From Streptomyces sp. NBC_01231 (GTDB lineage: Bacteria > Actinomycetota > Actinomycetes > Streptomycetales > Streptomycetaceae), in NCBI GenBank assembly GCA_035999765.1, contig CP108521.1:9796001-9860000 (forward strand): a stretch of DNA of 64,000 nucleotides. The letters are read 5' to 3'. The notes below the pieces were generated by a model. It was not told the DNA's origin and ran no database searches. It worked only from the letters and a program-made list of their open reading frames with translations. Shown here piece after piece: positions 1-64,000 of the stretch (within the stretch, counting starts at the first letter, position 1; each line of letters starts with the position of its first letter). Made by a program: the position numbers and the translations under genes.

Positions 1-613
1 CGTCCCGATCGCCGTCGGTGCCGCCTTCGCCGCCCAGTACCGGGGCGAGGACAACATCGCCGTGACCTTCTTCGGCGACGGCGCCACCAACATCGGCAGC
101 TTCCACGAGGGTGCCAACATGGCCGCGATCCTGCGGCTGCCGGTCCTGTTCATCTGCGAGAACAACGGCTACGCCGAGTTCACCCCGCAGTCGAAGCACA
201 TGCTGATCACCGACGTCGCCGACCGGGCCGCGTCCTACGGCATGCCCAGCGTGATCGTCGACGGCATGGACGCGCTCGCGGTTCACGAAGCCACCGTCGA
301 GGCCGTCGCACGCGCCCGGGCCGGTGAGGGCCCCATGTTCATCGAGGCCAAGACCTACCGCTACTACGACCACCAGGGCGTCAAGGGACTGCGTCACCCC
401 TACCGCTCGGACGCGGAGGTCGAGGAGTGGAAGGCCCGCGACGCCATCGACCTCCTCGAGGCCCGTGCCCTCGCCGACGGCACCGCCACCCGCGCCGAAC
501 TGGACGACACCTGGCAGCGGACCCGCGACGAGATCGCCGAGGCCATCGCGTACGCGGAGGCAAGCCCGCTGCCCGACATCGCAGACCTGCTCCTCAACGT
601 CTACTCGGGGTGA
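1..613 (+). CDS. 2-oxo acid (acetoin/pyruvate-type) dehydrogenase E1 alpha subunit, 5' partial
   Basis: This is the C-terminal two thirds (about 203 residues) of a thiamine-diphosphate E1 alpha subunit; the start lies before the window and the reading frame begins at base 2. The ThDP-binding motif is visible: GDGATN, then a stretch ending in CENNGYAE. The protein would decarboxylate a 2-oxo acid, or cleave acetoin, and pass the acyl group to the E2 at 1641. Sequence style, including ENNGYAEFTPQ, is closest to acetoin-type E1 alpha, but pyruvate or branched-chain substrates cannot be excluded. The E1 beta gene follows after 5 bases, and together they form an alpha2beta2 E1. Confidence 0.9.
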   Translation, partial: VPIAVGAAFAAQYRGEDNIAVTFFGDGATNIGSFHEGANMAAILRLPVLFICENNGYAEFTPQSKHMLITDVADRAASYGMPSVIVDGMDALAVHEATVEAVARARAGEGPMFIEAKTYRYYDHQGVKGLRHPYRSDAEVEEWKARDAIDLLEARALADGTATRAELDDTWQRTRDEIAEAIAYAEASPLPDIADLLLNVYSG

Positions 614-618
614 CCGCC

Positions 619-1644
619 ATGACCACCGTCTCCGAAGCACCCGCCGTCGCCCCGGACGGCACGGCCCGCAAGCTCACCTACGTCAAAGCCTTCAACGAGG
701 GCCTGGCGCAGGCCATGCGCGAGGACGAGAACGTCTTCGTCGCCGGCGAGGACGTGGCCGGCTACGGCGGCGTCTTCCGCATGTTCGACAACCTGCTCGA
801 CGAGTTCGGCCCGCGCCGCATGATCGACACCCCGATCTCCGAGGCCGCGCTCGTCGGCCTGGGCGTGGGCGCCGCCGCCCGGGGCCTGCGCCCCGTCGTC
901 GACCTGATGTTCATGGACTTCATCGGCGTCTGCCTGGACCAGATCGTGAATCAGGCCGCCAAGATGAAGTACATGTTCGGCGGCTCCGTCTCGGTGCCGC
1001 TCACCATCACCACCGCCTCCGGCGCGGGCCTCGGCGCCGCCGCCCAGCACAGCCAGAGCCTGGAGGCCTGGCTCTGCCACGTGCCCGGCCTCAAGGTCGT
1101 GATGCCGTGCGACGCCTACACCGCCAAGGGTCTGACCGTCTCCGCCATCCGGGACAACAACCCGGTCGTCGTCATGCTCAACAAGGTCCTGCTGGGCAGT
1201 AAGAGCGAGGTGCCCGAGCAGATCTACGGCATCCCGCTCGGCCAGGCCCACACCGCGCGGCAGGGCTCCGACGTCACCGTCATCGCCCTGGGCCGCATGG
1301 TGGGCGAGGCCCTCGCGGCGGCCGAGGAACTGGCTGCCGAGGGCATCGAGGTCGAGGTCATCGACCCCCGCACCGTCCAGCCCCTGGACACCGAGACGAT
1401 GATCGCCTCCGCGCGCCGCACCAACCGCGTCCTCGTCGTGCACGAGGCCGTCACCTTCGGCGGGCTCGGCGCGGAGATCGCCGCCCAGATCCAGGACGCG
1501 GCCTTCGACCACCTGGACGCGCCGGTCCTGCGCATCGGCGCCCCCTTCTCCCCGGTGCCGTTCTCGCCGGTCCTGGAGAAGGCCTACGTGCCCGACCAGG
1601 CCCGCATCGTGCAGGGCTGCCGTCGTCTCCTCGAAAGGTCGTGA
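619..1644 (+). CDS. 2-oxo acid (acetoin/pyruvate-type) dehydrogenase E1 beta subunit
   Basis: The 341-residue product has the transketolase pyrimidine-binding domain (about 20-195) and the C-terminal transketolase domain (about 215-335). Signatures include EDVAGYGGVFR, DTPISE, SGAGLGAAAQHSQSLEAW and HEAVTFGGLGAEIA. The ATG at 619 is used because it follows the E1 alpha stop by 5 bases and gives the usual family N-terminus; an open extension upstream overlaps E1 alpha and has no E1 homology. The gene ends in a GTGA overlap with the E2 gene, so the three are translationally coupled. No E3 (lipoamide dehydrogenase) gene is seen here, so E3 must be upstream or elsewhere. Confidence 0.93.
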   Translation: MTTVSEAPAVAPDGTARKLTYVKAFNEGLAQAMREDENVFVAGEDVAGYGGVFRMFDNLLDEFGPRRMIDTPISEAALVGLGVGAAARGLRPVVDLMFMDFIGVCLDQIVNQAAKMKYMFGGSVSVPLTITTASGAGLGAAAQHSQSLEAWLCHVPGLKVVMPCDAYTAKGLTVSAIRDNNPVVVMLNKVLLGSKSEVPEQIYGIPLGQAHTARQGSDVTVIALGRMVGEALAAAEELAAEGIEVEVIDPRTVQPLDTETMIASARRTNRVLVVHEAVTFGGLGAEIAAQIQDAAFDHLDAPVLRIGAPFSPVPFSPVLEKAYVPDQARIVQGCRRLLERS

Positions 1645-3176
1645 CCGACGTGGCGGTCGAAGTTCTGCTGCCGAAGATCGGCCTGACCATGCAGGAAGGC
1701 ACGATCGACGAATGGCTCGTGCCGACCGGTGCCACCGTCGCGGAGGGTGACGCACTGCTGCGGCTGGCCACCGACAAGGTGGACGTGGATGTCGAGGCGG
1801 AGGCCGGGGGAGTGTTCCACCCCGTCGTCCTGGCCGGGGCGACCGTCCCGGCGGGGGCGCTCATCGGCTGGCTGCTGGCCGAAGGCGAGCAGCCGCCGGG
1901 CCCGGGGGGTACGCCGATGCCCGCCGGGTCCGGGTCGCTCGGCGCGGACGCGGCGCCGGCCGCGGGGGGCGTTCCTTCCGCGGCGCCATCGCCCCACGGC
2001 GGCGGCACAGCCGGGCTCAACGGCACCGCTGGGCTCAATGACGCGACGGGGCACAACGGTGCGACGGGGCTCAATGGCGCGACGGGGCTCAACGGTGCGA
2101 CGGGGCTCAACGGCGCAACCGGGTCCCATGGCCCGGGGGGTCGTCTCCTGGCCTCGCCGAACGCCCGGCGGGTCGCCGCCGACACCGGCGTCGACCTCAC
2201 CGCCGTACGCGGCACCGGGCCTGGCGGCCGGATCGTCTCCGAGGACGTGGAGGAGTACCTGCTCATCCCGGCGCCACAGCCTCCCGCCGCCTTGCCGGCC
2301 GACTCGGTGACCCCCGTCTCGCCCCTGGTTCGCAGGGTGGCGAAGGAGCGTGGCATCGACTTGGCCGACGTACGCGGCACGGGGGTGGGCGGCCGGATCC
2401 GGCGGGCCGATCTCGACGCCGCCACCCCGACGGCCACACCGGCGCCGACTCCGGCGAAGGCCCGCCGGGCCACGGCGTCGCCCCAGCCCGGGGACGTCAT
2501 CCCGCTCACCGGGATGCGTGGCGCCATCGCCCGCCGGATGCACGCCAGCCTCCAGGAGATGGCGCAGCTGACGCACGGCTACGAGGTGCGGATGGATGCC
2601 GTCGTGGCGCTGCGGGCCCAGTTGAAGCAGGAATGGGCCGACAGTGATCTGCCGGTGCCCAGCCTCAACGACTTCCTCATGAAGGCCGCCGCACTGGCCC
2701 TGCGCGACCACCCGCTGCTCAACGCGGAGGTGACCGAGGACGGCGTGCGCCTGTACGAGGGCATCCATGTCGGGTTCGCCGTCGCGGTGCCGAACGGCCT
2801 GCTCGTCCCCGTGATCGAGGACGCGGCGGACCTGCGGCTGCCCGAAATCGCCTCCCGGTCAAGGGAGTTGGCAGACCAGGCCCGATCCGGCCGGATCTCC
2901 CCGGCGCTACTGGAGGGGGCCACGTTCACCGTCACCTCGCTGGGCGGGTACGGCGTCGACTTCTTCACCCCCGTGATCAACCCCGGCAACGTCGCCATCC
3001 TCGGCGTGGGAAGGCTCAGGGACGGCGTCGACTGGGTGGACGAACAACCGCGGCGGACCCAGGTGCTCACCCTGAGCCTCACCTTCGACCACCGCGCCGT
3101 GGACGGGGCGCCGGCGGCCGAATACCTGCGCACACTCGGTGAGCTGCTGCGCAAACCCCTGCGGCTGCTGGTCTGA
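1641..3176 (+). CDS. dihydrolipoamide acyltransferase E2 with two peripheral-subunit-binding domains
   Basis: The 511-residue product carries an N-terminal lipoyl domain (1-82) with the lipoylated lysine in TDKVDVD (Lys46). A Gly/Ala/Asn linker of hexapeptide repeats follows (about 125-165). Then come two E3/E1-binding domains, each with the RxTGxGGRI pattern (about 170-207 and 225-260), and the catalytic acyltransferase domain (about 280-511) with the active-site DHRAVDG (His484). Most bacterial E2 proteins have one binding domain, so two are unusual. The GTG start overlaps the E1 beta stop. A strong hairpin 27 bases after the stop closes the operon. Substrate class follows that of the E1 genes. 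Confidence 0.93.
   Translation: MTDVAVEVLLPKIGLTMQEGTIDEWLVPTGATVAEGDALLRLATDKVDVDVEAEAGGVFHPVVLAGATVPAGALIGWLLAEGEQPPGPGGTPMPAGSGSLGADAAPAAGGVPSAAPSPHGGGTAGLNGTAGLNDATGHNGATGLNGATGLNGATGLNGATGSHGPGGRLLASPNARRVAADTGVDLTAVRGTGPGGRIVSEDVEEYLLIPAPQPPAALPADSVTPVSPLVRRVAKERGIDLADVRGTGVGGRIRRADLDAATPTATPAPTPAKARRATASPQPGDVIPLTGMRGAIARRMHASLQEMAQLTHGYEVRMDAVVALRAQLKQEWADSDLPVPSLNDFLMKAAALALRDHPLLNAEVTEDGVRLYEGIHVGFAVAVPNGLLVPVIEDAADLRLPEIASRSRELADQARSGRISPALLEGATFTVTSLGGYGVDFFTPVINPGNVAILGVGRLRDGVDWVDEQPRRTQVLTLSLTFDHRAVDGAPAAEYLRTLGELLRKPLRLLV
2013..2120 (+). repeat. six tandem 18-bp units coding the E2 linker
   Basis: Six in-frame 18-base units (2013-2030, 2031-2048, 2049-2066, 2067-2084, 2085-2102, 2103-2120) each begin with GGG and encode GLNGTA, GLNDAT, GHNGAT and three GLNGAT. 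They form part of the flexible linker between the lipoyl and binding domains. The high nucleotide identity between units suggests copy number can change by slippage or recombination without breaking frame. Confidence 0.9.
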
Positions 3177-3202
3177 CCACCTCCGCCCCGCCCCGCCCCG
3201 CT

Positions 3203-3237
3203 CCCGTCGGCCGTCACCACCTCATGCGGCCGACGGG
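3203..3237 (+). terminator. hairpin terminator after the E1-E2 operon
   Basis: A perfect 11-bp inverted repeat (CCCGTCGGCCG at 3203-3213 and its complement at 3227-3237) with a 13-base loop lies 27 bases after the E2 stop. There is no U-run, as is common in Streptomyces. It sits between convergent genes, E2 on plus and TetR on minus, so it may work both ways. Confidence 0.65.
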
Positions 3238-3315
3238 CGTGGCCCCTGGCTCGAGCAGCCGACAGGGGGCCACTGCGCGAGCCCGCTGCTCAAGTCAGCT
3301 GCTCGCGTCTGCCGC

Positions 3316-3933
3316 TCAGGTCCGCTGCTCTGTCGCCGGATCCGCGATCCGCTCGGCGAGCCGGCCGACCTCGTGGATGAAGGAACGGTGCCCGAGGGAC
3401 CGGTAGACATCGTCCCCCCGCACCTGCGAGACCGCCGCGGTTTCGAGCAGCGCCAGCACCCCCAGGCCGATCACGGCCGCCTCCGCGTCCGTGACCGGTT
3501 CGCGGCCCTTGCGCACCAGTCGTACCAGTTCGTCCAGCAACTGCGTGCGGATCTCCTGGCGCAGGGCCTCCGCCTCCTGGCTCATGCCGGCCGAGGACAC
3601 GAAGAAGACGGTCGCGGCGGACCGGTGTTCGCCCAGCCAGACCACCAGCGCCGTGACCGTCGGACCGATCTCCGAACCCGACCGGTGCCCCACCATGAGC
3701 GTCTCCAACTGCTCGCGCAGCGCGTCGGCGAACACCCGCATGCCTTCCACCAGGACCTGGTCCTTGGAGGAGAAGTGGTAGTACACCGCGGCCGACGTCA
3801 TCTCCGCCCGTGCCGCGATGTCGGCCACCGTCACCTCGTCCGGAGGCTGGGTGGCGAAGAGCTCCGTGGCTGCCTCGATCACCCACTGCCTGCGCGAGGG
3901 GCGGTGAGCTGCGCGGGTCCCGGATGTAGTCAT
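3316..3933 (-). CDS. TetR/AcrR family transcriptional regulator
   Basis: The 205-residue product has a TetR N-terminal DNA-binding domain (about 12-60) with the helix-turn-helix TVADIAARAEMTSAAVYYHF; the C-terminal ligand domain is not assignable. The ATG at 3933 was chosen over an open extension of 13 residues because it gives the typical TetR N-terminus. No ribosome-binding site precedes it. A CATACT hexamer lies 7 bases upstream, so a leaderless mRNA is possible. It is divergent from a second TetR gene at 4076, and the two share an identical AHRPSRRQ stretch just before the HTH. A role in controlling the adjacent CoA-thioester genes is inference. Confidence 0.88.
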   Translation of the reverse strand: MTTSGTRAAHRPSRRQWVIEAATELFATQPPDEVTVADIAARAEMTSAAVYYHFSSKDQVLVEGMRVFADALREQLETLMVGHRSGSEIGPTVTALVVWLGEHRSAATVFFVSSAGMSQEAEALRQEIRTQLLDELVRLVRKGREPVTDAEAAVIGLGVLALLETAAVSQVRGDDVYRSLGHRSFIHEVGRLAERIADPATEQRT

Positions 3934-4075
3934 GATGTCAAGTATGCCGTGACCTTCGTGCTCCAGAGCCACGCGGTACCAGGGTTTACGGGCTCGACCT
4001 GCGGGAGTAACTGGATAACATGGTCAGTACGCCGGGGCGCACGGGCACCGGTCGCGGCAACCGCCAGGGAGCGTG
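3934..4075. promoter_or_regulatory. divergent promoter region between two TetR genes
   Basis: These 142 bases separate two divergently read TetR genes and must hold both promoters. Visible elements are a CATACT hexamer 7 bases before the minus-strand ATG, a GGTACC palindrome at 3975-3980, an AGTAACTGGATAACATGG stretch that could supply a plus-strand -10 (GATAAC), and an AGGGAG ribosome-binding site just before 4076. I cannot define an operator with confidence. Confidence 0.45.
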
Positions 4076-4735
4076 ATGGCCACCACCACGAACGGCAAGC
4101 AGCCCGCCCACCGACCTTCGCGACGTCAGCACATCATCAGCGCGGCCGTCCGGGTGTTCGGCCGCAACGGTTTCGCGGAGACCAGTGTGCAGGACATCGC
4201 GGACGAGGCCCAGGTGGTGCCCACGGCCGTCTACTACCACTTCGCGGGCAAGGAGGAGTTGCTCGAACTCGCCATGCGGCGCGTCTTCGACCAGTTGAAC
4301 ACGGTCGTGGAGACCGCCCGGCCGGACACCGAGCCGGGTGACGCCGAGGGCCTGGTGCGAGTCATCGACGCGGTGTGGGACTGGGTGGAGAAGAACCCGG
4401 ACGAAGCCCGCCTCTACCAGGTCCAGATCGCCTCCGCCAACGGCAACATCAAGCTGCTGCGCGACGAGTTCGAGCAGCGGCACATCCAGCGCGCGTACGA
4501 CTACCTGCCCGAGAGCACCACCCGCGGACCTCGGGCGGCCAAGGCACGGCACGCGTCGCAGGCGCTCGCGGTCCGCACGCTGATCAGTACGACCATCCTG
4601 GTGACCGCGCTGCGGGCGGAGGGCGGACCCCTGTCGCAGCTGCCGTCCCGGTCCGTGCAGGAGGCCGTCAGGTCCCTGGCCCTGCGCATCGTCGGCGCCG
4701 ACCAGAGGACCGAGTCCGCCGCCACGACGGCCTGA
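4076..4735 (+). CDS. TetR/AcrR family transcriptional regulator
   Basis: The product is about 219 residues with a TetR HTH (SVQDIADEAQVVPTAVYYHF, about 35-55) and a C-terminal region resembling TetR regulators of fatty-acid and aromatic-acyl-CoA genes. A GTG at 4073 and an ATG at 4076 are both possible; the ATG has the better spacing from AGGGAG. It converges on the SDR gene at 4776, with a short tandem repeat between the stops. Ligand and targets are unknown; acyl-CoA sensing is inferred from the neighbouring catabolic genes. Confidence 0.88.
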   Translation: MATTTNGKQPAHRPSRRQHIISAAVRVFGRNGFAETSVQDIADEAQVVPTAVYYHFAGKEELLELAMRRVFDQLNTVVETARPDTEPGDAEGLVRVIDAVWDWVEKNPDEARLYQVQIASANGNIKLLRDEFEQRHIQRAYDYLPESTTRGPRAAKARHASQALAVRTLISTTILVTALRAEGGPLSQLPSRSVQEAVRSLALRIVGADQRTESAATTA

Positions 4736-4740
4736 GAGAG

Positions 4741-4770
4741 CGGGCGTCCGGGAAACGGGCGTCCGGGAAA
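4741..4770. repeat. perfect 15-bp tandem duplication between convergent genes
   Basis: The 15-base unit CGGGCGTCCGGGAAA occurs twice head to tail, filling most of the 40-base gap between the TetR and SDR stop codons. No hairpin was identified, so its role is unknown. Confidence 0.85.
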
Positions 4771-4775
4771 CCGGT

Positions 4776-5486
4776 TCACCAGGGCAGCGGTCCGCGCTCC
4801 GCGAACAACCCGCCCGTCGTCGCGTCGCCCTCGGGAAGGGTGGCCAGCCAGACGGGTGTGTCCGCGCCCTCCTCCGGCCCGCGCGGGGCGGAGGCGCCGC
4901 CCATGCCGCTGCGGGTCCAGCCGGGGTCGGCCGCGTTGACCAGGACGCCCGTGCCCGCCAGTTCACCCGCGAGCATCCGGGTCAGGGCGTTGAGGGCGGT
5001 CTTGGAGACGCGGTAGGCCGGATGCCGACCGGAGTCCATCAGCGCCAGCGAGCCGTACGAGCTGGTGAGGTTGACCACCCGCCCGTACCCGGCCCGCACC
5101 ATGCCCGGGACGACGGCCTCGGCCATGCGCCAGGCGCCCACGAGATTGATGTCCAAGGTGGCGCGCAGGACCTCCTCGTCGAGGTGCGGGGGCCGCAGAT
5201 CGCCGTCCAGGGACACGCCCGCGTTGTTCACCAGTACGTCGATCCCGCTCCCGCCACCGATCAGATCCTCGGCCTCCCGCACCGCTGTGGAGACACTGAG
5301 CGCGGAACCCACGTCGAGGGCGAGCGGCAGCGCCGCGGGCCCGATGGCGCGGCACACCTCCTCGGCCGCCTCCCGCTTCCGCGCCCCGACCAGAACCCGC
5401 ATCCCCCGCTCGGCGAGTTGGCGGCAGATCTCGACGCCGATTCCGCGCGCGCCGCCGGTGACCAGGGCGGTCCTGACCTCGCTCAT
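4776..5486 (-). CDS. SDR family NAD(P)-dependent oxidoreductase
   Basis: The 236-residue product is a classical short-chain dehydrogenase. It has the TGGARGIG cofactor motif (about 10-17), NNAGVS, a catalytic serine in the LTSSYGS region and YRVSK (Tyr-x3-Lys). It would oxidise a hydroxyl or reduce a ketone, probably on a CoA thioester given its place at the end of the leftward thiolase/DUF35/ACAD run. The gap from the thiolase-like gene is 57 bases, so co-transcription is likely. The substrate cannot be read from sequence. Confidence 0.88.
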   Translation of the reverse strand: MSEVRTALVTGGARGIGVEICRQLAERGMRVLVGARKREAAEEVCRAIGPAALPLALDVGSALSVSTAVREAEDLIGGGSGIDVLVNNAGVSLDGDLRPPHLDEEVLRATLDINLVGAWRMAEAVVPGMVRAGYGRVVNLTSSYGSLALMDSGRHPAYRVSKTALNALTRMLAGELAGTGVLVNAADPGWTRSGMGGASAPRGPEEGADTPVWLATLPEGDATTGGLFAERGPLPW

Positions 5487-5543
5487 GACAGCTCTCCTCG
5501 GTTCTCTGCTGGGCCGCCGGCCGGCGGGCGCGGGCCCGGCCGG

Positions 5544-6698
5544 TCAGACCGTCAGCACCGCGCACGCGCTGATCCCGGGCGCCCCGTACACATGCGTGAA
5601 GCCCACCCGGGGACCGCCCGGCACCTGCACTCCCGGGGCGCGGCCCTGCAACTGCCGTACGACCTCGTGGAACTGGCGCAGCCCCGAGGCGCCGACCGGC
5701 TCCCCTCCGGCCAGGCACCCGCCGTCGGTGTTGACCGGGATCCGGCCCGTGACCTCGGTGTCTCCCGCGGCCAGCAGTTCCTCCTGCTCGCCGTGCCCGC
5801 ACAGCCCCGTCTCCGCCAGGTGGATCAACTCCGAGCCGCTGTCGGTGTCCTGCAACTGGGCCACCCGCACATCCGCGGGCCGCAGACCGGCCCCGCGGAA
5901 GACCGCCTCCGCCGCGTCCACGCTCGGGCTGCGGTGCGGTCCCGGCGGCAGCCAGGGTGCGAACACCTCGAACGAGCCGAACCGTCTGGTCCGGAAGGCC
6001 AGCGACGCCAGCCTGACCGGCCGTTCACACAGGTCGAAAGCGCGATCGCCGCGCGCCAGCACCAGCGCGGCCGCGCCCTGCCCCGGCGAACAGAACATGT
6101 ACTGCGTGAGGGGTGGGCTCACCTCGGGGGAGTCGAGGATCTCCTCCTCCGTCAACTCCTTGCGTCGCCAGGCCAGGGGATGACGGGCGCCGTTGCGGAA
6201 GGCGCGCGCGGCCACCGTCGCCAACGCCTGCTCCGGTATTCCGTGCTCGTGCAGATAGCGCTGCGTCTTGAGAGCGAAGAACTGGGTCGTCAGCATCATC
6301 CCGGTCTCCGCGTACCAGTCCCCGAGACCGTAGCGGGCCGCGGAGACGTGGAACGCGCCCCGCTCGTGCTTGTCGAACCCCACGGCCAGACCCACCGACG
6401 CCTCGCCGGCCCGCAGCGCGTTGGCCACCGCGAGCACCGTCGAGGTCCCGGTGGCGCAGCCGTTCTGCACATTGACGAACGGCACACCGGTCAGCCCCAG
6501 TCGGCCCACCAGCGTGTCGGGTTTGCCGGACACGTCGGAGCCGCCCGCCGCGTAACCGATGTCCTCCCAGGCGACGCCGGCGTCGGTCAGCGCCTCGCGT
6601 ACCGCGCGTACGGCCATGTCCATGCCGGTGACGGACTCGTCGCGGCCGAAGGGGTGCATCCCGCATCCGACCACGTAGATCTCGTCGGCCCCGCTCAT
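5544..6698 (-). CDS. thiolase-fold lipid-transfer protein (Ltp/SCP-x type)
   Basis: The 384-residue product has the thiolase fold, with the nucleophile-loop cysteine in QNGCATGTS (Cys81). The usual catalytic GHPxGxxG reads GEPVGASG here, with His replaced by Glu. The terminal CxGG loop is also absent, and the protein ends in ISACAVLTV. Loss of both suggests it is not a Claisen thiolase. Such proteins, paired with DUF35 partners as in Ltp2-ChsH2, act as retro-aldolases in steroid side-chain breakdown. The gene overlaps the DUF35 gene by 4 bases, as expected for a complex. A paralogous pair lies at 47347-48935. Confidence 0.85.
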   Translation of the reverse strand: MSGADEIYVVGCGMHPFGRDESVTGMDMAVRAVREALTDAGVAWEDIGYAAGGSDVSGKPDTLVGRLGLTGVPFVNVQNGCATGTSTVLAVANALRAGEASVGLAVGFDKHERGAFHVSAARYGLGDWYAETGMMLTTQFFALKTQRYLHEHGIPEQALATVAARAFRNGARHPLAWRRKELTEEEILDSPEVSPPLTQYMFCSPGQGAAALVLARGDRAFDLCERPVRLASLAFRTRRFGSFEVFAPWLPPGPHRSPSVDAAEAVFRGAGLRPADVRVAQLQDTDSGSELIHLAETGLCGHGEQEELLAAGDTEVTGRIPVNTDGGCLAGGEPVGASGLRQFHEVVRQLQGRAPGVQVPGGPRVGFTHVYGAPGISACAVLTV

Positions 6699-7114
6699 CG
6701 CTGTCCCTCCGTGTCCGGACCGAACGCGAAGGTCACTACGTCGGTGCCGTCCTCGTCCCGGTACGCGGGCACCGTGGTGAGCCGGACCGGAAGTCCGATC
6801 CGGATGTCCGGCCGGGAGACGGCCAGGCGCGCCTCGACCAGCACCTCACCGAGGTCCACATAGCCCACGTGATACGGCTGGTAGCCGTCGGCCGGTGCCC
6901 GGTACGGCGGCTTGGGCTCGAACGCCTGCCGCGTCCACGACCACACCCGCCCGCGCACCGGCAGCGGGTGCCCGGACATGGTCCCGTCCGAGCACCTCGG
7001 GCACGAGTCCTGGCGGGGGAAGACGACGGTGCCGCACCCCGCGCAGCGGGCCCCCACGAGACGCGGCGGATCCACGCCGGCGAACAGGCCTTCGTCGATG
7101 AGTCTGGTGGTCAT
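6695..7114 (-). CDS. DUF35 OB-fold/rubredoxin-like Zn-ribbon protein
   Basis: The 139-residue product has an N-terminal zinc ribbon (Cys24, Cys27, Cys38, Cys41 in CAGC and CPRC) followed by a DUF35 OB-fold (about 55-135). DUF35 proteins bind acyl-CoA and partner thiolase-fold Ltp proteins, serving as hydratase-aldolase adaptors. The ATG at 7114 gives the usual family N-terminus; longer in-frame extensions run into low-complexity translation. It sits between an ACAD and the thiolase-fold gene it overlaps, so a complex with that product is the likely role. Confidence 0.87.
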   Translation of the reverse strand: MTTRLIDEGLFAGVDPPRLVGARCAGCGTVVFPRQDSCPRCSDGTMSGHPLPVRGRVWSWTRQAFEPKPPYRAPADGYQPYHVGYVDLGEVLVEARLAVSRPDIRIGLPVRLTTVPAYRDEDGTDVVTFAFGPDTEGQR

Positions 7115-7203
7115 GCTTCGTCCTGTCTCTTGCCGGCTCTTGCTCTCTCTTTCCGGCTGTGGACTCTTTCCGGCTACGGACTCGTGCCGGTGTCGGCACC
7201 GGG

Positions 7204-8376
7204 CTACCAGCCCAGCAGTCCGGCGAGCCGTTCCCGGTGGTGCGCGGCACCGCCCAGCAGTACGGCGTCGGACTGCGCGCGCCGGAAGTACAGGTGCGCG
7301 TCGTGCTCCCAGGTGAAGCCCATGCCGCCGTGCAACTGCACGCACTCCGCGGCGACGGATGTGAACGCCTCGCCGCACCAGGACTGAGCCACCGCCGCGG
7401 CTTCGGCGAGCGCCTGCGGGGACCCGGCCGCGCGGACCGCGCGCACCACCGCGGACCGCGCCGACTCGACCTGGAGCAGCATGTCCGCGCAGGTGTGCTT
7501 GACGGCCTGGAAGCTGCCGATCGCCCGGCCGAACTGCGTACGGTCCCGTACGTGCGCCACCGTCAGGTCCAGGGCCGCCTGCGCACCGCCGAGTTGCTCG
7601 GCGGCCAGCGCCACCGAGGCGGTGTCCAGGGCGCGGGTGACGACCTCCGTCCCCTCGCCTCCGGCGGTCAGCGCACGGGCCCGGGCACCGGAGAACGTGA
7701 CGACCGCCTGGCCGCGGCTGAGATCCAGTGTGGGCACCCGGCGGACGGTCACGCCGGGCTCGCGCGGGTCGGCGAGAAAGAGGTCCACACCGTCCGGGCC
7801 GGTGGCCGCGACCACCAGGGCCTCGGCGTCGGCCCCGTCCAGTACGAACGGCGCGGTGCCGTCGAGGACCGCGTCGCCGCCCCGCCAGGTGACGCCCACG
7901 GGTACGGCCTCAGACCGCCACACCCCGTCGGGCGCGACCACCGCGAGCGCGTGCACCCGGCCGTTCGCCAGCTCCGCCAGCGGCTTCGCGGCGGTACCGC
8001 AGCCGGCCAGCACCTGCCCGGCCAGCACGGTGGAGGACAGCAGAGGCACCGGTGCCAGCGTCCTGCCGAGTTCCTCACACACCACGGCGATCTCCGCGAG
8101 GCCGCCGATGCCGCCCACGGACTCCGGCAGCCCGAGAGCCGCGAGGCCCACCTGCCGGCCGAGGGTGTCCCACAGGCCGGCGTCCATACCGGGGCACTGC
8201 TCGTCGAGGCGTCGTACGGCCGCGATGCCGCCCGCGTCCGCGCACACCGATCGCACGGTCTCGCGCAGATCCTCCAGTTCGGCCGCGGTGGCTTCGGAGG
8301 CCGCGGAGGCCGCGGTGGCTTCGGACGCCCCGGGCATCTCGGTCGCTCCGCCGGCGCGGTCGGTCACCGTGGTCAT
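7204..8376 (-). CDS. acyl-CoA dehydrogenase, non-catalytic (beta-type) subunit-like
   Basis: The 390-residue product is an ACAD-fold flavoprotein. Its C-terminus reads HLYFRRAQSDAVLLGG, where catalytic ACADs carry a YEGTS- or GGTEE-like motif. This resembles the second subunit of heterotetrameric steroid-type ACADs (FadE28/29, ChsE pairs) and the product at 50210. It has a Gly/Ala-rich N-terminal leader of about 40 residues. The ATG at 8376 overlaps the stop of the PPDK-like gene (ATGA). No alpha-type partner is adjacent on this strand; the ACAD at 12852 is one possible partner. Confidence 0.85.
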   Translation of the reverse strand: MTTVTDRAGGATEMPGASEATAASAASEATAAELEDLRETVRSVCADAGGIAAVRRLDEQCPGMDAGLWDTLGRQVGLAALGLPESVGGIGGLAEIAVVCEELGRTLAPVPLLSSTVLAGQVLAGCGTAAKPLAELANGRVHALAVVAPDGVWRSEAVPVGVTWRGGDAVLDGTAPFVLDGADAEALVVAATGPDGVDLFLADPREPGVTVRRVPTLDLSRGQAVVTFSGARARALTAGGEGTEVVTRALDTASVALAAEQLGGAQAALDLTVAHVRDRTQFGRAIGSFQAVKHTCADMLLQVESARSAVVRAVRAAGSPQALAEAAAVAQSWCGEAFTSVAAECVQLHGGMGFTWEHDAHLYFRRAQSDAVLLGGAAHHRERLAGLLGW

Positions 8377-11030
8377 GTCGCCGTCCTGTCCCGGTCGCCG
8401 CTTCCGCTCCCGTTGCCGTTGACGCTTCCGCTCCCACGCAGCACGCTGTGCGCCGCCGCCATCCGGGCGACCGGCACGCGGTGCGCGGAGCACGAGACGT
8501 AGTCCAGTCCCAGGTCGTCGCAGAACGCGATCGACTCGGGGTCCCCGCCGTGCTCACCGCACACGCCGAGCTTGATGTCCGGCCGTACGCTCCTGGCCCT
8601 CTCCACCGCCAGCGCGATCAGCGCGCCGACCCCGTGCGGATCGAGCCGGGCGAACGGGCTGGCGGTGAGGAACCCGCGCTCCTGGTACGAGGCGAGCACC
8701 TGGCGCTCCACGTCGTCCCGGGAGAACCCGTAGGTGAGCTGGGTGAGGTCGTTCGTCCCGAAGGAGAAGAACTCGGCGTGCTCGGCGAGTTCGGCGGCCA
8801 GCAGAGCGGCCCGCGGAGTCTCGATCATCGTGCCCAGCCGGTACGGCACCTCGACGCCGGTGCGGGCGGCCACCGCCGCGGCGGCATCGCGCACAAAGGC
8901 GGCCGCTGCCTCCAGCTCCTCCGGCAGGCTGACCAGTGGGATCATGACCTCCAGCTGGGGCATGACACCGGTCGCGGCGACATCGGCCCACGCGGAGAAG
9001 AGCGCCTCGGCCTGCGCCGGGTACAGCCGTTCGTGCAGCAGCGCCAGACGCACCCCGCGCAGCCCGAGCATGGGGTTGGCCTCCCGCAACGACGCGGCCC
9101 GCTGCTCTGCCCCCTCGTCTCCCGCCTCGCCGGGCGCGGGCAGGAACTCGTGCAGCGGCGCGTCCAGCAGCCGCACGGTGACCGGGCGGTCGCCGACGGC
9201 GGCCAGCAGCGCCTTGAAGTCCTCGTGCTGTGCCTGCTCCAGGGCGAGCAGCGCCTCGTCGCGGGCCGCCGGGTCGGCGGCCAGGATGACGCTGCGGATC
9301 AGCGGCAGCCGCTCGCCGAGGAACTGGTGTTCCGTACGGCACAGGCCCACACCCTCCGCGCCGAGGGCGACGGCGGTGCTCACCTCCGCCGCGGTGTCGG
9401 CGTTGACCCGTACGCCGAGCCGCCGTGCACCGTCGGCCCACTCCAGCAGGGTGGACAGCTCAGGCGGCGGTCCGGCGACACTGATCGGCAGCGTTCCGGC
9501 GTAGACGGCGCCGGTACGGCCGTCGAGCGACACCGGGTCGCCCTCGCGCAGCACCCGGTTCCCGATCCGTACGGTGCCGGCCGCCCGGTCCACGCGCAGC
9601 CCCTCGGCACCGCACACGGCCGGCTTCCCGGCGCCCCGCGCCACCACCGCCGCGTGCGAGGCGATACCGCCGCTGCCGGTCAGCACCGCGGTGGCGGCCA
9701 GCATGCCGGGGACGTCGGCCGGTGTCGTCTCGTGCATCACCAGGACGGCGTGCGTGTCCTCGGCGGCCAGCTCCAGGGCGCGTTCGCTGGACAGCGCGAT
9801 GACGCCGGCCGCCGCCCCGGGGGACGCGGGCAGCCCACGTACCAGAAGGTCCTCGTCGCCGGTCAGCCTCAGTTGCGGGTGCAGCAGCTCCTGCACCTGC
9901 GCCGGCCTGATCCGCCGTACCGCCTCTTCCTTGTCGAGCACCCCGTCCCGGGCCAGGTCCGCCGCCAGACACACCGAGGCGCGCAGCGGCGGGCGGCTCT
10001 GCACCGAGGCGGCGAGCAGCGAGATCTCGCCGTCGCGCACCTCGAAGTCGACGGAGACCGGTGCGTGCAGATGGCGCTCGAGCGTGAGCAGCGAATGCTC
10101 CAGCAGGGTCGTGCCCGCGGTCAGTTTCCTGAGCGGTTCGCCGGTGTGTGGAGGCGGTGCGCTGCGGCGCACGCCCCGGAAGAACGAGCCCTCGGCGGAG
10201 AAGCGTCCGGTCTCGGGGTGGCGGCTGACCGCCGTGCCGTAGCCGGAGCGGTCCGAAGGACCGATGCGCAGCGCCTGGACGTGCAGGGCGATGCCCAGGT
10301 CGGCCGGGAGCTTCTGAGCCTTGCGTGACCTTCTGGCTCGCGGTGAGTCCCAGCGGGCGAGGACCGCCCGGGCGGCCAGAGCGAGCTGCTCCGCCGGGTC
10401 GTCGGGGAAAGGGCGCTCGGCGTGCTGTGCGACGAGGGACAACAGCGCCTCGACCCGGGCGCGGGGCTCGGGCGCGTCGAGGAGAGCGTCGTCCAGCAGC
10501 GCGGCCGGTACGTCGAGCGCGTACTCCGCGATCATCCGGACCGTGGCCGCCCACGCCTCGTACAGCGCCTCCGCGCGGCCGATGACGGCGCACAGGTCGT
10601 CGGCGTTGTCCGGGGTGACACCGAGACAGGCGAGATCGGGCGGCAGTCCGGCGACCTCGCCCGGCGCGCTCGACGACAGGCGCAGCAGCAGGGGCCGGGC
10701 CGGGTCCCCGATCCGGCGTCCGGACAGTTGCTCCACCAGTTCGACGGCCGCGCGGGCGGTGCCGGGCTCGCCCAGTGTGGACGCGGAGCCCGCCGGCACG
10801 GTCAGTCCGGGGATCACGGGCAGCCCGAGGGCGACCAGCCGGTCCATCGCGATGCCGTGCGCGCCCAGCTCGCCGGCGTCCAGTCCCCGGATCCGGCCCT
10901 GGCCGTACGGCACCAGGGCGAGGCCGGGTGCCTGCGGCAGAGCCGGGTCCGGGAACAGCGCGGTGCCCTGAGGCTGAGCTGTGCCCTGAGGCTGGCCGGC
11001 TGGGCCTGCTTGGCGGTCGGTGACGCTCAA
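8373..11030 (-). CDS. pyruvate phosphate dikinase-like protein with degenerate ATP-binding half
   Basis: The 885-residue product aligns along its length with PPDK (usually 870-890 aa). The central phospho-His domain is intact (GGIASHAAVVARG, catalytic His about 459). So is the PEP-binding barrel: EVMIPLV, GTMIETPRAALL, FFSFGTNDLTQLTYGFSRDD and CGEHGGDPESI. The N-terminal ATP-grasp half is eroded. The family GGKG loop reads GAHG, the SVRSGA arginine segment reads RLSSSA, and the LQTRxGKR strand reads ASVQSRPPLR. The TTG start at 11030 overlaps the upstream stop (TTGA), so the two genes are coupled. It may transfer phosphate between PEP and an unusual acceptor, or be regulatory. Confidence 0.8.
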   Translation of the reverse strand: MSVTDRQAGPAGQPQGTAQPQGTALFPDPALPQAPGLALVPYGQGRIRGLDAGELGAHGIAMDRLVALGLPVIPGLTVPAGSASTLGEPGTARAAVELVEQLSGRRIGDPARPLLLRLSSSAPGEVAGLPPDLACLGVTPDNADDLCAVIGRAEALYEAWAATVRMIAEYALDVPAALLDDALLDAPEPRARVEALLSLVAQHAERPFPDDPAEQLALAARAVLARWDSPRARRSRKAQKLPADLGIALHVQALRIGPSDRSGYGTAVSRHPETGRFSAEGSFFRGVRRSAPPPHTGEPLRKLTAGTTLLEHSLLTLERHLHAPVSVDFEVRDGEISLLAASVQSRPPLRASVCLAADLARDGVLDKEEAVRRIRPAQVQELLHPQLRLTGDEDLLVRGLPASPGAAAGVIALSSERALELAAEDTHAVLVMHETTPADVPGMLAATAVLTGSGGIASHAAVVARGAGKPAVCGAEGLRVDRAAGTVRIGNRVLREGDPVSLDGRTGAVYAGTLPISVAGPPPELSTLLEWADGARRLGVRVNADTAAEVSTAVALGAEGVGLCRTEHQFLGERLPLIRSVILAADPAARDEALLALEQAQHEDFKALLAAVGDRPVTVRLLDAPLHEFLPAPGEAGDEGAEQRAASLREANPMLGLRGVRLALLHERLYPAQAEALFSAWADVAATGVMPQLEVMIPLVSLPEELEAAAAFVRDAAAAVAARTGVEVPYRLGTMIETPRAALLAAELAEHAEFFSFGTNDLTQLTYGFSRDDVERQVLASYQERGFLTASPFARLDPHGVGALIALAVERARSVRPDIKLGVCGEHGGDPESIAFCDDLGLDYVSCSAHRVPVARMAAAHSVLRGSGSVNGNGSGSGDRDRTAT

Positions 11031-11659
11031 CCCCGGCTCCTTCGGACCAGCTCCTCCTCGAGGGCTTCGTCCTCGGTCCGGCTGACCCCCAGGACCAGCA
11101 GCAGCTCCTGGTGCAGCCGCATCCACACGGTGTGGTACGAGTCGCACAGGGGCGAGGCCAGCCACTGGGCGCCACCGTCGTCGAACCGGTCCAGCGCCTC
11201 CTCCAGGCCGGCGAGATACCGGCCGCTGCCCGCGAGCAGCCGCTCCAGCCGGCGCAGCACCGGCTGGATGGCCTCGTGGACGTCCTCGAGCATCTCGCGG
11301 ACCTCGGCGTCGTAGACGCTGTCGGTGTGGTCGTTGACGCTGCCGTCGGGGCGGCACTGCCAGGCCGTGCAGACCTCGCGGACCTGCCGGTTGATGGGCA
11401 GGAACGCCTCGTAGACCGCGGTGATCCGGTCCTGGAGCTCCGAGCCCGCCGGAATCCGCAGCAGTTTCGCGGCGGAGTTCTTGGCGTACTCGGTGGGCAG
11501 CACCAACTGGCCCTTCACCATGGCGAGTCCGGCGTCGACCAGGGGGCGGTACCGGGCTTCCGGCTCACCACGCCACATGCCACGCAGGACGAGGTCGACG
11601 ACGGCGTCGGTGAGGGAATGGTCGAAAGTGTCTGTCCGCTCCGCGGCAGCAGGGTGCAT
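11027..11659 (-). CDS. uncharacterised alpha-helical protein coupled to the PPDK-like gene
   Basis: I do not recognise this family. The product is about 210 residues, predicted mostly helical, without signal peptide or membrane segments, and with conserved-looking motifs such as VLPTEYAKNSAAKLL and AWQCRPDGSVNDHTDS. The C-terminal half (about 120-205) is charged and could form a coiled coil. An ATG at 11659 follows AGAAGG by 7 bases and is preferred over a GTG two codons earlier. The gene starts the leftward operon and overlaps the PPDK-like gene by 3 bases, so the two proteins probably form a complex. Two operator-like repeats lie just upstream. Confidence 0.65.
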   Translation of the reverse strand: MHPAAAERTDTFDHSLTDAVVDLVLRGMWRGEPEARYRPLVDAGLAMVKGQLVLPTEYAKNSAAKLLRIPAGSELQDRITAVYEAFLPINRQVREVCTAWQCRPDGSVNDHTDSVYDAEVREMLEDVHEAIQPVLRRLERLLAGSGRYLAGLEEALDRFDDGGAQWLASPLCDSYHTVWMRLHQELLLVLGVSRTEDEALEEELVRRSRG

Positions 11660-11712
11660 CTCCACACCTTCTCTGTGGGGGCGCGCGCTCAGGCCGCGCG
11701 GCGACGGTTGCC

Positions 11713-11764
11713 GGGTCGCAGGGGACTGCGATCTGTGATGGGTCGCAGGGGACTGCGATCTGTG
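11713..11764. promoter_or_regulatory. tandem 25-bp operator-like repeats upstream of the helical/PPDK-like operon
   Basis: Two identical 25-base copies (11713-11737 and 11740-11764, period 27) each contain the perfect inverted repeat TCGCAG-GGGA-CTGCGA (11716-11731 and 11743-11758). They lie 54-105 bases upstream of the minus-strand start at 11659 and after the hydratase stop at 11810. Tandem dyads at this spacing look like paired binding sites for a dimeric regulator. A terminator role for the hydratase transcript is the alternative. Confidence 0.6.
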
Positions 11765-11809
11765 TTGCCCGGAGGTTACGCTCCAGCCCCCCTGTTAGTG
11801 AAGAGGTAC

Positions 11810-12634
11810 TCAAGAAACACTTTGCGGCTCCTCGCGTGCCGCGCGCTCGGCCGACGCCCTCCCGCGGGACCGGGCGGCGAGGAAGGACGTCATCGCGGCC
11901 TGGGCCTCCGCGCCGCCCGCCAGGGTGGCGATGGAGCGTGCCTCCTCGGTGAGGTGCTTCGCCAGTGACGCCTCGCCGCCCGCTCGCAGCAGCTCCTTGG
12001 CGGCCCGTAGGGCGGTGCCGGAGCCGGCGGCCAGATCGGCGGCGGTCCGGTACGCGGTGTCGTCCAGCTCGGCGTCCTCCACGACCCGCGACACCAGGCC
12101 CCATCGCTCGGCGTCCTCGCCGGTCAGGACCCGGTTGGTGAGGATCAGATCCGCCGCCCGCCGGGGGCCCAGCAGGCGCTGCAGGATCCAGGAGGCGCCG
12201 CAGTCCGGGGTGAGCCCGATCGCCGTGTACGCCAGCCGGAAGCGCGCCGAGCGGGCCGCCACGACGATGTCGCCCGCCAGGGCCAGCCCGATCCCGCCGC
12301 CCGCCGCCGCGCCACGCACGGCGCTCACCACGGGAACGGGCAGCTCGTGCAGGGCCTGTACGGCCTGGTGCGCGGCGTCGGCGACCGCCTGGACATAGGA
12401 GGCGGTTTCCGCGCCGAGGCCGGTGAAGGCGCGCAGGTCACCGCCCACACAGAAGTTCCCGCCCGCCGCCCGCAACAGCACGGCGCCGCCGGGGTCCGCG
12501 GCGACTTGGGCGGCCGCGTCGCGCAGGGCCTCGGCGGTCGGGAGGTCGAGGGCGTTTCCGCGCCCCGGGTCGTCGAGCAACAGCTCGACGACTGTGTCGG
12601 GGTGGCGGACGACCCGGACCGGCTGGGTGCTCAT
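11810..12634 (-). CDS. enoyl-CoA hydratase/isomerase family protein
   Basis: The 274-residue product is a crotonase-fold protein. The oxyanion-hole segments are NFCVGGDLRAF (about 64-74) and AAAGGGIGLA (about 110-119). The second acidic region reads LTPDCGASWILQRLLG, a variant seen in isomerase-like members, so hydratase versus isomerase activity is open. The ATG at 12634 is preceded by AAGG-type Shine-Dalgarno bases; the longer open frame upstream is antisense to the next gene. It is divergent from the ACAD at 12852, and a conserved element at 12682-12703 lies in the shared control region. Confidence 0.87.
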   Translation of the reverse strand: MSTQPVRVVRHPDTVVELLLDDPGRGNALDLPTAEALRDAAAQVAADPGGAVLLRAAGGNFCVGGDLRAFTGLGAETASYVQAVADAAHQAVQALHELPVPVVSAVRGAAAGGGIGLALAGDIVVAARSARFRLAYTAIGLTPDCGASWILQRLLGPRRAADLILTNRVLTGEDAERWGLVSRVVEDAELDDTAYRTAADLAAGSGTALRAAKELLRAGGEASLAKHLTEEARSIATLAGGAEAQAAMTSFLAARSRGRASAERAAREEPQSVS

Positions 12635-12681
12635 CGGAGGCCTTCTCCCGTCGTTGGGACCTGCTCGAGAATGGCGCTCAC

Positions 12682-12703
12682 ATACTGGTCCCGCTCTACA
12701 GTT
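12682..12703. promoter_or_regulatory. 22-bp conserved element, copy 1 (hydratase side)
   Basis: This sequence shares 19 of 22 bases with the element at 12779-12800, including the core CCCGCT and the end TACAGTT. It lies 48 bases upstream of the minus-strand hydratase start. It could be one of a pair of operator sites in the divergent control region. Confidence 0.5.
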
Positions 12704-12778
12704 TAGGCAATGGGATGCTCCCCGCCATCGCCGAGTGACCCATGCCGCACGGCCTTCTTCGCCCACCTGGTGGGATAG

Positions 12779-12800
12779 ATACTTGACCCGCTGTACAGTT
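12779..12800. promoter_or_regulatory. 22-bp conserved element, copy 2 (ACAD side)
   Basis: This second copy begins ATACTTGACC and contains CTGTACAG, an 8-bp palindrome (12791-12798). It includes TTGACC (12783-12788), a -35-like hexamer, and TACAGT (12795-12800), a -10-like hexamer. It lies 51 bases upstream of the ACAD start at 12852, where an operator or promoter is expected. Confidence 0.5.
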
Positions 12801-12851
12801 CTGGCGATGCGACGGGCACTGGCGCCCGCTCGCCCGTCGGCGGGAGGAACC

Positions 12852-14072
12852 GTGCCGATCCAGTTCGAAGTCGATCCGTCAGTCGCCCGGCTTGCCGAGG
12901 CCACCGCCGAGTTCGTCCGCGAGGTGGTCATCCCGGCCGAGCGTGAGTGCGGCGGGTCCGTCCACGACGCTCCGCAGGCCCTGCGTGAGGCCCTGCAGAA
13001 GGGGGCCCGTGAGGCGGGTGTGTTCGCGCCGCATGTCCCGAAGCGGTGGGGCGGACACGGGCTCGACCTGCGCGGGCAGGCGGTGGTGTTCGAAGCCGCC
13101 GGGTACTCCGTGCTCGGCCCGCTCGCGCTCAACTGCGCGTCCCCGGACGAGGGCAACATGCACCTGCTCGAGAAGGTGGCCACCGAGGAGCAGCAGGCCC
13201 GCTACCTGGGCCCCCTGGCCGCCGGCGAATACCGCTCGTGCTTCGCGATGACCGAACCGGCGCCGGGCGCCGGCTCCGATCCCCGCGCGCTGCGGACCAC
13301 CGCGGTACGGGTCCCCGGCGGCTGGCGCATCGACGGGCGCAAGTGGTTCATCACCGGGGCCGACGGTGCCCACTTCGCCATCGTGATGGCCCGCACCGAC
13401 GGCAGCCCCGGCGGCTCGGGCGGCGCCACCATGTTCCTCGTCGACGCCGACAACCCGGGCATGCGCATCGTCCGGAACATCCACACGCTGGACGAGAGTC
13501 TCTTCGCCGGACACAGCGAGGTCGTGTTCGAGGAGTGCGTGGTGGGCGAGGACCAGGTCCTCGGTCAGGTGCACCGCGGCTTCGAGAACGCCCAGGTCCG
13601 CCTCGGTCCCGCCCGGCTGACGCACTGCATGCGCTGGCTCGGCGCCGCGACGCGCGCCCGGGACGTCGCCCTCGAGCGTGCCGGGACCCGCGAGGCCTTC
13701 GGCTCGCTGCTGGGGGATCTCGGCATGGTGCAGCAGATGGTGGCCGACTCCGAGATCGACATCGAGGCGAGCAGGGCGCTGATCTTGCGTACCGCCTGGG
13801 AGTTGGACAACGGCACCGCGAGTGCCGCGCAGTTCTCCTCGGTGTCCAAGGTCTTCGTGGCGGAGGCGGTGGGCCGGATCGTCGACCGCGCGGTCCAGAT
13901 CTGCGGTGCGCTGGGCATCTCGGCGGAGGACGCCCCACTGGCGCGCCTGATCCGGGAGGTGCGGCCGTTCCGGATCTACGACGGTCCGTCCGAGACCCAT
14001 CGGTTCGCCATCGCCCGTCGCGCGGTGAAGCCGTACCGCCGACCGCGTCAGGCCGGCCCCACCGGTTCCTGA
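12852..14072 (+). CDS. acyl-CoA dehydrogenase (ACAD10/11-like)
   Basis: The 406-residue product is a full-length ACAD with flavin/substrate motifs CFAMTEPAPGAGSDP and KWFITGADGA. The C-terminal RIYDGPSETHRFAIAR has Asp where the medium-chain family has Glu. This YDGP type is typical of ACAD10/11-like enzymes. The GTG at 12852 follows GGAGG by 4 bases and is preferred over an ATG at 12807. It is divergent from the hydratase at 12634. A strong inverted repeat lies 119 bases after its stop. The acyl-CoA substrate is unknown. Confidence 0.88.
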   Translation: MPIQFEVDPSVARLAEATAEFVREVVIPAERECGGSVHDAPQALREALQKGAREAGVFAPHVPKRWGGHGLDLRGQAVVFEAAGYSVLGPLALNCASPDEGNMHLLEKVATEEQQARYLGPLAAGEYRSCFAMTEPAPGAGSDPRALRTTAVRVPGGWRIDGRKWFITGADGAHFAIVMARTDGSPGGSGGATMFLVDADNPGMRIVRNIHTLDESLFAGHSEVVFEECVVGEDQVLGQVHRGFENAQVRLGPARLTHCMRWLGAATRARDVALERAGTREAFGSLLGDLGMVQQMVADSEIDIEASRALILRTAWELDNGTASAAQFSSVSKVFVAEAVGRIVDRAVQICGALGISAEDAPLARLIREVRPFRIYDGPSETHRFAIARRAVKPYRRPRQAGPTGS

Positions 14073-14190
14073 CGAGCTGCCGGACGTCTGCCCCTGCCGC
14101 CTGACTTTCTTGACACTGGCAACAGTCGCTCAACGGGACAGATCAGAAAATGATGCGGTACGGGGGTCTGCTCCCACCAAGCCCACATTC

Positions 14191-14224
14191 GCCCCTATTA
14201 CTGAGGTGCTCCAGTAATAGGGGC
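14191..14224. promoter_or_regulatory. 13-bp perfect inverted repeat upstream of the hydrogenase locus
   Basis: The arm GCCCCTATTACTG (14191-14203) is exactly repeated in inverse at 14212-14224 around an 8-base spacer, AGGTGCTC. It is AT-richer than its surroundings. It lies 118 bases after the ACAD stop and 93 bases before the first small gene of the hydrogenase locus. A factor-independent terminator and a regulator-binding dyad are both consistent; the length and symmetry fit either. Confidence 0.7.
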
Positions 14225-14280
14225 GCAACCGCGAGGCGTTCGGCTCGCGGCCCGAGGACTGTGACTTCCCCCACCTGCTC

Positions 14281-14310
14281 TTGCCGGGGCGAGGAGCGCT
14301 TACCTACGTT
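14281..14310 (+). promoter_or_regulatory. putative promoter for a leaderless transcript starting at 14318
   Basis: TTGCCG (14281-14286) and TACGTT (14305-14310, fits TAnnnT) are 18 bases apart. The ATG at 14318 begins exactly 7 bases after the -10, and no Shine-Dalgarno sequence is close to it. This arrangement fits the leaderless promoters common in actinobacteria. Confidence 0.45.
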
Positions 14311-14317
14311 CGGTCGC

Positions 14318-14632
14318 ATGTCCTCCCACGGCCGGGTCTTTCCTGGCGAACCGGACGAACCCGCCGAGGCGAGCAGGCCTGCGGCGGACCGACCCAGCAA
14401 CCTCCCCACGGTCGAGCTGGCCATCGACCTGAGCGCACACGAACTGCTCCGGCGCGCTCATGTCCTGGACGCTCTCGGCCCCGACTGGGACCCCCTCGCC
14501 GCGCTGCGCGGCGAGGAAGCCGCGTACGAGCTGCTGTATTCCGGCCTGAGCGCGGAGCAGCAGCGCGTGTACGACGAGCTGGTCTCGGCCGGTGTGCTTC
14601 CGCGGAGAGGTGACGGCCATGCTGCCGCTTGA
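14318..14632 (+). CDS. small protein of DUF6400 type
   Basis: The 104-residue product has a Pro/Glu-rich disordered N-terminal third. A conserved helical domain (about 35-100) carries ELAIDLSAHELLRRA, LGPDWDPL and LLYSGLSAEQQRVYDELV. I associate this pattern with the streptomycete DUF6400 family, whose function is not known. The ATG at 14318 fits a leaderless promoter. The 3' end overlaps the next gene by 14 bases, coupling it to the zinc-binding small protein, and it stands first in the run leading to HypX and the hydrogenase. Confidence 0.7.
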   Translation: MSSHGRVFPGEPDEPAEASRPAADRPSNLPTVELAIDLSAHELLRRAHVLDALGPDWDPLAALRGEEAAYELLYSGLSAEQQRVYDELVSAGVLPRRGDGHAAA

Positions 14633-14876
14633 CCCGCAGGCCGACATCGGGCGCCGCGCCTGGGTCGCCTGCCCCAACTGCGACGACCGGCGTGGGTGCG
14701 GCACCTGCGAGCAGGGACGCACCTGCTCCGAGCACTGGCGCTACCTGCTCTCCAACGTCGGCAGCCTGCTCCACCTGCAGTGCAGGTCGTGCACCCACAT
14801 CTGGACACACGAGACCCACTTCGGTGCCACCCGCTCCCCGTGGGAACGCATCACCGGCGGTCTGCGCCGAGAGTGA
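14619..14876 (+). CDS. small cysteine-rich Zn-binding protein
   Basis: The 85-residue product has CPNC, GCGTC and RTCSEHW in the first half and CRSC in the second, giving enough Cys/His ligands for one or two zinc sites. No enzyme domain is recognised. The ATG at 14619 follows GGAGAGG by 8 bases. The gene overlaps the end of the DUF6400 gene and precedes hypX by 195 bases. A role in hydrogenase expression or assembly is inferred from position only. Confidence 0.7.
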   Translation: MLPLDPQADIGRRAWVACPNCDDRRGCGTCEQGRTCSEHWRYLLSNVGSLLHLQCRSCTHIWTHETHFGATRSPWERITGGLRRE

Positions 14877-15071
14877 TCATTTACAACGGCTGACTCGGTG
14901 AGCCGGTCGTTGGTGCCGCCGCCGACGGTGGCCGGTGAGGCCGGACGGCGGATCGGCGCCCGCTTTTCGGATGACCTCACCGACTGTCGTCCGGGGACGG
15001 CAGGCCCCCTTGGCAGAGGATCACGGTCGGCGGCCATCCCCTGCCTGCCGTTCGTCCGCCCGGAGGCAGCC

Positions 15072-16778
15072 GTGCACATCCTGCTCCTAGCCAGCGCGTT
15101 CAACAGTCTCACCCAGCGCGTCCACGCCGAGCTGCGCGACCGCGGTCACACCGTGGCGGTGGAACTGGCCCTGCCCGGCAGTCCGTTGCAGGACGTCGTA
15201 CGGCGGCACGCACCGCAGCTGATCGTGGCGCCGATGCTGAAGGCGGTGATCCCCGAGGAGGTGTGGACAGCGCACACCTGCCTCATCGTCCATCCGGGGC
15301 CCGTGGGCGACCGTGGACCGTCCTCCCTGGACTGGGCCATTCACGAGGGCGCGGACCAGTGGGGCGTCACCGTCCTGCAGGCCGACGAGGAGATGGACGC
15401 CGGTGACGTGTGGGCCTCCGTACCCTGCCGGGTCCCTCCGGTGTCCAAGAGCGAGCTGTACCGGGGTGAGATCGCCGACGCCGCGCTCGAAGCCGTCCTG
15501 CTCGCCGTGGAGCGCTTCGCCGGCGGAACCCACGTACCGCGCAAGCAGGACGCGGCAGGCGGCGCCGACGCTCGGCTGCGCGCACGGCCGTACCTCGACC
15601 AGAGCGTCCGGCGGATCGACTGGGCCGAGGACTCCACGCAGGACCTCCTGCGCAAGCTGAGAGCGGCGGACTCGCAGCCCGGTGTGCTGGATGAGCTGCT
15701 CGGCGGTGAGTGGTATCTGCACGGCGGTCATCTTGAGAGCGTGTTGCGCGGTCGCCCGGGCGAGTTGCTGGCCACCCGGGCCGGAGCGGTCTGCCGGGCC
15801 ACCAGGGACGGCGCCGTGTGGATCCCCGAACTGCGGCCCCGGCGTGGGCCCGGGCAGCCACCCACGTTCAAACTGCCCGCCGTGCGTGCCCTGGGCGACC
15901 GGCTGCCTCCGCTGCCCGAGCACGACCTGCCGCCGCTGCCACGGGCGCGGCATGCTACCTGGACGGACATCCGCTACCGGGAGGACGGGAACGTGGGCTT
16001 CCTCGCGTTCTCCTTCCCCGGCGGCGCCATGAGCACGGAGCAGTGCCGGCGTCTGCTGGACGCCTACCGGGAAGCATGCGCGCGTCCCACGTCGGTGCTG
16101 GTGCTGGGCGGCGAACGGGACTTCTTCTCCAACGGGATCCATCTCAACGTCATCGAGGCCGCCGACGACCCCGCCGCCGAGTCCTGGGCGAACATCAACG
16201 CCATCGACGATCTGGTCGAGGCGGTCCTGACGACGACCGACCGGGTGGTGGTCTCCGCGGTCGCGGGCAACGCCGCGGCGGGCGGGGTGATGCTCGCCCT
16301 GGCGGCCGACGAGGTGTGGTGCCGCTCCGGCGCCGTGCTGAACCCCCACTACCGCCTGATGGGCCTGTACGGCTCGGAGTACTGGACGCACACCCTGCCG
16401 CGCAGGGTGGGCCCCGCGACCGCCGAACGGCTCATGCGTGAGGCTCTGCCGGTGAGCTCGGCGGGCGCCCTGAGCCTCGGTCTCGTCGACCGGGTGGTCG
16501 ACTGCGGTCCTGACGACTTCGCGCGGGAGGTCGGCGCCCTGGCGGCGCGGCTGGCGTCACTTCCGGCGACGGCGTCACGGATCACCGGGAAGAAGACGGA
16601 GCTGGACCGGCTGGAGAGCGCGACCCCGCTGGCCGCCTTCCGTGAGCAGGAACTCGCCCGGATGCGCCGGACCTTCGACGACCCGCACGCCCCGTACCAC
16701 GCTCTGCGTCGTTCGTTCGTCCACAAGGAACGGCCGTCGTGCACCCCGCCGCACCTCGGTCCCGCCCCGCTCGCGTAG
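15072..16778 (+). CDS. hypX: HypX/HoxX hydrogenase maturation protein
   Basis: The 568-residue product joins an N-terminal formyltransferase-like domain (about 1-270; HPGPVGDRGPSSLDWAI and QADEEMDAGDVW) to a C-terminal crotonase-like domain (about 290-560; FFSNGIHLNVIEAA, AGNAAAGGVMLALAADE). HypX uses a formyl donor to make the active-site CO ligand during aerobic [NiFe]-hydrogenase maturation. The GTG at 15072 follows GGAGG by 5 bases and gives the family start VHILLLASAFNSL; an open extension of 58 residues upstream lacks homology. The gene ends 138 bases before the small-subunit gene. Its presence indicates maturation under oxic conditions. Confidence 0.92.
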   Translation: MHILLLASAFNSLTQRVHAELRDRGHTVAVELALPGSPLQDVVRRHAPQLIVAPMLKAVIPEEVWTAHTCLIVHPGPVGDRGPSSLDWAIHEGADQWGVTVLQADEEMDAGDVWASVPCRVPPVSKSELYRGEIADAALEAVLLAVERFAGGTHVPRKQDAAGGADARLRARPYLDQSVRRIDWAEDSTQDLLRKLRAADSQPGVLDELLGGEWYLHGGHLESVLRGRPGELLATRAGAVCRATRDGAVWIPELRPRRGPGQPPTFKLPAVRALGDRLPPLPEHDLPPLPRARHATWTDIRYREDGNVGFLAFSFPGGAMSTEQCRRLLDAYREACARPTSVLVLGGERDFFSNGIHLNVIEAADDPAAESWANINAIDDLVEAVLTTTDRVVVSAVAGNAAAGGVMLALAADEVWCRSGAVLNPHYRLMGLYGSEYWTHTLPRRVGPATAERLMREALPVSSAGALSLGLVDRVVDCGPDDFAREVGALAARLASLPATASRITGKKTELDRLESATPLAAFREQELARMRRTFDDPHAPYHALRRSFVHKERPSCTPPHLGPAPLA

Positions 16779-16916
16779 ACCGGTCCGACCCCCTCCGCCG
16801 CGGACGTCACCGGAACGGCCCTCCATGGCATCTCGTCACGGCCGAACCACTGGTACGAAGAAAAGCGACGGTCGAAATACCGACTTTCTTCCCTTACCTC
16901 CCCAGGAGGCGGTCCC

Positions 16917-18005
16917 ATGACTGAGGCGACGCCGGGCACGGTCGGCGCTGCGGACGCGAACGGCGCGCTCGCCGACGAGACACCCACGATCCACATCCTC
17001 TGGATCAACGCGGGGCTGAGCTGTGACGGCGACTCGGTCGCGTTGACGGCGGCCATGCAGCCCAGCATCGAGGAGATCGTGCTCGGTGTGCTGCCGGGTC
17101 TTCCGAAGATCGCCGTCCACTGGCCGCTCATCGACTTCGAGTGCGGTCCGATCGGCGGCTCGGACACGTTCATCGAGTGGTTCTTCAAGGGGGAGCGAGG
17201 CGAGATCGACCCGTTCGTCCTGGTCGTCGAGGGCTCCGTCCCCAACGAGGCGATCAAGCCCGAGGGCTACTGGTGCGGCTTCGGCGACAACCCGGAGACC
17301 GGCCAGCCGATCACCACCAGCGAGTGGATCGACCGGCTCGCCCCGAAGGCCCTGGCCGTCGTCGCCATCGGCACCTGCGCCACCTACGGCGGCATCCACG
17401 CCATGGCGGGCAACCCGACCGGCGCGATGGGCGTACCGGACTACCTCGGCTGGGACTGGAAGTCCCACGCCGGCATCCCCATCGTGTGCGTCCCCGGCTG
17501 TCCGATCCAGCCCGACAACTTCTCCGAGACGCTCACCTATCTGCTCTACCAGGCGGCCGGTGCGGCCCCGATGATCCCGCTGGACGACAAGCTGCGCCCG
17601 ACCTGGCTGTTCGGGGCCACCGTGCACGAGGGCTGCGACCGTGCGGGCTACTACGAACAGGGCCAGTTCGCCCTGTCGTACGACTCGCCGAAGTGCCTGG
17701 TCAAGCTGGGCTGCTGGGGCCCGGTCGTCAAGTGCAACGTGCCCAAGCGCGGCTGGATGAACGGGATCGGCGGCTGCCCCAACGTCGGCGGTATCTGCAT
17801 CGCCTGCACCATGCCCGGGTTCCCCGACAAGTTCATGCCGTTCATGGACGAGCCCCCTGGCGCCAAGGTGTCGAGCAACGCCAGCGAGGCCTACGGCGCC
17901 GTGGTCCGCAAGTTGCGGTCGATCACCGCGAAGACGGTGGACAAGGAGCCCAAGTGGCGCCGCACCGGAGACAAGATCACCACCGGCTACCGACCCCCGT
18001 GGTGA
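16917..18005 (+). CDS. hhyS: group 1h [NiFe]-hydrogenase small subunit
   Basis: The 362-residue small subunit carries three Fe-S clusters. Proximal ligands appear to be Cys36, Cys154 (GTCATYGG) and Cys195 (PGCPIQP), with the fourth in SCDGDS, where Asp39 replaces the usual second Cys; this 3Cys/1Asp cluster is a mark of actinobacterial high-affinity enzymes. Distal ligands are probably His237, Cys240, Cys260 and Cys266, and medial ones Cys273, Cys294 and Cys297. No twin-arginine signal is present, so the enzyme is not Tat-exported through this subunit. The start follows AGGAGG by 7 bases. The large subunit follows 83 bases later. Confidence 0.95.
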   Translation: MTEATPGTVGAADANGALADETPTIHILWINAGLSCDGDSVALTAAMQPSIEEIVLGVLPGLPKIAVHWPLIDFECGPIGGSDTFIEWFFKGERGEIDPFVLVVEGSVPNEAIKPEGYWCGFGDNPETGQPITTSEWIDRLAPKALAVVAIGTCATYGGIHAMAGNPTGAMGVPDYLGWDWKSHAGIPIVCVPGCPIQPDNFSETLTYLLYQAAGAAPMIPLDDKLRPTWLFGATVHEGCDRAGYYEQGQFALSYDSPKCLVKLGCWGPVVKCNVPKRGWMNGIGGCPNVGGICIACTMPGFPDKFMPFMDEPPGAKVSSNASEAYGAVVRKLRSITAKTVDKEPKWRRTGDKITTGYRPPW

Positions 18006-18088
18006 GCGTCCGCCGCACGTAATCCGCTCCCTGCTTCGTGCACCCCCCCCACACGAACCTCCCGCGCAACGAAGGGCACGGCACACAG

Positions 18089-19873
18089 ATGGCACCGAAG
18101 ACGAAGGCGGCCGGAGACGGCAGCGGCCTGGTGGAGATGGCCTGGGACCCGATCACCCGGATCGTGGGCAGCCTCGGCATCCACACGAAGATCGACTTCA
18201 AGCAGAAGCGGGTCGCCGAGTGCTACAGCACGTCGTCGGTCTTCCGCGGCTACAGCGTCTTCATGCGCGGCAAGGACCCCCGCGACGCCCACTTCATCAC
18301 CAGCCGCATCTGCGGCATCTGCGGGGACAACCACGCCACCTGCTCGGTGTACGCGCAGAACATGGCGTACGGCGTGAAGCCCCCGCACCTCGGCGAGTGG
18401 ATCATCAACCTCGGCGAGTCCGCGGAGTACATGTTCGACCACAACATCTTCCAGGAGAACCTGGTAGGGGTCGACTACTGCGAGAAGATGGTCAAGGAGA
18501 CCAACCCCGGCGTCCTCGAACTCGCCGAGCGCACCGAGGCGCCGCACGCGGGCGAGCACGGCTACCGCACCATCGCCGACATCATGCGCTCGCTGAACCC
18601 CCTGGAAGGGGAGTTCTACCGCGAGGCCCTCCAGGTCAGCCGCTACACGCGCGAGATGTTCTGTCTGATGGAGGGCCGCCATGTGCACCCCTCCACGCTC
18701 TACCCGGGCGGCGTCGGCACCATCGCCTCCGTCCAGCTCTTCACGGACTACCTCAGCCGGCTGATGAAGTACGTGGAGTTCATGAAGCGCGTCGTACCCC
18801 TGCACGACGACCTCTTCGACTTCTTCTACGAGGCGCTGCCCGGCTACGAGGAAGTGGGCCGCCGACGGGTCATGCTCGGCTGCTGGGGCGCGCTCAACGA
18901 CCCCGAGTACTGCGACTTCACCTACGCCAACATGACCGACTGGGGCCGGCGCATGTTCGTCACCCCCGGCATCGTCGTCGACGGCAAGCTCGTCACCAAC
19001 GACCTCACCGAGATCAACCTCGGCATCCGCATCCTGCTGGGCAGCTCCTACTACGAGGACTGGCAGGGCCAGGAACAGTTCGTCACCCATGACCCGCTCG
19101 GCAACCCGGTGGACCCGCGCCACCCGTGGAACCAGCACACCATCCCCGCCCCGCAGAAGCGGAACTTCGACGACAAGTACAGCTGGGTCATGTCCCCGCG
19201 CTGGTTCGACGGCAAGGACCACCTCGCCCTGGACACCGGCGGCGGCCCCATCGCCCGCCTCTGGTCGACCGCCCTGTCCGGACTCGTCGACACCGGGTAC
19301 GTCAAGGCCACCGGCCACAGCGTGGTCATCAACCTGCCCCGCACCATGACCAGGCCCGAGACCAGCTTCGAGTGGAAGATCCCGAAGTGGAGCAACGCGC
19401 TGGAACGCAACCGCGCGCGCACCTACTTCCAGGCCTACACGGCCGCCATCGCCCTGCACTTCGCGGAGAAGGGCCTCGCGGAGGTCCGGGCCGGACGCAC
19501 CCAGACCTGGGAGAAGTTCGAGGTCCCGGACGAGAGCATCGGTGTCGGCTTCACCGAGGCGGTCCGAGGCGTCCTCTCCCACCACATGGTGATCCGCGAC
19601 GGCAAGATCGCCAACTACCACCCGTACCCGCCGACCCCCTGGAACGCCAGCACCAGGGACTCCTTCGGTACGCCGGGCCCGTACGAGGACGCCGTCCAGA
19701 ACACGCCCATCTTCGAGGAGAACACCCCGGAGAACTTCAAGGGCATCGACATCATGCGCGCCGTCCGCAGCTTCGACCCCTGTCTGCCCTGCGGCGTCCA
19801 CATGTACGTCGGCGGCGGCAAGACGGTGAAGTCGATGCACGTGCCCACCGGCCTGAGCGGGCTGGGCGGATGA
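18089..19873 (+). CDS. hhyL: group 1h [NiFe]-hydrogenase large subunit
   Basis: The 594-residue large subunit binds the Ni-Fe centre through two CxxC pairs, RICGICGDNH (Cys75, Cys78) near the N-terminus and DPCLPCGVH (Cys565, Cys568) near the C-terminus. A 23-residue tail follows His571, which the protease at 23172 would remove on nickel insertion. The family oxidises H2, including at atmospheric levels, and feeds respiration. ATG 18089 gives the usual N-terminus; a GTG at 18038 lacks a ribosome-binding site. The stop overlaps the NifU-like gene (ATGA). This is the structural core of the locus. Confidence 0.96.
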   Translation: MAPKTKAAGDGSGLVEMAWDPITRIVGSLGIHTKIDFKQKRVAECYSTSSVFRGYSVFMRGKDPRDAHFITSRICGICGDNHATCSVYAQNMAYGVKPPHLGEWIINLGESAEYMFDHNIFQENLVGVDYCEKMVKETNPGVLELAERTEAPHAGEHGYRTIADIMRSLNPLEGEFYREALQVSRYTREMFCLMEGRHVHPSTLYPGGVGTIASVQLFTDYLSRLMKYVEFMKRVVPLHDDLFDFFYEALPGYEEVGRRRVMLGCWGALNDPEYCDFTYANMTDWGRRMFVTPGIVVDGKLVTNDLTEINLGIRILLGSSYYEDWQGQEQFVTHDPLGNPVDPRHPWNQHTIPAPQKRNFDDKYSWVMSPRWFDGKDHLALDTGGGPIARLWSTALSGLVDTGYVKATGHSVVINLPRTMTRPETSFEWKIPKWSNALERNRARTYFQAYTAAIALHFAEKGLAEVRAGRTQTWEKFEVPDESIGVGFTEAVRGVLSHHMVIRDGKIANYHPYPPTPWNASTRDSFGTPGPYEDAVQNTPIFEENTPENFKGIDIMRAVRSFDPCLPCGVHMYVGGGKTVKSMHVPTGLSGLGG

Positions 19874-20400
19874 GCGCGGGGACGGCGACCGTACCGGTGA
19901 ACGCGGAGCAGACCGGACGCCGCGTCGAGGAGGTGCTGGAACGGCTGGCCGCGAGCGGGGACCCGGCCGCCGCCGCGGCGGAGGAACTCGTACGGTCCCT
20001 CATGGACTTCTACGGTGCCGGCCTCGCCCGCATCATCCACCTGCTGTCCTCCGCTCCCGGCGAACCGCCGGTGGGACTGCTCGGTGACGAACTGGTCGCG
20101 AGCCTGCTCGTCCTGCACGACCTGCACCCCGAGGACCGCGACACCCGTATCGCCCGGGCGCTCGACAGCGTCCGCGAACACGCCCTGGACGTCGTGGACT
20201 TCGACGAGGAGAGCGGCACCCTGACGCTGCGCACCCGGGAGGCCGGCGGCTGCGGTTGCGGCTCCGGCACAGGGGCCCTGGAAGCCGCGGAGGCGGCCCT
20301 CGCCTGCTTCGCACCGGAGGTCAGGACCGTCGACGTACAGACCGCACCCGTGGGGCCCACGCTCCTCCAGATCGGCACCGCACCGACGGGGGCCCGATGA
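19870..20400 (+). CDS. NifU C-terminal-like protein of the hydrogenase operon
   Basis: The 176-residue product has a helical N-terminal region (about 10-85). Its C-terminal half resembles the NifU Fe-S scaffold domain, with GGCGCGSGTGALEAAEAAL in the place of the usual GGCxxCxxS motif. Such domains carry Fe-S clusters to target proteins. Here it could load or repair the three small-subunit clusters, including the unusual Asp-ligated one. The ATG overlaps the hhyL stop, and the next gene overlaps in turn, so it is firmly in the operon. Scaffold or delivery function is inference. Confidence 0.8.
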   Translation: MSAGTATVPVNAEQTGRRVEEVLERLAASGDPAAAAAEELVRSLMDFYGAGLARIIHLLSSAPGEPPVGLLGDELVASLLVLHDLHPEDRDTRIARALDSVREHALDVVDFDEESGTLTLRTREAGGCGCGSGTGALEAAEAALACFAPEVRTVDVQTAPVGPTLLQIGTAPTGAR

Positions 20401-21059
20401 CGGCGTCCCCGGCGACGCGCACGCCCGGCCTGCGGAGGTTCCTCACCGAGAGACCTCCGCAGCCCGAACGGTGCGAGCTGTGCGCCGTGCCGGTGGGGGC
20501 GGACCACCGTCACCTCGTAGACACCGAGAAACGCGCCCTCGCCTGCGCCTGCGCCCCCTGCGCGCTGCTGATGGAACAGCCGGGCGCCGCCGCGGGCCGC
20601 TTCCGCACGGTCCCGGCCCGCTACCTCACCGACCCCCGGCACCACCTCGACGACAGTGCCTGGGAGGCGTTGCAGATCCCGGTCGGCGTCGCCTTCCTCT
20701 TCCGCAACGCGGCGCTCGACCGACTGGTCGCCCTCTACCCGAGCCCGGCCGGAGCCACCGAGAGCGAACTCGAACCGGCCACCTGGACGGACGTCCTCGG
20801 TGGCAGCCGCCTCGCCGGACTCCTCGAACCCGACGTGGAGGCGCTGCTGCTGCGCCGCACCGACGGCCGCTGCGAGTGCCACCTCGTACCGATCGACATC
20901 TGCTACGAACTCGTCGGCCGTATGCGCCTGTTGTGGCAGGGCTTCGACGGCGGAGCCGAGGCCCGCGCCGCGCTCGACGCGTTCTTCGCGGACGTCGCGC
21001 GACGCGTCCGGCCCGTGGACGAGGCGGGGCACCCGTCGGACGAGGCGGTCCGCCCGTGA
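20397..21059 (+). CDS. DUF5947-like protein of the hydrogenase operon
   Basis: The 220-residue product matches the pattern I associate with DUF5947. An N-terminal metal-site candidate (Cys26 and Cys29 in CELC; Cys50, Cys52 and Cys55 in CACAPC) is followed by a mixed alpha/beta region and a further CECH pair at about 162. No enzyme fold is evident. It overlaps both neighbours by 4 bases. The cysteine pattern suggests zinc or Fe-S binding; a role in hydrogenase assembly or electron transfer is inferred from position. Confidence 0.72.
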   Translation: MTASPATRTPGLRRFLTERPPQPERCELCAVPVGADHRHLVDTEKRALACACAPCALLMEQPGAAAGRFRTVPARYLTDPRHHLDDSAWEALQIPVGVAFLFRNAALDRLVALYPSPAGATESELEPATWTDVLGGSRLAGLLEPDVEALLLRRTDGRCECHLVPIDICYELVGRMRLLWQGFDGGAEARAALDAFFADVARRVRPVDEAGHPSDEAVRP

Positions 21060-21748
21060 CGCAGTTCTCCTTCGCCTGCACCGGCGTCCGCGCCGACCGG
21101 TACGCCGCCGGACCGACCCTCGTCTTCCGGCTGCGTGTCACCGCGGCCGACAACGCACACGTGCACGCCGTCGCGCTGCGCTGCCAGATCCGTATCGAAC
21201 CCGCCCGCCGGACCTACGAGTCCGCCGAGGCCGACGGGCTGGCGGACCTCTTCGGTGAGCGCTCCCGCTGGGGCAGCTCGCTCCAGCCGGTGCAGTTCGC
21301 CCAGGTCGCGCTCATGGTCCCGAGTTTCACCGGGGAGATCGAAGCCGACCTCGTCGTGCCCTGCACCTACGACATGGACATCGCCGCGACCCGCTACTTC
21401 GCGGCTCTCACCGACGGCGACGTTCCGCTGCTGATGCTCTTCTCCGGTACGGCCTTCACCGGAGCCGGCGGTTTCCAGGTCGAGCCGGTCCCGTGGGACC
21501 GGGAGGCGGCCTTCCGGATGCCGGTCGCCACCTGGCGGGAGATGATCGAGCAGCACTTCCCCGGGTGCGGCTGGATCCGGCTGCCCCGCGACACCATGGA
21601 CGCCCTCCTCGCCTACCGCTCCCGGCACGCGCTGGCCTCCTGGGAGTCGACCCTCAAGGCACTGCTCGACGACAAAGGCGCCGCGGACCCGCCGCGGAGG
21701 GACCCGCTGCGCGCGCTCACCGGCACCACCGGAAGGACGGATTCGTGA
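21056..21748 (+). CDS. DUF6084-like protein of the hydrogenase operon
   Basis: The 230-residue product is predicted rich in beta strands, with motifs such as VHAVALRCQIRIEPARR, VPCTYDMDIAATRYFAAL and VPLLMLFSGTAF. No signal peptide or membrane helix is visible. I associate the pattern with DUF6084 but know no biochemical function. The GTG at 21056 overlaps the previous stop (GTGA), and the downstream gene overlaps in the same way. Tight packing within hhySL accessory genes implies a dedicated role in hydrogenase biogenesis or complex structure. Confidence 0.7.
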   Translation: MTQFSFACTGVRADRYAAGPTLVFRLRVTAADNAHVHAVALRCQIRIEPARRTYESAEADGLADLFGERSRWGSSLQPVQFAQVALMVPSFTGEIEADLVVPCTYDMDIAATRYFAALTDGDVPLLMLFSGTAFTGAGGFQVEPVPWDREAAFRMPVATWREMIEQHFPGCGWIRLPRDTMDALLAYRSRHALASWESTLKALLDDKGAADPPRRDPLRALTGTTGRTDS

Positions 21749-23175
21749 CCGTGACCGCGTTCGCCCCCGAGACCGAGGAGCGGTTCACCCTCGCCCGGCA
21801 GGTGGCCGACGCCGTTCTCTTCGAGGGCTATGTCCTCTACCCGTACCGCGCTTCGGCGGCCAAGAACCGGCTGCGTTGGCAGTTCGGGGTGCTCGTGCCG
21901 CCCGGCTGGGGCGCCGAGTGCGAGGAGCACGACTTCCAGCACACCGAGTGCCTGATGGAACCGAAGGCGGGCGCGACCCTCTCGGTCGAGGTGCGCTTCC
22001 TGCACGCCCGGCGCCGGATCGTGCAGCAGCTCCGCCCGGAAGGCCGCTACGACGTGGTTCCCGAACTCCACCTGGAAGACCGGGTGTTGGTGCCCTGGGA
22101 CGAGGGTGACGAGGAGCGCGTCGAGGTGGTCGCGTCGGTGGACGAGCTCCTCGGCGACGGCGTCACACATCCCTTCCGACGCCCCGCCCGGGAGGACACC
22201 ACACCGGTTCTGGACGCGGCCGGCCGTACCGTCGGCCGACTGGTCCGGCGGTGCGAGGAGATCAGCGGGACGGTCCGGCTGTCCGCAAGCGAACTCGACG
22301 GTCCCTACCGGACCCTGCGGCTGACCGCCGTCGTCGAGAACACCAGCGACTGGACACCCCCCGAGGGCCGCGGCGCCGACCGGGACGCGGCACTGCCGCA
22401 CTCACTGGTGGCCACCCACATGCTCATGGCCCTCAGCGCCGGATCGTTCCTGTCGATGACCGATCCCCCCGAGTGGGCCAAGGGTGCGGTCGCCGCCTGC
22501 CGCAACCTGCACACCTGGCCCGTACTCGCCGGAGAACCCGGCCGCGCCGACCTCGTGCTGTCCTCGCCGATCATCCTGGAGGACCATCCCGCGATCGCCC
22601 CGGAGAGCCCCGGCGCGCTCTACGACGCCACCGAGATCGACGAGATCCTCGCGCTGCGCACCGCGGCCCTCACCGACGAGGAGAAACGCGAGGCCCGGGG
22701 CACCGACGAGCGGGCCGCCGCCGTGATCGAGCTGGCGGACTCGATGCCGCCCGAGGTTCTGGAGCGACTGCACGGGGCGGTGCGCAGCCTGCGCGAAGTG
22801 ACCGGCCCGGGCCCGGCCGCCCCGGACGGCGGCTTCCCCGACGAGTACGGGGTGCAGCGGCCCGACACCCCCTGGTGGGACCCGGCGAGCGAGGCGGGAT
22901 TCGACCCGGCGGAGGACCGGGTGGTCGTGGACGGCCGGTCGGTGGGCCGGGGCAGCCGCGTCGAACTGCACCCGGGCCTGCGGCGCACGGACGCGCAGGA
23001 CATCTTCCTGCGGGGCAGCACCGCGAAGGTCGAGGCGGTGCTGCACGACGTCGACGGCGGGGTGCACCTGGCGGTCACGGTCGAGGGCGACCCGGGCGCC
23101 GACATCCGCCGCGAGCAGGGACGGTTCCTGTACTTCCAGCCCGACGAGGTCACACCGCTGGAGGACGACGTATGA
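21745..23175 (+). CDS. uncharacterised 476-residue protein of the hydrogenase operon
   Basis: I do not recognise the family. The N-terminal part (about 1-300) opens with FTLARQVADAVLFEGYVLYPY and includes PHSLVATHMLMALSAGSFLSM and LSSPIILEDHPAIAPESPG. An acidic helical middle (about 300-360) follows. The C-terminal 75 residues (GRGSRVELHPGLR to YFQPDEVTPL) look like a small beta-barrel similar in size to HypC or OB folds. It is soluble, with GTG 21745 overlapping the previous stop and an ATGA overlap into the protease gene. A chaperone or scaffold role is plausible but unproven. Confidence 0.72.
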   Translation: MTVTAFAPETEERFTLARQVADAVLFEGYVLYPYRASAAKNRLRWQFGVLVPPGWGAECEEHDFQHTECLMEPKAGATLSVEVRFLHARRRIVQQLRPEGRYDVVPELHLEDRVLVPWDEGDEERVEVVASVDELLGDGVTHPFRRPAREDTTPVLDAAGRTVGRLVRRCEEISGTVRLSASELDGPYRTLRLTAVVENTSDWTPPEGRGADRDAALPHSLVATHMLMALSAGSFLSMTDPPEWAKGAVAACRNLHTWPVLAGEPGRADLVLSSPIILEDHPAIAPESPGALYDATEIDEILALRTAALTDEEKREARGTDERAAAVIELADSMPPEVLERLHGAVRSLREVTGPGPAAPDGGFPDEYGVQRPDTPWWDPASEAGFDPAEDRVVVDGRSVGRGSRVELHPGLRRTDAQDIFLRGSTAKVEAVLHDVDGGVHLAVTVEGDPGADIRREQGRFLYFQPDEVTPLEDDV

Positions 23176-23714
23176 ACCCCTCCCCGCAGTCAGGCCCCAA
23201 AACCCTCGTCGCCGGCATCGGCAACATCTTCCTCGGGGACGACGGCTTCGGCGTGGAGACCGCCCGCCGGCTCGCCGAGCGCGACCTGCCCGGACACATC
23301 GAGGTCGTGGACATCGGGGTGCGCGGGGTGCACCTCGCCTACCAGCTCCTGGACGGCTACCACACCCTCGTCCTCGTGGACGCCACGGCGCGCGGCGAAG
23401 CCCCCGGCACGCTGTACGTGATCGACCACGACATCGGCGGGAGCCCTTCGCCCCCCGCCGCCACGCTGGACGGCCACCGGATGACCCCCGACGCCGTCCT
23501 GGCGCTGCTGGGCACCCTGTGCGCCGGGACCGGCGGGGAACCACCACGCCGCGTCCTGGTCGTCGGCTGCGAACCGGCCTCGGTGGAGGAGGGCATCGGC
23601 CTCAGTGCGCCGGTGTCCGACGCCGTACCGGAGGCCGTCCGGCTGATCGAAGAGCTGCTGCGGGACGGCGAGCCGTCCGCGGCGCAGGCCTCAACCGCTG
23701 AGGCTACGACATGA
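23172..23714 (+). CDS. hydrogenase maturation protease (HyaD/HycI family)
   Basis: The 180-residue product has the family N-terminus, VAGIGNIFLGDDGFGVE, with the nickel-sensing Asp near residue 24, then VVDIGVRG and VLVDATARG (second acidic ligand). It would cleave the 23-residue tail of HhyL after His571 once nickel is in place. The usual metal-site histidine is probably in the LDGHRMTPDAVL segment. The ATG overlaps the previous stop, and the gene ends 11 bases before a 34-residue ORF. Confidence 0.9.
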   Translation: MNPSPQSGPKTLVAGIGNIFLGDDGFGVETARRLAERDLPGHIEVVDIGVRGVHLAYQLLDGYHTLVLVDATARGEAPGTLYVIDHDIGGSPSPPAATLDGHRMTPDAVLALLGTLCAGTGGEPPRRVLVVGCEPASVEEGIGLSAPVSDAVPEAVRLIEELLRDGEPSAAQASTAEATT

Positions 23715-23725
23715 GGAGAGACGGG

Positions 23726-23830
23726 ATGAAGAAGATCGTCATCGGCGGAGCGGCCGTCGCCGCCATGGTCGCTGTCGTCGTCGAGGTGCTTCCCGACCTG
23801 AGGCGCTACCTGCGCATCCGACGGATGTGA
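23726..23830 (+). CDS. 34-residue single-span membrane microprotein (DUF6893-like)
   Basis: This small ORF encodes 34 residues. A start Met-Lys-Lys is followed by one hydrophobic helix (about 4-21, IVIGGAAVAAMVAVVVEV) and a basic tail, LPDLRRYLRIRRM. AGGAGAG lies 5 bases before the ATG, a strong translation signal. It resembles the streptomycete DUF6893 microproteins. Topology by positive charge would place the Arg-rich tail in the cytoplasm. Its place between the protease and hypA suggests a membrane tether or partner for the otherwise soluble hydrogenase; this is inference. Confidence 0.7.
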   Translation: MKKIVIGGAAVAAMVAVVVEVLPDLRRYLRIRRM

Positions 23831-23975
23831 ACCTCGGCCGCCACCGGTGTGCCGCGCGGTTGCGTCGAACGGCGTACCCGCCGGCCGGTCACGGCGCGCC
23901 GGGCCGTACGACCCGGCCGCTGCACCTCTAATGAAGGCCGACCCGAGGCAGGCGCGGACGGGAGGACGCAGACCC

Positions 23976-24383
23976 ATGCACGAGATGTCCGTCGCGCTGG
24001 CCGTCGTCGAGCAGGTGGCAGAGGCCGCCGCGCGGGCAGGTGACGTCACGGCGGTGCGCTCGGTACGGCTCCAGGTGGGCGAACTGGCCGGCGTCGTACC
24101 GGACGCGCTCGCCTTCTCCTTCGAACTGGCCTGCGCCGGAACCCTGCTGGAAGGCGCCGAACTGATCACCGAGGCGGTGCCGGGGCGGGCCCGCTGCACA
24201 CCGTGTGCGCTCGACTGGGCCGTCGGCATGCCACCCCGGCTGACCTGCCCCGAGTGCGGCAGGGCGTGTACCGACCTGCTCGCGGGCCGGGAACTGCAGA
24301 TCGTCGACGTGCACTGGGAGGACAGCCACAGGAACGGCCCACCGCACGTGCCCACCCGCGAACCGATCTCCGAGGAGTGCTGA
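23976..24383 (+). CDS. hypA: HypA hydrogenase nickel metallochaperone
   Basis: The 135-residue product begins MHEMSVA, where His2 is the conserved nickel ligand. It carries a zinc site made of CTPC and CPEC (about 75-100). HypA passes nickel to the large subunit together with HypB. The ATG follows GGAGG at a long 10-base spacing and is fixed by the invariant MHEM start. A C-terminal tail (HRNGPPHVPTREPISEEC) extends beyond the usual family end. A 145-base gap separates it from the microprotein, so a secondary promoter is possible. HypB follows after 3 bases. Confidence 0.93.
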   Translation: MHEMSVALAVVEQVAEAAARAGDVTAVRSVRLQVGELAGVVPDALAFSFELACAGTLLEGAELITEAVPGRARCTPCALDWAVGMPPRLTCPECGRACTDLLAGRELQIVDVHWEDSHRNGPPHVPTREPISEEC

Positions 24384-24386
24384 ACC

Positions 24387-25180
24387 ATGTGTCGTGTCGT
24401 CGACCTGCGGCAGGCCGTACTCGCGAAGAACGACGCGAGCGCCACCGAACTGCGCGCCCACCTCGCGGCCCGAGGCACCGCGGTCGTCAACCTCCTGTCG
24501 AGCCCGGGCAGCGGCAAGACCGCGCTGCTGGAGCGCGAACTGCTGCGGGCACGTGAGCGGTCCGTTCCCGTCGCGGCGCTGAGCGCCGATCTCGCCACCG
24601 AGAACGACGCGGCGCGCCTGGCGCGTTCGGGCGTCCCGGTCAAGCAGGTGCTCACCGACGGACTGTGTCATCTGGAGGCGGGGATGCTCGCCGGGCACCT
24701 GGACGGGTGGCTGCCCGACGACACCCGCCTGCTGTTCGTGGAGAACGTCGGCAACCTGGTCTGCCCGGCCTCCTACGACCTGGGGGAGACGCTGAGGGTC
24801 ACCCTCGCGTCCGTGACGGAGGGCGAGGACAAGCCGCTCAAGTACCCCACGGCCTTCGGCCTCGCCCACCTCGTCGTGGTCACCAAGACCGACATCGCTC
24901 AGGCCGTCGAGTTCGACGAGGCCGCGTTCCGCGCGAACGTGGAGCAGGTCAACCCGGGCGTCGAGGTGGTCCTGACCTCGGCACGCCGGGGGCAGGGTGT
25001 CGGCGCGCTGCTCGACAGGGCGCTGGCGGCCGTGGACGGCGCCCCCGTCCACGCGCCGGTCATGGCCCGGCTGCCCCACCACCACGGTCACACGCACGCG
25101 GACAACGGTCATACGCACGCGCCCGACGGCCACCCCCACGCGCACCCGGAGGCCACCGGCACCATGGCCCCCACCCCCTC

Positions 25181-25184
<4 letters not shown>
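24387..25184 (+). CDS. hypB: HypB GTPase with C-terminal His-rich tail
   Basis: The 265-residue product is a SIMIBI GTPase that drives nickel insertion. The P-loop is SSPGSGKT (38-45). The family metal-site region is [11 protein letters not shown], and the guanine motif is in VVTKTDI. The histidine cluster that usually precedes the GTPase domain is instead at the C-terminus, where residues 231-253 contain ten His in HTH/HPH repeats, a likely nickel store. The N-terminus starts MCRVVDL. The stop overlaps the hypF GTG (GTGA). Confidence 0.93.
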
Positions 25185-27571
<2,387 letters not shown>

Positions 27572-27603
27572 GCGACGCGCAACCCCACAGCGAGGAGAGG
27601 CTC

Positions 27604-27912
27604 ATGTGCCTGGCGGTACCCGGCAGAGTGCTGGACATCGAGGAACGGGACGGCACCCGGATGGCCACCGTCGACTTCGGCGGCGTGGTCAAGGAGGTGT
27701 GCCTGGAGTACCTGCCCGACCTCCAGGTCGGCGAGTACGCCATCGTCCATGTGGGGTTCGCCCTGCAACGGCTGGACGAGGAGTCGGCGCGACAGACGCT
27801 CGAACTCTTCGCCGAACTCGGTCTGCTGCAGGAGGAGTTCGGCGACCCCTGGGAAACGGCGGCGGCGGAGGCGGCGGGCTCGGAACCGGTGGAAGAGGTG
27901 CGCAACCAGTGA
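27604..27912 (+). CDS. hypC: HypC/HupF-type maturation chaperone
   Basis: The 102-residue product begins MCLAVPGRV, with the invariant Cys2 that carries the Fe(CN)2CO precursor with HypD. The OB-like core is about 1-75 and includes [10 protein letters not shown]. The acidic C-terminal extension (about 76-102) is somewhat longer than usual. A GAGGAG site precedes the ATG. The stop overlaps the hypD GTG (GTGA), so HypC and HypD are made together as a complex. Confidence 0.94.
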
Positions 27913-29036
27913 AGTACATCGACGAGTTCCAGGACCCGGAGCTGGCTCGACGGCTCCTCGACGACATCCACGCCACGGTGACCCGGCCGTGGGCGCTGAT
28001 GGAGGTGTGCGGAGGGCAGACGCACAGCATCATCCGGCACGGCATCGACCAACTCCTGCCGGACCAGGTCGAGTTGATCCACGGGCCGGGCTGCCCCGTG
28101 TGCGTGACACCGCTGGAGGTCATCGACAAGGCCCTGGAGATCGCCTCCCGACCTCAGGTGATCTTCTGCTCCTTCGGTGACATGCTGCGCGTGCCGGGCA
28201 CCGGACGGGACCTGTTCCAGGTCCGCGGGGAAGGCGGTGACGTGCGCGTCGTCTACTCGCCGCTCGACGCGCTGCGGATCGCGCAGCAGAACCCGGACCG
28301 CGAGGTGGTGTTCTTCGGCATCGGCTTCGAGACGACGGCACCCCCCAACGCCATGACGGTCCACCAGGCCCGGAAGCTGGGCATCGCGAACTTCAGCATG
28401 CTGGTGTCCCATGTCCGTGTACCACCGGCCATCGAGGCGATCATGTCGTCGCCGAACTGCCGGGTGCAGGGCTTCCTCGCGGCCGGGCACGTGTGCAGCG
28501 TGATGGGCGTGGGGGAGTACCCGGAACTGGCGGAACGCTTCCGCGTGCCGATCGTGGTGACGGGCTTCGAGCCACTGGACATCCTCGAAGGGGTGCGCCG
28601 GGCCGTCCGTCAGCTGGAACGCGGTGAGCACACCGTCGACAACGCCTACGCCCGCGCCGTCCGCCCGGAGGGCAACCCCGCCGCCCGGGCCATGCTGGAG
28701 GACGTCTTCGAGGTCACCGACCGCGCTTGGCGCGGCATCGGTGTGATCCCCGACAGCGGTTGGCGGCTGTCCTCGAAGTACCGCGACCACGATGCCGAGT
28801 ACCGCTTCTCGGTCGACGGCATCCGGACCGAGGAACCCGCCGAGTGCCGCAGCGGCGAGGTCCTCCAGGGGCTGCTCAAGCCGCACGAGTGCGAGGCCTT
28901 CGGCACCCTGTGCACCCCTCGCACCCCGCTGGGAGCCACCATGGTCTCCAGCGAGGGCGCCTGCGCCGCGTACTACCTCTACCGGCGGCTGGACATGCCC
29001 GCCACCAAGACCCGGGAGGCGACCCCCGTTGTCTGA
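27909..29036 (+). CDS. hypD: HypD Fe-S maturation protein
   Basis: The 375-residue product has the invariant HypD motifs [30 protein letters not shown] and AGHVCSVMG. Further C-terminal Cys ([25 protein letters not shown]) probably bind the [4Fe-4S] cluster. It assembles the Fe(CN)2CO unit with HypC, taking cyanide from HypE. The GTG at 27909 overlaps the hypC stop, and the 3' end overlaps the hypE start. Confidence 0.95.
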
Positions 29037-30108
29037 CACCACCGATCTCCCCGCCGCCGCCCTGGACGTCGAGGCATGGACGTGTCCGGCGCCCCTGCGT
29101 GACCGGCCCCGCGTCGTCATGGGCCACGGCGGCGGTGGAGTCCTCTCCGCCGAACTGGTCCAGCAGATCTTCGCGCCCGCCTTCGGGGGTGAGGTGCTCG
29201 CCCAGATGGGTGATGCCGCCGTCCTCTCCCTGGGCGGTGCCCGGCTGGCGTTCTCCACCGACTCCTACGTGGTGCGGCCGCTGTTCTTCCCCGGCGGCAG
29301 CATCGGCGACCTGGCGGTCAACGGCACCGTCAACGACCTCGCCATGAGCGGTGCCCGCGCCGCCTACCTCTCCTGCGGATTCGTCCTGGAGGAGGGCGTC
29401 GAGCTGGACGTGGTCACGCGGGTGTCCGAGGCGCTGGGTGCGGCCGCGCGCACCGCCGGCGTGGAGGTCGCCACCGGGGACACCAAGGTGGTGGAGGCCG
29501 GGCACGGCGACGGGATCTACATCAACACCGCGGGCATCGGTCTCGTCCCGGCCGGCGTCGATCTGCGTCCGCAGCGGGTCGTCCCCGGCGATGTCGTGAT
29601 CGTCAGCGGCGCCATCGGTGTCCACGGGGTGGCGGTCATGAGCGTGCGCGAGGGCCTGGAGTTCGGGGTGGAGATCAAGAGCGACTGCGCGGCGCTCGGC
29701 GGTCTGGTCGACGCCATGCTCGCCGTCACACCGGATCTGCACGTACTGCGCGATCCCACCCGAGGCGGCCTGGCGGCCACGCTCAACGAGATCGCGCAGG
29801 CCTCCGGCACCGGGGTGGTCATCCGGGAACGCGATGTCCCGGTCCCGCCGGCCGTGGCCAATGCCTGCGCCATTCTCGGACTGGACCCCATGTACATCGC
29901 CAACGAGGGCAAGCTGGTGGCCTTCGTCCCGCGCGAGCACGCCGACGCCGTCCTCGAAGCCATGCGAGCCCATCCTCTGGGAGCGGACTCCGTGATCGTC
30001 GGTGAGACCGTCGAGACGCATCCCGGCATGGTCGTGGCCCGGACCGGCCTCGGGGGCACTCGGGTGGTCGACCTGCCGATCGGGGAGCAACTGCCGCGGA
30101 TCTGCTGA
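29029..30108 (+). CDS. hypE: HypE (dehydratase forming the cyanide ligand)
   Basis: The 359-residue product is a PurM-like ATPase. Motifs include [42 protein letters not shown] and [12 protein letters not shown]. It ends PRIC, the C-terminal Cys that HypF carbamoylates and HypE dehydrates to thiocyanate. No ATG or GTG fits; the TTG at 29029 is the best start. It lies about 9 bases after GGAGG and overlaps the hypD end. This is the last gene of the hydrogenase run. Confidence 0.93.
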
Positions 30109-30164
30109 CGACCGGTGTCACTCGTCGAGGGCCCGGCCGACCGGCCCCGAACAGCCGTCAGGGC

Positions 30165-30189
30165 CTGTCCGGCACGATCCGCCGGGCAG
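30165..30189. terminator. hairpin between convergent hypE and the disordered-protein gene
   Basis: CTGTCCGGC (30165-30173) pairs with GCCGGGCAG (30181-30189) around a 7-base loop, with one G-U pair. It lies 57 bases after the hypE stop and 13 bases before the end of the opposite gene, a fitting position for a two-way terminator. Confidence 0.45.
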
Positions 30190-30201
30190 ACCCCGACCCG
30201 G

Positions 30202-30576
30202 TCAGCGCCCGGACGGCGGGTCCTGCGGGTCCACGCCGGTCTTGGCGGAGGCGTCCTTGGTGCCGCTGGGGCGCTGGGAGCGGCCCTTGCGTCCGGTGTC
30301 CCGCCTCCCCTTCTCGTCCGCGTCGCCGTACTCCTCGCCGCGCGCACTGCGACTCTCGACCGTCTCGCCCGGAACGGACTTCGTCTCCTCCGAGGACTTC
30401 GTCCGGCCCCGACCCTTTTCGCCGGCCTCCTCCGCACGGAAGGAGCGGCGGGCGCTCGGGTTGTCCTGCTGCTGTGTCTCGTCCACATCGGGCGACCAGC
30501 CGTGCTGGCCGGCGCCCTGGTGGCGGCTGGGGCCCTTTCCGTGCGGTGGCTCGGACGACGGGGATTTCTTGGGCAT
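30202..30576 (-). CDS. charged, intrinsically disordered protein of unknown function
   Basis: The 124-residue product begins MPKKSPSSEPPHGKGPSRHQ. It is dominated by Lys, Arg, Glu, Ser, Gly and Gln with almost no hydrophobic residues, so it is predicted to be fully disordered. No domain is recognised. A start 15 residues earlier is open, but the ATG at 30576 gives a clean Met-Pro-Lys-Lys N-terminus. It is divergent from the acyltransferase gene, which starts 230 bases away. Composition like this recurs in streptomycete stress or nucleic-acid-associated proteins; no specific function can be claimed. Confidence 0.6.
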   Translation of the reverse strand: MPKKSPSSEPPHGKGPSRHQGAGQHGWSPDVDETQQQDNPSARRSFRAEEAGEKGRGRTKSSEETKSVPGETVESRSARGEEYGDADEKGRRDTGRKGRSQRPSGTKDASAKTGVDPQDPPSGR

Positions 30577-30806
30577 GGTCCGACCTGCCTGTTCCTGATC
30601 AGTGGGGGGGACGCCGGTCACGCGTCGCCAGGACGCATCAATTATCCCCTACTACGAAATGTCGAGCATGTTGTGACATGTTCCGGTCGGGTCATGGAAG
30701 TCGTCCCATGTCGTCGAAGCCCCCGGCGGCCGGAAAGCGTCGCTGAACCTGTGGGGAACCTGAGAGATTGTGTGCTCTCCGCGGCGCCCGGGCAGACGCG
30801 GCCCTT

Positions 30807-32054
30807 ATGAGTACCCCCCACCGGAACACGGTAGACAAGACCGCGGAGCGAAGCCTGGGCGGGCGAGTGGCGCCGCAGTTCGTCGCCTACCCGGCGCCAC
30901 GGCGCAGAAGCGGTGGGCACGGCTTTTCGTCGGCGCTGCGTGGTGGGCGGGTGGCGGGGCTCGACGGTCTGCGGACGGTCGCCGTGGTGCTGGTGATCGT
31001 CTATCACCTGGAGCCGGACGCGGTGCCCGGAGGCTCGGTGGCCGTCGACGTCTTCTTCACGATCAGCGGGTTCGTCATCACCCGGCTGCTGGTCGCCGAG
31101 TACGCCCGTTCCGGCCGCATCGACCTGTGGTCGTTCTACCGGCGGCGGTGGCTGCGGCTGATGCCGGCCATGCTGGTGATGTGCGCGGTCACCGCCCTGC
31201 TCTCGGTGGCGCTCCCGCTGCCGCTGTTCGACGGGGCGTGGGTGTCGGCGGCGCTGGCCGCGGCCTCGGTGGTCAATCTCGTACGGGCCGGGGAGAGTGG
31301 ACCGTACTCGGACCTCACGGCGCCGCTCAGCCACACCTGGTCGCTGGGAGTGGAGGAGCAGTTCTATCTGGCCTGGCCGCTTGTGCTGCTTGTGCTGCTG
31401 CGGCATGCGACGGCGCGGACCGTGCTGGGCTGGGTGGCGGCATTGTGCGTTCTGCCGGTGCTCTGGCGGATGGTGCTGTGGGACCCCACGGCGGCGCACC
31501 GCATCTACAACGGCCCCGACACGCGCGCCGACCAGCTCCTCGTCGGGGCACTGCTGGCCGTCGCCCTGGCCCGACTGCGTGCCGACGACCCCCGACTGGC
31601 GCTGCTGCGCTGCTGGGCGGGACGGCTGTGCGGGCCTGCTCTCGCGCTGCTGGGGCTGATCGCCTGGCAGGTCCCGATCACCGAGGCGAGCGGGTGGAAC
31701 CCCGTGTGGTTCACGGTCGGATTGCTGGCCGCCGCCGTTCTGTCGGCCGTGGTGGTGGCCGCGTTGGAACTGTGCCCGCGGTCGTGGCCCTCCCGGCTGC
31801 TGTCGGTGTCCGCGGCGGCGTGGGTCGGGCGCAACCTCAGCTACGGGATGTACCTGTGGCACTACCCCGTCATCCGACTGCTCTCCGACCTCGGTGTGGA
31901 GCGTGACCGGCTGCTTCCCGCCGGGTTCGCGGCGACGGTCGCGGCGGCTCTCGCCTCGTATGCCCTCGTCGAACGGCCCTTGTTGCGACGTGACCGGGTC
32001 CGCGTACCCCGGCAGGAGCCCGTTGCCACCGTGGCGCTTCCACCTGCCCTGTGA
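30807..32054 (+). CDS. membrane acyltransferase (Acyltransferase_3/OafA type)
   Basis: The product is about 415 residues with roughly ten hydrophobic segments. The family motifs LDGLRTVAVVLVIVYHL (His near residue 67), FFTISGFVITRLL, YRRRWLRLMPAM and LGVEEQFYLAWPLVLL are present. Members transfer acyl groups to sugars, lipids or peptidoglycan-linked polymers at the membrane. The ATG at 30807 gives an N-terminal cytoplasmic stretch of about 45 residues; a TTG at 30768 would add 13. No matching biosynthetic genes are adjacent, so the acceptor is unknown. An imperfect inverted repeat spans its stop codon. Confidence 0.85.
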   Translation: MSTPHRNTVDKTAERSLGGRVAPQFVAYPAPRRRSGGHGFSSALRGGRVAGLDGLRTVAVVLVIVYHLEPDAVPGGSVAVDVFFTISGFVITRLLVAEYARSGRIDLWSFYRRRWLRLMPAMLVMCAVTALLSVALPLPLFDGAWVSAALAAASVVNLVRAGESGPYSDLTAPLSHTWSLGVEEQFYLAWPLVLLVLLRHATARTVLGWVAALCVLPVLWRMVLWDPTAAHRIYNGPDTRADQLLVGALLAVALARLRADDPRLALLRCWAGRLCGPALALLGLIAWQVPITEASGWNPVWFTVGLLAAAVLSAVVVAALELCPRSWPSRLLSVSAAAWVGRNLSYGMYLWHYPVIRLLSDLGVERDRLLPAGFAATVAAALASYALVERPLLRRDRVRVPRQEPVATVALPPAL

Positions 32055-32092
32055 CCATCGAACTTCCGTCTCATCGGAGTCGGGCACAGGGC
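32046..32092 (+). terminator. possible terminator spanning the acyltransferase stop
   Basis: GCCCTGTG (32046-32053) and CACAGGGC (32085-32092) are perfect inverted arms enclosing a 31-base interval that itself holds a TCCG/CGGA stem. The structure overlaps the stop codon and precedes the kinase-like gene by 72 bases. Confidence 0.4.
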
Positions 32093-32164
32093 GGCCTGAC
32101 AATGGCATCCGGCGAAGATCTTTTCGCACGTGACACCTGAGGAAAAGGCGGCTGTACTTCCCCC

Positions 32165-33100
32165 GTGGTCGACTACAGGCAAAAGCACACCGCGGACTGG
32201 CTCCGGTACTTCGCACGGCGCGGGTACGACGCGGCCCGGCCCCTGGCAGCCGGGGTGGAGGGCGCCGTCTACTGGCTCGGCGAGGGCACGATCGCCAAAG
32301 TATGGAGCGGCAGGCCACCGGCCGAGCTCGACCTGACCCGGCAGGTGTACGAGGACATGGCTCGTCACCCCTTGCCCTTCGCCACGCCGGACATCGTCAA
32401 GGTCGAGGAGCACGAGGGCGTCCTTGTCACCTACGAGCGCGAGCTGCCGGGCTCCCCGTGCGGTCAGGACTCATCGGTCCGGCCCCACGGACGCGACGTG
32501 CCACCCGCGGAGACCGGCGCTCTCCTCACGGTCCTGAGCGGCCTGGCCACCGTCCCGGGCACCGAGGCCATGCGACAGCTCACGGTCCAAGGCGACGATC
32601 GCCCCCTCTGGGCGGGCCACACGCGCTTCCCCGACGCACTCGCCGGCCTCGTCGAACGCGCCGTACGCCGCCACGGCAGCCTGCTCGACGCCCACGTCAC
32701 GAACCTCTCCGCAACAGTCCGACGAACCGTTCGATCGCTCAGGGCGCTGCCCGACACCGCCGTCACCGTCATCCACGGCGATCTCGTGCCGCCCAACCTG
32801 CATGTCGACGACATCGGCCGGCCCGTCGCCCTCCTCGACTTCGGTTTCTTCACCACCGCCGGCGACCCCGCCTTCGAGGCCGCCGTCACCGCAGCCATCT
32901 GGGACATGTACGGGCCTCACGCCGAGGAACACACCGCCGCCCTCACCCGTCTCTTCGCCACCGAGCTGCACTACTCCCCGCACACCCTGGCGCTCTACCA
33001 GGCGGTCTACGCCCTCACGACATACGACTTGTTCAGCCCGGACGGCAGCGACGGCCACTTCCGCTGGTGCGTCGCCCTCTTGAACCGCGGCCCCTCCTGA
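32165..33100 (+). CDS. aminoglycoside phosphotransferase (APH)-fold kinase-like protein
   Basis: The 311-residue product has a kinase-like N-lobe (YWLGEGTIAKVWSG, Lys near 45). The APH catalytic loop is VIHGDLVPPNLHVDD, followed by the metal-binding ALLDFGFF. Such enzymes phosphorylate small molecules, not only aminoglycosides. Near-isolated context gives no substrate. The GTG at 32165 lacks a close Shine-Dalgarno sequence; GAGGAAAAGG lies 18 bases upstream, so the start is less sure than the gene. Resistance cannot be inferred. Confidence 0.75.
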   Translation: MVDYRQKHTADWLRYFARRGYDAARPLAAGVEGAVYWLGEGTIAKVWSGRPPAELDLTRQVYEDMARHPLPFATPDIVKVEEHEGVLVTYERELPGSPCGQDSSVRPHGRDVPPAETGALLTVLSGLATVPGTEAMRQLTVQGDDRPLWAGHTRFPDALAGLVERAVRRHGSLLDAHVTNLSATVRRTVRSLRALPDTAVTVIHGDLVPPNLHVDDIGRPVALLDFGFFTTAGDPAFEAAVTAAIWDMYGPHAEEHTAALTRLFATELHYSPHTLALYQAVYALTTYDLFSPDGSDGHFRWCVALLNRGPS

Positions 33101-33156
33101 CGCGGCGAAGGCCGGTCCCGGGCGCCGGAAGAGGTCCGACGAGCCTTCACGCACTC

Positions 33157-33188
33157 TTGACAGGCTGACCCTGCAGCGGGAGTTTTAT
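33157..33188 (+). promoter_or_regulatory. putative promoter of the arabinofuranosidase gene
   Basis: A consensus TTGACA lies at 33157-33162. The AT-rich AGTTTTAT at 33181-33188 lies at -10 distance (18-20 bases) and overlaps the first TATCGATA operator. Overlap of operator and -10 fits repression by the neighbouring LacI protein. Confidence 0.5.
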
Positions 33189-33208
33189 CGATACAAACTT
33201 TATCGATA
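33186..33208. promoter_or_regulatory. twin TATCGATA operator sites
   Basis: The 8-bp palindrome TATCGATA occurs at 33186-33193 and 33201-33208, centres 15 bases apart, each followed by CAA. It is strikingly AT-rich for this genome. LacI-family repressors bind short palindromes with a central CG, and a LacI gene lies directly downstream of the controlled gene. Confidence 0.65.
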
Positions 33209-33246
33209 CAAGCCCAGCACGCCTACGCCCCACCTGGAGAGAAACC

Positions 33247-34764
33247 GTGGCCAACGCCACCGCGATCATCAACCTCGACATCGAGGGCCCCAAGATCAGC
33301 CGTCACCTCTACGGCCACTTCGCCGAACACCTCGGTCGATGCGTCTACGGCGGTTTCTGGGTCGGTGAGGACTCGCCGATCCCCAACGAGGGCGGCATCC
33401 GTCTCGACGTCGTCGAGGCCCTGCGTGCCCTGAACATTCCCAACCTGCGCTGGCCGGGCGGCTGTTTCGCCGACGAGTACCACTGGAAGGACGGCATCGG
33501 TCCCCGGGAGCAGCGGCCCCGCATGGTCAACACCCACTGGGGCAACGTCGAGGAGAACAACCACTTCGGCACGCACGAGTTCATGGCTCTGTGCGAACTG
33601 CTCGGCGCCGAGCCCTACATCAGCGGAAACGTGGGCAGCGGCACCGTGCAGGAGATGAGCGAGTGGGTCGAGTACCTCACCCGCGACGGCGACAGCCCCA
33701 TGGTCCGGCTGCGCAAGGCGAACGGCCGCGAGGAGCCCTGGCGGGTGAAGTTCTGGGGCATCGGCAACGAGACCTGGGGCTGTGGCGGCAACATGCGCGC
33801 CGAGTACTCCGCGGACCTGGCCCGGCAGTACGCCACGTACTGCCGTGACCACGGAGACAACAAGCTCTACCGCATCGCCTCGGGTGCCTCGGACGACGAC
33901 TACAAGTGGACCGAGACGCTGATGCAGCAGATCAACTGCTTCGGCTGCGAGGCCACTCCGCGCACCTTCTTCCAGGGCCTCTCCGTCCACTACTACACAC
34001 TGGCCGGGCCCTGGGAGGCGAAGGGCAGCGCCGTCGACTTCGACACCGACGACCACTACCGCACCATGCTCTCCGCCCAGAAGATCGACCGCATTCTCAC
34101 CGGTCACTCCACGGTCATGGACATCTACGACCGCGGGCGGAAGGTCGGGCTGGTCCTGGACGAGTGGGGCACCTGGTGGGACGTCGAGCCGGGTACCAAC
34201 CCCGGCTTCCTGTACCAGCAGAACACCCTGCGCGACGCGCTCGTGGCCAGCACCCACTTCGACATCTTCCACAAGCACGCCGCACGTCTGCACATGGCGA
34301 ACATCGCCCAGACCGTCAACGTGCTCCAGGCGATGCTCCTCACCGACGGCGACGCGCTGGTCCTGACCCCGACGTACCACGTGTTCGAGATGAACAAGGG
34401 TCACCAGGACGCCACTTCGCTCGCCGTGCATCTGCGCACCGAGGACGCCCGCCGCACGGTGGGGGACACGGAGCTGGAGACCCTGTCCGCCTCAGCCAGT
34501 GTCAAGGACGGAACGGTGCTGATCTCGCTGTCCAACCTCGACGCCGACGAGCCCGCCGAGGTGACGCTCGACCTGCGCGGCGCCTCCCTCGGAGAGTCGA
34601 CCGCCCGCCTCCTGACCGCCGACCGGCTCCAGGCTCACAACACCGCGGACACACCGCAAGAGGTCCGCCCCCGCCCCTTCGACGGCCTGAAGGTGACTGA
34701 CCGAGGGCTGGCCCTGACACTGCCGCCCCATTCGTTCCTCACCGTCCAGGCTCCTCTGACCTGA
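33247..34764 (+). CDS. alpha-L-arabinofuranosidase, GH51
   Basis: The 505-residue product is a typical intracellular GH51 enzyme without a signal peptide. The TIM barrel holds [20 protein letters not shown], the acid/base Glu in [13 protein letters not shown] (near 176) and the nucleophile Glu in [16 protein letters not shown] (near 303). A C-terminal beta-sandwich runs from about 385. It removes terminal arabinose from arabino-oligosaccharides taken up by the cell. GGAGAG sits 5 bases before the GTG start. Expression is likely repressed by the LacI regulator at 34859. A CTGAC repeat covers the stop codon. Confidence 0.93.
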
Positions 34765-34785
34765 CCTGACCTGACCTGACCTGAC
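34756..34785 (+). repeat. six tandem CTGAC pentanucleotides across the arabinofuranosidase stop
   Basis: Six perfect CTGAC units run from 34756 to 34785, and the GH51 stop codon (34762-34764) lies inside them. Five-base slippage here would leave the stop but alter the spacing to the LacI gene; each unit also carries a TGA. Confidence 0.9.
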
Positions 34786-34858
34786 CGCGCGCGACCATCG
34801 GACGGGCTGCGGTGTAATGGGGCCGGGTGGGCGCGCGGACCACCGACCAGGGGTGAAC

Positions 34859-35887
34859 GTGGCGACGATTCAGGACGTGGCGAAGGCTGCCGGTGTCTCG
34901 GCGATGACCGTCTCGAACGTCATCAACGACCACCCCAACGTGCGCAGGGCCACGCGGGAGAAGGTCCTCGCCGCGATGGCCCGGCTCGACTACCGCGTCA
35001 ACGTGGCGGCCCGCAACCTGCGCAAGGGGCGGACCGGCACCATCGGTCTCGCCGTCCCCGAAGTGAACAGTCCCTACTACGGCCGACTGGCCGCGGCCAT
35101 CATCACCGCGGCCGATCGGTACGGCCTCAGGGTGAGCATCGAGCAGACCGGCGCCTCGCGCGAGAACGAACTGGACGTGCTGTCCATGTCCCGCAACCGG
35201 CTCTACGACGGGCTCATCCTGAGCACGGTGGGGATGGGGTCGGCCGATGTCGAACTGCTCAAGGTGGACTACCCGGTGGTCATCCTCGGCGAGCGGATCT
35301 TCGGCGGTCCCGTGGACCATGTCGCCATGCCGAACGCCGAGGCGTCACACGCGGCGACCCGCCATCTGATCGACCGCGGCTGCCGGCGCATCGCGATGGT
35401 GTGCGGGCAGGTGAGGGACGAAGTCGATGTGTCCAGCCTCCGTTTCACGGGCTACCAGCAGGCGCTGCTCGACGCGGACCTGCCCGTGGACCCCGGCCTT
35501 GTGCAGAGCGTCGAGGTACTGACCATGCGCGCGGGTGCGCTACGGGCCCGGGAGATGGTGGAGAGCGGACTCGATTTCGACGGCGTGTTCTGTGTGACCG
35601 ACAGCGTGGCCATGGGCGTGCTGCGCGGCCTGGCCGACACCGGGGTGGCGGTGCCGGAGCGGGTCAAGGTGATCGGGTTTGACGACATCGAGGAGAGCGC
35701 GTTCCTCGTCCCCTCGCTGTCCACCATCGATCCGGACCACGACGCGATGGCTCAGCGCGCGGTCGACCTCCTGACCGGCCGGATCGAGCAGAACGGGCGA
35801 GGGGCGGACCGGGAGGAGTGCGTCAGCTCCTTCTCCGTGGTCGTTCGGGAGTCGACGGGCGGTGAGTCCGCCGCGACGGGCGGTTGA
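34859..35887 (+). CDS. LacI family transcriptional regulator
   Basis: The 342-residue product has the LacI HTH (TIQDVAKAAGVSAMTVSNVI, residues 3-22), a hinge helix (VAARNLRKG) and a periplasmic-binding-fold sensor domain (IGLAVPEVNSPYYG to the C-terminus). GTG 34859 gives the standard MATIQDVAK start; GTG 34853 is possible. It follows the arabinofuranosidase gene and probably binds the twin TATCGATA sites upstream of it, released by arabinose or an arabino-oligosaccharide. Ligand identity is inference. A very strong terminator follows. Confidence 0.9.
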   Translation: MATIQDVAKAAGVSAMTVSNVINDHPNVRRATREKVLAAMARLDYRVNVAARNLRKGRTGTIGLAVPEVNSPYYGRLAAAIITAADRYGLRVSIEQTGASRENELDVLSMSRNRLYDGLILSTVGMGSADVELLKVDYPVVILGERIFGGPVDHVAMPNAEASHAATRHLIDRGCRRIAMVCGQVRDEVDVSSLRFTGYQQALLDADLPVDPGLVQSVEVLTMRAGALRAREMVESGLDFDGVFCVTDSVAMGVLRGLADTGVAVPERVKVIGFDDIEESAFLVPSLSTIDPDHDAMAQRAVDLLTGRIEQNGRGADREECVSSFSVVVRESTGGESAATGG

Positions 35888-35926
35888 GTCCACCGCACGG
35901 CCACGGTCTGGTGCCCGCCGACCGTC

Positions 35927-35962
35927 CAGGGAGCCCCCGGGCCATCACCCGGGGGCTCCCTG
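35927..35962. terminator. strong hairpin terminator after the lacI gene
   Basis: A perfect 15-bp inverted repeat (CAGGGAGCCCCCGGG at 35927-35941, complement at 35948-35962) with a 6-base loop CCATCA lies 39 bases after the LacI stop. It isolates the arabinose unit from the catabolic genes downstream. Confidence 0.85.
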
Positions 35963-36040
35963 CTGCGCTCGAAAAGGCACAAGCCACCCCACCCGTGACG
36001 CGCTCCAGTCACGAACTACTGCCGCGACCCCCTCTATCCG

Positions 36041-36065
36041 CTAACATAGAATAATTAGCTAGATG
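36041..36065. promoter_or_regulatory. AT-rich control element with TTAGCTA (site A)
   Basis: This stretch contains CTAACATAG and AATTAGCTAG with TTAGCTA at 36055-36061. It lies 28-50 bases before the ACAD start at 36094. Related palindromic cores occur before four other catabolic transcripts in the window (42372, 44262, 62281, 63503), so it is a candidate operator or promoter. Confidence 0.5.
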
Positions 36066-36093
36066 AATACCCTAGTGGTGTCGAGGAGTGGCC

Positions 36094-37245
36094 GTGGACT
36101 TCGGGCTGACCGACGAGCAGGACCTGTTGCGCGCGACGGCACGGGAGTTCGTCGCCGACGTGTGCCCGGCCGAGAAGGCCAAACAGTGGGACGAGGAGGG
36201 CATCGTCCCGCCCGAGCTGTTCCGGGGCATGGCCGACCTGGGGTGGTTCTCGCTGCCGTTCAGCGAGGACGAGGGCGGTGACGGCGGGGGACCGCTGGAG
36301 CTGATCCTGATCGCGGAGGAGCTCGGCCGGGCCAGCTTCGATGTCGCCATGTGCTACATCGGCGTACTCATCCCCGGGATCACGGTGTTCCGGTGGGGAA
36401 GTGAGGCGCAGCGCGACTTCATCCGCGAGCAGGTGATGACGGGGCGCCACCGGCTCGCCGTCGGCCTGAGCGAACCCGACAGCGGATCGGACGCCGCGGC
36501 CCTGCGCACCACGGCCGAGGACCACGGGGACCACTTCCTCGTCCGCGGGCAGAAGGCGTGGTGCACGGGCGGCGGTCTGCCCGACACGACCATCGCGACC
36601 TATGTACGCACCGGCCCCCGCGAGCCCAAGCACGGCGGCATCAGCCTGCTGCTCGTCGACCCCGCGACGGAGGGCGTCGACGTACGCCGGACACCTACGC
36701 TCGCCCGGCACATCCTGGGTACCAACGAGGTCTTCTTCAATGACGCCCTGGTGGCGAAGGAGAACCTCGTCGGCCCGCGTGACGAGGGCTGGAAGGTCAT
36801 GCTCTCCAACATCGAACTGGAGAAGGTGATCATCACCGGCGGCTATCTGGGCGCCGCCCAGGCAACCCTCGACGAGATGCTGGAGTACGCCCGCACCCGG
36901 CACGCCTTCGGCCGGCCGATCGGCAACTTCCAGGCGCTTGCCCACGCCATGGCCGACCTGCAGACCGAGATCGACTCCGCCCGGCTGCTCGCGTACCGCG
37001 CCGCCTGGCTGCTCGCCCAGGGCAGACCGTGCACCCGGGAGGGCTCGATGGCGAAACTGAAGGGCTCGGAGACCTACGTGGCCGCCGCCCGGCTCGGGAT
37101 GCAGGTCTGCGCGGGCCACGGCTTCTCCACGGAGAGCGTGATGAGTTTCCGCTACCGGGAGTCGATCGTCGCCACGATCTCCGGAGGGACCAGCCAGATC
37201 CAGCGCAACGGCATCGCCCGCAGCATGGGGCTCAGGTCCTACTGA
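36094..37245 (+). CDS. acyl-CoA dehydrogenase
   Basis: The 383-residue product starts MDFGLTDEQDLLRATAREF, the usual ACAD N-terminus. The GTG at 36094 lies 6 bases after GAGGA and is favoured over a GTG two codons earlier. Motifs are VGLSEPDSGSDAAALRTTA and, at the C-terminus, SGGTSQIQRNGIARSMG. The latter has Gly where medium-chain ACADs have the catalytic Glu, so the base may sit elsewhere, as in isovaleryl-type enzymes. It is a single-gene unit with its own control element. It converges on the thioesterase gene. Confidence 0.9.
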   Translation: MDFGLTDEQDLLRATAREFVADVCPAEKAKQWDEEGIVPPELFRGMADLGWFSLPFSEDEGGDGGGPLELILIAEELGRASFDVAMCYIGVLIPGITVFRWGSEAQRDFIREQVMTGRHRLAVGLSEPDSGSDAAALRTTAEDHGDHFLVRGQKAWCTGGGLPDTTIATYVRTGPREPKHGGISLLLVDPATEGVDVRRTPTLARHILGTNEVFFNDALVAKENLVGPRDEGWKVMLSNIELEKVIITGGYLGAAQATLDEMLEYARTRHAFGRPIGNFQALAHAMADLQTEIDSARLLAYRAAWLLAQGRPCTREGSMAKLKGSETYVAAARLGMQVCAGHGFSTESVMSFRYRESIVATISGGTSQIQRNGIARSMGLRSY

Positions 37246-37277
37246 GCCCCGCCGTCCCGACCGCCCCGGCCCGCCGG

Positions 37278-37799
37278 CTATTCCTTCTGGTCCTCGCCGT
37301 CCTGACCGGCCAGCCACTCCTGGTGCCGTGCGAAGTGGCCCTGGTCCCGGGTCACCCAGATTCCGGAGACCCGGGCCAGCACGGCCCGCGTCGGCAGCAG
37401 CACCATCTCGCCCGCGATGTACCAGCGCCTGCCCTCCCGCTTCTCCACCCAGGCCCGCACCTCCAGCGGCCGTTGCACCGGCACCGGCTTCACGAAGCTC
37501 ACGCTCAGCTCCGCCGTGACGCTCAACACCCGGTGCAGCAGTGGCAGATGACCGAGACAGTCGTCCAGTACGGCAGCGGTCCAGCCCCCGTGCGCGACAT
37601 CGGGTCCGCCCTCCTGGTCACGCGGGCAGGACAGCTCGAACAGGGCTGCCCCGTCCTCGTCGAGCCGCTCGTGCTCCACCCCCAGCCGACAGGAACCGGC
37701 GGCGCGGCACGCCCCGCACAGGGCCACCCCGCCGGGTGTCCGCGGCGGCTCCTGGAAATCCGACCCCGCCCAGGGTCCCGTCGGTGGCGTCGCGGACAT
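37278..37799 (-). CDS. PaaI-type hotdog-fold thioesterase
   Basis: The 173-residue product has a cysteine-bearing N-terminal stretch (CGACRAAGSC) followed by a hotdog domain (about 45-155) with VAHGGWTAAVLDDCLGHL, the PaaI-like active-site region, and LSVSFVKPVPVQRPLEV. It would hydrolyse a stalled or excess acyl-CoA. It follows the LLM gene by 32 bases and is the last gene of the leftward run that starts with the amidohydrolase at 42341. Confidence 0.85.
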   Translation of the reverse strand: MSATPPTGPWAGSDFQEPPRTPGGVALCGACRAAGSCRLGVEHERLDEDGAALFELSCPRDQEGGPDVAHGGWTAAVLDDCLGHLPLLHRVLSVTAELSVSFVKPVPVQRPLEVRAWVEKREGRRWYIAGEMVLLPTRAVLARVSGIWVTRDQGHFARHQEWLAGQDGEDQKE

Positions 37800-37831
37800 G
37801 GTGTGACTCCTTCTCGTTGGGCCCCGAAGTG

Positions 37832-38806
37832 TCAGACATCGGCAAGCAGCGGGCGCAGTTTCCCGGCGATGAGCTGGACCTGGCGGGCCACCATCTCCTC
37901 GGACATCCCGGCGAGCGAGGCCCACAGGAACACGCCCTCCACCGGCAACCCTGCCACGTACGCCGTGATGGCATCGGCGACGTCCTGCGGGGTGCCGTAC
38001 AGGAACTGCCCGACGCCACTCGCGCGCAGCCCCGTCTCCCGCCACTTCTCGGGGTCGATGGGGCGGGGAGCGGGTTGGTCGGTCCCCTCCACCATGTATC
38101 TGCGGTAGCTGTCCCACTGGTATGCCAGGTGCTCGCGGACCACCGGCCAGTCGCCGTCGGGGTCCTCGGTCACGAACGTGGTGAACGAGCCCTGCATCCG
38201 GGCCGTCGACAGGTCGTGCCCGCTCTCGGCGAGTCCCTCCCGGTACGGCGTCAGCAGCGCCGGGTTGAGCGACAGCAGTCCTGTGCCGAGCCGGCCGGCC
38301 CGTCGGGCGCCCTGAGGGCCCTGGTAGCCGAGCCAGATCGGCAGCGGATCCTGGACCGGGCCGGGCATGACCAGCGACTGGGCCCACAGGCTCCGGATGT
38401 CCCGGACCCGTTGGTCGGTCGTGGAGTAGCGCTTGGCGAGGTCGGCCCCGTACAGCCGGTACTCGGGCACCCGGTAGCCGGTGCCGAGCCCCAGGTCCAG
38501 GCGGCCGTCGCTGATGATGTCGACGATCGCGGCCTGTTCGGCGATCTCAGGGGCCGCGTGCAGCGGCGCCGGGATGACGGCGGTGCCCAGGCGCACCCGC
38601 TGGGTGCGGGCGGCGGCCGCGGCCGCCATGGTGAGCGGCTGCGGGAGGTAGCCGTCCTCGAAGCCGTGGTGTTCGGAGAACCAGACCGAGTCGATGCCGA
38701 GCCGGTCCGCCTCCTCGCACATCTCCAGGGCGAATCCGTACACCCGTGACCAACTCCGCTGCCACGGCGGCGGGTTGCGCATGTCGAAGTAGATGCCCAC
38801 CTTCAC
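37832..38806 (-). CDS. LLM-class flavin-dependent oxidoreductase
   Basis: The 324-residue product is a luciferase-like monooxygenase barrel starting MKVGIYFDMRNPPPW, with DSVWFSEHHGFEDGYLPQPL and LGLGTGYRVPEYRLYG. Such enzymes use FMN or F420 to oxidise or reduce small organic molecules. The GTG at 38806 follows AGGAGG and overlaps the stop of the upstream GNAT fusion gene. In this operon it could carry out a ring or chain oxygenation step; cofactor type is not decidable by eye. Confidence 0.87.
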   Translation of the reverse strand: MKVGIYFDMRNPPPWQRSWSRVYGFALEMCEEADRLGIDSVWFSEHHGFEDGYLPQPLTMAAAAAARTQRVRLGTAVIPAPLHAAPEIAEQAAIVDIISDGRLDLGLGTGYRVPEYRLYGADLAKRYSTTDQRVRDIRSLWAQSLVMPGPVQDPLPIWLGYQGPQGARRAGRLGTGLLSLNPALLTPYREGLAESGHDLSTARMQGSFTTFVTEDPDGDWPVVREHLAYQWDSYRRYMVEGTDQPAPRPIDPEKWRETGLRASGVGQFLYGTPQDVADAITAYVAGLPVEGVFLWASLAGMSEEMVARQVQLIAGKLRPLLADV

Positions 38807-41238
38807 GATAGTCCTCCTGTCGGTTCGGCCGCGAGTCGGATCGTCGCGTGTGCGACGGCCACTCCGTCCCCGGGCCGCAGCAGTCGTACCGGGCGCAGTT
38901 CCAGCGCCTCGATCTCGGGGAGGTCCTCGACCATCGCCGAGATCCGCAGAACGGTCTCCTCGAGAGCCGCCAGATCCACCCCCGGGCCGCCCACCCGGCC
39001 GTCCAGCAGCGGGGCGGCCCGCAGCGAACGGACCATCTCGCGGGCGTCGCGGTCGCTGAGCGGGGTGACGCGGTGGGCGACGTCCGCCATCAGGTCGGCG
39101 TAGTCCCCGGTGAGACCGAAGGAGACCACCGGGCCGAAGACCGGATCGGCGCCGACGGTGAGGAACGCGTCCGGTCCCGGGCCCGGTCGGGCGTCACGTA
39201 CGGCGATGCCGTACGCGGCCAGCAACTCGGCGGCGACCGCCGCGGGCACCGGGCCGGGGTCGCACGCCGCGACCAGCGACCGGGCGCGCTCGGTGTCGAC
39301 ATCCGGGAGATCCGGTATGACGCCCGCCGGAGTGCTGCGCCAGGCCTGGTAGGCCGCCGCGTGTCCGAGCGACGCGGCCGCCGCCTCGGGGAACGTGTAC
39401 GTCGGCACCACCAGGTCGCCCCGGTGCAGGAGATCGGCGACGCCCGCGCCGCCCAGGAAACTGGCCACCACCGGCTTCTCGGGCCGGGCCGCGGCCGCGT
39501 CCAGGATCGCCGACGCCACCTCGTCGGGCTTGTCCGCCAGCGGCGGCATGAACAGCACGACCGCCGCGTCGATCCCGTCGTCGGCCAGGACCGCGTCCAG
39601 CGCCTGCCGGTAGTGCGCGGCGGTGGCCTTGGGGGTCAGGTCGACCGGGTTGGCGACGTCGAAGTGGGGGCCGAGGGCCGACCGGAGCCGCTGCTGGGTG
39701 GGGTTGGAGAGTGCGGGCACGCACAGACCGCTCGCCGCGCACGCCCCGACCGTCAGCGCCGCCGGCCCGCCCGCGTTGGTGATCACGGCGACCCGGTCAC
39801 CGGGCGGGGGCGGCTGGTGGGCGAGCAGCAGGGCGACGTCGAACAGTTCCTGGAGGCTGCGGGTGCGGATCACTCCGGACTGGGCGAACAGTGAGCTCAC
39901 CGCCGAGTCCGCGGGACCCGGATGAACCGCGACGATCGGCTTGCGCGGTGCGATACGGCGGGCGACGCGGGCGAACCGGCGCGGATTGCCGAAGGTCTCG
40001 ACGTGCAGCAGGATCACCGAGGTCGCCGGGTCCTCCTCCCACCACTGGAGCAGGTCGTTGGTGGAGACGTCCACGGCGTGCCCCACCGACACGAACCCCG
40101 AGAAGCCGAGCCGCAACCGCCGGGCGAAGTCGAGCACCGCCAGTCCCAGCGGCCCGGACTGGCTGGACATCGCCACCCGGCCCGGCGTCGGCAGGGCGGG
40201 CGAGAAGGTCGCGGCCAGCCGCGCCGCGGGCGTCGTGTTGACCACACCCATGCAGTTCGGGCCCACCAGCCGCATCCCGGAGGCACGGGCGAAACGGGCC
40301 AGCTCCAGCTCGCTCGCCCGCCCTTCGACTCCCGTCTCCCCGAAGCCCGTCGAGACGACGACCACCGCCTTGACACCGGCGTCCGCACACTCCCGTACGA
40401 CCTCGGGCACGGCCTCGGCCCGTACGGCCACCAGCGCCAGATCCGGCGCCTCGGGCAGGTCACGGAGACGGGGATACGCCCGCGCGCCGGCGATCCGCTC
40501 GGCGCGCGGGTTGACCGGGAACACGCTGCCGCCGAAGCCGCCCCGCAGCAGGTTGGCCACGATCTCGTGGCCGATCGTCAGCGGGTCGCGGTTGGCGCCG
40601 ATCACGGCCACCGACCGCGGTTCGAGCAGCGGCCGCAGGGAACGCCGTACGGCCGTGTGCTCGCGACGCTCGGCCCGGGCCACGGCCAGGGTCTGCGGGT
40701 CGATGGCGATCTCGAAGTGGATGATCTGCCCGGGCGGTCCGGCCTCGACGCGGTAGCCGGAGCCGAGGAACACGTTGATCATCCGGGTGTTGTCGGCGAG
40801 GACGTCGGCTTCCAGTACCCGGATGCCCCGGGCGCGGGCGGCGGCGGCGATGTGCTCCAGGAGGAGCCTGCCGAACCCCTCGCTCTGGTAGTCGTCCCGG
40901 ATGGTGAAGGTGACCTCGGCGTGCTCGGGTTCCTCGGGGTCGCGGACGTAGCGGACCAGGCCGGCGATCTCGTCGCCGGCCAGGGCGACGAGCGCCAGCT
41001 CGTTGAGGTAGTCGACGTGCGCGCCGCGCCGGATGACGTCGTCGCGGGCGCGGACCACCGGGCCGAGTGAGCGGTAGGCCAGGGTGGCCCGGGACAGGCT
41101 GCCGACGAAGGCGACCAGGCGGTCGGCGTCCTCGGGCCGGACGGGCCTGAGGAAGGTCGACCGCCCGGTCCTGACGAGCCCGGGCCGTTCCAGGTCGTCG
41201 GGGTACGAGGGATCCGAGGGGAGTGGGGGAGTGGTCAC
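38803..41238 (-). CDS. GNAT acetyltransferase fused to a degenerate ADP-forming acyl-CoA synthetase
   Basis: The product is about 811 residues. An N-terminal GNAT domain (about 20-180; FTIRDDYQSEGFGRLLLEHI) precedes a CoA-binding Rossmann domain (about 205-330; RSVAVIGANRDPLTIGHEI) and a flavodoxin-like CoA-ligase domain (about 340-600). Only the tail of the ATP-grasp domain remains (about 690-811; DPVFGPVVSFGL, EIEALELRPV). The SHTGALAG-type phospho-His loop is missing between KPIVAVHPG and LFAQSGVIR. The ATP-grasp GYPVxLK and HKSDVGGV segments are also absent. The synthetase part should be inactive and may sense a ligand for the acetyltransferase. The GTG start at 41238 is provisional. Confidence 0.8.
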   Translation of the reverse strand: MTTPPLPSDPSYPDDLERPGLVRTGRSTFLRPVRPEDADRLVAFVGSLSRATLAYRSLGPVVRARDDVIRRGAHVDYLNELALVALAGDEIAGLVRYVRDPEEPEHAEVTFTIRDDYQSEGFGRLLLEHIAAAARARGIRVLEADVLADNTRMINVFLGSGYRVEAGPPGQIIHFEIAIDPQTLAVARAERREHTAVRRSLRPLLEPRSVAVIGANRDPLTIGHEIVANLLRGGFGGSVFPVNPRAERIAGARAYPRLRDLPEAPDLALVAVRAEAVPEVVRECADAGVKAVVVVSTGFGETGVEGRASELELARFARASGMRLVGPNCMGVVNTTPAARLAATFSPALPTPGRVAMSSQSGPLGLAVLDFARRLRLGFSGFVSVGHAVDVSTNDLLQWWEEDPATSVILLHVETFGNPRRFARVARRIAPRKPIVAVHPGPADSAVSSLFAQSGVIRTRSLQELFDVALLLAHQPPPPGDRVAVITNAGGPAALTVGACAASGLCVPALSNPTQQRLRSALGPHFDVANPVDLTPKATAAHYRQALDAVLADDGIDAAVVLFMPPLADKPDEVASAILDAAAARPEKPVVASFLGGAGVADLLHRGDLVVPTYTFPEAAAASLGHAAAYQAWRSTPAGVIPDLPDVDTERARSLVAACDPGPVPAAVAAELLAAYGIAVRDARPGPGPDAFLTVGADPVFGPVVSFGLTGDYADLMADVAHRVTPLSDRDAREMVRSLRAAPLLDGRVGGPGVDLAALEETVLRISAMVEDLPEIEALELRPVRLLRPGDGVAVAHATIRLAAEPTGGLS

Positions 41239-41261
41239 CGGTGTTCGGTCGCCGACGCGGG

Positions 41262-42341
41262 TCAGACGGCCGCCTCCTGGGGAGTCTGCTCCGGCAGGCG
41301 GAAGAGCTCGTTGAAGGTGCCGCGGGTGACCCGCTCGCGGATGTCGTCCGACACACCGTCGAACAGGTCGTGCAGCGTGGACTGGGTGTGGCCGTACGTG
41401 CCCTCCAGGTGGGGGTAGTCGTCGCCCCACATCACGTTGCGGTAGCCCGTCGACTCGACGATCTCCACCGAGCTCTTGTCGTGCTGGAAGGACGCGTACA
41501 CCTGCTGCCTGATGATCTCGCTGGGCAGCCGGCTCAGCTTCGGCCGGACGAACATGCCGTGCTGGCGGTACGCCTCGTCCATCCGGTCGCCGATGGCCGG
41601 CACCCAGCCGGCGCCGCCCTCCGCGATGAGGATCCTCAGGTCGGGATGGCGGTCCAGGGCACCGCCCGCGACCAGGTGGGACACCACCCGCATGCCCGGG
41701 TAGGTCGTCTCCATGTAGTTGACGACCGCGCCGCCGGGTCCGCGGAAGACGACGTTCTCACCGCCCGTGCCGATGTGGAAGGCGAGCACCAGACCCGCCC
41801 GCTCGACCGTGGTCCACAGCGGCTCCCAGCGGTCGAGGGCGTATTCCTCGCCCGGCCGGGTCGCGCACGGCAGGAAGACCGCCTGGAAGCCCAGTTCCGC
41901 CACCCGCTCGACCTCGGCGACCGCGTCGTCGATGTCGGCCGTCGAGACGCAGGCGGTGGTGATGACGCGCTTGTTCTTGCGGAGGATCTCGTCGTGCGCC
42001 CAGTCGTTCCAGGCCCGTACGGTCTCCCGGGCCAGCTCCCGGTCGGTGATCGAGACGAGCCAGAAACCCATGGAGGGGAAGGCCAGTTGGCCCCACACGC
42101 CCTCCTGGTCGAGGTCCTTGAGTCGGACCTTCAGGTCCCAGGCACCCGGCGGACGCATGGCGTCCATGAAGTCGCCGAGCTGACGGTCGATGCGTTCGCC
42201 GTCGATGTAGAGCATCTCGTACTTCTCGCCGCGCTCACTGCGCGGCGCCCGCGCCCCGAGCCGTGCGGACAGCCTCTGTGTCCACACGTCGGCGGGTTCC
42301 ATCACATGGGAGTCCCCGGAGTTGACCCAGATCTTCGTCAT
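41262..42341 (-). CDS. amidohydrolase-family (Amidohydrolase_2) protein
   Basis: The 359-residue product is a TIM-barrel metal-dependent hydrolase or decarboxylase of the ACMSD-like family. It has NSGDSHVMEP near the start, AFHIGTGGENV, VVSHLVAGGALDRHP and MWGDDYPHLEGTYGHT near the end. The ATG at 42341 follows AAGGGG by 5 bases. It leads a leftward operon with the GNAT fusion, LLM oxidoreductase and thioesterase. A TTAGC-containing element lies 31-39 bases upstream. Family members hydrolyse or decarboxylate ring-derived acids; substrate here is unknown. Confidence 0.87.
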   Translation of the reverse strand: MTKIWVNSGDSHVMEPADVWTQRLSARLGARAPRSERGEKYEMLYIDGERIDRQLGDFMDAMRPPGAWDLKVRLKDLDQEGVWGQLAFPSMGFWLVSITDRELARETVRAWNDWAHDEILRKNKRVITTACVSTADIDDAVAEVERVAELGFQAVFLPCATRPGEEYALDRWEPLWTTVERAGLVLAFHIGTGGENVVFRGPGGAVVNYMETTYPGMRVVSHLVAGGALDRHPDLRILIAEGGAGWVPAIGDRMDEAYRQHGMFVRPKLSRLPSEIIRQQVYASFQHDKSSVEIVESTGYRNVMWGDDYPHLEGTYGHTQSTLHDLFDGVSDDIRERVTRGTFNELFRLPEQTPQEAAV

Positions 42342-42371
42342 GACGCCCCTTCGGGTCAATGGATGCAATCA

Positions 42372-42386
42372 GTTAGCGATTTTAGT
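42372..42386. promoter_or_regulatory. AT-rich control element with GTTAGCGAT (site B)
   Basis: GTTAGCGAT (42372-42380) followed by TTTAG aligns with the GTTAGCTATTTAAG element at 63502-63515. It lies 31-45 bases upstream of the minus-strand amidohydrolase start, in the 84-base gap after etfA. Confidence 0.45.
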
Positions 42387-42425
42387 TGTATGAGTGGCCG
42401 AATGGAAGGCCGGAGGAGTGAAAGA

Positions 42426-43388
42426 TCAGCTCCGGCGCCGCTCGATCTCGTCCGCCAGTTGTGGCAGCACCTCGAAGAGGTCCCCGACGACGCCGTGGTC
42501 GGCGAGCTCGAAGATCGGGGCGTCGGGGTCCTTGTTGACGGCGACGATGGTCTTGGACGTCTGCATGCCCGCCCGGTGCTGGATCGCGCCCGAGATGCCC
42601 GCGGCCAGGTAGAGCTGCGGGGAGACCTGCGTGCCGGTCTGGCCGACCTGGTGGCTGTGCGGGTACCAGCCGGCGTCCACGGCGGCCCGGGACGCCCCGA
42701 CGGCCGCGCCCAGGAGGTCGGCGATCCGCTCGATGAGCGCGAAGTTCTCGGCCCCGTTGACGCCCCGGCCGCCGGAGACCACGAGGTCGGCCTCGGTCAG
42801 CTCGGGACGATCGCCCCGCTCGCGCGGGGTGCGGGACAGCACCCGTACGGCGGCGGCCGCCGGGCCGAAGTCGATGTCCTGCTTCTCGACGGCGGGGGTG
42901 ACCGGAGCGGGTTCGGGGGCGACGGCGTTCGGCTTGACTGTGATGACCGGCACGCCCTGGGTGACGTGCGCGGTGACCTGGTACGTGGCCGCGAACGCCG
43001 ACTGCTCGGTGACCGGGCCGTCCGCTCCGGCCTGGATGTCGACCGCGTCGGTGATGAGGCCGGAGTCGAGCCGGAGGGCGACCCGGGCGGCGATCTCCTT
43101 GCCGTCCGGCCCGGACGGCAGCAGGATCGCGGCCGGTCCGGTGCGTTCGGCGATCTGTGTGAGGGCGTCGACGGCCGGGGTGACGAGGTACTCGTCGACC
43201 TCGGGGGCGTCCACGACGTAGACCCGGTGCGCACCGTACCGGCCGAGGGCCTCGGTGGCGGCGTCCACGCCCGGCCCCAGGAAGACGGCCGAGGGCTCGC
43301 CCAACCGGCGGGCCAGGGTGAGCAGTTCGAGGGTCGGCTTGCGTACTGCGCCGTCCGTGTGGTCGACGAGGACGAGGATCTCGGCCAC
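42426..43388 (-). CDS. etfA: electron transfer flavoprotein alpha subunit
   Basis: The 320-residue product has the ETF N-terminal domain ([17 protein letters not shown]) and the C-terminal FAD domain (about 200-318) with [23 protein letters not shown] and [17 protein letters not shown]. It accepts electrons from the ACADs of this cluster and passes them to ETF:quinone oxidoreductase. The common GQTGK motif reads GQTGT here. It follows etfB by 50 bases on the minus strand. A dedicated ETF inside the cluster supports multiple ACAD steps in one pathway. Confidence 0.94.
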
Positions 43389-43438
43389 GGTGATGCACTC
43401 CTCTTGCTAGGTCCTTGCTGGGCTGCGCCGGCCAGGGG

Positions 43439-44218
43439 TCAGATGAACTTCTTGGTGGTGAGGAACGTGGCCAGTCCGGCGCCGCCCGTACCGTCGTCGG
43501 TGACGATCTCTCCCTTGGTGCGCGCCGGGCGCCTGGTCGCGGCGTCGACGGCCGACCGGGCGCCGGCCGGGCCGACCTGTGCGGCGTCGAGGCCGAGATC
43601 GGCGAGGTCGAGGGTCTCCAGCGGCTTCTTCTTCGCGGCCATGATCCCCTTGAAGGAGGGGTAGCGGGCGTCCCCGGAGCGGTCCGTCACCGAGACGACG
43701 GCGGGCAGGGCGCCCTGGATCCGTGCGGTCGCGCCGTCGCCCTCGCGGCGGCCGGTCGCCGTTCCGTTCTCGATCGCCAGGTCCTCCAGGTGGGTGACGG
43801 CCGGGACGCCGAGCCGCTCGGCCAGGATCGCCGGTACGACGCCCATGGTGCCGTCCGTCGAGGCCATGCCGCACAGGACGAGGTCGAAGCCGTGCCGCTC
43901 GATCGCCCTGGCCAGGACGAGCGACGTACCGAAGGCGTCGCTGCCCACGATGTCCTCGTCGCTCACGTGGATCGCCGAGTCACCGCCCATCGCCAGCGCC
44001 TTGCGCAGCGCGTCCCTGGCGTCGTCGGGGCCGATCGTGAGGTAGCTGATCTCGGCGTCGACACCCGATTCGGCGATCCGCAGGGCCTGCTCGACCGCGT
44101 ACTCGTCGAGTTCGGACAGCAGTGAGTCGACCGAGTCCCGGTCGGTGGTGCCGTCCTCGGTGAAGGTGCGGTCCGCAGTGGCGTCGGGCACATGTTTCAC
44201 GCAGACAACGATCTTCAC
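43439..44218 (-). CDS. etfB: electron transfer flavoprotein beta subunit
   Basis: The 259-residue product starts MKIVVCVKHVPD and has the AMP-binding region (IGPDDARDALRKALAMGGDSAIHV, about 63-86) and the LGLDAAQVG-like recognition-loop neighbourhood near 195. GTG 44218 lies 8 bases after AGGAG and is preferred over a GTG three codons earlier. It is the first gene of the etfBA pair and divergent from the PaaK-like ligase, with a TAGTTAACTA palindrome in the shared control region. Confidence 0.94.
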   Translation of the reverse strand: MKIVVCVKHVPDATADRTFTEDGTTDRDSVDSLLSELDEYAVEQALRIAESGVDAEISYLTIGPDDARDALRKALAMGGDSAIHVSDEDIVGSDAFGTSLVLARAIERHGFDLVLCGMASTDGTMGVVPAILAERLGVPAVTHLEDLAIENGTATGRREGDGATARIQGALPAVVSVTDRSGDARYPSFKGIMAAKKKPLETLDLADLGLDAAQVGPAGARSAVDAATRRPARTKGEIVTDDGTGGAGLATFLTTKKFI

Positions 44219-44261
44219 AGCGCACACTCCTGAACACTCCCGCAGGTCTAATGAGTGCTAA

Positions 44262-44271
44262 TAGTTAACTA
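44262..44271. promoter_or_regulatory. TAGTTAACTA palindrome in the etfB/ligase divergent region (site C)
   Basis: A perfect 10-bp AT-rich palindrome lies 44 bases before the etfB start and 104 bases before the ligase start, flanked by GTGCTAA and ATATCG. Its core resembles the TTAGCTA elements at the other catabolic promoters. Confidence 0.5.
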
Positions 44272-44374
44272 TATCGACCGGCGGAGCGCGAGCCCTGGCT
44301 TTGAATCCGTCGAATTGGTTGACTGATTGCGCTGATAGCTGGAAGATCTGGGCACTGAGCCGCAAGGAGGCGCC

Positions 44375-45700
44375 ATGGTGGGTGACAGGCACACCGGTGA
44401 CAGGTACTTCGAGCCACAGGTGGAGACCATGCCCCGCGAGCGACTGCGGGCGCAGCAGGAGGAGCGCGTCCTGGAGCTGGTGGGGTACGCCTACGCCAAC
44501 TCCGCCTTCTACCGGGAACTCTGGGACGAGCACGGAGTACACCCGCGCGACATCCGTTCCCTGGAGGACTTCCGGGCGCGGATCCCCTTCATCACCAAAG
44601 ACATGTTCCGCGGCTACCGGGCCCGCACCGGCGACCCCTTCGGTGGTCTGCTCTGCGTCCCGGTCGAAGAGCTGACCTCGGTCTCCTCCAGTTCGGGCAC
44701 CACCGGCGACCCCGAGTTCTTCGCCGAGATCTGGCAGGACGCACCGCCCCTGGTGACCGCGCAGGTGCGTGATCTGTGGGAGCTGGGCCTGCGCCCGGGG
44801 GACCGGGTGCTCAGTCCGCCCGGCACCTTCCGCAACCTCATGGACCCCGGCTTCCAGGCACTCGGCGCGGTGGTCGTCGAGGTGGACACCTGGATGGGGA
44901 ACATGGCCGAGGTCGTCGAGGCCCTGCGCACCTACCGGCCGGCCTATCTGCAGATGATGTATCCGCAGATGGTGGAGCTGGAACACCTGGCCGAGAAGAC
45001 CGACCTGAAGGAGGCCTTCTCCTCCCTGAAGGGCGCCTCCTGTGCCGGCCAGCCCCTCAGCCGGAAGATGCGCGAGCGGATCCGCGACGACTGGGGCATC
45101 GACGTCTACGAGTACACCAGCGCCGCCGACACCGGCACCGCCTGGGAGTGCCGCGAGCACGACGGCTTCCACCTCTGGGAGGACACCGTCTTCGCCGAGT
45201 GCGTCGAGGTCGACGAACACGGCGGCTGGCAGGACGTCCCGGAGAGCGACCTGGGCGAACTGGTCGCCACTGACCTGGACAACCGGGCCGCACCGCTGAT
45301 CCGCTACCGCAGCGAGGACCTGGTCCGGCTGTCCCGGGACCGCTGCGGCTGCGGCCGCACCCACGCCCGGATGTGGGTGGCCGGGCGGCGCGGTGACGAG
45401 ACGCTGGTCCACGGCCGTTCGGTGGTCCTGCGGGACATCTGGCAGGCGGTGGAGGACCAGCCCGAGACGGTGGCCGGGGTCTTCCAGATCGTCCGGGACG
45501 GACGCGAGGTCGACGAACTGCGGCTGCGGGTCGGCTACGACCCCCATCTCACCGACGACGTCGACGCCCTGGCCGGACGGCTCGGCGAGGCCGTGCGCGA
45601 GCGGACCGGAGTGAAGCCGGTGCTCGACATGCGCACCGAGGAGGACCTGTTGAAGACCATGACCAGCGTCGCGAAGTTCCCCCGGGTGGTGAAGAGCTGA
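44375..45700 (+). CDS. phenylacetate-CoA ligase (PaaK)-like acid-CoA ligase
   Basis: The 441-residue product matches the PaaK branch of the ANL superfamily. It has YANSAFYRELWDEHGV near the N-terminus, the AMP-site SVSSSSGTTGDP (about 107-118), YEYTSAADTGT, a metal-site CGCGRTHARM (about 325-334) and a C-terminal domain with TEEDLLKTMTSVAKFPRVVK. It would activate a carboxylic acid as its CoA thioester, the entry step of the cluster. AAGGAGG lies 4 bases before the ATG. The stop overlaps the next gene (TGATG). Confidence 0.9.
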   Translation: MVGDRHTGDRYFEPQVETMPRERLRAQQEERVLELVGYAYANSAFYRELWDEHGVHPRDIRSLEDFRARIPFITKDMFRGYRARTGDPFGGLLCVPVEELTSVSSSSGTTGDPEFFAEIWQDAPPLVTAQVRDLWELGLRPGDRVLSPPGTFRNLMDPGFQALGAVVVEVDTWMGNMAEVVEALRTYRPAYLQMMYPQMVELEHLAEKTDLKEAFSSLKGASCAGQPLSRKMRERIRDDWGIDVYEYTSAADTGTAWECREHDGFHLWEDTVFAECVEVDEHGGWQDVPESDLGELVATDLDNRAAPLIRYRSEDLVRLSRDRCGCGRTHARMWVAGRRGDETLVHGRSVVLRDIWQAVEDQPETVAGVFQIVRDGREVDELRLRVGYDPHLTDDVDALAGRLGEAVRERTGVKPVLDMRTEEDLLKTMTSVAKFPRVVKS

Positions 45701-46410
45701 TGGCCCGCGCCGACACCCTCGCCCGGGCCCGGACCCTCGACCGGCCCGAGCTCGCCTACCTGGTGCGCTTCCCCACCGCCGACGGCACCCAGGACATGAA
45801 TCTGACCTGGGCGGAACTCGCCCGCGACACCGACTGGGTCACCGCACGGCTGCGGGAGCACGGCCTCGGTGCCGGGCAGCGGGCGTTGCTGACCACCTCC
45901 GGCTTCGAGGGCTTCTGGTGTCACGCCGTGATCGGCGCCCTGCGTGCGCTGAAGGTGACGTACGGCATCGCCGAGGCGATGGGCTGGGACCACCGCCGCA
46001 CCTCGGTCTTCCACCGTGAACTCGCCCCGCACGCCGTCATCGGCCTGTCGGCGCAGACCCTGGAAGGGCTCGCCGGCACGGCCGACATCGGCGAGATGTT
46101 CCGATCGACGTCGGTCGTGCTGGCCCGGCCCGCCGCCGTCCCGCCCCTGCGCGCGGTGGGCGTGTCCGCCGGCGTGTTCTCGGCCGTGGGGCCTGCCCTC
46201 GCGCTGGAGTGCCCCGAGCGGAACGGCGCGCACGTCAACGCCGCCGAGTGGCGGGTCGGTGAGCGGGACGGGCAGCTGACCGTGGCGGCGGGCGACGGAC
46301 GTGCCTCGCTGCTGACCGAGACACCGCTCGGTATCGCGGGCCACGTCACCACCGCCCGATGCGGCTGCGGCAGCGAGGACCCACGGGTTCTGCTCGCCGA
46401 GGCCAACTGA
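45700..46410 (+). CDS. truncated PaaK/ANL-like companion protein
   Basis: The 236-residue product is not a complete enzyme of any family I recognise. Its N-terminal half (LTWAELARDTDWVTARL, GAGQRALLTTSGFEGFW, ALRALKVTYG) resembles the early Rossmann part of acyl-CoA ligases. The C-terminal ARCGCGSEDPRVLL mirrors the CGCG site of PaaK. The SSGTTG AMP loop and C-terminal catalytic domain are missing. The ATG overlaps the ligase stop by one base, so it is translationally coupled. It may be a regulatory or structural subunit of the upstream ligase. Confidence 0.7.
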   Translation: MARADTLARARTLDRPELAYLVRFPTADGTQDMNLTWAELARDTDWVTARLREHGLGAGQRALLTTSGFEGFWCHAVIGALRALKVTYGIAEAMGWDHRRTSVFHRELAPHAVIGLSAQTLEGLAGTADIGEMFRSTSVVLARPAAVPPLRAVGVSAGVFSAVGPALALECPERNGAHVNAAEWRVGERDGQLTVAAGDGRASLLTETPLGIAGHVTTARCGCGSEDPRVLLAEAN

Positions 46411-46433
46411 TCGTCATGACAGAGGAGTTGAGG

Positions 46434-47345
46434 ATGTCCGAAGCAGTCGTGGACGGCCGGGTCGTGGTCGTCACGGGCGCCGGCAACGGGATCGGCCGGG
46501 CCCATGCCCTGGCGTTCGCCGCGCACGGGGCGAAGGTCGTGGTCAACGACCTGGGCGGCGCGCGCGACGGGGCGGGTGCCTCGGCCGGGCCCGCCCAGGC
46601 CGTGGTGGACGAGATCGTCGAGGCCGGCGGCGACGCCGTGGCCAACACGGACGACATCTCCACCTGGGACGGCGCCGGCCGGCTCGTCCAACAGGCCGTG
46701 GACACCTACGGCGGCCTGGACGTCCTGGTCAACAACGCGGGCATCCTGCGCGACCGGATGATCGTGTCGATGACCGAACGGGACTGGGACAGCGTCCTCG
46801 CCGTCCACCTCAAGGGCGGCTTCGCCACCCTGCACCACGCCGCGGCGTACTGGCGCGAGCGCGCCAAGGCCGGTCACGTCAACGACGCCCGGGTGATCAA
46901 CACGACCTCCCCGTCCGGCATCTTCGGCAACCCCGGCCAGTCCAACTACGGCTCCGCCAAGGCCGGCATCGCGAGCCTCACCCTCATCGCCGCCGCCGAA
47001 CTGGCCCGCTACGGCGTGACGGTGAACGCCATCGCACCCACCGCGCTCACCCGGCTGACCGAGGACATCGAGATGATGAAGCGGGCCGCCGAGGCCCAGG
47101 ACCTCAGCCCCGAGGCCATCTCGCCGCTCGTGGTGTGGCTGGGCTCGGCCGCCTCGCGCGAGGTCACCGGCCGGGTCTTCGGGGTCATGGGCAACCGGAT
47201 CACGGTCCTGGAGGGCTGGGTCAACGGACCCGGCGCGAGCGCGGAGTCCCGGTGGACACCGGAGGAACTGTCCTCGGTCGTCCCGAACCTGGTGGCCAAG
47301 GCGGCGCCGAACGCCGACGCCCTCGGCCAGCGGAACGGGGTCTGA
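46434..47345 (+). CDS. SDR family oxidoreductase (3-hydroxyacyl-CoA dehydrogenase-like)
   Basis: The 303-residue product has TGAGNGIG, NDLGGARDG, NNAGILRDRM, a catalytic NTTSPSG and YGSAK. The DLGG insert and the C-terminal 50 residues match the multifunctional-enzyme-2-like SDRs that oxidise 3-hydroxyacyl-CoA. A close paralogue is at 58541. ATG 46434 follows GAGGAG by 6 bases and is preferred over ATG 46416. It lies between the ligase companion and the DUF35 gene and probably forms the beta-keto intermediate. Confidence 0.88.
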   Translation: MSEAVVDGRVVVVTGAGNGIGRAHALAFAAHGAKVVVNDLGGARDGAGASAGPAQAVVDEIVEAGGDAVANTDDISTWDGAGRLVQQAVDTYGGLDVLVNNAGILRDRMIVSMTERDWDSVLAVHLKGGFATLHHAAAYWRERAKAGHVNDARVINTTSPSGIFGNPGQSNYGSAKAGIASLTLIAAAELARYGVTVNAIAPTALTRLTEDIEMMKRAAEAQDLSPEAISPLVVWLGSAASREVTGRVFGVMGNRITVLEGWVNGPGASAESRWTPEELSSVVPNLVAKAAPNADALGQRNGV

Positions 47346-47346
47346 G

Positions 47347-47790
47347 ATGACACTCACTCAAAAGCCGGTCGCACCTGGCCTGTTCACCTGGCCGACCGGT
47401 GAGTCCGCGCCTCTGCGGCTGATCGGCTCCCAGTGCGCGGCCTGCGATCTGGTGAGCTTCCCCGCCGCCCCGGTCTGCGTGCGATGCGCGAGCGACGAGT
47501 CAACGGAGCGGCTGCTCGCCGACCGCGGGACGCTGTGGACGTACACGACCCAGGACTTCCGCCCGCCGTCCCCGCCGTACGACGGTCCCCGGACCTTCGA
47601 GCCCTACGCGGTCGGCTACATCGAGCTTCCCGGCGAGCTGCTGGTCGAGGCCCGGCTCACCGAACCCGACCCGGACAAGCTGCGCATCGGACAGCACATG
47701 CGGCTGACGCTCGTGCCCTACACCGTGCAGGACGACGGCACCGAGGTCATGACGTTCGCGTTCGCCCCGGCCGAGGAGGAGACATCGTGA
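47347..47790 (+). CDS. DUF35 OB-fold Zn-ribbon protein, second copy
   Basis: The 147-residue product has a zinc ribbon with Cys30, Cys33, Cys44 and Cys47 and a DUF35 OB domain (about 60-140). It is homologous to the product at 6695-7114 and again overlaps a thiolase-fold gene by 4 bases (GTGA). DUF35-Ltp pairs form acyl-CoA retro-aldolase complexes. It sits one base after the SDR stop. Confidence 0.88.
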   Translation: MTLTQKPVAPGLFTWPTGESAPLRLIGSQCAACDLVSFPAAPVCVRCASDESTERLLADRGTLWTYTTQDFRPPSPPYDGPRTFEPYAVGYIELPGELLVEARLTEPDPDKLRIGQHMRLTLVPYTVQDDGTEVMTFAFAPAEEETS

Positions 47791-48935
47791 CCGAGGCCGT
47801 CATCATCGGGGTGGGACTCCACCCGTTCGGCCGCTTCGCCGGCAAACCCGCGCTGGACATGGGCGCGGACGCGGTCCGGCTGGCCCTCGCGGACGCCGGA
47901 GTGACGTGGCCGCAGGTCCAGGGCGGCTACGTCGGCAGCTACGAGGTCGCCAACCCGGACGCGATCGTCGGGCGCCTGGGCCTCACCGGGATCCCGCTTC
48001 GCGGGGTGTTCAACGGCTGTGCCACGGCCGGTACCGCGGTGGCACAGGCCGCGCGTGCCATCGAGACCGGCGAGCACGACCTGACCATCGCGATCGGCAT
48101 GGACAAGCACCCGCGTGGCGCCTTCGCCGCCGATCCGTCCGTGGCCGGCATCCCCTCCTGGTACGGACAGACGGGGCTGTTCCTCACCACTCACTTCTTC
48201 GGCATGAAGATCAACCGCTATATGCACGACCACGGCATCTCCCACGAGACGCTCGCCCGTGTGGCGTCGAAGAACTTCCGCAACGCGGCCGGGAACGAGA
48301 AGGCCTGGCGCCGGACCCCCCTCACGCCGGAGGAGGTGCTCGCCTCCCCGGTCCTCAACTACCCGCTGCGCCAGTTCATGTACTGCGGCCCTAACGAAGG
48401 CGCCGCCGCCCTTGTACTGTGCCGGGCCGACCAGGCCCACAAGTACACCGGGACGCCCGTACGGGTCCGCTCCACCGCCCTGCGCAGCCGCAGGCTCGGC
48501 GCCTTCGAGGTGCAGAGCCCCTCGTTCCCCGTCGGGGAGCCCGTCGACAGTCCGACGACGGACGCGTCGCGGGAGGCGTACGAGCGGGCGGGCATCGGGC
48601 CCGAGGACGTCGACGTCGCCCAGCTCCAGGACACCGACGCCGGGTCCGAGGTCATCCACATGGCCGAGAACGGCCTCTGCAAGGACGGCGAACAGGAGCG
48701 CCTCATCGCCGAGGGCGCCACCGAGATCGGCGGCTCGCTGCCGGTCAACACCGACGGCGGACTGCTCGGCAACGGGGAACCGATCGGCGCGTCCGGTCTC
48801 CGGCAGATCCACGAGATCGTCCTCCAACTGCGCGGCGCGGCCGGGGCCCGTCAGATTCCCGGCACACCCCGCGTCGGCTACACCCACCTGTACGGCGCGC
48901 CCGGCGTGTCGGCGGTGACGATCCTCTCGACCTGA
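47787..48935 (+). CDS. thiolase-fold lipid-transfer protein, second copy
   Basis: The 382-residue product keeps the NGCATAGT loop (Cys78) but has GEPIGASG in place of GHPxG and ends GVSAVTILST without the CxGG loop. These are the same losses as in the copy at 5544-6698. It therefore probably acts with its DUF35 partner as a retro-aldolase rather than a thiolase. GAGGAGG-type bases precede the GTG start. Paired ACAD genes follow after 18 bases. Confidence 0.87.
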   Translation: MTEAVIIGVGLHPFGRFAGKPALDMGADAVRLALADAGVTWPQVQGGYVGSYEVANPDAIVGRLGLTGIPLRGVFNGCATAGTAVAQAARAIETGEHDLTIAIGMDKHPRGAFAADPSVAGIPSWYGQTGLFLTTHFFGMKINRYMHDHGISHETLARVASKNFRNAAGNEKAWRRTPLTPEEVLASPVLNYPLRQFMYCGPNEGAAALVLCRADQAHKYTGTPVRVRSTALRSRRLGAFEVQSPSFPVGEPVDSPTTDASREAYERAGIGPEDVDVAQLQDTDAGSEVIHMAENGLCKDGEQERLIAEGATEIGGSLPVNTDGGLLGNGEPIGASGLRQIHEIVLQLRGAAGARQIPGTPRVGYTHLYGAPGVSAVTILST

Positions 48936-48953
48936 GACCACAGGGAACCCGCT

Positions 48954-50213
48954 ATGGGCTTGCTCCATGAACCGCACGACCTGCAGGACTTCGCCGCCGA
49001 GGCGCGCCGCTTCCTCGACGCGCACGCGGCGAAGGCCCCCGACCGCACCGCCTTCACCTGGGGCGAGGGCGACGACTCGATGGCGTACTTCAGCAGCCTC
49101 CCGCCCGAGGAGGAGCGCGCGCAGGTACAGCGGGCGCGCGCCTGGCAGCGGATCCGCTACGAGAACGGCTTCGGCTGGATCACCGGACCGCCCGAGTACG
49201 GCGGCCGGGGTCTGACTCCCGTCCACGACCTGGTCTACGACGCCGTCGAGTCCGACTACGACGTCGCCGACACCGGCGTGCTCAGCGTGATCGGCCTGGG
49301 CATGATCGGCCCGACGGTCCTGGCGCACGCCCGGCCGCACATCAAGGACCGCTGGCTGCCGGCCCTGTACCGCGGTGACGCCATCGCCTGCCAGCTGTTC
49401 AGCGAGCCCGGCGCCGGATCCGACCTGGCGAGTGTGGCGACCCGAGCCGTCCGCGAGGGCGAGGACTGGGTGCTCAACGGGCAGAAGGTGTGGACCTCGG
49501 TCGCCCAGCACAGCCAGATCGGTGTCGCGCTGACCCGCACCAACCCCGACGCGCCCAAGCACCGGGGCATCACCGCCTTCCTGGTCCCCATGGACGCCCC
49601 CGGCGTCGACGTGAGGCCCCTGCGCCAGATGACCGGCGGCGCCGACTTCAACGAGGTCTTCCTCACCGACGTCCGCATCCCCGACGACCACCGACTCGGC
49701 GAGGTCGACGGCGGCTGGAGCGTGGCTCTGACCACCCTGATGAACGAGCGGGCCACGGTCGGCAGCGAGGGCGCGGGTCCGGTCGCCGCCGCCCTGTCCC
49801 CGGACCGCCTCTCGGCCCTCATGCGCGCCACCTGGACCTGGGACGACCGCGCCCTGCGGGCCCGCCTCGCCGAACTCCTGGTGGACGCCATGGCCACCGA
49901 GCACCTCAACACCCGCGCCCTGCGCACACTGCGCGGCGGGGGCACACCGGGCCCCGAGATGTCCGTCTCCAAGCTGATGTACGGCCAGAACCTGACCCGT
50001 GCCGCGCACTTCGTGTCCGACGTGCTCGGACCCCGGATCATCGCCGACACCGGCCGGTGGGGCACGTACGCCTGGTCCGAACTGCTCCTGGCCACCCCGG
50101 CGTTGCGGATCCTCGGCGGCACCGAGGAGATCATGAAGAACATCCTCGCGGAACGCGTCCTCGGCCTGCCCAAGGAACCGGTGACCGCCGCTGCCAAGGA
50201 GGTGCGTCCATGA
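48954..50213 (+). CDS. acyl-CoA dehydrogenase, catalytic (alpha-type) subunit
   Basis: The 419-residue product has CQLFSEPGAGSDLAS, LNGQKVWTSVAQHSQ and the C-terminal LGGTEEIMKNILAERVLGLP typical of FadE-like ACADs of steroid and branched-acid pathways. AGGGA precedes the ATG by 7 bases. It overlaps the next ACAD gene by 4 bases; such pairs usually form alpha2beta2 heterotetramers in which this subunit binds FAD and carries the base. Substrate is unknown. Confidence 0.9.
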   Translation: MGLLHEPHDLQDFAAEARRFLDAHAAKAPDRTAFTWGEGDDSMAYFSSLPPEEERAQVQRARAWQRIRYENGFGWITGPPEYGGRGLTPVHDLVYDAVESDYDVADTGVLSVIGLGMIGPTVLAHARPHIKDRWLPALYRGDAIACQLFSEPGAGSDLASVATRAVREGEDWVLNGQKVWTSVAQHSQIGVALTRTNPDAPKHRGITAFLVPMDAPGVDVRPLRQMTGGADFNEVFLTDVRIPDDHRLGEVDGGWSVALTTLMNERATVGSEGAGPVAAALSPDRLSALMRATWTWDDRALRARLAELLVDAMATEHLNTRALRTLRGGGTPGPEMSVSKLMYGQNLTRAAHFVSDVLGPRIIADTGRWGTYAWSELLLATPALRILGGTEEIMKNILAERVLGLPKEPVTAAAKEVRP

Positions 50214-51325
50214 CCGCGGACGAGAGCGAACTGCGCGAACTGCGTTCCTCCGTACGGGAGTTCCTGGCCGCCAAGTCGCCCGAGGAAGCCGTGCGCAAGC
50301 TCATGGAGAGCGAAGAGCGCTACGACCCGGCCGTATGGGCCCAGGCGGCCGACCAGCTGCGACTGCCGGGCCTGGTGATCCCGGAGGAGTACGGCGGCGA
50401 CGGCTTCGGCCAGGTCGAACTCGGCGTCGTACTGGAGGAGATGGGCCGCGCCCTGCTGTGCGCGCCGTTCTTCGCCACGGTGGTGCTGGCCGCCCAGGCG
50501 CTGCTGGCCTCCGGCGACAAGGAGGCCTGCGCACGCCACCTGCCCGGTATCGCCGCCGGCCGCACGACCGCCACCCTCGCCGTCGCCGAGGACGACGGCT
50601 CCTGGGACCCGGCCCTGATCTCCGCGCGCGCCGTACCGGACGGGGACGGCGGCTGGAGAGTGAGCGGCCGCAAGAGCTTCGTCATCGACGGTACGACGGC
50701 CGATCTGCTGCTCGTCGTCGCCCGCACCGTCGCCGGCCCCTCGCTCTTCGCCGTCGACCGGGAGACGACGGGGCTCGCGGCCACCTCGATGGAGACCCTC
50801 GACGCCACCCGGGCGATGGCCCGGCTGACCCTCGACGCCGTGCCCGCGACGCTCGTCGGCGCGGACGGGGCGGGCGGCCGCGTCATGGCGAAGGTCCTGG
50901 ACATCATCTCGGTCGGGCTGGCCGCCGAACAGGCGGGCGGGGCCCGCAGATGTCTGGAGATGAGCGCCGAACACGCCCGTACCCGGCAGCAGTTCGGCCG
51001 GCCCGTCGGCTCCTTCCAGGCGGTCAAGCACAAGTGCGCGGACATGCTCGTCCAGGTGGAGCTGGCGGAGGCGGCGAGCCGGGAGGCCGCGCTGCTCGCC
51101 GACGAGGGCTCGGACGAGTTCCCGGTCGCCGCCGCCGTGGCACACGCCTGCTGCTCCAAGGCGTACATGGTCGCGGCCATGGAGAACATCCAGGTCCACG
51201 GCGGTATCGGCTTCACCTGGGAGCACCCCGCCCACCTGTACTTCCGGCGGGCGAAGTCCTCGCAACTCCTCTTCGGCGGCCCGGCGGTGTACCACGAGCG
51301 GCTGTTGGACCGGCTCGGTATCTGA
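50210..51325 (+). CDS. acyl-CoA dehydrogenase, non-catalytic (beta-type) subunit
   Basis: The 371-residue product is an ACAD-fold protein whose C-terminus reads HLYFRRAKSSQLLFGG, without the GGTEE or YEGT catalytic motif. It matches the second subunit of heterotetrameric ACADs and the orphan at 7204. The middle AVAEDDGSWDP replaces the SEPxxGSD flavin motif, further supporting a structural or half-site role. The ATG overlaps the alpha-subunit stop. It converges on the sugar ABC genes 49 bases away. Confidence 0.88.
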   Translation: MTADESELRELRSSVREFLAAKSPEEAVRKLMESEERYDPAVWAQAADQLRLPGLVIPEEYGGDGFGQVELGVVLEEMGRALLCAPFFATVVLAAQALLASGDKEACARHLPGIAAGRTTATLAVAEDDGSWDPALISARAVPDGDGGWRVSGRKSFVIDGTTADLLLVVARTVAGPSLFAVDRETTGLAATSMETLDATRAMARLTLDAVPATLVGADGAGGRVMAKVLDIISVGLAAEQAGGARRCLEMSAEHARTRQQFGRPVGSFQAVKHKCADMLVQVELAEAASREAALLADEGSDEFPVAAAVAHACCSKAYMVAAMENIQVHGGIGFTWEHPAHLYFRRAKSSQLLFGGPAVYHERLLDRLGI

Positions 51326-51374
51326 CGCCTCCCGAGCGGTACGGCCCCCGGTGCTCATCGGTCTGCGGCTGTGC

Positions 51375-52196
51375 TCACCCCTTCACCGCGCCGGACAGCA
51401 TTCCGGAGATGAAGTGCCGCTGAAGGAAGACGTACAGGACGACGACCGGCAGGGCGACGATGACGGAGGCCGCGGCCAGCAGGGAGTACTGCGTGGTGTG
51501 CGCGCTCTGGAAGAACGCCAGGCCCAGGGGTGCGGTGCGCTTCGCCTCGTCGGTGATCATGACGAGCGGAAGCAGGAACTCGTTCCAGGTCCACATGAAC
51601 ACGAGCATCGCCATGGTGAGCAGCGCGGGCCGGCTGATGGGCACGAGGATCTGCCACAGCACCCGCCAGTCCGACGCCCCGTCGAGCCGCGCCGCCTCGA
51701 TGACGGCGGACGGAACGGAGCGGAAGAAATTGCGCATCCAGAACACGCCGAAGGCCAGCGACTGGGCGGTCTGCGGGAGGATCAGCGACCAGTACGAGTC
51801 GGTGAGACCGACGTCGCGCAGGTTGAAGTAGAGAGGGATGACGAACGCCTCGGGCGGGACCATGAGCCCGATCAGGGTGACGTAGAACAGCAGCGAGCGG
51901 CCGGGGTAGTCGAAGCGCGCGAAGGAGTACCCGGCGAGGATCGCCAGTACGCCCGAGATCAGGACGACGCTCACCGCGACCAGCAGGCTGGAGCGCAGAT
52001 ACGTGGCGAAGTGACCCTGCGCCCAGGCCGTGGAGAAGTTGCTCCAGTCCAGGTGGTCCGGCCAGGTGAAGGTCGGGGAGGACTGTGCGCGCGGCGTCAG
52101 CGAGGAGGCCACCACCCCGACCAGCGGGACGAGGGCCAGCGCGGCGAAGACCGTGAGGACGGCGTAGTTCAGTGCGCGTTCGCGCCGGGAGATCAT
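51375..52196 (-). CDS. carbohydrate ABC transporter permease (MalG-like)
   Basis: The 273-residue product has six predicted membrane helices and the EAA loop EAARLDGASDWRVLWQILVP that contacts the ATPase. It is the second permease of a CUT1-type sugar importer. The ATG overlaps the stop of the first permease (ATGA). No ATPase gene is in the operon; in Streptomyces the shared MsiK ATPase commonly serves such importers. Confidence 0.92.
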   Translation of the reverse strand: MISRRERALNYAVLTVFAALALVPLVGVVASSLTPRAQSSPTFTWPDHLDWSNFSTAWAQGHFATYLRSSLLVAVSVVLISGVLAILAGYSFARFDYPGRSLLFYVTLIGLMVPPEAFVIPLYFNLRDVGLTDSYWSLILPQTAQSLAFGVFWMRNFFRSVPSAVIEAARLDGASDWRVLWQILVPISRPALLTMAMLVFMWTWNEFLLPLVMITDEAKRTAPLGLAFFQSAHTTQYSLLAAASVIVALPVVVLYVFLQRHFISGMLSGAVKG

Positions 52197-53140
52197 GATC
52201 CGTCATCCTCGGGCTGGAGCTTGGTGATCAGGAAGGTGAGGAGCAGGATCACCCCGGTCAGGACGACGGCGATCGCGCAGGCCGAACCGACCTGGCCGGT
52301 GTTGAAGGCCCGGTTGTAGACCTCGAAGGCCGGCAGGCTGGTGGCGTTGCCCGGTCCGCCGTGGGTGGCGACGTACACCAGGTCGAAGGTGCGCAGCGCC
52401 GCGATGACGGTGAGGGTGAGCGCCACGGTGATCTGGCCGCGCAGCCCCGGCAGAGTGACCGCGAAGAACTCCCGGACGGCCCCCGCACCGTCGACCTTGG
52501 CCGCCTCGTACAGCTCACGGGGGATCTGGCCGATGCCGGCGATGAACAGCACCAGGCACAGGCCGATCTCCAGCCAGGTGCCGATGAGTCCGACGGCGGG
52601 CAGCGCGGTACCGAAGTCGCCGAGCCACGAGCGGTTGACGCTCTCCAGACCGACGGTGTTCAGCGCTTTGTTGAGCACGCCCTCGGGTGCGTAGACGGCC
52701 GTCCAGGCGGTGGCGGTGACGACCATGGCGACGACCTGGGGCAGGAAGATCACCGCCCGGAAGACGGACACCCCGCGCAGCCTGGCGGCGCGGGTGGTGA
52801 CGGCGGCGAGGGTCAGGGCGAGAGCGATCGGGACGAGAGCGAAGAAGAAGATGAGTACGAAGGAGTGGCCGAACGAGGCCCGCAGCTGCGGATCGCGGGC
52901 GATCTCGGTGTAGTTGGCCAGCCCCGCCCAGGTGGAGGCGGACAGGCCGTCCCAGTGGTAGAGGGAGATCCGCACGAGCTGACCGAGTGGGACGAGCAGG
53001 AAGACCGTGAGGACGGTCAGGGCAGGGAGGGCGTAGAGGTAGCCCTTCCACTGGACGCGGTCACGGCGCCCGGCCGTGCGCCTGCGGGAGGCGTCGGCCG
53101 GGCGCTTGCGCGTGGTCGGGCGGGGTGCGGTGGCAGCCAT
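52193..53140 (-). CDS. carbohydrate ABC transporter permease (MalF/UgpA-like)
   Basis: The 315-residue product has a basic N-terminus (about 1-28), six membrane helices and the EAA loop YEAAKVDGAGAVREFFAVTLP. It forms the channel with the permease at 51375 and starts 13 bases after the binding-protein gene. Context with a secreted GH76 mannanase suggests an oligosaccharide substrate. Confidence 0.92.
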   Translation of the reverse strand: MAATAPRPTTRKRPADASRRRTAGRRDRVQWKGYLYALPALTVLTVFLLVPLGQLVRISLYHWDGLSASTWAGLANYTEIARDPQLRASFGHSFVLIFFFALVPIALALTLAAVTTRAARLRGVSVFRAVIFLPQVVAMVVTATAWTAVYAPEGVLNKALNTVGLESVNRSWLGDFGTALPAVGLIGTWLEIGLCLVLFIAGIGQIPRELYEAAKVDGAGAVREFFAVTLPGLRGQITVALTLTVIAALRTFDLVYVATHGGPGNATSLPAFEVYNRAFNTGQVGSACAIAVVLTGVILLLTFLITKLQPEDDGS

Positions 53141-53153
53141 CGGTCGCGTTGCC

Positions 53154-54539
53154 TTATTTGCTCTGTTGGAAGGAGGAGTAGTCGCTCTGGAGCGTCTCGC
53201 CGAACTTCTGGGGCGTCAGCTGTCCCGCCGTCAACTCCTGTATTGCGGCGGTGAGCGTGTCGTAGAAGGTGGGGGTGGTGTAGTCGAGGTACGGCAGCAG
53301 GCCGTCCTTCTGGCTGACGGCCGTCCACGCGTCGAGGACGTCGGCCTGGACGGTGCCGGCGGCGGGCTTGTAGTCGGCGGGCGGGAGAGCGGGGAGGTTG
53401 CCGTTGTCGGCGGAGACCTGCATGCCCTGCTGGTCGACGAGGAAGTTGAGGTAGGCGGCGGCCACGTCGGGGTGCTTGGACTTGGAGGTGACGGCCCAGG
53501 CGAGGCCCACGCCGCCCTGGGTGAGCGGGGACGCTCCGGCGCTCGGACTGAGCGCGGTGAAGCCGGCGTTCTTGCCCATCTTGGGCGCGAGCGTGGCGGC
53601 CTGCCAGGTGCCGTCCACCAGGAACAGGGACTTGCCCTGGGCGAAGGCCGCTGCCGCCTGGTCGCCGCTCTGACCGTTGAAGCCGGAGCTCAGGTAGCCC
53701 TTGGTGGCCCAGTCGCGCAGTGTCTGGCCGGCCTTGACGGTCCCCGCGTCGGTCCACTTCGCGCCGCCGTCGTTGAAGACGAGCTTGCGGACCTCGTCCT
53801 TGCCCGCGGTGGCGGCCTGTACGACGCCGAAGATGTGGATGCCGGGGCTCTTGTCGGAGTCGCCGTAGGAGATGGGCAGCAGGCCGGAGGCCTTGGCCTT
53901 GGCGAGTGCGGTCTCGAACTGGGCGAGGGTGGTGGGCGCGGTGAGGCCGAGGGACTTCAGCTTGGCCCTGTTGTAGAACACACCGACGAGTTCGCCGGTC
54001 TGGGAGACGCCGTAGAGGTTGCCGGTCTTCCAGGTCTTTCCGTCGGTGGAGAACTTGTTGAGGTCGAGCAGCTGGGACGGGAATGCGGTGTTCCAGCCGT
54101 ACGCCTTGGCGAAGCGGTCGACGGGCTGGAGGAGCCCGGCCTTCACGAAGGCGCCCATGTCGGGATAGCCCTGGTTGGCCTGGACGACGTCCGGGGGGTT
54201 GTCCGAGGACAGCGCGAGTTTCAGCGTCGTCTTGAGGTCGGAGAAGGAGCGGGAGACGCGCTTGATGGTGACGTTCGGGTACTTCTTCATGAACGCCTTG
54301 TTGAGCGCCGCGGTGGAGGCGTTGGTGCCCGTGTCGGTGTTCTGGTCCCACTCGGTGAGGGTGACCTTGCCTGCCGTGGCGGGGTCGGTGGAGACCGGGC
54401 TCGCGTTGCTCTTGGCGGCGCTTTTGGGTGAGTCGCCGCTGGGCCCGGGCGCGCAGGCCGCCGCCGTGGCAAGACAGGCGACGGCGAGCACGGCGGTGGC
54501 GAGGTGGCGGGGCCGCGCAGGGCGCGTTCTGTCGCTCAT
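53154..54539 (-). CDS. sugar-binding lipoprotein of the ABC transporter
   Basis: The 461-residue product has a lipoprotein signal peptide (basic start, hydrophobic core, ATAAAC with Cys29 as the acylation site), a Ser/Ala-rich linker and a two-lobed family 1 solute-binding fold (TLTEWDQNT, NPPDVVQANQGYPDM, GVSQTGELVGVFYNRA). It captures an oligosaccharide outside the membrane. It is first in the operon and divergent from the DeoR regulator; dyads at 54583-54602 and 54643-54657 lie in the shared control region. Confidence 0.92.
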   Translation of the reverse strand: MSDRTRPARPRHLATAVLAVACLATAAACAPGPSGDSPKSAAKSNASPVSTDPATAGKVTLTEWDQNTDTGTNASTAALNKAFMKKYPNVTIKRVSRSFSDLKTTLKLALSSDNPPDVVQANQGYPDMGAFVKAGLLQPVDRFAKAYGWNTAFPSQLLDLNKFSTDGKTWKTGNLYGVSQTGELVGVFYNRAKLKSLGLTAPTTLAQFETALAKAKASGLLPISYGDSDKSPGIHIFGVVQAATAGKDEVRKLVFNDGGAKWTDAGTVKAGQTLRDWATKGYLSSGFNGQSGDQAAAAFAQGKSLFLVDGTWQAATLAPKMGKNAGFTALSPSAGASPLTQGGVGLAWAVTSKSKHPDVAAAYLNFLVDQQGMQVSADNGNLPALPPADYKPAAGTVQADVLDAWTAVSQKDGLLPYLDYTTPTFYDTLTAAIQELTAGQLTPQKFGETLQSDYSSFQQSK

Positions 54540-54582
54540 GGGCTGTTCTCCTGGTGCTGGCGGGGTCGGCCGGAGGAGTTCA

Positions 54583-54602
54583 AGTGCTCAACTGTGAGCA
54601 CT
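54583..54602. promoter_or_regulatory. AGTGCTCA-N4-TGAGCACT dyad upstream of the ABC operon
   Basis: Perfect 8-bp inverted arms (54583-54590 and 54595-54602) lie 44 bases upstream of the binding-protein start on the minus strand. This is a good operator candidate for the adjacent DeoR protein. Confidence 0.6.
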
Positions 54603-54642
54603 CTTGCAGTCAAGTGACAAGGTTTGGTCAGTAAAATGATTG

Positions 54643-54657
54643 TTTTCGATCAGAAAA
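54643..54657. promoter_or_regulatory. TTTTC-GATCA-GAAAA dyad between the ABC operon and deoR
   Basis: Five-base inverted arms within an AT-rich stretch, with a related TCAGTAAAATGA copy just upstream at 54628-54639. It lies 37 bases before the DeoR start and is a second operator or promoter candidate. Confidence 0.45.
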
Positions 54658-54693
54658 TGACTGAAGTTGCTCATCGAGTGCTACTTTCGCTGC

Positions 54694-55467
54694 GTGACAT
54701 CGAGCAAGCGGCACGCGAAGATCAAAGAGGCGCTCCGGGCGACAGGGGTCGCCTCGGTACGTGAACTGGCCGATCGGCTACAGGTCAGTCAGTCGACGAT
54801 CCGCAGGGATCTGACCGTGCTGGACCGCGACGGCGAGCTCCTGCGCACCTACGGCGGCGCCGCCCTGCCGCCGCGCGGGGCGGCGGAGGACGCGACCGAC
54901 GAGGAGCCGTTCGATGTGTCGGCCTCGCACGACCGGGCGATGAAGGAGGCGATGGCGGAGCAGGCCGCCGCACTCGTCACCGACGAAAGCGTTGTGGTGC
55001 TGGACATCGGCACGACGACTGCTTTGATCGCACGGCGGCTGCGGGGCCGCCCGGTCACCGTCATCACCAGCAACGTGGCCGTGCTCGACGAGCTGCGCGA
55101 CGACGACACGGTGCGGCTGGTGATGCTCGGCGGCGTCCTGCGCCGCAACTACCAGTCCCTGGTGGGCTCGCTCACCGAGCGGGCACTGAGCCAGGTCAGC
55201 GCCGACCTGCTGTTCCTGAGCTGCACGGGCGTACGCGCCAGCGGCCATGTCGTGGACGACATGGCCGTGGAGGAACCCATCAAGCACGCGATGATCGAGG
55301 CTGCGGACCGGGTGGTCCTGGTCGCCTCGGAGGCCAAGTTCCCGGGCACCGGGTCCCTGCGGCTGTGCTCGCTCTCCGACATCGACGTGCTGGTCACCAC
55401 GGGCGGCGCCGACCCCCAAACGCTCCAACTCTGCCGTCAGGCGGGCGGACAGGTGTTAGTCGCCTGA
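54694..55467 (+). CDS. DeoR family transcriptional regulator
   Basis: The 257-residue product has a DeoR N-terminal HTH (VRELADRLQVSQSTIRRDLTVL, about 20-41) and the DeoR sensor domain with the phosphosugar-site motifs VLDIGTTTALIA and VITSNVAVLDEL. GTG 54694 gives the usual N-terminus; a TTG at 54667 is possible. A TACTTT hexamer lies 6 bases upstream, so a leaderless mRNA is plausible. It is divergent from the ABC operon and upstream of the mannanase gene, and likely represses both until a sugar phosphate accumulates. Confidence 0.88.
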   Translation: MTSSKRHAKIKEALRATGVASVRELADRLQVSQSTIRRDLTVLDRDGELLRTYGGAALPPRGAAEDATDEEPFDVSASHDRAMKEAMAEQAAALVTDESVVVLDIGTTTALIARRLRGRPVTVITSNVAVLDELRDDDTVRLVMLGGVLRRNYQSLVGSLTERALSQVSADLLFLSCTGVRASGHVVDDMAVEEPIKHAMIEAADRVVLVASEAKFPGTGSLRLCSLSDIDVLVTTGGADPQTLQLCRQAGGQVLVA

Positions 55468-55534
55468 GCTGGGCCGGCACGCCGTCACCGCGCCCGCCCA
55501 GAGCCCTTCCCCTCTCAGGTCTCGCCAGCCGATC

Positions 55535-55564
55535 CACGCATCGGCACCCACGCGTCGGCACCCC
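55535..55564. repeat. two overlapping 16-bp direct repeats before the mannanase gene
   Basis: CCACGCATCGGCACCC (55535-55550) and CCACGCGTCGGCACCC (55549-55564) differ at one base and overlap by two. They lie 31-60 bases upstream of the GH76 start and could be a regulator site or a local duplication. Confidence 0.5.
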
Positions 55565-55594
55565 GGCATCACCCTCTGGCAAGGAGTATGCGAC

Positions 55595-56731
55595 ATGCCC
55601 GAACGGATCCGAAGACTCCGCATGACCACAGGCAGCGCCGCCTGCGCTGCGATCCTCAGCCTGGTGGGCGCCGCGGTGCCCACCCAGGCCGTGGCCGGCT
55701 CCACCCCCGGTGGCGCGGCAGCCGGCCGCGCCAAGGCAACGGCGGCCGTGGACGCGATGATGGGCTTCTACGACCAGAACACCGGGCGCTGGGATCCGGA
55801 CTCTCCGTGGTGGCAGTCGGGAAACGCCCTCCAGGCGCTGCTCGACTACATGGCGAAGACCGGCTCGCGTACGTACCTGCCGGAGGTCAGGAACACCATC
55901 GCGCTCCAGCGCCGGCCACTGGACTGGTGGCCCCAGGGCGGCGGTGAATTCCGGGCGGACTCCACCGACGACACCGGCTGGTGGGCACTCGCCATGGTGC
56001 GCATGTACGACCTCACCCGCGACCAGCAGTACCTGGACATCGCGCGGACCGACGAGGCCTACATGCGCCAGAACGGGGACGACACCTGTGGCGGCGGCAT
56101 CTGGTGGGACCTGCCCGGAAAGACGTACAAGAACGCGATCAGCAACGAGCTGTACTTCAAGCTCGTCGCATCCCTGCACAACCGGATCCCGCGGGACACC
56201 GCGTATCTGGACCGCGCCCGCCAGTCGTGGAAGTGGTTCAGCGACAGCGGCATGATCAACGACGACCACCTCGTCAACGATGGTCTGAACACACAGAGCG
56301 GTGGCTGTGCCAACAACGGCGGAACCACCTGGACGTACAACCAGGGCGTGGTCCTGGGCGGCCTCGCCGAGCTGTACCGCGGCACCCACGATCGTCAACT
56401 GCTCACCGAGGGCCGGAAGATCACTGACGCGGTGATCGCCAGTCCGGCGCTGTCCCCGAACGGGACCCTGACGGAGACCTGCGAGCCGGCCGGTGGCTGC
56501 AACGCCGACCAGTCCTCGTTCAAGGGCGTCTTCGCGCGCAACCTCGCCGAGCTGGACGCCGTACTTCCCGGGCGCCCCTATCGGGCCTACCTCGACGCGC
56601 AGGCCCGCTCGGCCTACGCGCACGATCGCAACAGCGCCGATCAGTACGGGCTGAGCTGGGCGGGGCCTTTCGACAGTGCCGCCATCGGCCGTCAGGAGTC
56701 CGCGGTGTCGCTGCTCACCGCGGTTCTGTGA
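55595..56731 (+). CDS. secreted GH76 alpha-1,6-mannanase-like hydrolase
   Basis: The 378-residue product has a signal peptide (basic RIRRLR, hydrophobic core, likely cleavage after AVA near residue 34) and a GH76 (alpha/alpha)6 barrel. The catalytic Asp pair is in DSTDDTGWWALAM (near residue 126). GH76 enzymes cut alpha-1,6-mannan backbones, as in yeast wall mannan. AAGGAG sits 8 bases before the ATG. Co-location with the sugar importer and DeoR regulator suggests a mannan-utilisation unit. A terminator follows. Confidence 0.9.
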   Translation: MPERIRRLRMTTGSAACAAILSLVGAAVPTQAVAGSTPGGAAAGRAKATAAVDAMMGFYDQNTGRWDPDSPWWQSGNALQALLDYMAKTGSRTYLPEVRNTIALQRRPLDWWPQGGGEFRADSTDDTGWWALAMVRMYDLTRDQQYLDIARTDEAYMRQNGDDTCGGGIWWDLPGKTYKNAISNELYFKLVASLHNRIPRDTAYLDRARQSWKWFSDSGMINDDHLVNDGLNTQSGGCANNGGTTWTYNQGVVLGGLAELYRGTHDRQLLTEGRKITDAVIASPALSPNGTLTETCEPAGGCNADQSSFKGVFARNLAELDAVLPGRPYRAYLDAQARSAYAHDRNSADQYGLSWAGPFDSAAIGRQESAVSLLTAVL

Positions 56732-56764
56732 CCACGACCTGCACGACGGGACACGCCTTGGCAG

Positions 56765-56796
56765 GTCCTGCGTTCGGCACGGTCCGAACGCAGGAC
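56765..56796. terminator. bidirectional hairpin terminator
   Basis: A perfect 13-bp inverted repeat (GTCCTGCGTTCGG at 56765-56777, complement at 56784-56796) with a 6-base loop lies between the convergent mannanase and ACAD genes, 33 and 10 bases from their stops. Confidence 0.85.
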
Positions 56797-56806
56797 TTCC
56801 GGTCCG

Positions 56807-57964
56807 TCAGGCCCGCGCCGCGTCCCCCAGCAGCGCCTTCGCGATGATGACCTGCTGGACCTGGCTGGTGCCCTCGTAGATACGGAACAGCCGGGCGTCA
56901 CGGTAGAAACGCTCGACGGCGACGCCGCGCATATAGCCCGCACCTCCGTGGACCTGTACCGCCCGGTCCGCGACCCGCCACACCATCTCGCTCGCGAAGT
57001 ACTTCGTGCAGGACGGACCGATCTTCGTGTCCTCGCCCGAGTCGAAGCGCCGGGCCGCCTCCAGGACCGTGGCGCGTCCGGCGTAGTAGTCGGTCATCGA
57101 GTCGGCGATCAGCCCCTGGACGAGCTGGAAGGAGCCGATGAGCTTCCCCGACTGCTTGCGGGTGCTCGCGTACGCCACGGACTCGTCGACCAGTCGCTCG
57201 GCCATGCCGACCATCAGAGCCGAGATGTGCACCCGTCCGTGCGCGATGCAGCCCATCGCCGTGGAGAAGCCACGGTTCAGGCCGTCCGCGCCGCCGACGA
57301 GGGCCTCGGCGGGCACCCGGACGTCGTCGAAGTACACGTCCGCCGTCCATGCGCCGAACTGGCCCATCTTGTGATCACGGGGAGCCACGGTGAGGCCCGG
57401 GGTGTCGGCCGGGACCAGGAAAGTGGAGATGCCGCGGGTGCGCGGGGCGTCCGGGTCGGTGCGGGCGAAGACCATGAAGACGTCGGCCAGGGGGGCGTTG
57501 GTGATGTAGCGCTTGGCGCCGTTGATCACCCAAGTGTCTCCGTCAGGATGGGCGCGTGTGGTCAGCGTCGACGGGTCCGAACCGGCTTCGGGTTCGGTCA
57601 GCGCGAACGACGCCAGGACGTCTCCCGAGGCGATCCTCGGCAGCCACTGAGCCTTCTGCTCCTCGGTACCGCCGACCATCAGGACGTGCCCGGCGATGCC
57701 GTTGTTCGTCCCGAACATGGAACGCAGGGACGGGGTCGTGTACCCGAGCTCGAACATCAGCTGGGCTTCCTCGTACATCGACAGACCCAGCCCGCCGTAC
57801 TCCTCGGGCAGCGCGAAGCCGAACAGCCCCATCTTCTTCGCCGCCTCGCGGATGTCCGCGGGCATCTCGTCCTTCTCGTCGATCTCCGTTTCGACCGGCA
57901 CGACGCGTTCGCGGACGAAGCGCCGGACCTCTGACAGCACCGCGCTGAAGTCAGCCGCGTCCAT
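56807..57964 (-). CDS. acyl-CoA dehydrogenase
   Basis: The 385-residue product is a canonical ACAD. It has FALTEPEAGSDPSTLTT, VINGAKRYITNA and a C-terminal RIYEGTSQVQQVIIAKALLG, where YEGT carries the catalytic Glu of the short/medium-chain type. AAGGAG precedes the ATG at 57964. It is the last gene of the leftward run that contains the CoA-transferase, SDRs and hydratase. Its upstream gap has a triple direct repeat. Confidence 0.92.
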   Translation of the reverse strand: MDAADFSAVLSEVRRFVRERVVPVETEIDEKDEMPADIREAAKKMGLFGFALPEEYGGLGLSMYEEAQLMFELGYTTPSLRSMFGTNNGIAGHVLMVGGTEEQKAQWLPRIASGDVLASFALTEPEAGSDPSTLTTRAHPDGDTWVINGAKRYITNAPLADVFMVFARTDPDAPRTRGISTFLVPADTPGLTVAPRDHKMGQFGAWTADVYFDDVRVPAEALVGGADGLNRGFSTAMGCIAHGRVHISALMVGMAERLVDESVAYASTRKQSGKLIGSFQLVQGLIADSMTDYYAGRATVLEAARRFDSGEDTKIGPSCTKYFASEMVWRVADRAVQVHGGAGYMRGVAVERFYRDARLFRIYEGTSQVQQVIIAKALLGDAARA

Positions 57965-57994
57965 GTCGACTCCTTGATAGATGGCCCTGATTGA

Positions 57995-58037
57995 ACTCAG
58001 TGATCTGTACTCGAGTGATCCGTACTCAGTGATCTGT
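57995..58037. repeat. three head-to-tail 14-15 bp repeats upstream of the ACAD
   Basis: ACTCAGTGATCTGT (57995-58008), ACTCGAGTGATCCGT (58009-58023) and ACTCAGTGATCTGT (58024-58037) are contiguous. The third overlaps the stop codon of the DoxX gene. They end 31 bases before the ACAD start and may be a regulator-binding array or RNA element. Confidence 0.6.
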
Positions 58038-58544
58038 TGGGGGTTCGTCAGGCTTCGGCTCGGGCCGGTAGCACATGGCCAGCAGCGCCGCCGCGCTCGC
58101 CGTGCCGATACCGGCGGCCAGCAACGCGGGCCCCGCGCCCGCGCGTCGGCGGCGCAGCAGCCCGTCGAGCGAGTACCGACCGTTGCCGAGCGCCGCCAGC
58201 GCGACGGCCGCGCCGCCCACCACACCGACGTACTCCCAGCCGCCCTTGAAGACGAAGAAGCCCTTGCCGCGGTGGTCGGTCCGCGCGGCCACGGTCATGA
58301 GACCGACGGCCGCCGCCGCGGGGAGGGGATTGGCGGCGCCCAGGGTGATGCCCACCCCCGCCGCCATCTCGGTCCCGGCGGCCATACGGGCGTGCACCTC
58401 GGCCGGCTTGAGGCCGAGCGCCTCGAACCAACCCGTCGTCCCTTCCAGTCCGCCCGGCCCGGCGACCTTGTTCCACCCGTGGGCGAAGAGCATCGGGCCG
58501 AGCGTCGCGCGCAGGACGAGAGCCGCCACGTCGTGGCCCTTCAC
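58026..58544 (-). CDS. DoxX-like membrane protein
   Basis: The 172-residue product has about four hydrophobic segments in the DoxX pattern (LVLRATLGPMLFAHGWNKVAG near the start; FVFKGGWEYVGVVGGAAVALAAL). DoxX proteins are small membrane proteins linked to redox or sulfur metabolism, without a general assigned reaction. The GTG overlaps the SDR stop (GTGA). Why it lies inside a catabolic operon is not clear; a quinone-linked or protective role is possible. Confidence 0.8.
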   Translation of the reverse strand: MKGHDVAALVLRATLGPMLFAHGWNKVAGPGGLEGTTGWFEALGLKPAEVHARMAAGTEMAAGVGITLGAANPLPAAAAVGLMTVAARTDHRGKGFFVFKGGWEYVGVVGGAAVALAALGNGRYSLDGLLRRRRAGAGPALLAAGIGTASAAALLAMCYRPEPKPDEPPTDH

Positions 58545-59452
58545 TGGCCGACTCCCGTGGCCCGGCCCGCCGGAGCGACACCGTACAACTGCGGTACGGC
58601 CTCGACGAGTTCGTCGTACGTGAGAGCCTGCCCAGACTCGCTGGGGTGGACGCCGGCGACGGTCCAGCCCTGGAGCCGGTTCAGCCGGTTGCCCTCGATG
58701 CGCAGGACCTGGCCGGTGAGCCAGGCCGCGCTGTCCGAGGCCAGGTAGACGACGACTCCGGAGGCGTTGGCGGGATCGCGCGGGTCGAAGCCGTCGACGG
58801 CCTGGAGGGACGCGCCGACGGACAGCCCGTCCGTCATCCGGGTGGCCGCGATCGGCGAGACGGCGTTCGCGGTGACGCCGTACTTGCGCATCTCCAGGGC
58901 GGTGAGGACGGTGAGCCCGGCTATTCCGGCCTTCGCGGCCCCGTAGTTGGACTGGCCCTGATTGCCGAACAGGCCGGTCCCGGAGGTCGTGTTGATCACG
59001 CGGCCGGCGACTCGCTCGCCCCGCTTCGATGCCTCGCGCCAGTACGCGCACGCGTGCCGGGTGAGCGCGAAGGTGCCCTTCAGGTGCACCGCGATGACGG
59101 TGTCGAACTCGGCCTCGGTCATCGAGAACAGCATGCGGTCACGCACGATGCCCGCGTTGTTCACGACGATGTCGAGGCGGCCGAACTCCGCGACGGTGTC
59201 CGCGACCATGGTCTCGGTCGCCGCCCAGTCGGTCACCGAGGAGTGGTTGGCGATCGCCCGGCCCCCGAGCTTGGTGATCTCGGCGGCGACCTCGTCGGCG
59301 GGGGAGTCACCGGTCTGCTCGCCGTGTATGCCCGAGCCGAGGTCGTTCACCACCACCGTCGCGCCGGCCTCGGCGAGCGCCAGGCAGTGCGCCCGGCCCA
59401 GCCCTCTGCCACCGCCGGTGACGATGGCGACCTTGTCGTCGAGGATGCCCAC
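58541..59452 (-). CDS. SDR family oxidoreductase (3-hydroxyacyl-CoA dehydrogenase-like)
   Basis: The 303-residue product has TGGGRGLG, NDLGSGIHG, NNAGIVRDRM, NTTSGTG and YGAAK. It is a close paralogue of the product at 46434, with the same length and layout of the MFE-2 type. It probably oxidises a 3-hydroxyacyl-CoA. The GTG start lies 23 bases after the CoA-transferase gene, and the stop overlaps the DoxX gene. Confidence 0.9.
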   Translation of the reverse strand: MGILDDKVAIVTGGGRGLGRAHCLALAEAGATVVVNDLGSGIHGEQTGDSPADEVAAEITKLGGRAIANHSSVTDWAATETMVADTVAEFGRLDIVVNNAGIVRDRMLFSMTEAEFDTVIAVHLKGTFALTRHACAYWREASKRGERVAGRVINTTSGTGLFGNQGQSNYGAAKAGIAGLTVLTALEMRKYGVTANAVSPIAATRMTDGLSVGASLQAVDGFDPRDPANASGVVVYLASDSAAWLTGQVLRIEGNRLNRLQGWTVAGVHPSESGQALTYDELVEAVPQLYGVAPAGRATGVGQ

Positions 59453-59475
59453 GCCGTACCTCCAGATGTATGAGT

Positions 59476-60630
59476 TCAGTTGAGTTCGCGGAGCACTTCG
59501 TCGGTGTGCTCGCCGAGCGTCGGCGCCCCGCCGCGCGGCTTCTCGTCGACGCCCCAGAAGGCGACGGGTGTGGCCACCGTCCGCAGCGGCGGCGCGTCAC
59601 CCATGCCCGGCTGTTCGACGAACGCCCCGACGGCCTCCGCCTGCGGATCGGCCGCGACCTCCGCCAGGGTCTGCACCGGCGCCCACCACACGCCCTCGGC
59701 GTCGAAGCGCTCGGCCCACTCGTCCAGCGGACGCTTCGCGAACTCCTCGTCGAACGCGGCGATCAGCTCACGTACATGGCCGCGCCGGGCCTTGCCGGTC
59801 GCGAACCGCTCGTCGGTCGCCAGGTCCTCGCGGCCCAGGGCCTTGACGACACCGGGCCAGTGCCGGTTGCCCTCCAGGCCGACCAGCCAGAACCAGCGGT
59901 CGTCGGCCGCCCGGTAGGAGTTGTAGAGCGGGGACTCGTGCTCGGTGCGGTGGCGGGTACGGCCGCGCTTGCCGAAGAAGTTCTGCAGGGCGAGGTCGTT
60001 GCCGTTGGCGTAGGTCCCGGATCGCAGCAGCGACACGTCGACCACCCCGCCCTCGCCCGTGCGTTCCCGTCGCAGCAGCGCCGCCAGCACCCCGGCTACC
60101 AGGTTGGCCGCGGCCGTACGGTCGCCGAGGCCGGGCCGGATGCCGGGCGGCGGTTCCCCGGCCGGGTTGAGCATGGCGGCGATGCCGGGACGGGCCCAGA
60201 ACGCCGAGACGTCGTACCCGGCGCGGTCGCGTTCGGCGCCCCTCCAGCCGTAACCCGTCAACGTGCCGACGACCAGGCGGGGATGGCGGGCCCGTAGCTC
60301 GTCCGGCGCGAGGCCCAGCCGTTCCAGGGCGCCCGGGCGGAGGTTGGTGACGAACACGTCGGCGCGTTCCAGCAGCCGCTCCAGTACGTCCTTGCCCTCC
60401 TGAGAGCGCAGGTCGAGGACGATCCCGCGCTTGCCGCGGTTGTCGGTCTCGAACGGGGGCGCGCTGTCGATGTCCTGCCCGACGTGCTTGAGCGTGTACC
60501 GGTTGGGGTCGCCGGTCGGCGCCTCCACCTTCACCACGTCCGCGCCCCAGTCGGCGAGCATGGTGGCCGCGGCCGGTGCCGCCACCCACATGCCCAGCTC
60601 GACCACGGCAATGCCCTCCAGTGGCCGCAC
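59476..60630 (-). CDS. class III (CaiB/BaiF) CoA-transferase
   Basis: The 384-residue product starts MRPLEGIAVVELGMWVAAP and shows DWGADVVKVEAPTGDP, NRGKRGIVLDL and GGVVDVSLLRSG, typical of formyl-CoA transferase-like enzymes. It moves CoA between carboxylic acids through a mixed-anhydride intermediate on an Asp near residue 190. With it the pathway can activate an acid without ATP. It follows the hydratase gene by 64 bases, a gap filled by half of a tandem duplication. Confidence 0.92.
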   Translation of the reverse strand: MRPLEGIAVVELGMWVAAPAAATMLADWGADVVKVEAPTGDPNRYTLKHVGQDIDSAPPFETDNRGKRGIVLDLRSQEGKDVLERLLERADVFVTNLRPGALERLGLAPDELRARHPRLVVGTLTGYGWRGAERDRAGYDVSAFWARPGIAAMLNPAGEPPPGIRPGLGDRTAAANLVAGVLAALLRRERTGEGGVVDVSLLRSGTYANGNDLALQNFFGKRGRTRHRTEHESPLYNSYRAADDRWFWLVGLEGNRHWPGVVKALGREDLATDERFATGKARRGHVRELIAAFDEEFAKRPLDEWAERFDAEGVWWAPVQTLAEVAADPQAEAVGAFVEQPGMGDAPPLRTVATPVAFWGVDEKPRGGAPTLGEHTDEVLRELN

Positions 60631-60655
60631 GGCCCACCTCCAGATCAGTCGGGCG

Positions 60656-60709
60656 CTTGTCGCCTGCTACAACGCCGCGGAACTTGTACGCCTGCTACAC
60701 GCCGCGGAA
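60656..60709. repeat. 27-bp tandem duplication over the end of the hydratase gene
   Basis: Positions 60656-60682 and 60683-60709 are two 27-base copies identical except for one single-base indel in each direction. The second copy holds the last codons and the TAG stop (60695-60697) of the enoyl-CoA hydratase; the first lies beyond the stop. It is a simple local duplication. Confidence 0.85.
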
Positions 60710-61474
60710 GTCGCCCGGGCGGCGTTCCCGGAAGGCATTGAGTCCCTCGGCCCGGTCCTCGGTGGAGAACAGCACCGAGACGGTCTCGCGCTCGTACGCG
60801 ATGGCCGCCTCCAGGTCCATGCCGAGCCCGTAGTCGATCAGTCGCTTGCCCGCCGCGAGGGCCAGCGGGGCCCCGGCCGTCAGCTTCGCGGCCAGGGCTT
60901 CGGCTGCCTTCAACGCGCCGCCGGCCTCGGCCAGTTCGTTGACGAGCCCGAGCGCGTGAGCCCGCTCCGCGTCGATCGGCTCGCCGGTGAGAATCATCTG
61001 CTTCGCGATGGCCGGCGGTACGAGGCGGGGCAGCCGCTGGGTGCCGCCCGCGCCCGGCAGCACGCCGAGCTTCATCTCCGGCAGTCCGAGCCGGGTGCCC
61101 CGCTCCGCCACCCTGAGGTCGCAGGCGAGCGCCAGCTCCAGGCCGCCCCCGAAGGCGAACCCGTGGACGGCGGCGACCGAGGGTTTGGGGAAGTCCTCCA
61201 GCAGCGCGAACGACTCGGTCAGCCGTCCCACGAAGGCACGGAACTGCCCGGGTGTCGTGCAGGACTCGATCTCACCGATGTCGGCGCCGGCCGAGAAGGC
61301 CCGTCCCGCACCGGTCAGGACCAGCGCGCGTACGTCGTCGTTGTCGCGGACGTCGTCCAGCGCCTGGGTGAGCTGTTCCATGGTCCGGGAGCCGAGGGCG
61401 TTGAGCTGTCCCGGCCGGTCCAGTGTCAACACGGCTATTTTGTCGCGGAGTTCGACCTGCAGCACGGTGCTCAC
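60695..61474 (-). CDS. enoyl-CoA hydratase/isomerase family protein
   Basis: The 259-residue product is a full-length crotonase with AFSAGADIGEIE and HGFAFGGGLELALACD (oxyanion hole) and LPEMKLGVLPGAGGTQRLPRLV, the classical hydratase active-site region. It hydrates a 2-enoyl-CoA to a 3-hydroxyacyl-CoA. The GTG at 61474 follows the SDR stop by one base, so the two are coupled. Of the two crotonase genes outside HypX, this is the more conventional. Confidence 0.92.
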   Translation of the reverse strand: MSTVLQVELRDKIAVLTLDRPGQLNALGSRTMEQLTQALDDVRDNDDVRALVLTGAGRAFSAGADIGEIESCTTPGQFRAFVGRLTESFALLEDFPKPSVAAVHGFAFGGGLELALACDLRVAERGTRLGLPEMKLGVLPGAGGTQRLPRLVPPAIAKQMILTGEPIDAERAHALGLVNELAEAGGALKAAEALAAKLTAGAPLALAAGKRLIDYGLGMDLEAAIAYERETVSVLFSTEDRAEGLNAFRERRPGDFRGV

Positions 61475-61475
61475 C

Positions 61476-62231
61476 TCAGACCATCGTGAGTCCGCCGCTG
61501 ACCGAGAGCGTCTGCCCGGTCATGTAGGCGGCGCCGTCGGACGCGAGGAAGACCACCACGTCGGCGATCTCGGTGGGCTGGGCGACGCGGCGCAGCGGGA
61601 TCGCCCGCACGGTCGCGTCGTACATCTTCTGGCTGTACTCGGCGACCTGCCCGAGCAGCGCGGTGTCGGTCGGGCCGGGGCAGACGCTGTTCACGGTGAT
61701 GCCGTGCCGGGCGACCTCGCGGGCCAGCGCCTTGCCGAAGGCGATGATCCCGCCCTTCGTCGCGGAGTACACGACCTCCCCGGACGAGCCGACCCGGCCG
61801 GCGTCCGAGGCGATGTGCACGATCCGGCCCCCGCCACCCTCGATCATGGAGTCCAGCACCGCCCGGGTCACCGTGATGGTGCCGCGCAGGTTGACGTCGA
61901 TGATCCGGTCCCAGGTCTCCTCGGTGCTGTCGACGAAGCGGCCGATCACGTCGATGGCCGCGTTGTTGACCAGCACCTCCACCGGGCCGAGCTCGGTGGT
62001 CACCTGTGCCACCGCGTCGCGCACGGCCGCGCTGTCGGAGATGTCCGCGCCGACGGCCGCCGAGCGCACCCCGTATTGTTCCGTGAGCCGGGCCGCGACC
62101 TTTCCGGCCGCCTCCGTGTCCACGTCGCAGACGGCGACCGCGGCCCCCTGGGCGGCGAGTCGGTCGGCGATCGCCTCGCCGATGCCGCGGCCCGCTCCGG
62201 TGACGAGTGCCACCTTGTCCCGTACGCTCAC
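61476..62231 (-). CDS. SDR family oxidoreductase
   Basis: The 251-residue product is a classical SDR with TGAGRGIG, NNAAIDVIG, a catalytic IASDAG region and YSATK. It ends VSGGLTMV. It resembles 3-oxoacyl- or 2-hydroxycyclohexane-carboxyl-CoA-type dehydrogenases. It leads the leftward run of hydratase, CoA-transferase, SDR, DoxX and ACAD. It is divergent from the ACAD at 62317, with an AT-rich control element between them. The GTG start has weak upstream signals. Confidence 0.9.
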   Translation of the reverse strand: MSVRDKVALVTGAGRGIGEAIADRLAAQGAAVAVCDVDTEAAGKVAARLTEQYGVRSAAVGADISDSAAVRDAVAQVTTELGPVEVLVNNAAIDVIGRFVDSTEETWDRIIDVNLRGTITVTRAVLDSMIEGGGGRIVHIASDAGRVGSSGEVVYSATKGGIIAFGKALAREVARHGITVNSVCPGPTDTALLGQVAEYSQKMYDATVRAIPLRRVAQPTEIADVVVFLASDGAAYMTGQTLSVSGGLTMV

Positions 62232-62280
62232 GCGCCCTCCCTCGCCCAGATCCCGATACAGCGCTATCGTATAACTACTT

Positions 62281-62299
62281 CAGCTAAATAAGCGAGATG
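62281..62299. promoter_or_regulatory. CAGCTAAATAAGCGAGATG control element (site D)
   Basis: This AT-rich element lies 18-36 bases before the ACAD start at 62317. It shares TAAGCGAGATG exactly with the element at 63512-63522, at nearly the same distance from the start codon. AAATAA could serve as a -10-like sequence. The core AGCTAA relates to the TTAGCTA elements. Confidence 0.55.
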
Positions 62300-62316
62300 C
62301 GTGAGCGGAGTCGAGC

Positions 62317-63459
62317 ATGCGCCGAACGATCTTCACCGAGGAACACGAGCTGTTCCGCGAGACCGCCCGCACGTTCTACCTGCGCGAATGCGCCCCGTAC
62401 GCCGAGCAGTGGGAGCGCGACGGCCAGGTGAGCCGGGCCGCGTGGGCGGCGGCGGGCAAGGCCGGACTCATCGGCTGGCAGTTCCCGGAGGAGTACGGCG
62501 GCCAGGGCATCCGGGACTTCCGCTACAACGCGATCATGGCGGAGGAGATGGCGGCCACCAGCTCGGTCGGTATCGGGCTGGGGCTGCAGAACGACGTCAT
62601 CCCGCCCTATCTGATGAACCTCACCACACCTGAGCAGAAGGCCCGCTGGCTGCCCGGTGTCGTCAGCGGCGAGACGATCTGCGCGCTCGCCCTGTCCGAG
62701 CCCTCCGCCGGGTCGGACCTCAAGGGCCTCCGCACCACCGCTCGCCGGGACGGCGACGAGTGGGTGATCGACGGGTCCAAGACGTTCATCACCAACGGCA
62801 TCCTGGCCGACCTGGTCGTCGTCGCCTGCAAGACCGACCCGGACGCCGGCCACAAGGGCATCAGTCTGATCGTCGTGGAGCGCGGCGCCGAGGGCTTCGA
62901 ACGCGGACGCAAGCTCGACAAGGTCGGGATGAAGGCCCAGGACACCGCCGAGCTCTTCTTCCACGAGGTCCGCGTCCCCGCCGAGAACCTCATCGGACAG
63001 GAGGGCCGCGGTTTCTACCACATGATGGGCAACCTCCCCACCGAGCGGCTCGCCATCGCCGTGTCCTCTCTCGCGGCGGCCGAGCGGGCCTACGTGCTGG
63101 CGCTGGAGTACGCCAAGACCCGTACGGCCTTCGGGCAGCCCATCGGGGAGTTCCAGGCCAACAGGTTCGCGCTCGCCGACATCAGGGCCAAGCTGAACGT
63201 GGCCCGGGTCTACGTGGACGGCTGCATCATGGCCCTCTTCCAGGGGGAGCTGACGGCCGACGAGGCCGCGGCCGCCAAGTACTGGACCTCGGAGACCGGC
63301 TGGGAGGTCATCGACCGGTGCATGCAGCTCTTCGGTGGCTACGGCTACGTCAACGAGTACGAGATCGCCCGCATCTGGCGGGACAGCCGGGTGCAGCGGG
63401 TCTTCGGCGGCACCTCGGAGATCATGCTGGAGATCATCGGGCGGTCGCTCGGGCTGTGA
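62317..63459 (+). CDS. acyl-CoA dehydrogenase
   Basis: The 380-residue product starts MRRTIFTEEHELFRETAR. It has LALSEPSAGSDLKGLRTTA, IDGSKTFITNGILADL and the C-terminal FGGTSEIMLEIIGRSLGL, with Gly at the MCAD-Glu position as in long-chain or isovaleryl-type ACADs. It stands alone between two control elements, divergent from the SDR at 62231. A second promoter element precedes the aldehyde dehydrogenase downstream. Confidence 0.92.
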   Translation: MRRTIFTEEHELFRETARTFYLRECAPYAEQWERDGQVSRAAWAAAGKAGLIGWQFPEEYGGQGIRDFRYNAIMAEEMAATSSVGIGLGLQNDVIPPYLMNLTTPEQKARWLPGVVSGETICALALSEPSAGSDLKGLRTTARRDGDEWVIDGSKTFITNGILADLVVVACKTDPDAGHKGISLIVVERGAEGFERGRKLDKVGMKAQDTAELFFHEVRVPAENLIGQEGRGFYHMMGNLPTERLAIAVSSLAAAERAYVLALEYAKTRTAFGQPIGEFQANRFALADIRAKLNVARVYVDGCIMALFQGELTADEAAAAKYWTSETGWEVIDRCMQLFGGYGYVNEYEIARIWRDSRVQRVFGGTSEIMLEIIGRSLGL

Positions 63460-63501
63460 CACCTGGTGCATCCATTCGCATTGACTGCTTTGGATAAATA
63501 G

Positions 63502-63522
63502 GTTAGCTATTTAAGCGAGATG
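63502..63522. promoter_or_regulatory. GTTAGCTATTTAAGCGAGATG-type control element (site E)
   Basis: GTTAGCTATTTAAG (63502-63515) holds the near-palindrome TTAGCTA, followed by the GCGAGATG shared with site D. It lies 23-44 bases before the aldehyde dehydrogenase GTG and could supply the promoter of a new transcript after the ACAD. Confidence 0.55.
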
Positions 63523-63545
63523 TGGAGCTGCTCGAGGAGGCACCC

Positions 63546-64000
63546 GTGGTCACGGTCGATGTGAAGCTGCACCAGGACAGAGCCGAGCGCGATCTGCCGG
63601 AGCCGCGGCTGGTCATCGGCGGCAAGGACGTCACCGATGCCAGCGGCGGACTCTACGAGCACCGCAACCCCGCGACCGGTCTGGTCCAGGCGCGCATTCC
63701 GCTCGCCGGGCCCACCGAGGTGGACCAGGCCGTCGCGGCCGCACGCCAGGCCTTCGAGGTGTGGGGCACCATGCGCCCAGCGGAGCGCCGCCGGCTGCTC
63801 ACCCGGTTCGCCGGACTGCTGCGCGACCACATCCCCGACTTCGCGGCGATCTGCCCGCTGGAGAACGGCGTGTGCATCGGCGGCTGGGCGGAGAACGTCG
63901 GACCGCACGTCGCCGAGTGGACCGAGTACTACGCAGGCTGGGCCGACAAGATCGAGGGCATGGTCGGCGCGGCCTACAGCCCGCACGAGAACGTCGAGTA
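63546..64000 (+). CDS. aldehyde dehydrogenase family protein, 3' partial
   Basis: The first about 152 residues of an NAD(P)-dependent aldehyde dehydrogenase are present; the gene runs off the window. The start region MVTVDVKLHQDRAERDLPEP leads into LVIGGKDVTDASGG, ERHR-like YEHRNPATG, DQAVAAARQAFEVWGTMRPAERRRLLTRFA and AEWTEYYAGWADKIEG, all typical of the ALDH N-terminal cofactor domain. The GTG follows GAGGAGG by 5 bases. The catalytic Cys and Glu lie beyond the edge. It would oxidise an aldehyde released by the catabolic pathway, perhaps by a retro-aldolase. Confidence 0.9.
   Translation, partial: MVTVDVKLHQDRAERDLPEPRLVIGGKDVTDASGGLYEHRNPATGLVQARIPLAGPTEVDQAVAAARQAFEVWGTMRPAERRRLLTRFAGLLRDHIPDFAAICPLENGVCIGGWAENVGPHVAEWTEYYAGWADKIEGMVGAAYSPHENVE

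What the first reader, a model, noticed from the sequence alone, without database searches (positions are those of the whole stretch)
19870..23830. Uncharacterised accessory module welded to a high-affinity [NiFe]-hydrogenase
Directly after hhyL come a NifU-like protein, DUF5947-like and DUF6084-like proteins, an unrecognised 476-residue protein, the maturation protease and a 34-residue membrane microprotein. The first five of these genes overlap by 3-4 bases, so they are translationally coupled. The known Hyp set is present elsewhere in the locus, so these extra proteins are not replacing Hyp functions. They may build or protect the Asp-ligated Fe-S cluster, or form part of the active complex or its electron outlet.
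Basis: partly seen in the sequence, partly recalled or inferred. Interest (0 to 1): 0.78.

Follow-up and report, generated by a model that had tools for sequence, protein, structure and literature searches.

The report
Helper genes of hydrogen-scavenging enzyme
Beside the enzyme that lets soil bacteria live on traces of hydrogen in air sits a widely shared set of helper genes, probably for building the enzyme, and a tiny membrane protein that may be the missing part that holds it at the cell membrane.

Summary
In a Streptomyces-type genome, hhyS-hhyL is followed by a NifU-like HhyE, DUF5947, DUF6084, a 476-residue protein without a Pfam family (O476), the maturation protease and a 34-residue DUF6893 membrane microprotein. 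Every junction from hhyL to the protease overlaps by 4 bases. That such hypothetical proteins are specific to group 1h hydrogenases is in print, and HhyE is needed for Hhy activity in Mycobacterium smegmatis. New here:
(1) O476 accompanied every intact hhyL with long enough flanks, in six phyla; HhyE, DUF5947 and DUF6084 are each missing in some lineages.
(2) O476's C-terminal barrel is fused to the maturation protease in Acidobacteria, all of O476 in one actinobacterial assembly. DUF6084-O476-protease also occurs as a separate convergent unit. This points to maturation rather than an electron outlet.
(3) HhyE here has lost its CxxC; DUF5947 keeps 5 Cys and 2 His invariant.
(4) A single-helix protein ending in (P)D-x-x-RYLxIRxM-stop was found at 93 fetched loci with the module, in all six phyla, and at none of 16 sister-hydrogenase loci. 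It is a candidate for the unidentified membrane anchor of this cytosolic enzyme. Function is inferred throughout.

The parts
14898..16778 (+). HypX-like gene (formyl transferase + enoyl-CoA hydratase domains), context
   Evidence: Pfam
16917..18005 (+). hhyS, small subunit with CDGD (Asp in place of the fourth Cys)
   Evidence: motif counts in relatives
18089..19873 (+). hhyL, large subunit, group 1h type (closest solved relative 5aa5 HofG)
19870..20400 (+). hhyE, short NifU-like form; CxC instead of CxxC, no C-terminal two-CxxC extension
   Evidence: PMC6883350
20397..21059 (+). DUF5947 protein; invariant C26 C29 H37 H39 C50 C52 C55
21056..21748 (+). DUF6084 protein
21745..23175 (+). O476: N-terminal domain about 1-345, disordered linker 346-378, C-terminal SH3-like barrel about 380-475
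23172..23714 (+). HycI/HyaD-type large-subunit maturation protease
23726..23830 (+). DUF6893 microprotein, one membrane helix, C-terminal tail PDLRRYLRIRRM
23976..24383 (+). hypA, start of the Hyp genes (context)

Best explanation
The stretch holds two functions. First, DUF5947, DUF6084 and O476 together with the protease form a group-1h-specific maturation set. O476 is its core: it recognises the HhyL precursor (and perhaps HhyS) with its N-terminal domain and brings in the protease through its C-terminal SH3-like barrel, so that the HhyL C-terminal peptide is cut only at the right stage of assembly. DUF6084 works with O476. DUF5947 is a metal-binding (5 Cys, 2 His) assembly factor. HhyE is an older NifU-like helper that in Streptomyces has lost its Cys pair and acts, if at all, as a scaffold. 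Second, the microprotein spans the membrane once and shows a conserved basic C-terminal tail (xD-x-x-RYLxIRxM) to the cytosol, which docks the otherwise soluble HhySL at the membrane near the quinone pool. Shown here: gene order, exclusive association, fusions, domain splits, losses, conserved residues, hydrophobic helix and tail. Inferred: every binding partner, the metal, the maturation role, the topology and the anchor role.
For: Maturation: O476's C-terminal domain is fused in frame to the protease in 8 of 80 surveyed hhyL loci, all with acidobacterial record titles, and the whole of O476 in 1 of 80 (L142). A database protein of Edaphobacter aggregans shows the fusion as a 274-residue 'hydrogenase maturation protease'; all 120 listed relatives, itself included (120 best of 7,996 scored), are 271-293 aa and cover >=99% of it. 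In other loci the C-domain is a separate ORF between O476-N and the protease. In 5 verrucomicrobial loci the block DUF5947-DUF6084-O476 lies upstream of hhyS (with the protease in 4 and HhyE in 1), and in two Methylacidiphilum-like genomes DUF6084-O476-protease is a convergent unit of its own. O476 is the only one of the four present at every intact hhyL (>=65% identity) whose flanks are long enough, including L135, L163, L164, L166, L006, L063 and L064; the loci without it end at a contig edge or have a broken hhyL (L065, L066). The solved C. necator enzyme is PDB 5aa5 (one search names HofG); that it holds only the two subunits is recalled. Anchor: 97 tail-bearing ORFs in 93 loci, 97 of 97 ending in Met, Tyr at -7 in 96 and Arg at -8 in 95; 84 follow the protease, 6 lie between O476 and protease, 3 directly before an hhyS, 4 elsewhere. 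A strict tail pattern hit 93 ORFs: 91 within 1.5 kb of hhySL or module genes, 2 of 22,318 ORFs farther off in such loci (both also hydrophobic-helix ORFs) and 0 of 6,397 ORFs in 16 sister loci plus 4 truncated or decayed 1h loci. PMC7174314 (passages read): the SolV enzyme has no helix, signal or anchor, yet is membrane-associated and loses H2 affinity when isolated; the partner is called unknown.
Against: No interaction was tested; no complex prediction was available. Fusion to the protease is of O476 only, not of DUF5947 or DUF6084, so their part in maturation rests on neighbourhood alone. The protease lies away from O476 in L006, L063 and L166 and was not found on the stretch in L064. C. 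necator's enzyme is described as cytoplasmic and of low affinity (PMC7174314), although its locus has the microprotein; so the tail does not guarantee firm membrane binding. 15 of 93 complete loci lack the strict tail: five have a relaxed version (L089, L113, L131, L137, L153), one a distant copy (L090), two end at the protease (L052, L119), and seven show none (L006, L059, L060, L063, L109, L135, L166). So the microprotein, too, is dispensable in some lineages. The tail profile started from a query ending in Met, so its conservation is partly built in. Topology is inferred from charge alone.
Confidence: 0.55

Rival explanations
1. The extra proteins are subunits or carriers of the electron outlet: HhyE and DUF5947 pass electrons from HhyS to menaquinone.
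For: HhyE deletion abolished Hhy activity in M. smegmatis, and MSMEG_2717 (probably the DUF5947 protein, judged from its neighbour number and its stated homology to PHG067) was named as candidate acceptor (PMC6883350). DUF5947 has 5 Cys and 2 His identical in all 102-103 sequences with a residue there (103 aligned).
Confidence: 0.2
2. The set builds or guards the Asp-ligated proximal Fe-S cluster of HhyS.
For: Of 132 small-subunit hits read, 117 have CDGD, 2 CDGE (second copies in Acidobacteria), 12 CDGC (all in sister loci) and 1 none; only the first kind of locus has DUF5947/DUF6084/O476.
Against: A single evolutionary contrast. CDGD persists without HhyE and DUF5947 (L163, L164) and without DUF6084 as well (L166, L135). 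Of the four, only O476 tracks CDGD throughout, and its fusion is to the large-subunit protease.
Confidence: 0.15
3. The microprotein is not an anchor of the enzyme but a membrane regulator or a tether of the assembly proteins.
For: It usually follows the protease gene (84 of 97), and several acidobacterial versions are longer membrane ORFs sharing mainly the tail.
Against: In L163, L164 and L105 it lies directly before a small-subunit gene; in L105 before a small-subunit copy that has no large subunit.
Confidence: 0.3

Closest known systems
Group 1h (formerly group 5) [NiFe]-hydrogenase operon hofKG/PHG066-070 of Cupriavidus necator pHG1
   Same: Same genes in the same order: hhyS, hhyL, NifU-like, DUF5947, DUF6084, O476, protease; four unknown ORFs PHG066-069 and protease PHG070 are named in PMC4377017 (one passage read); a tail microprotein follows
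   Different: The C. necator NifU-like protein has no Cys at the CxxC site; the window's has CxC
HhyE of Mycobacterium smegmatis (MSMEG_2718)
   Same: Same position and NifU-like domain; shortened forms without the C-terminal domain are described (PMC6883350, parts 1-4 of 5 read)
   Different: The window's protein lacks the CxxC and the two-CxxC extension
HoxO/Q/R/T/V accessory proteins of the O2-tolerant membrane-bound hydrogenase
   Same: Enzyme-specific helpers encoded beside the subunits, one with Cys pairs (recalled; PMC6883350 cites a rubredoxin-related one)
   Different: DUF5947, DUF6084 and O476 matched no such family in the Pfam and NCBIfam scans
HucM of the group 2a hydrogenase Huc
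   Same: A non-catalytic protein that links a hydrogenase to the membrane (PMC10017518, passages read)
   Different: HucM has 188 residues and forms a tetrameric coiled-coil stalk; the DUF6893 protein has 34 residues with one helix; no PDB match
PetP of cyanobacterial cytochrome b6f and other SH3-like barrels
   Different: A common small fold; no functional link shown

Membership tests
Group 1h [NiFe]-hydrogenase | L1 TSRICGICGDNH and L2 SFDPCLPCGVH motifs of the large subunit | tested here: met
   Both in the window's HhyL alignment row; motifs as given in PMC5364354
Group 1h [NiFe]-hydrogenase | Asp ligand of the proximal cluster in the small subunit (CDGD) | tested here: met
   CDGD in the window's HhyS. 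That this Asp is the ligand is recalled; PMC7174314 states an Asp ligand in general
HhyE (full Fe-S form) | NifU-type CxxC | tested here: not met
   Window has CxC
HhyE (full Fe-S form) | C-terminal extension with two CxxC | tested here: not met
   176 residues, no extension; 27 of 116 HhyE-type hits have one. The window's protein is the short form
PF19372 DUF5947 | score over curated cut-off | tested here: met
   249.7 against 25 bits
PF19562 DUF6084 | score over curated cut-off | tested here: met
   324.1 against 25 bits
PF21833 DUF6893 | score over curated cut-off | tested here: met
   53.8 against 24.6 bits; of 10 tail proteins from other loci 6 are over the cut-off, 3 below, 1 has no match
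PF01750 hydrogenase maturation protease | score over curated cut-off | tested here: met
   53.4 against 23 bits
Rubredoxin / electron-carrying Fe protein (DUF5947) | rubredoxin-like fold with Fe(Cys)4 | tested here: inconclusive
   No confident fold match; metal not testable
Hydrogenase membrane anchor (microprotein) | binds the hydrogenase and holds it at the membrane | not testable with these tools
   Only helix, tail and neighbourhood shown

The most novel reading that the evidence does not exclude
Group 1h hydrogenases are held at the membrane by a widespread, overlooked microprotein: a single helix with a C-terminal docking peptide (xD-x-x-R-Y-L-x-I-R-x-M-COOH) that binds the small subunit. 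Because membrane contact raises H2 affinity, this 34-residue protein would be what turns a soluble hydrogenase into an air-scavenging one. The same tail is carried by longer membrane proteins in Acidobacteria and, in one Edaphobacter, accompanies a small-subunit copy next to a sensor kinase.
Probability: 0.35. Interest if true: 0.82.

Novelty: new variant of a known kind. Interest (0 to 1): 0.62.

Why it matters
Group 1h enzymes are thought to be a main biological sink of atmospheric H2. How these cytosolic enzymes attach to the membrane, on which their high affinity seems to depend, is stated as unknown in print (PMC7174314). A conserved membrane tail protein at the locus makes that question directly testable in tractable strains. 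The fusion of the unknown 476-residue family to the maturation protease gives a first concrete function to test for proteins that have been called 1h-specific hypotheticals since at least 2018 (PMC5900883). It also offers a short parts list for making active enzyme in other hosts.

Tried and rejected
Idea that mycobacterial HhyE is a NifU-DUF5947 fusion split in Streptomyces: rejected, because the M. intracellulare plasmid has both a long HhyE and a separate DUF5947.

DUF6084 as indispensable: rejected (absent from the loci L006, L063, L064, L166, L135; no match in genomes G128, G171, G448, G296 or in the S. cattleyicolor plasmid; one search warned that nothing rang in it, but the same model rang in 27 of 296). 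G448 is the only one of 19 Chloroflexota genomes with a >=75% HhyL that lacks DUF6084. G557 has DUF6084 but no HhyL match; there O476 breaks off after about 57 residues into unrelated sequence, which may be decay or a wrongly joined contig.

Results against or dropped: the cut at 900 bits let sister-hydrogenase loci into the group 1h class, so its table is not used for counts. In one search the class I first called 'sister' also held four truncated or decayed 1h loci (L065, L066, L074, L082). Whole-genome absence of HhyE was not tested.
Full report
What is there. The window lies in an 11.3 Mb single-contig genome, judged to be Streptomyces because all named entries among the 120 listed relatives of O476 are of that genus. 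Between hhyL and hypA are six reading frames: NifU-like HhyE, DUF5947, DUF6084, O476, the maturation protease and a 34-residue DUF6893 protein. Each junction from hhyL to the protease is a 4-base overlap, the usual sign of coupled translation.

What was already known. PMC5900883 (passages read) says that three highly conserved hypothetical proteins are specific to group 1h/5 hydrogenases and of unknown function. PMC4377017 (one passage) names four unknown ORFs, PHG066-069, before the protease PHG070 in C. necator. PMC6883350 (parts 1-4 of 5 read) shows that HhyE deletion abolishes Hhy activity in M. smegmatis and that an artificial electron acceptor does not rescue it. PMC12319191 (passages) reports four unknown genes by hhyL in methanotrophs and one NifU-like protein without a detectable domain. 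So the module as such is not new. DUF5947 and DUF6893 were in no paper of the held library and DUF6084 in one, on aurodox biosynthesis. Two searches for a membrane anchor or small membrane protein of Hhy listed nothing of the kind by title, nor did the 20 of 33 rows shown of a third, broad one.

Association. In 296 Actinomycetota genomes DUF6084 was found in 27, DUF5947 in 26 and O476 in 28; HhyL of >=65% identity in 28, counting partial genes and one remnant. Overlaps with HhyL are 24, 25 and 25. Thirteen genomes have only the 36-47%-identical sister hydrogenase: 12 of 13 have none of the three families, and G216 has DUF6084 and O476 on a contig that ends before hhyL would come. I fetched 27 stretches around the DUF6084 matches of 26 other genomes: 21 carry hhyL and 6 end at a contig edge first. 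In 201 Chloroflexota genomes DUF6084 is in 18, all among the 19 with HhyL of >=75% identity. In 194 Verrucomicrobiota genomes HhyL is in 3 and DUF6084 in the same 3 plus one.

Neighbourhood across phyla. 70 of 80 have DUF5947, DUF6084 and O476 in a row, 9 end at a contig edge first, and 1 (L135) has only O476 and the protease. 40 show hhyS-hhyL-HhyE-DUF5947-DUF6084-O476-protease exactly as in the window. Five verrucomicrobial loci have the block upstream of hhyS. Two Methylacidiphilum-like genomes have hhyS-hhyL facing a convergent DUF6084-O476-protease unit, with no HhyE at the locus and no DUF5947 match in the genome. S. cattleyicolor-type loci (L006, L063, L064) place O476 before hhyS and lack DUF6084.

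Asp-ligated cluster. Of 132 small-subunit hits read, 117 have CDGD, 2 CDGE, 12 CDGC and 1 none; all 12 CDGC are in sister loci. Only loci of the first kind have DUF5947, DUF6084 and O476. O476 was missing only where the contig ends or hhyL is itself broken (L065, L066).

The microprotein. Starting from the 34-residue protein, an iterative search of all ORFs in the fetched loci found 97 ORFs in 93 loci of all six phyla. All 97 end in Met; Tyr at -7 in 96, Arg at -8 in 95, Pro at -12 in 76, Asp at -11 in 80; mean net charge of the last 12 residues +2.6. A stricter tail pattern gave 93 ORFs; 91 end within 1.5 kb of hhySL or module genes, 2 lie farther off among 22,318 ORFs, and none occurs among 6,397 ORFs of 16 sister loci and 4 truncated or decayed 1h loci; the hydropathy maximum before the tail is 1.2-3.2 for the 91. 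78 of 93 complete loci have the strict tail; of the other 15, seven show no tail protein at all. Within 24 streptomycete-type sequences the 12 tail codons change most at third positions (1034 against 793 and 460) and single-change codons are more often silent than not (631 to 481), as expected for a translated gene. It follows the protease in 84 cases, lies between O476 and protease in 6 and directly before a small-subunit gene in 3. PMC7174314 (passages read) reports that the SolV group 1h enzyme lacks helices and signals, is nevertheless membrane-associated, and has Km 140 nM on membranes against 300 nM when isolated. In the SolV-like genomes the tail protein lies directly before hhyS. I therefore propose it as the anchor. 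Against this, C. necator's enzyme is described as cytoplasmic though its locus has the tail gene, and some lineages lack the gene.

Verdict. An established, conserved, poorly understood module; two new and testable leads (O476 with the protease, the tail microprotein). The maturation reading is moderately supported, the anchor reading plausible and unproven.

Noticed in passing
L091, L092, L094, L095, L098, L100, L105, L108 (3-7 kb upstream of hhyS): Eight acidobacterial loci have a second small-subunit gene without a large subunit beside it, upstream of hhyS. Between the two lie regulator-like ORFs: a histidine-kinase motif was found in 6 of 8 and a LuxR-type motif in 7 of 8; in L105 Pfam confirms a PAS histidine kinase and a LuxR response regulator. 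Two of the copies read CDGE. This may be a hydrogen- or redox-sensing small subunit.
   Followed up: partly
L006:13355-13900: In Streptantibioticus cattleyicolor a protein that looks hemerythrin-like (read by eye) lies between O476 and hhyS; L063 has no room for it.
   Followed up: no
L066: Streptomyces genome G107 keeps only a remnant: a piece of hhyS and a piece of hhyL in one frame, with none of DUF5947, DUF6084 or O476 found.
   Followed up: partly
L065:8229-10044: In G184 hhyL stops at about residue 320 and is followed at once by a hypE-like frame, so the rest of hhyL and the module are missing; deletion or assembly fault.
   Followed up: no
L054:10900-11250: In G042 no DUF5947 was found and its place is taken by a low-complexity Arg/Asp-rich stretch in frame between HhyE and DUF6084; it may be an assembly fault.
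   Followed up: no
L067-L072, L075-L081, L168, L169, L171: Sister hydrogenases (36-47% identical large subunit; CDGC in the 12 small subunits of this set that could be read) often carry a NifU-like protein and one or two proteases, but none of DUF5947, DUF6084, O476 or the tail protein.
   Followed up: partly
L003:13999-14097: The tail microprotein of C. necator pHG1 is not in the gene table shown for that record (the table is said to be incomplete), so it may have been overlooked.
   Followed up: no
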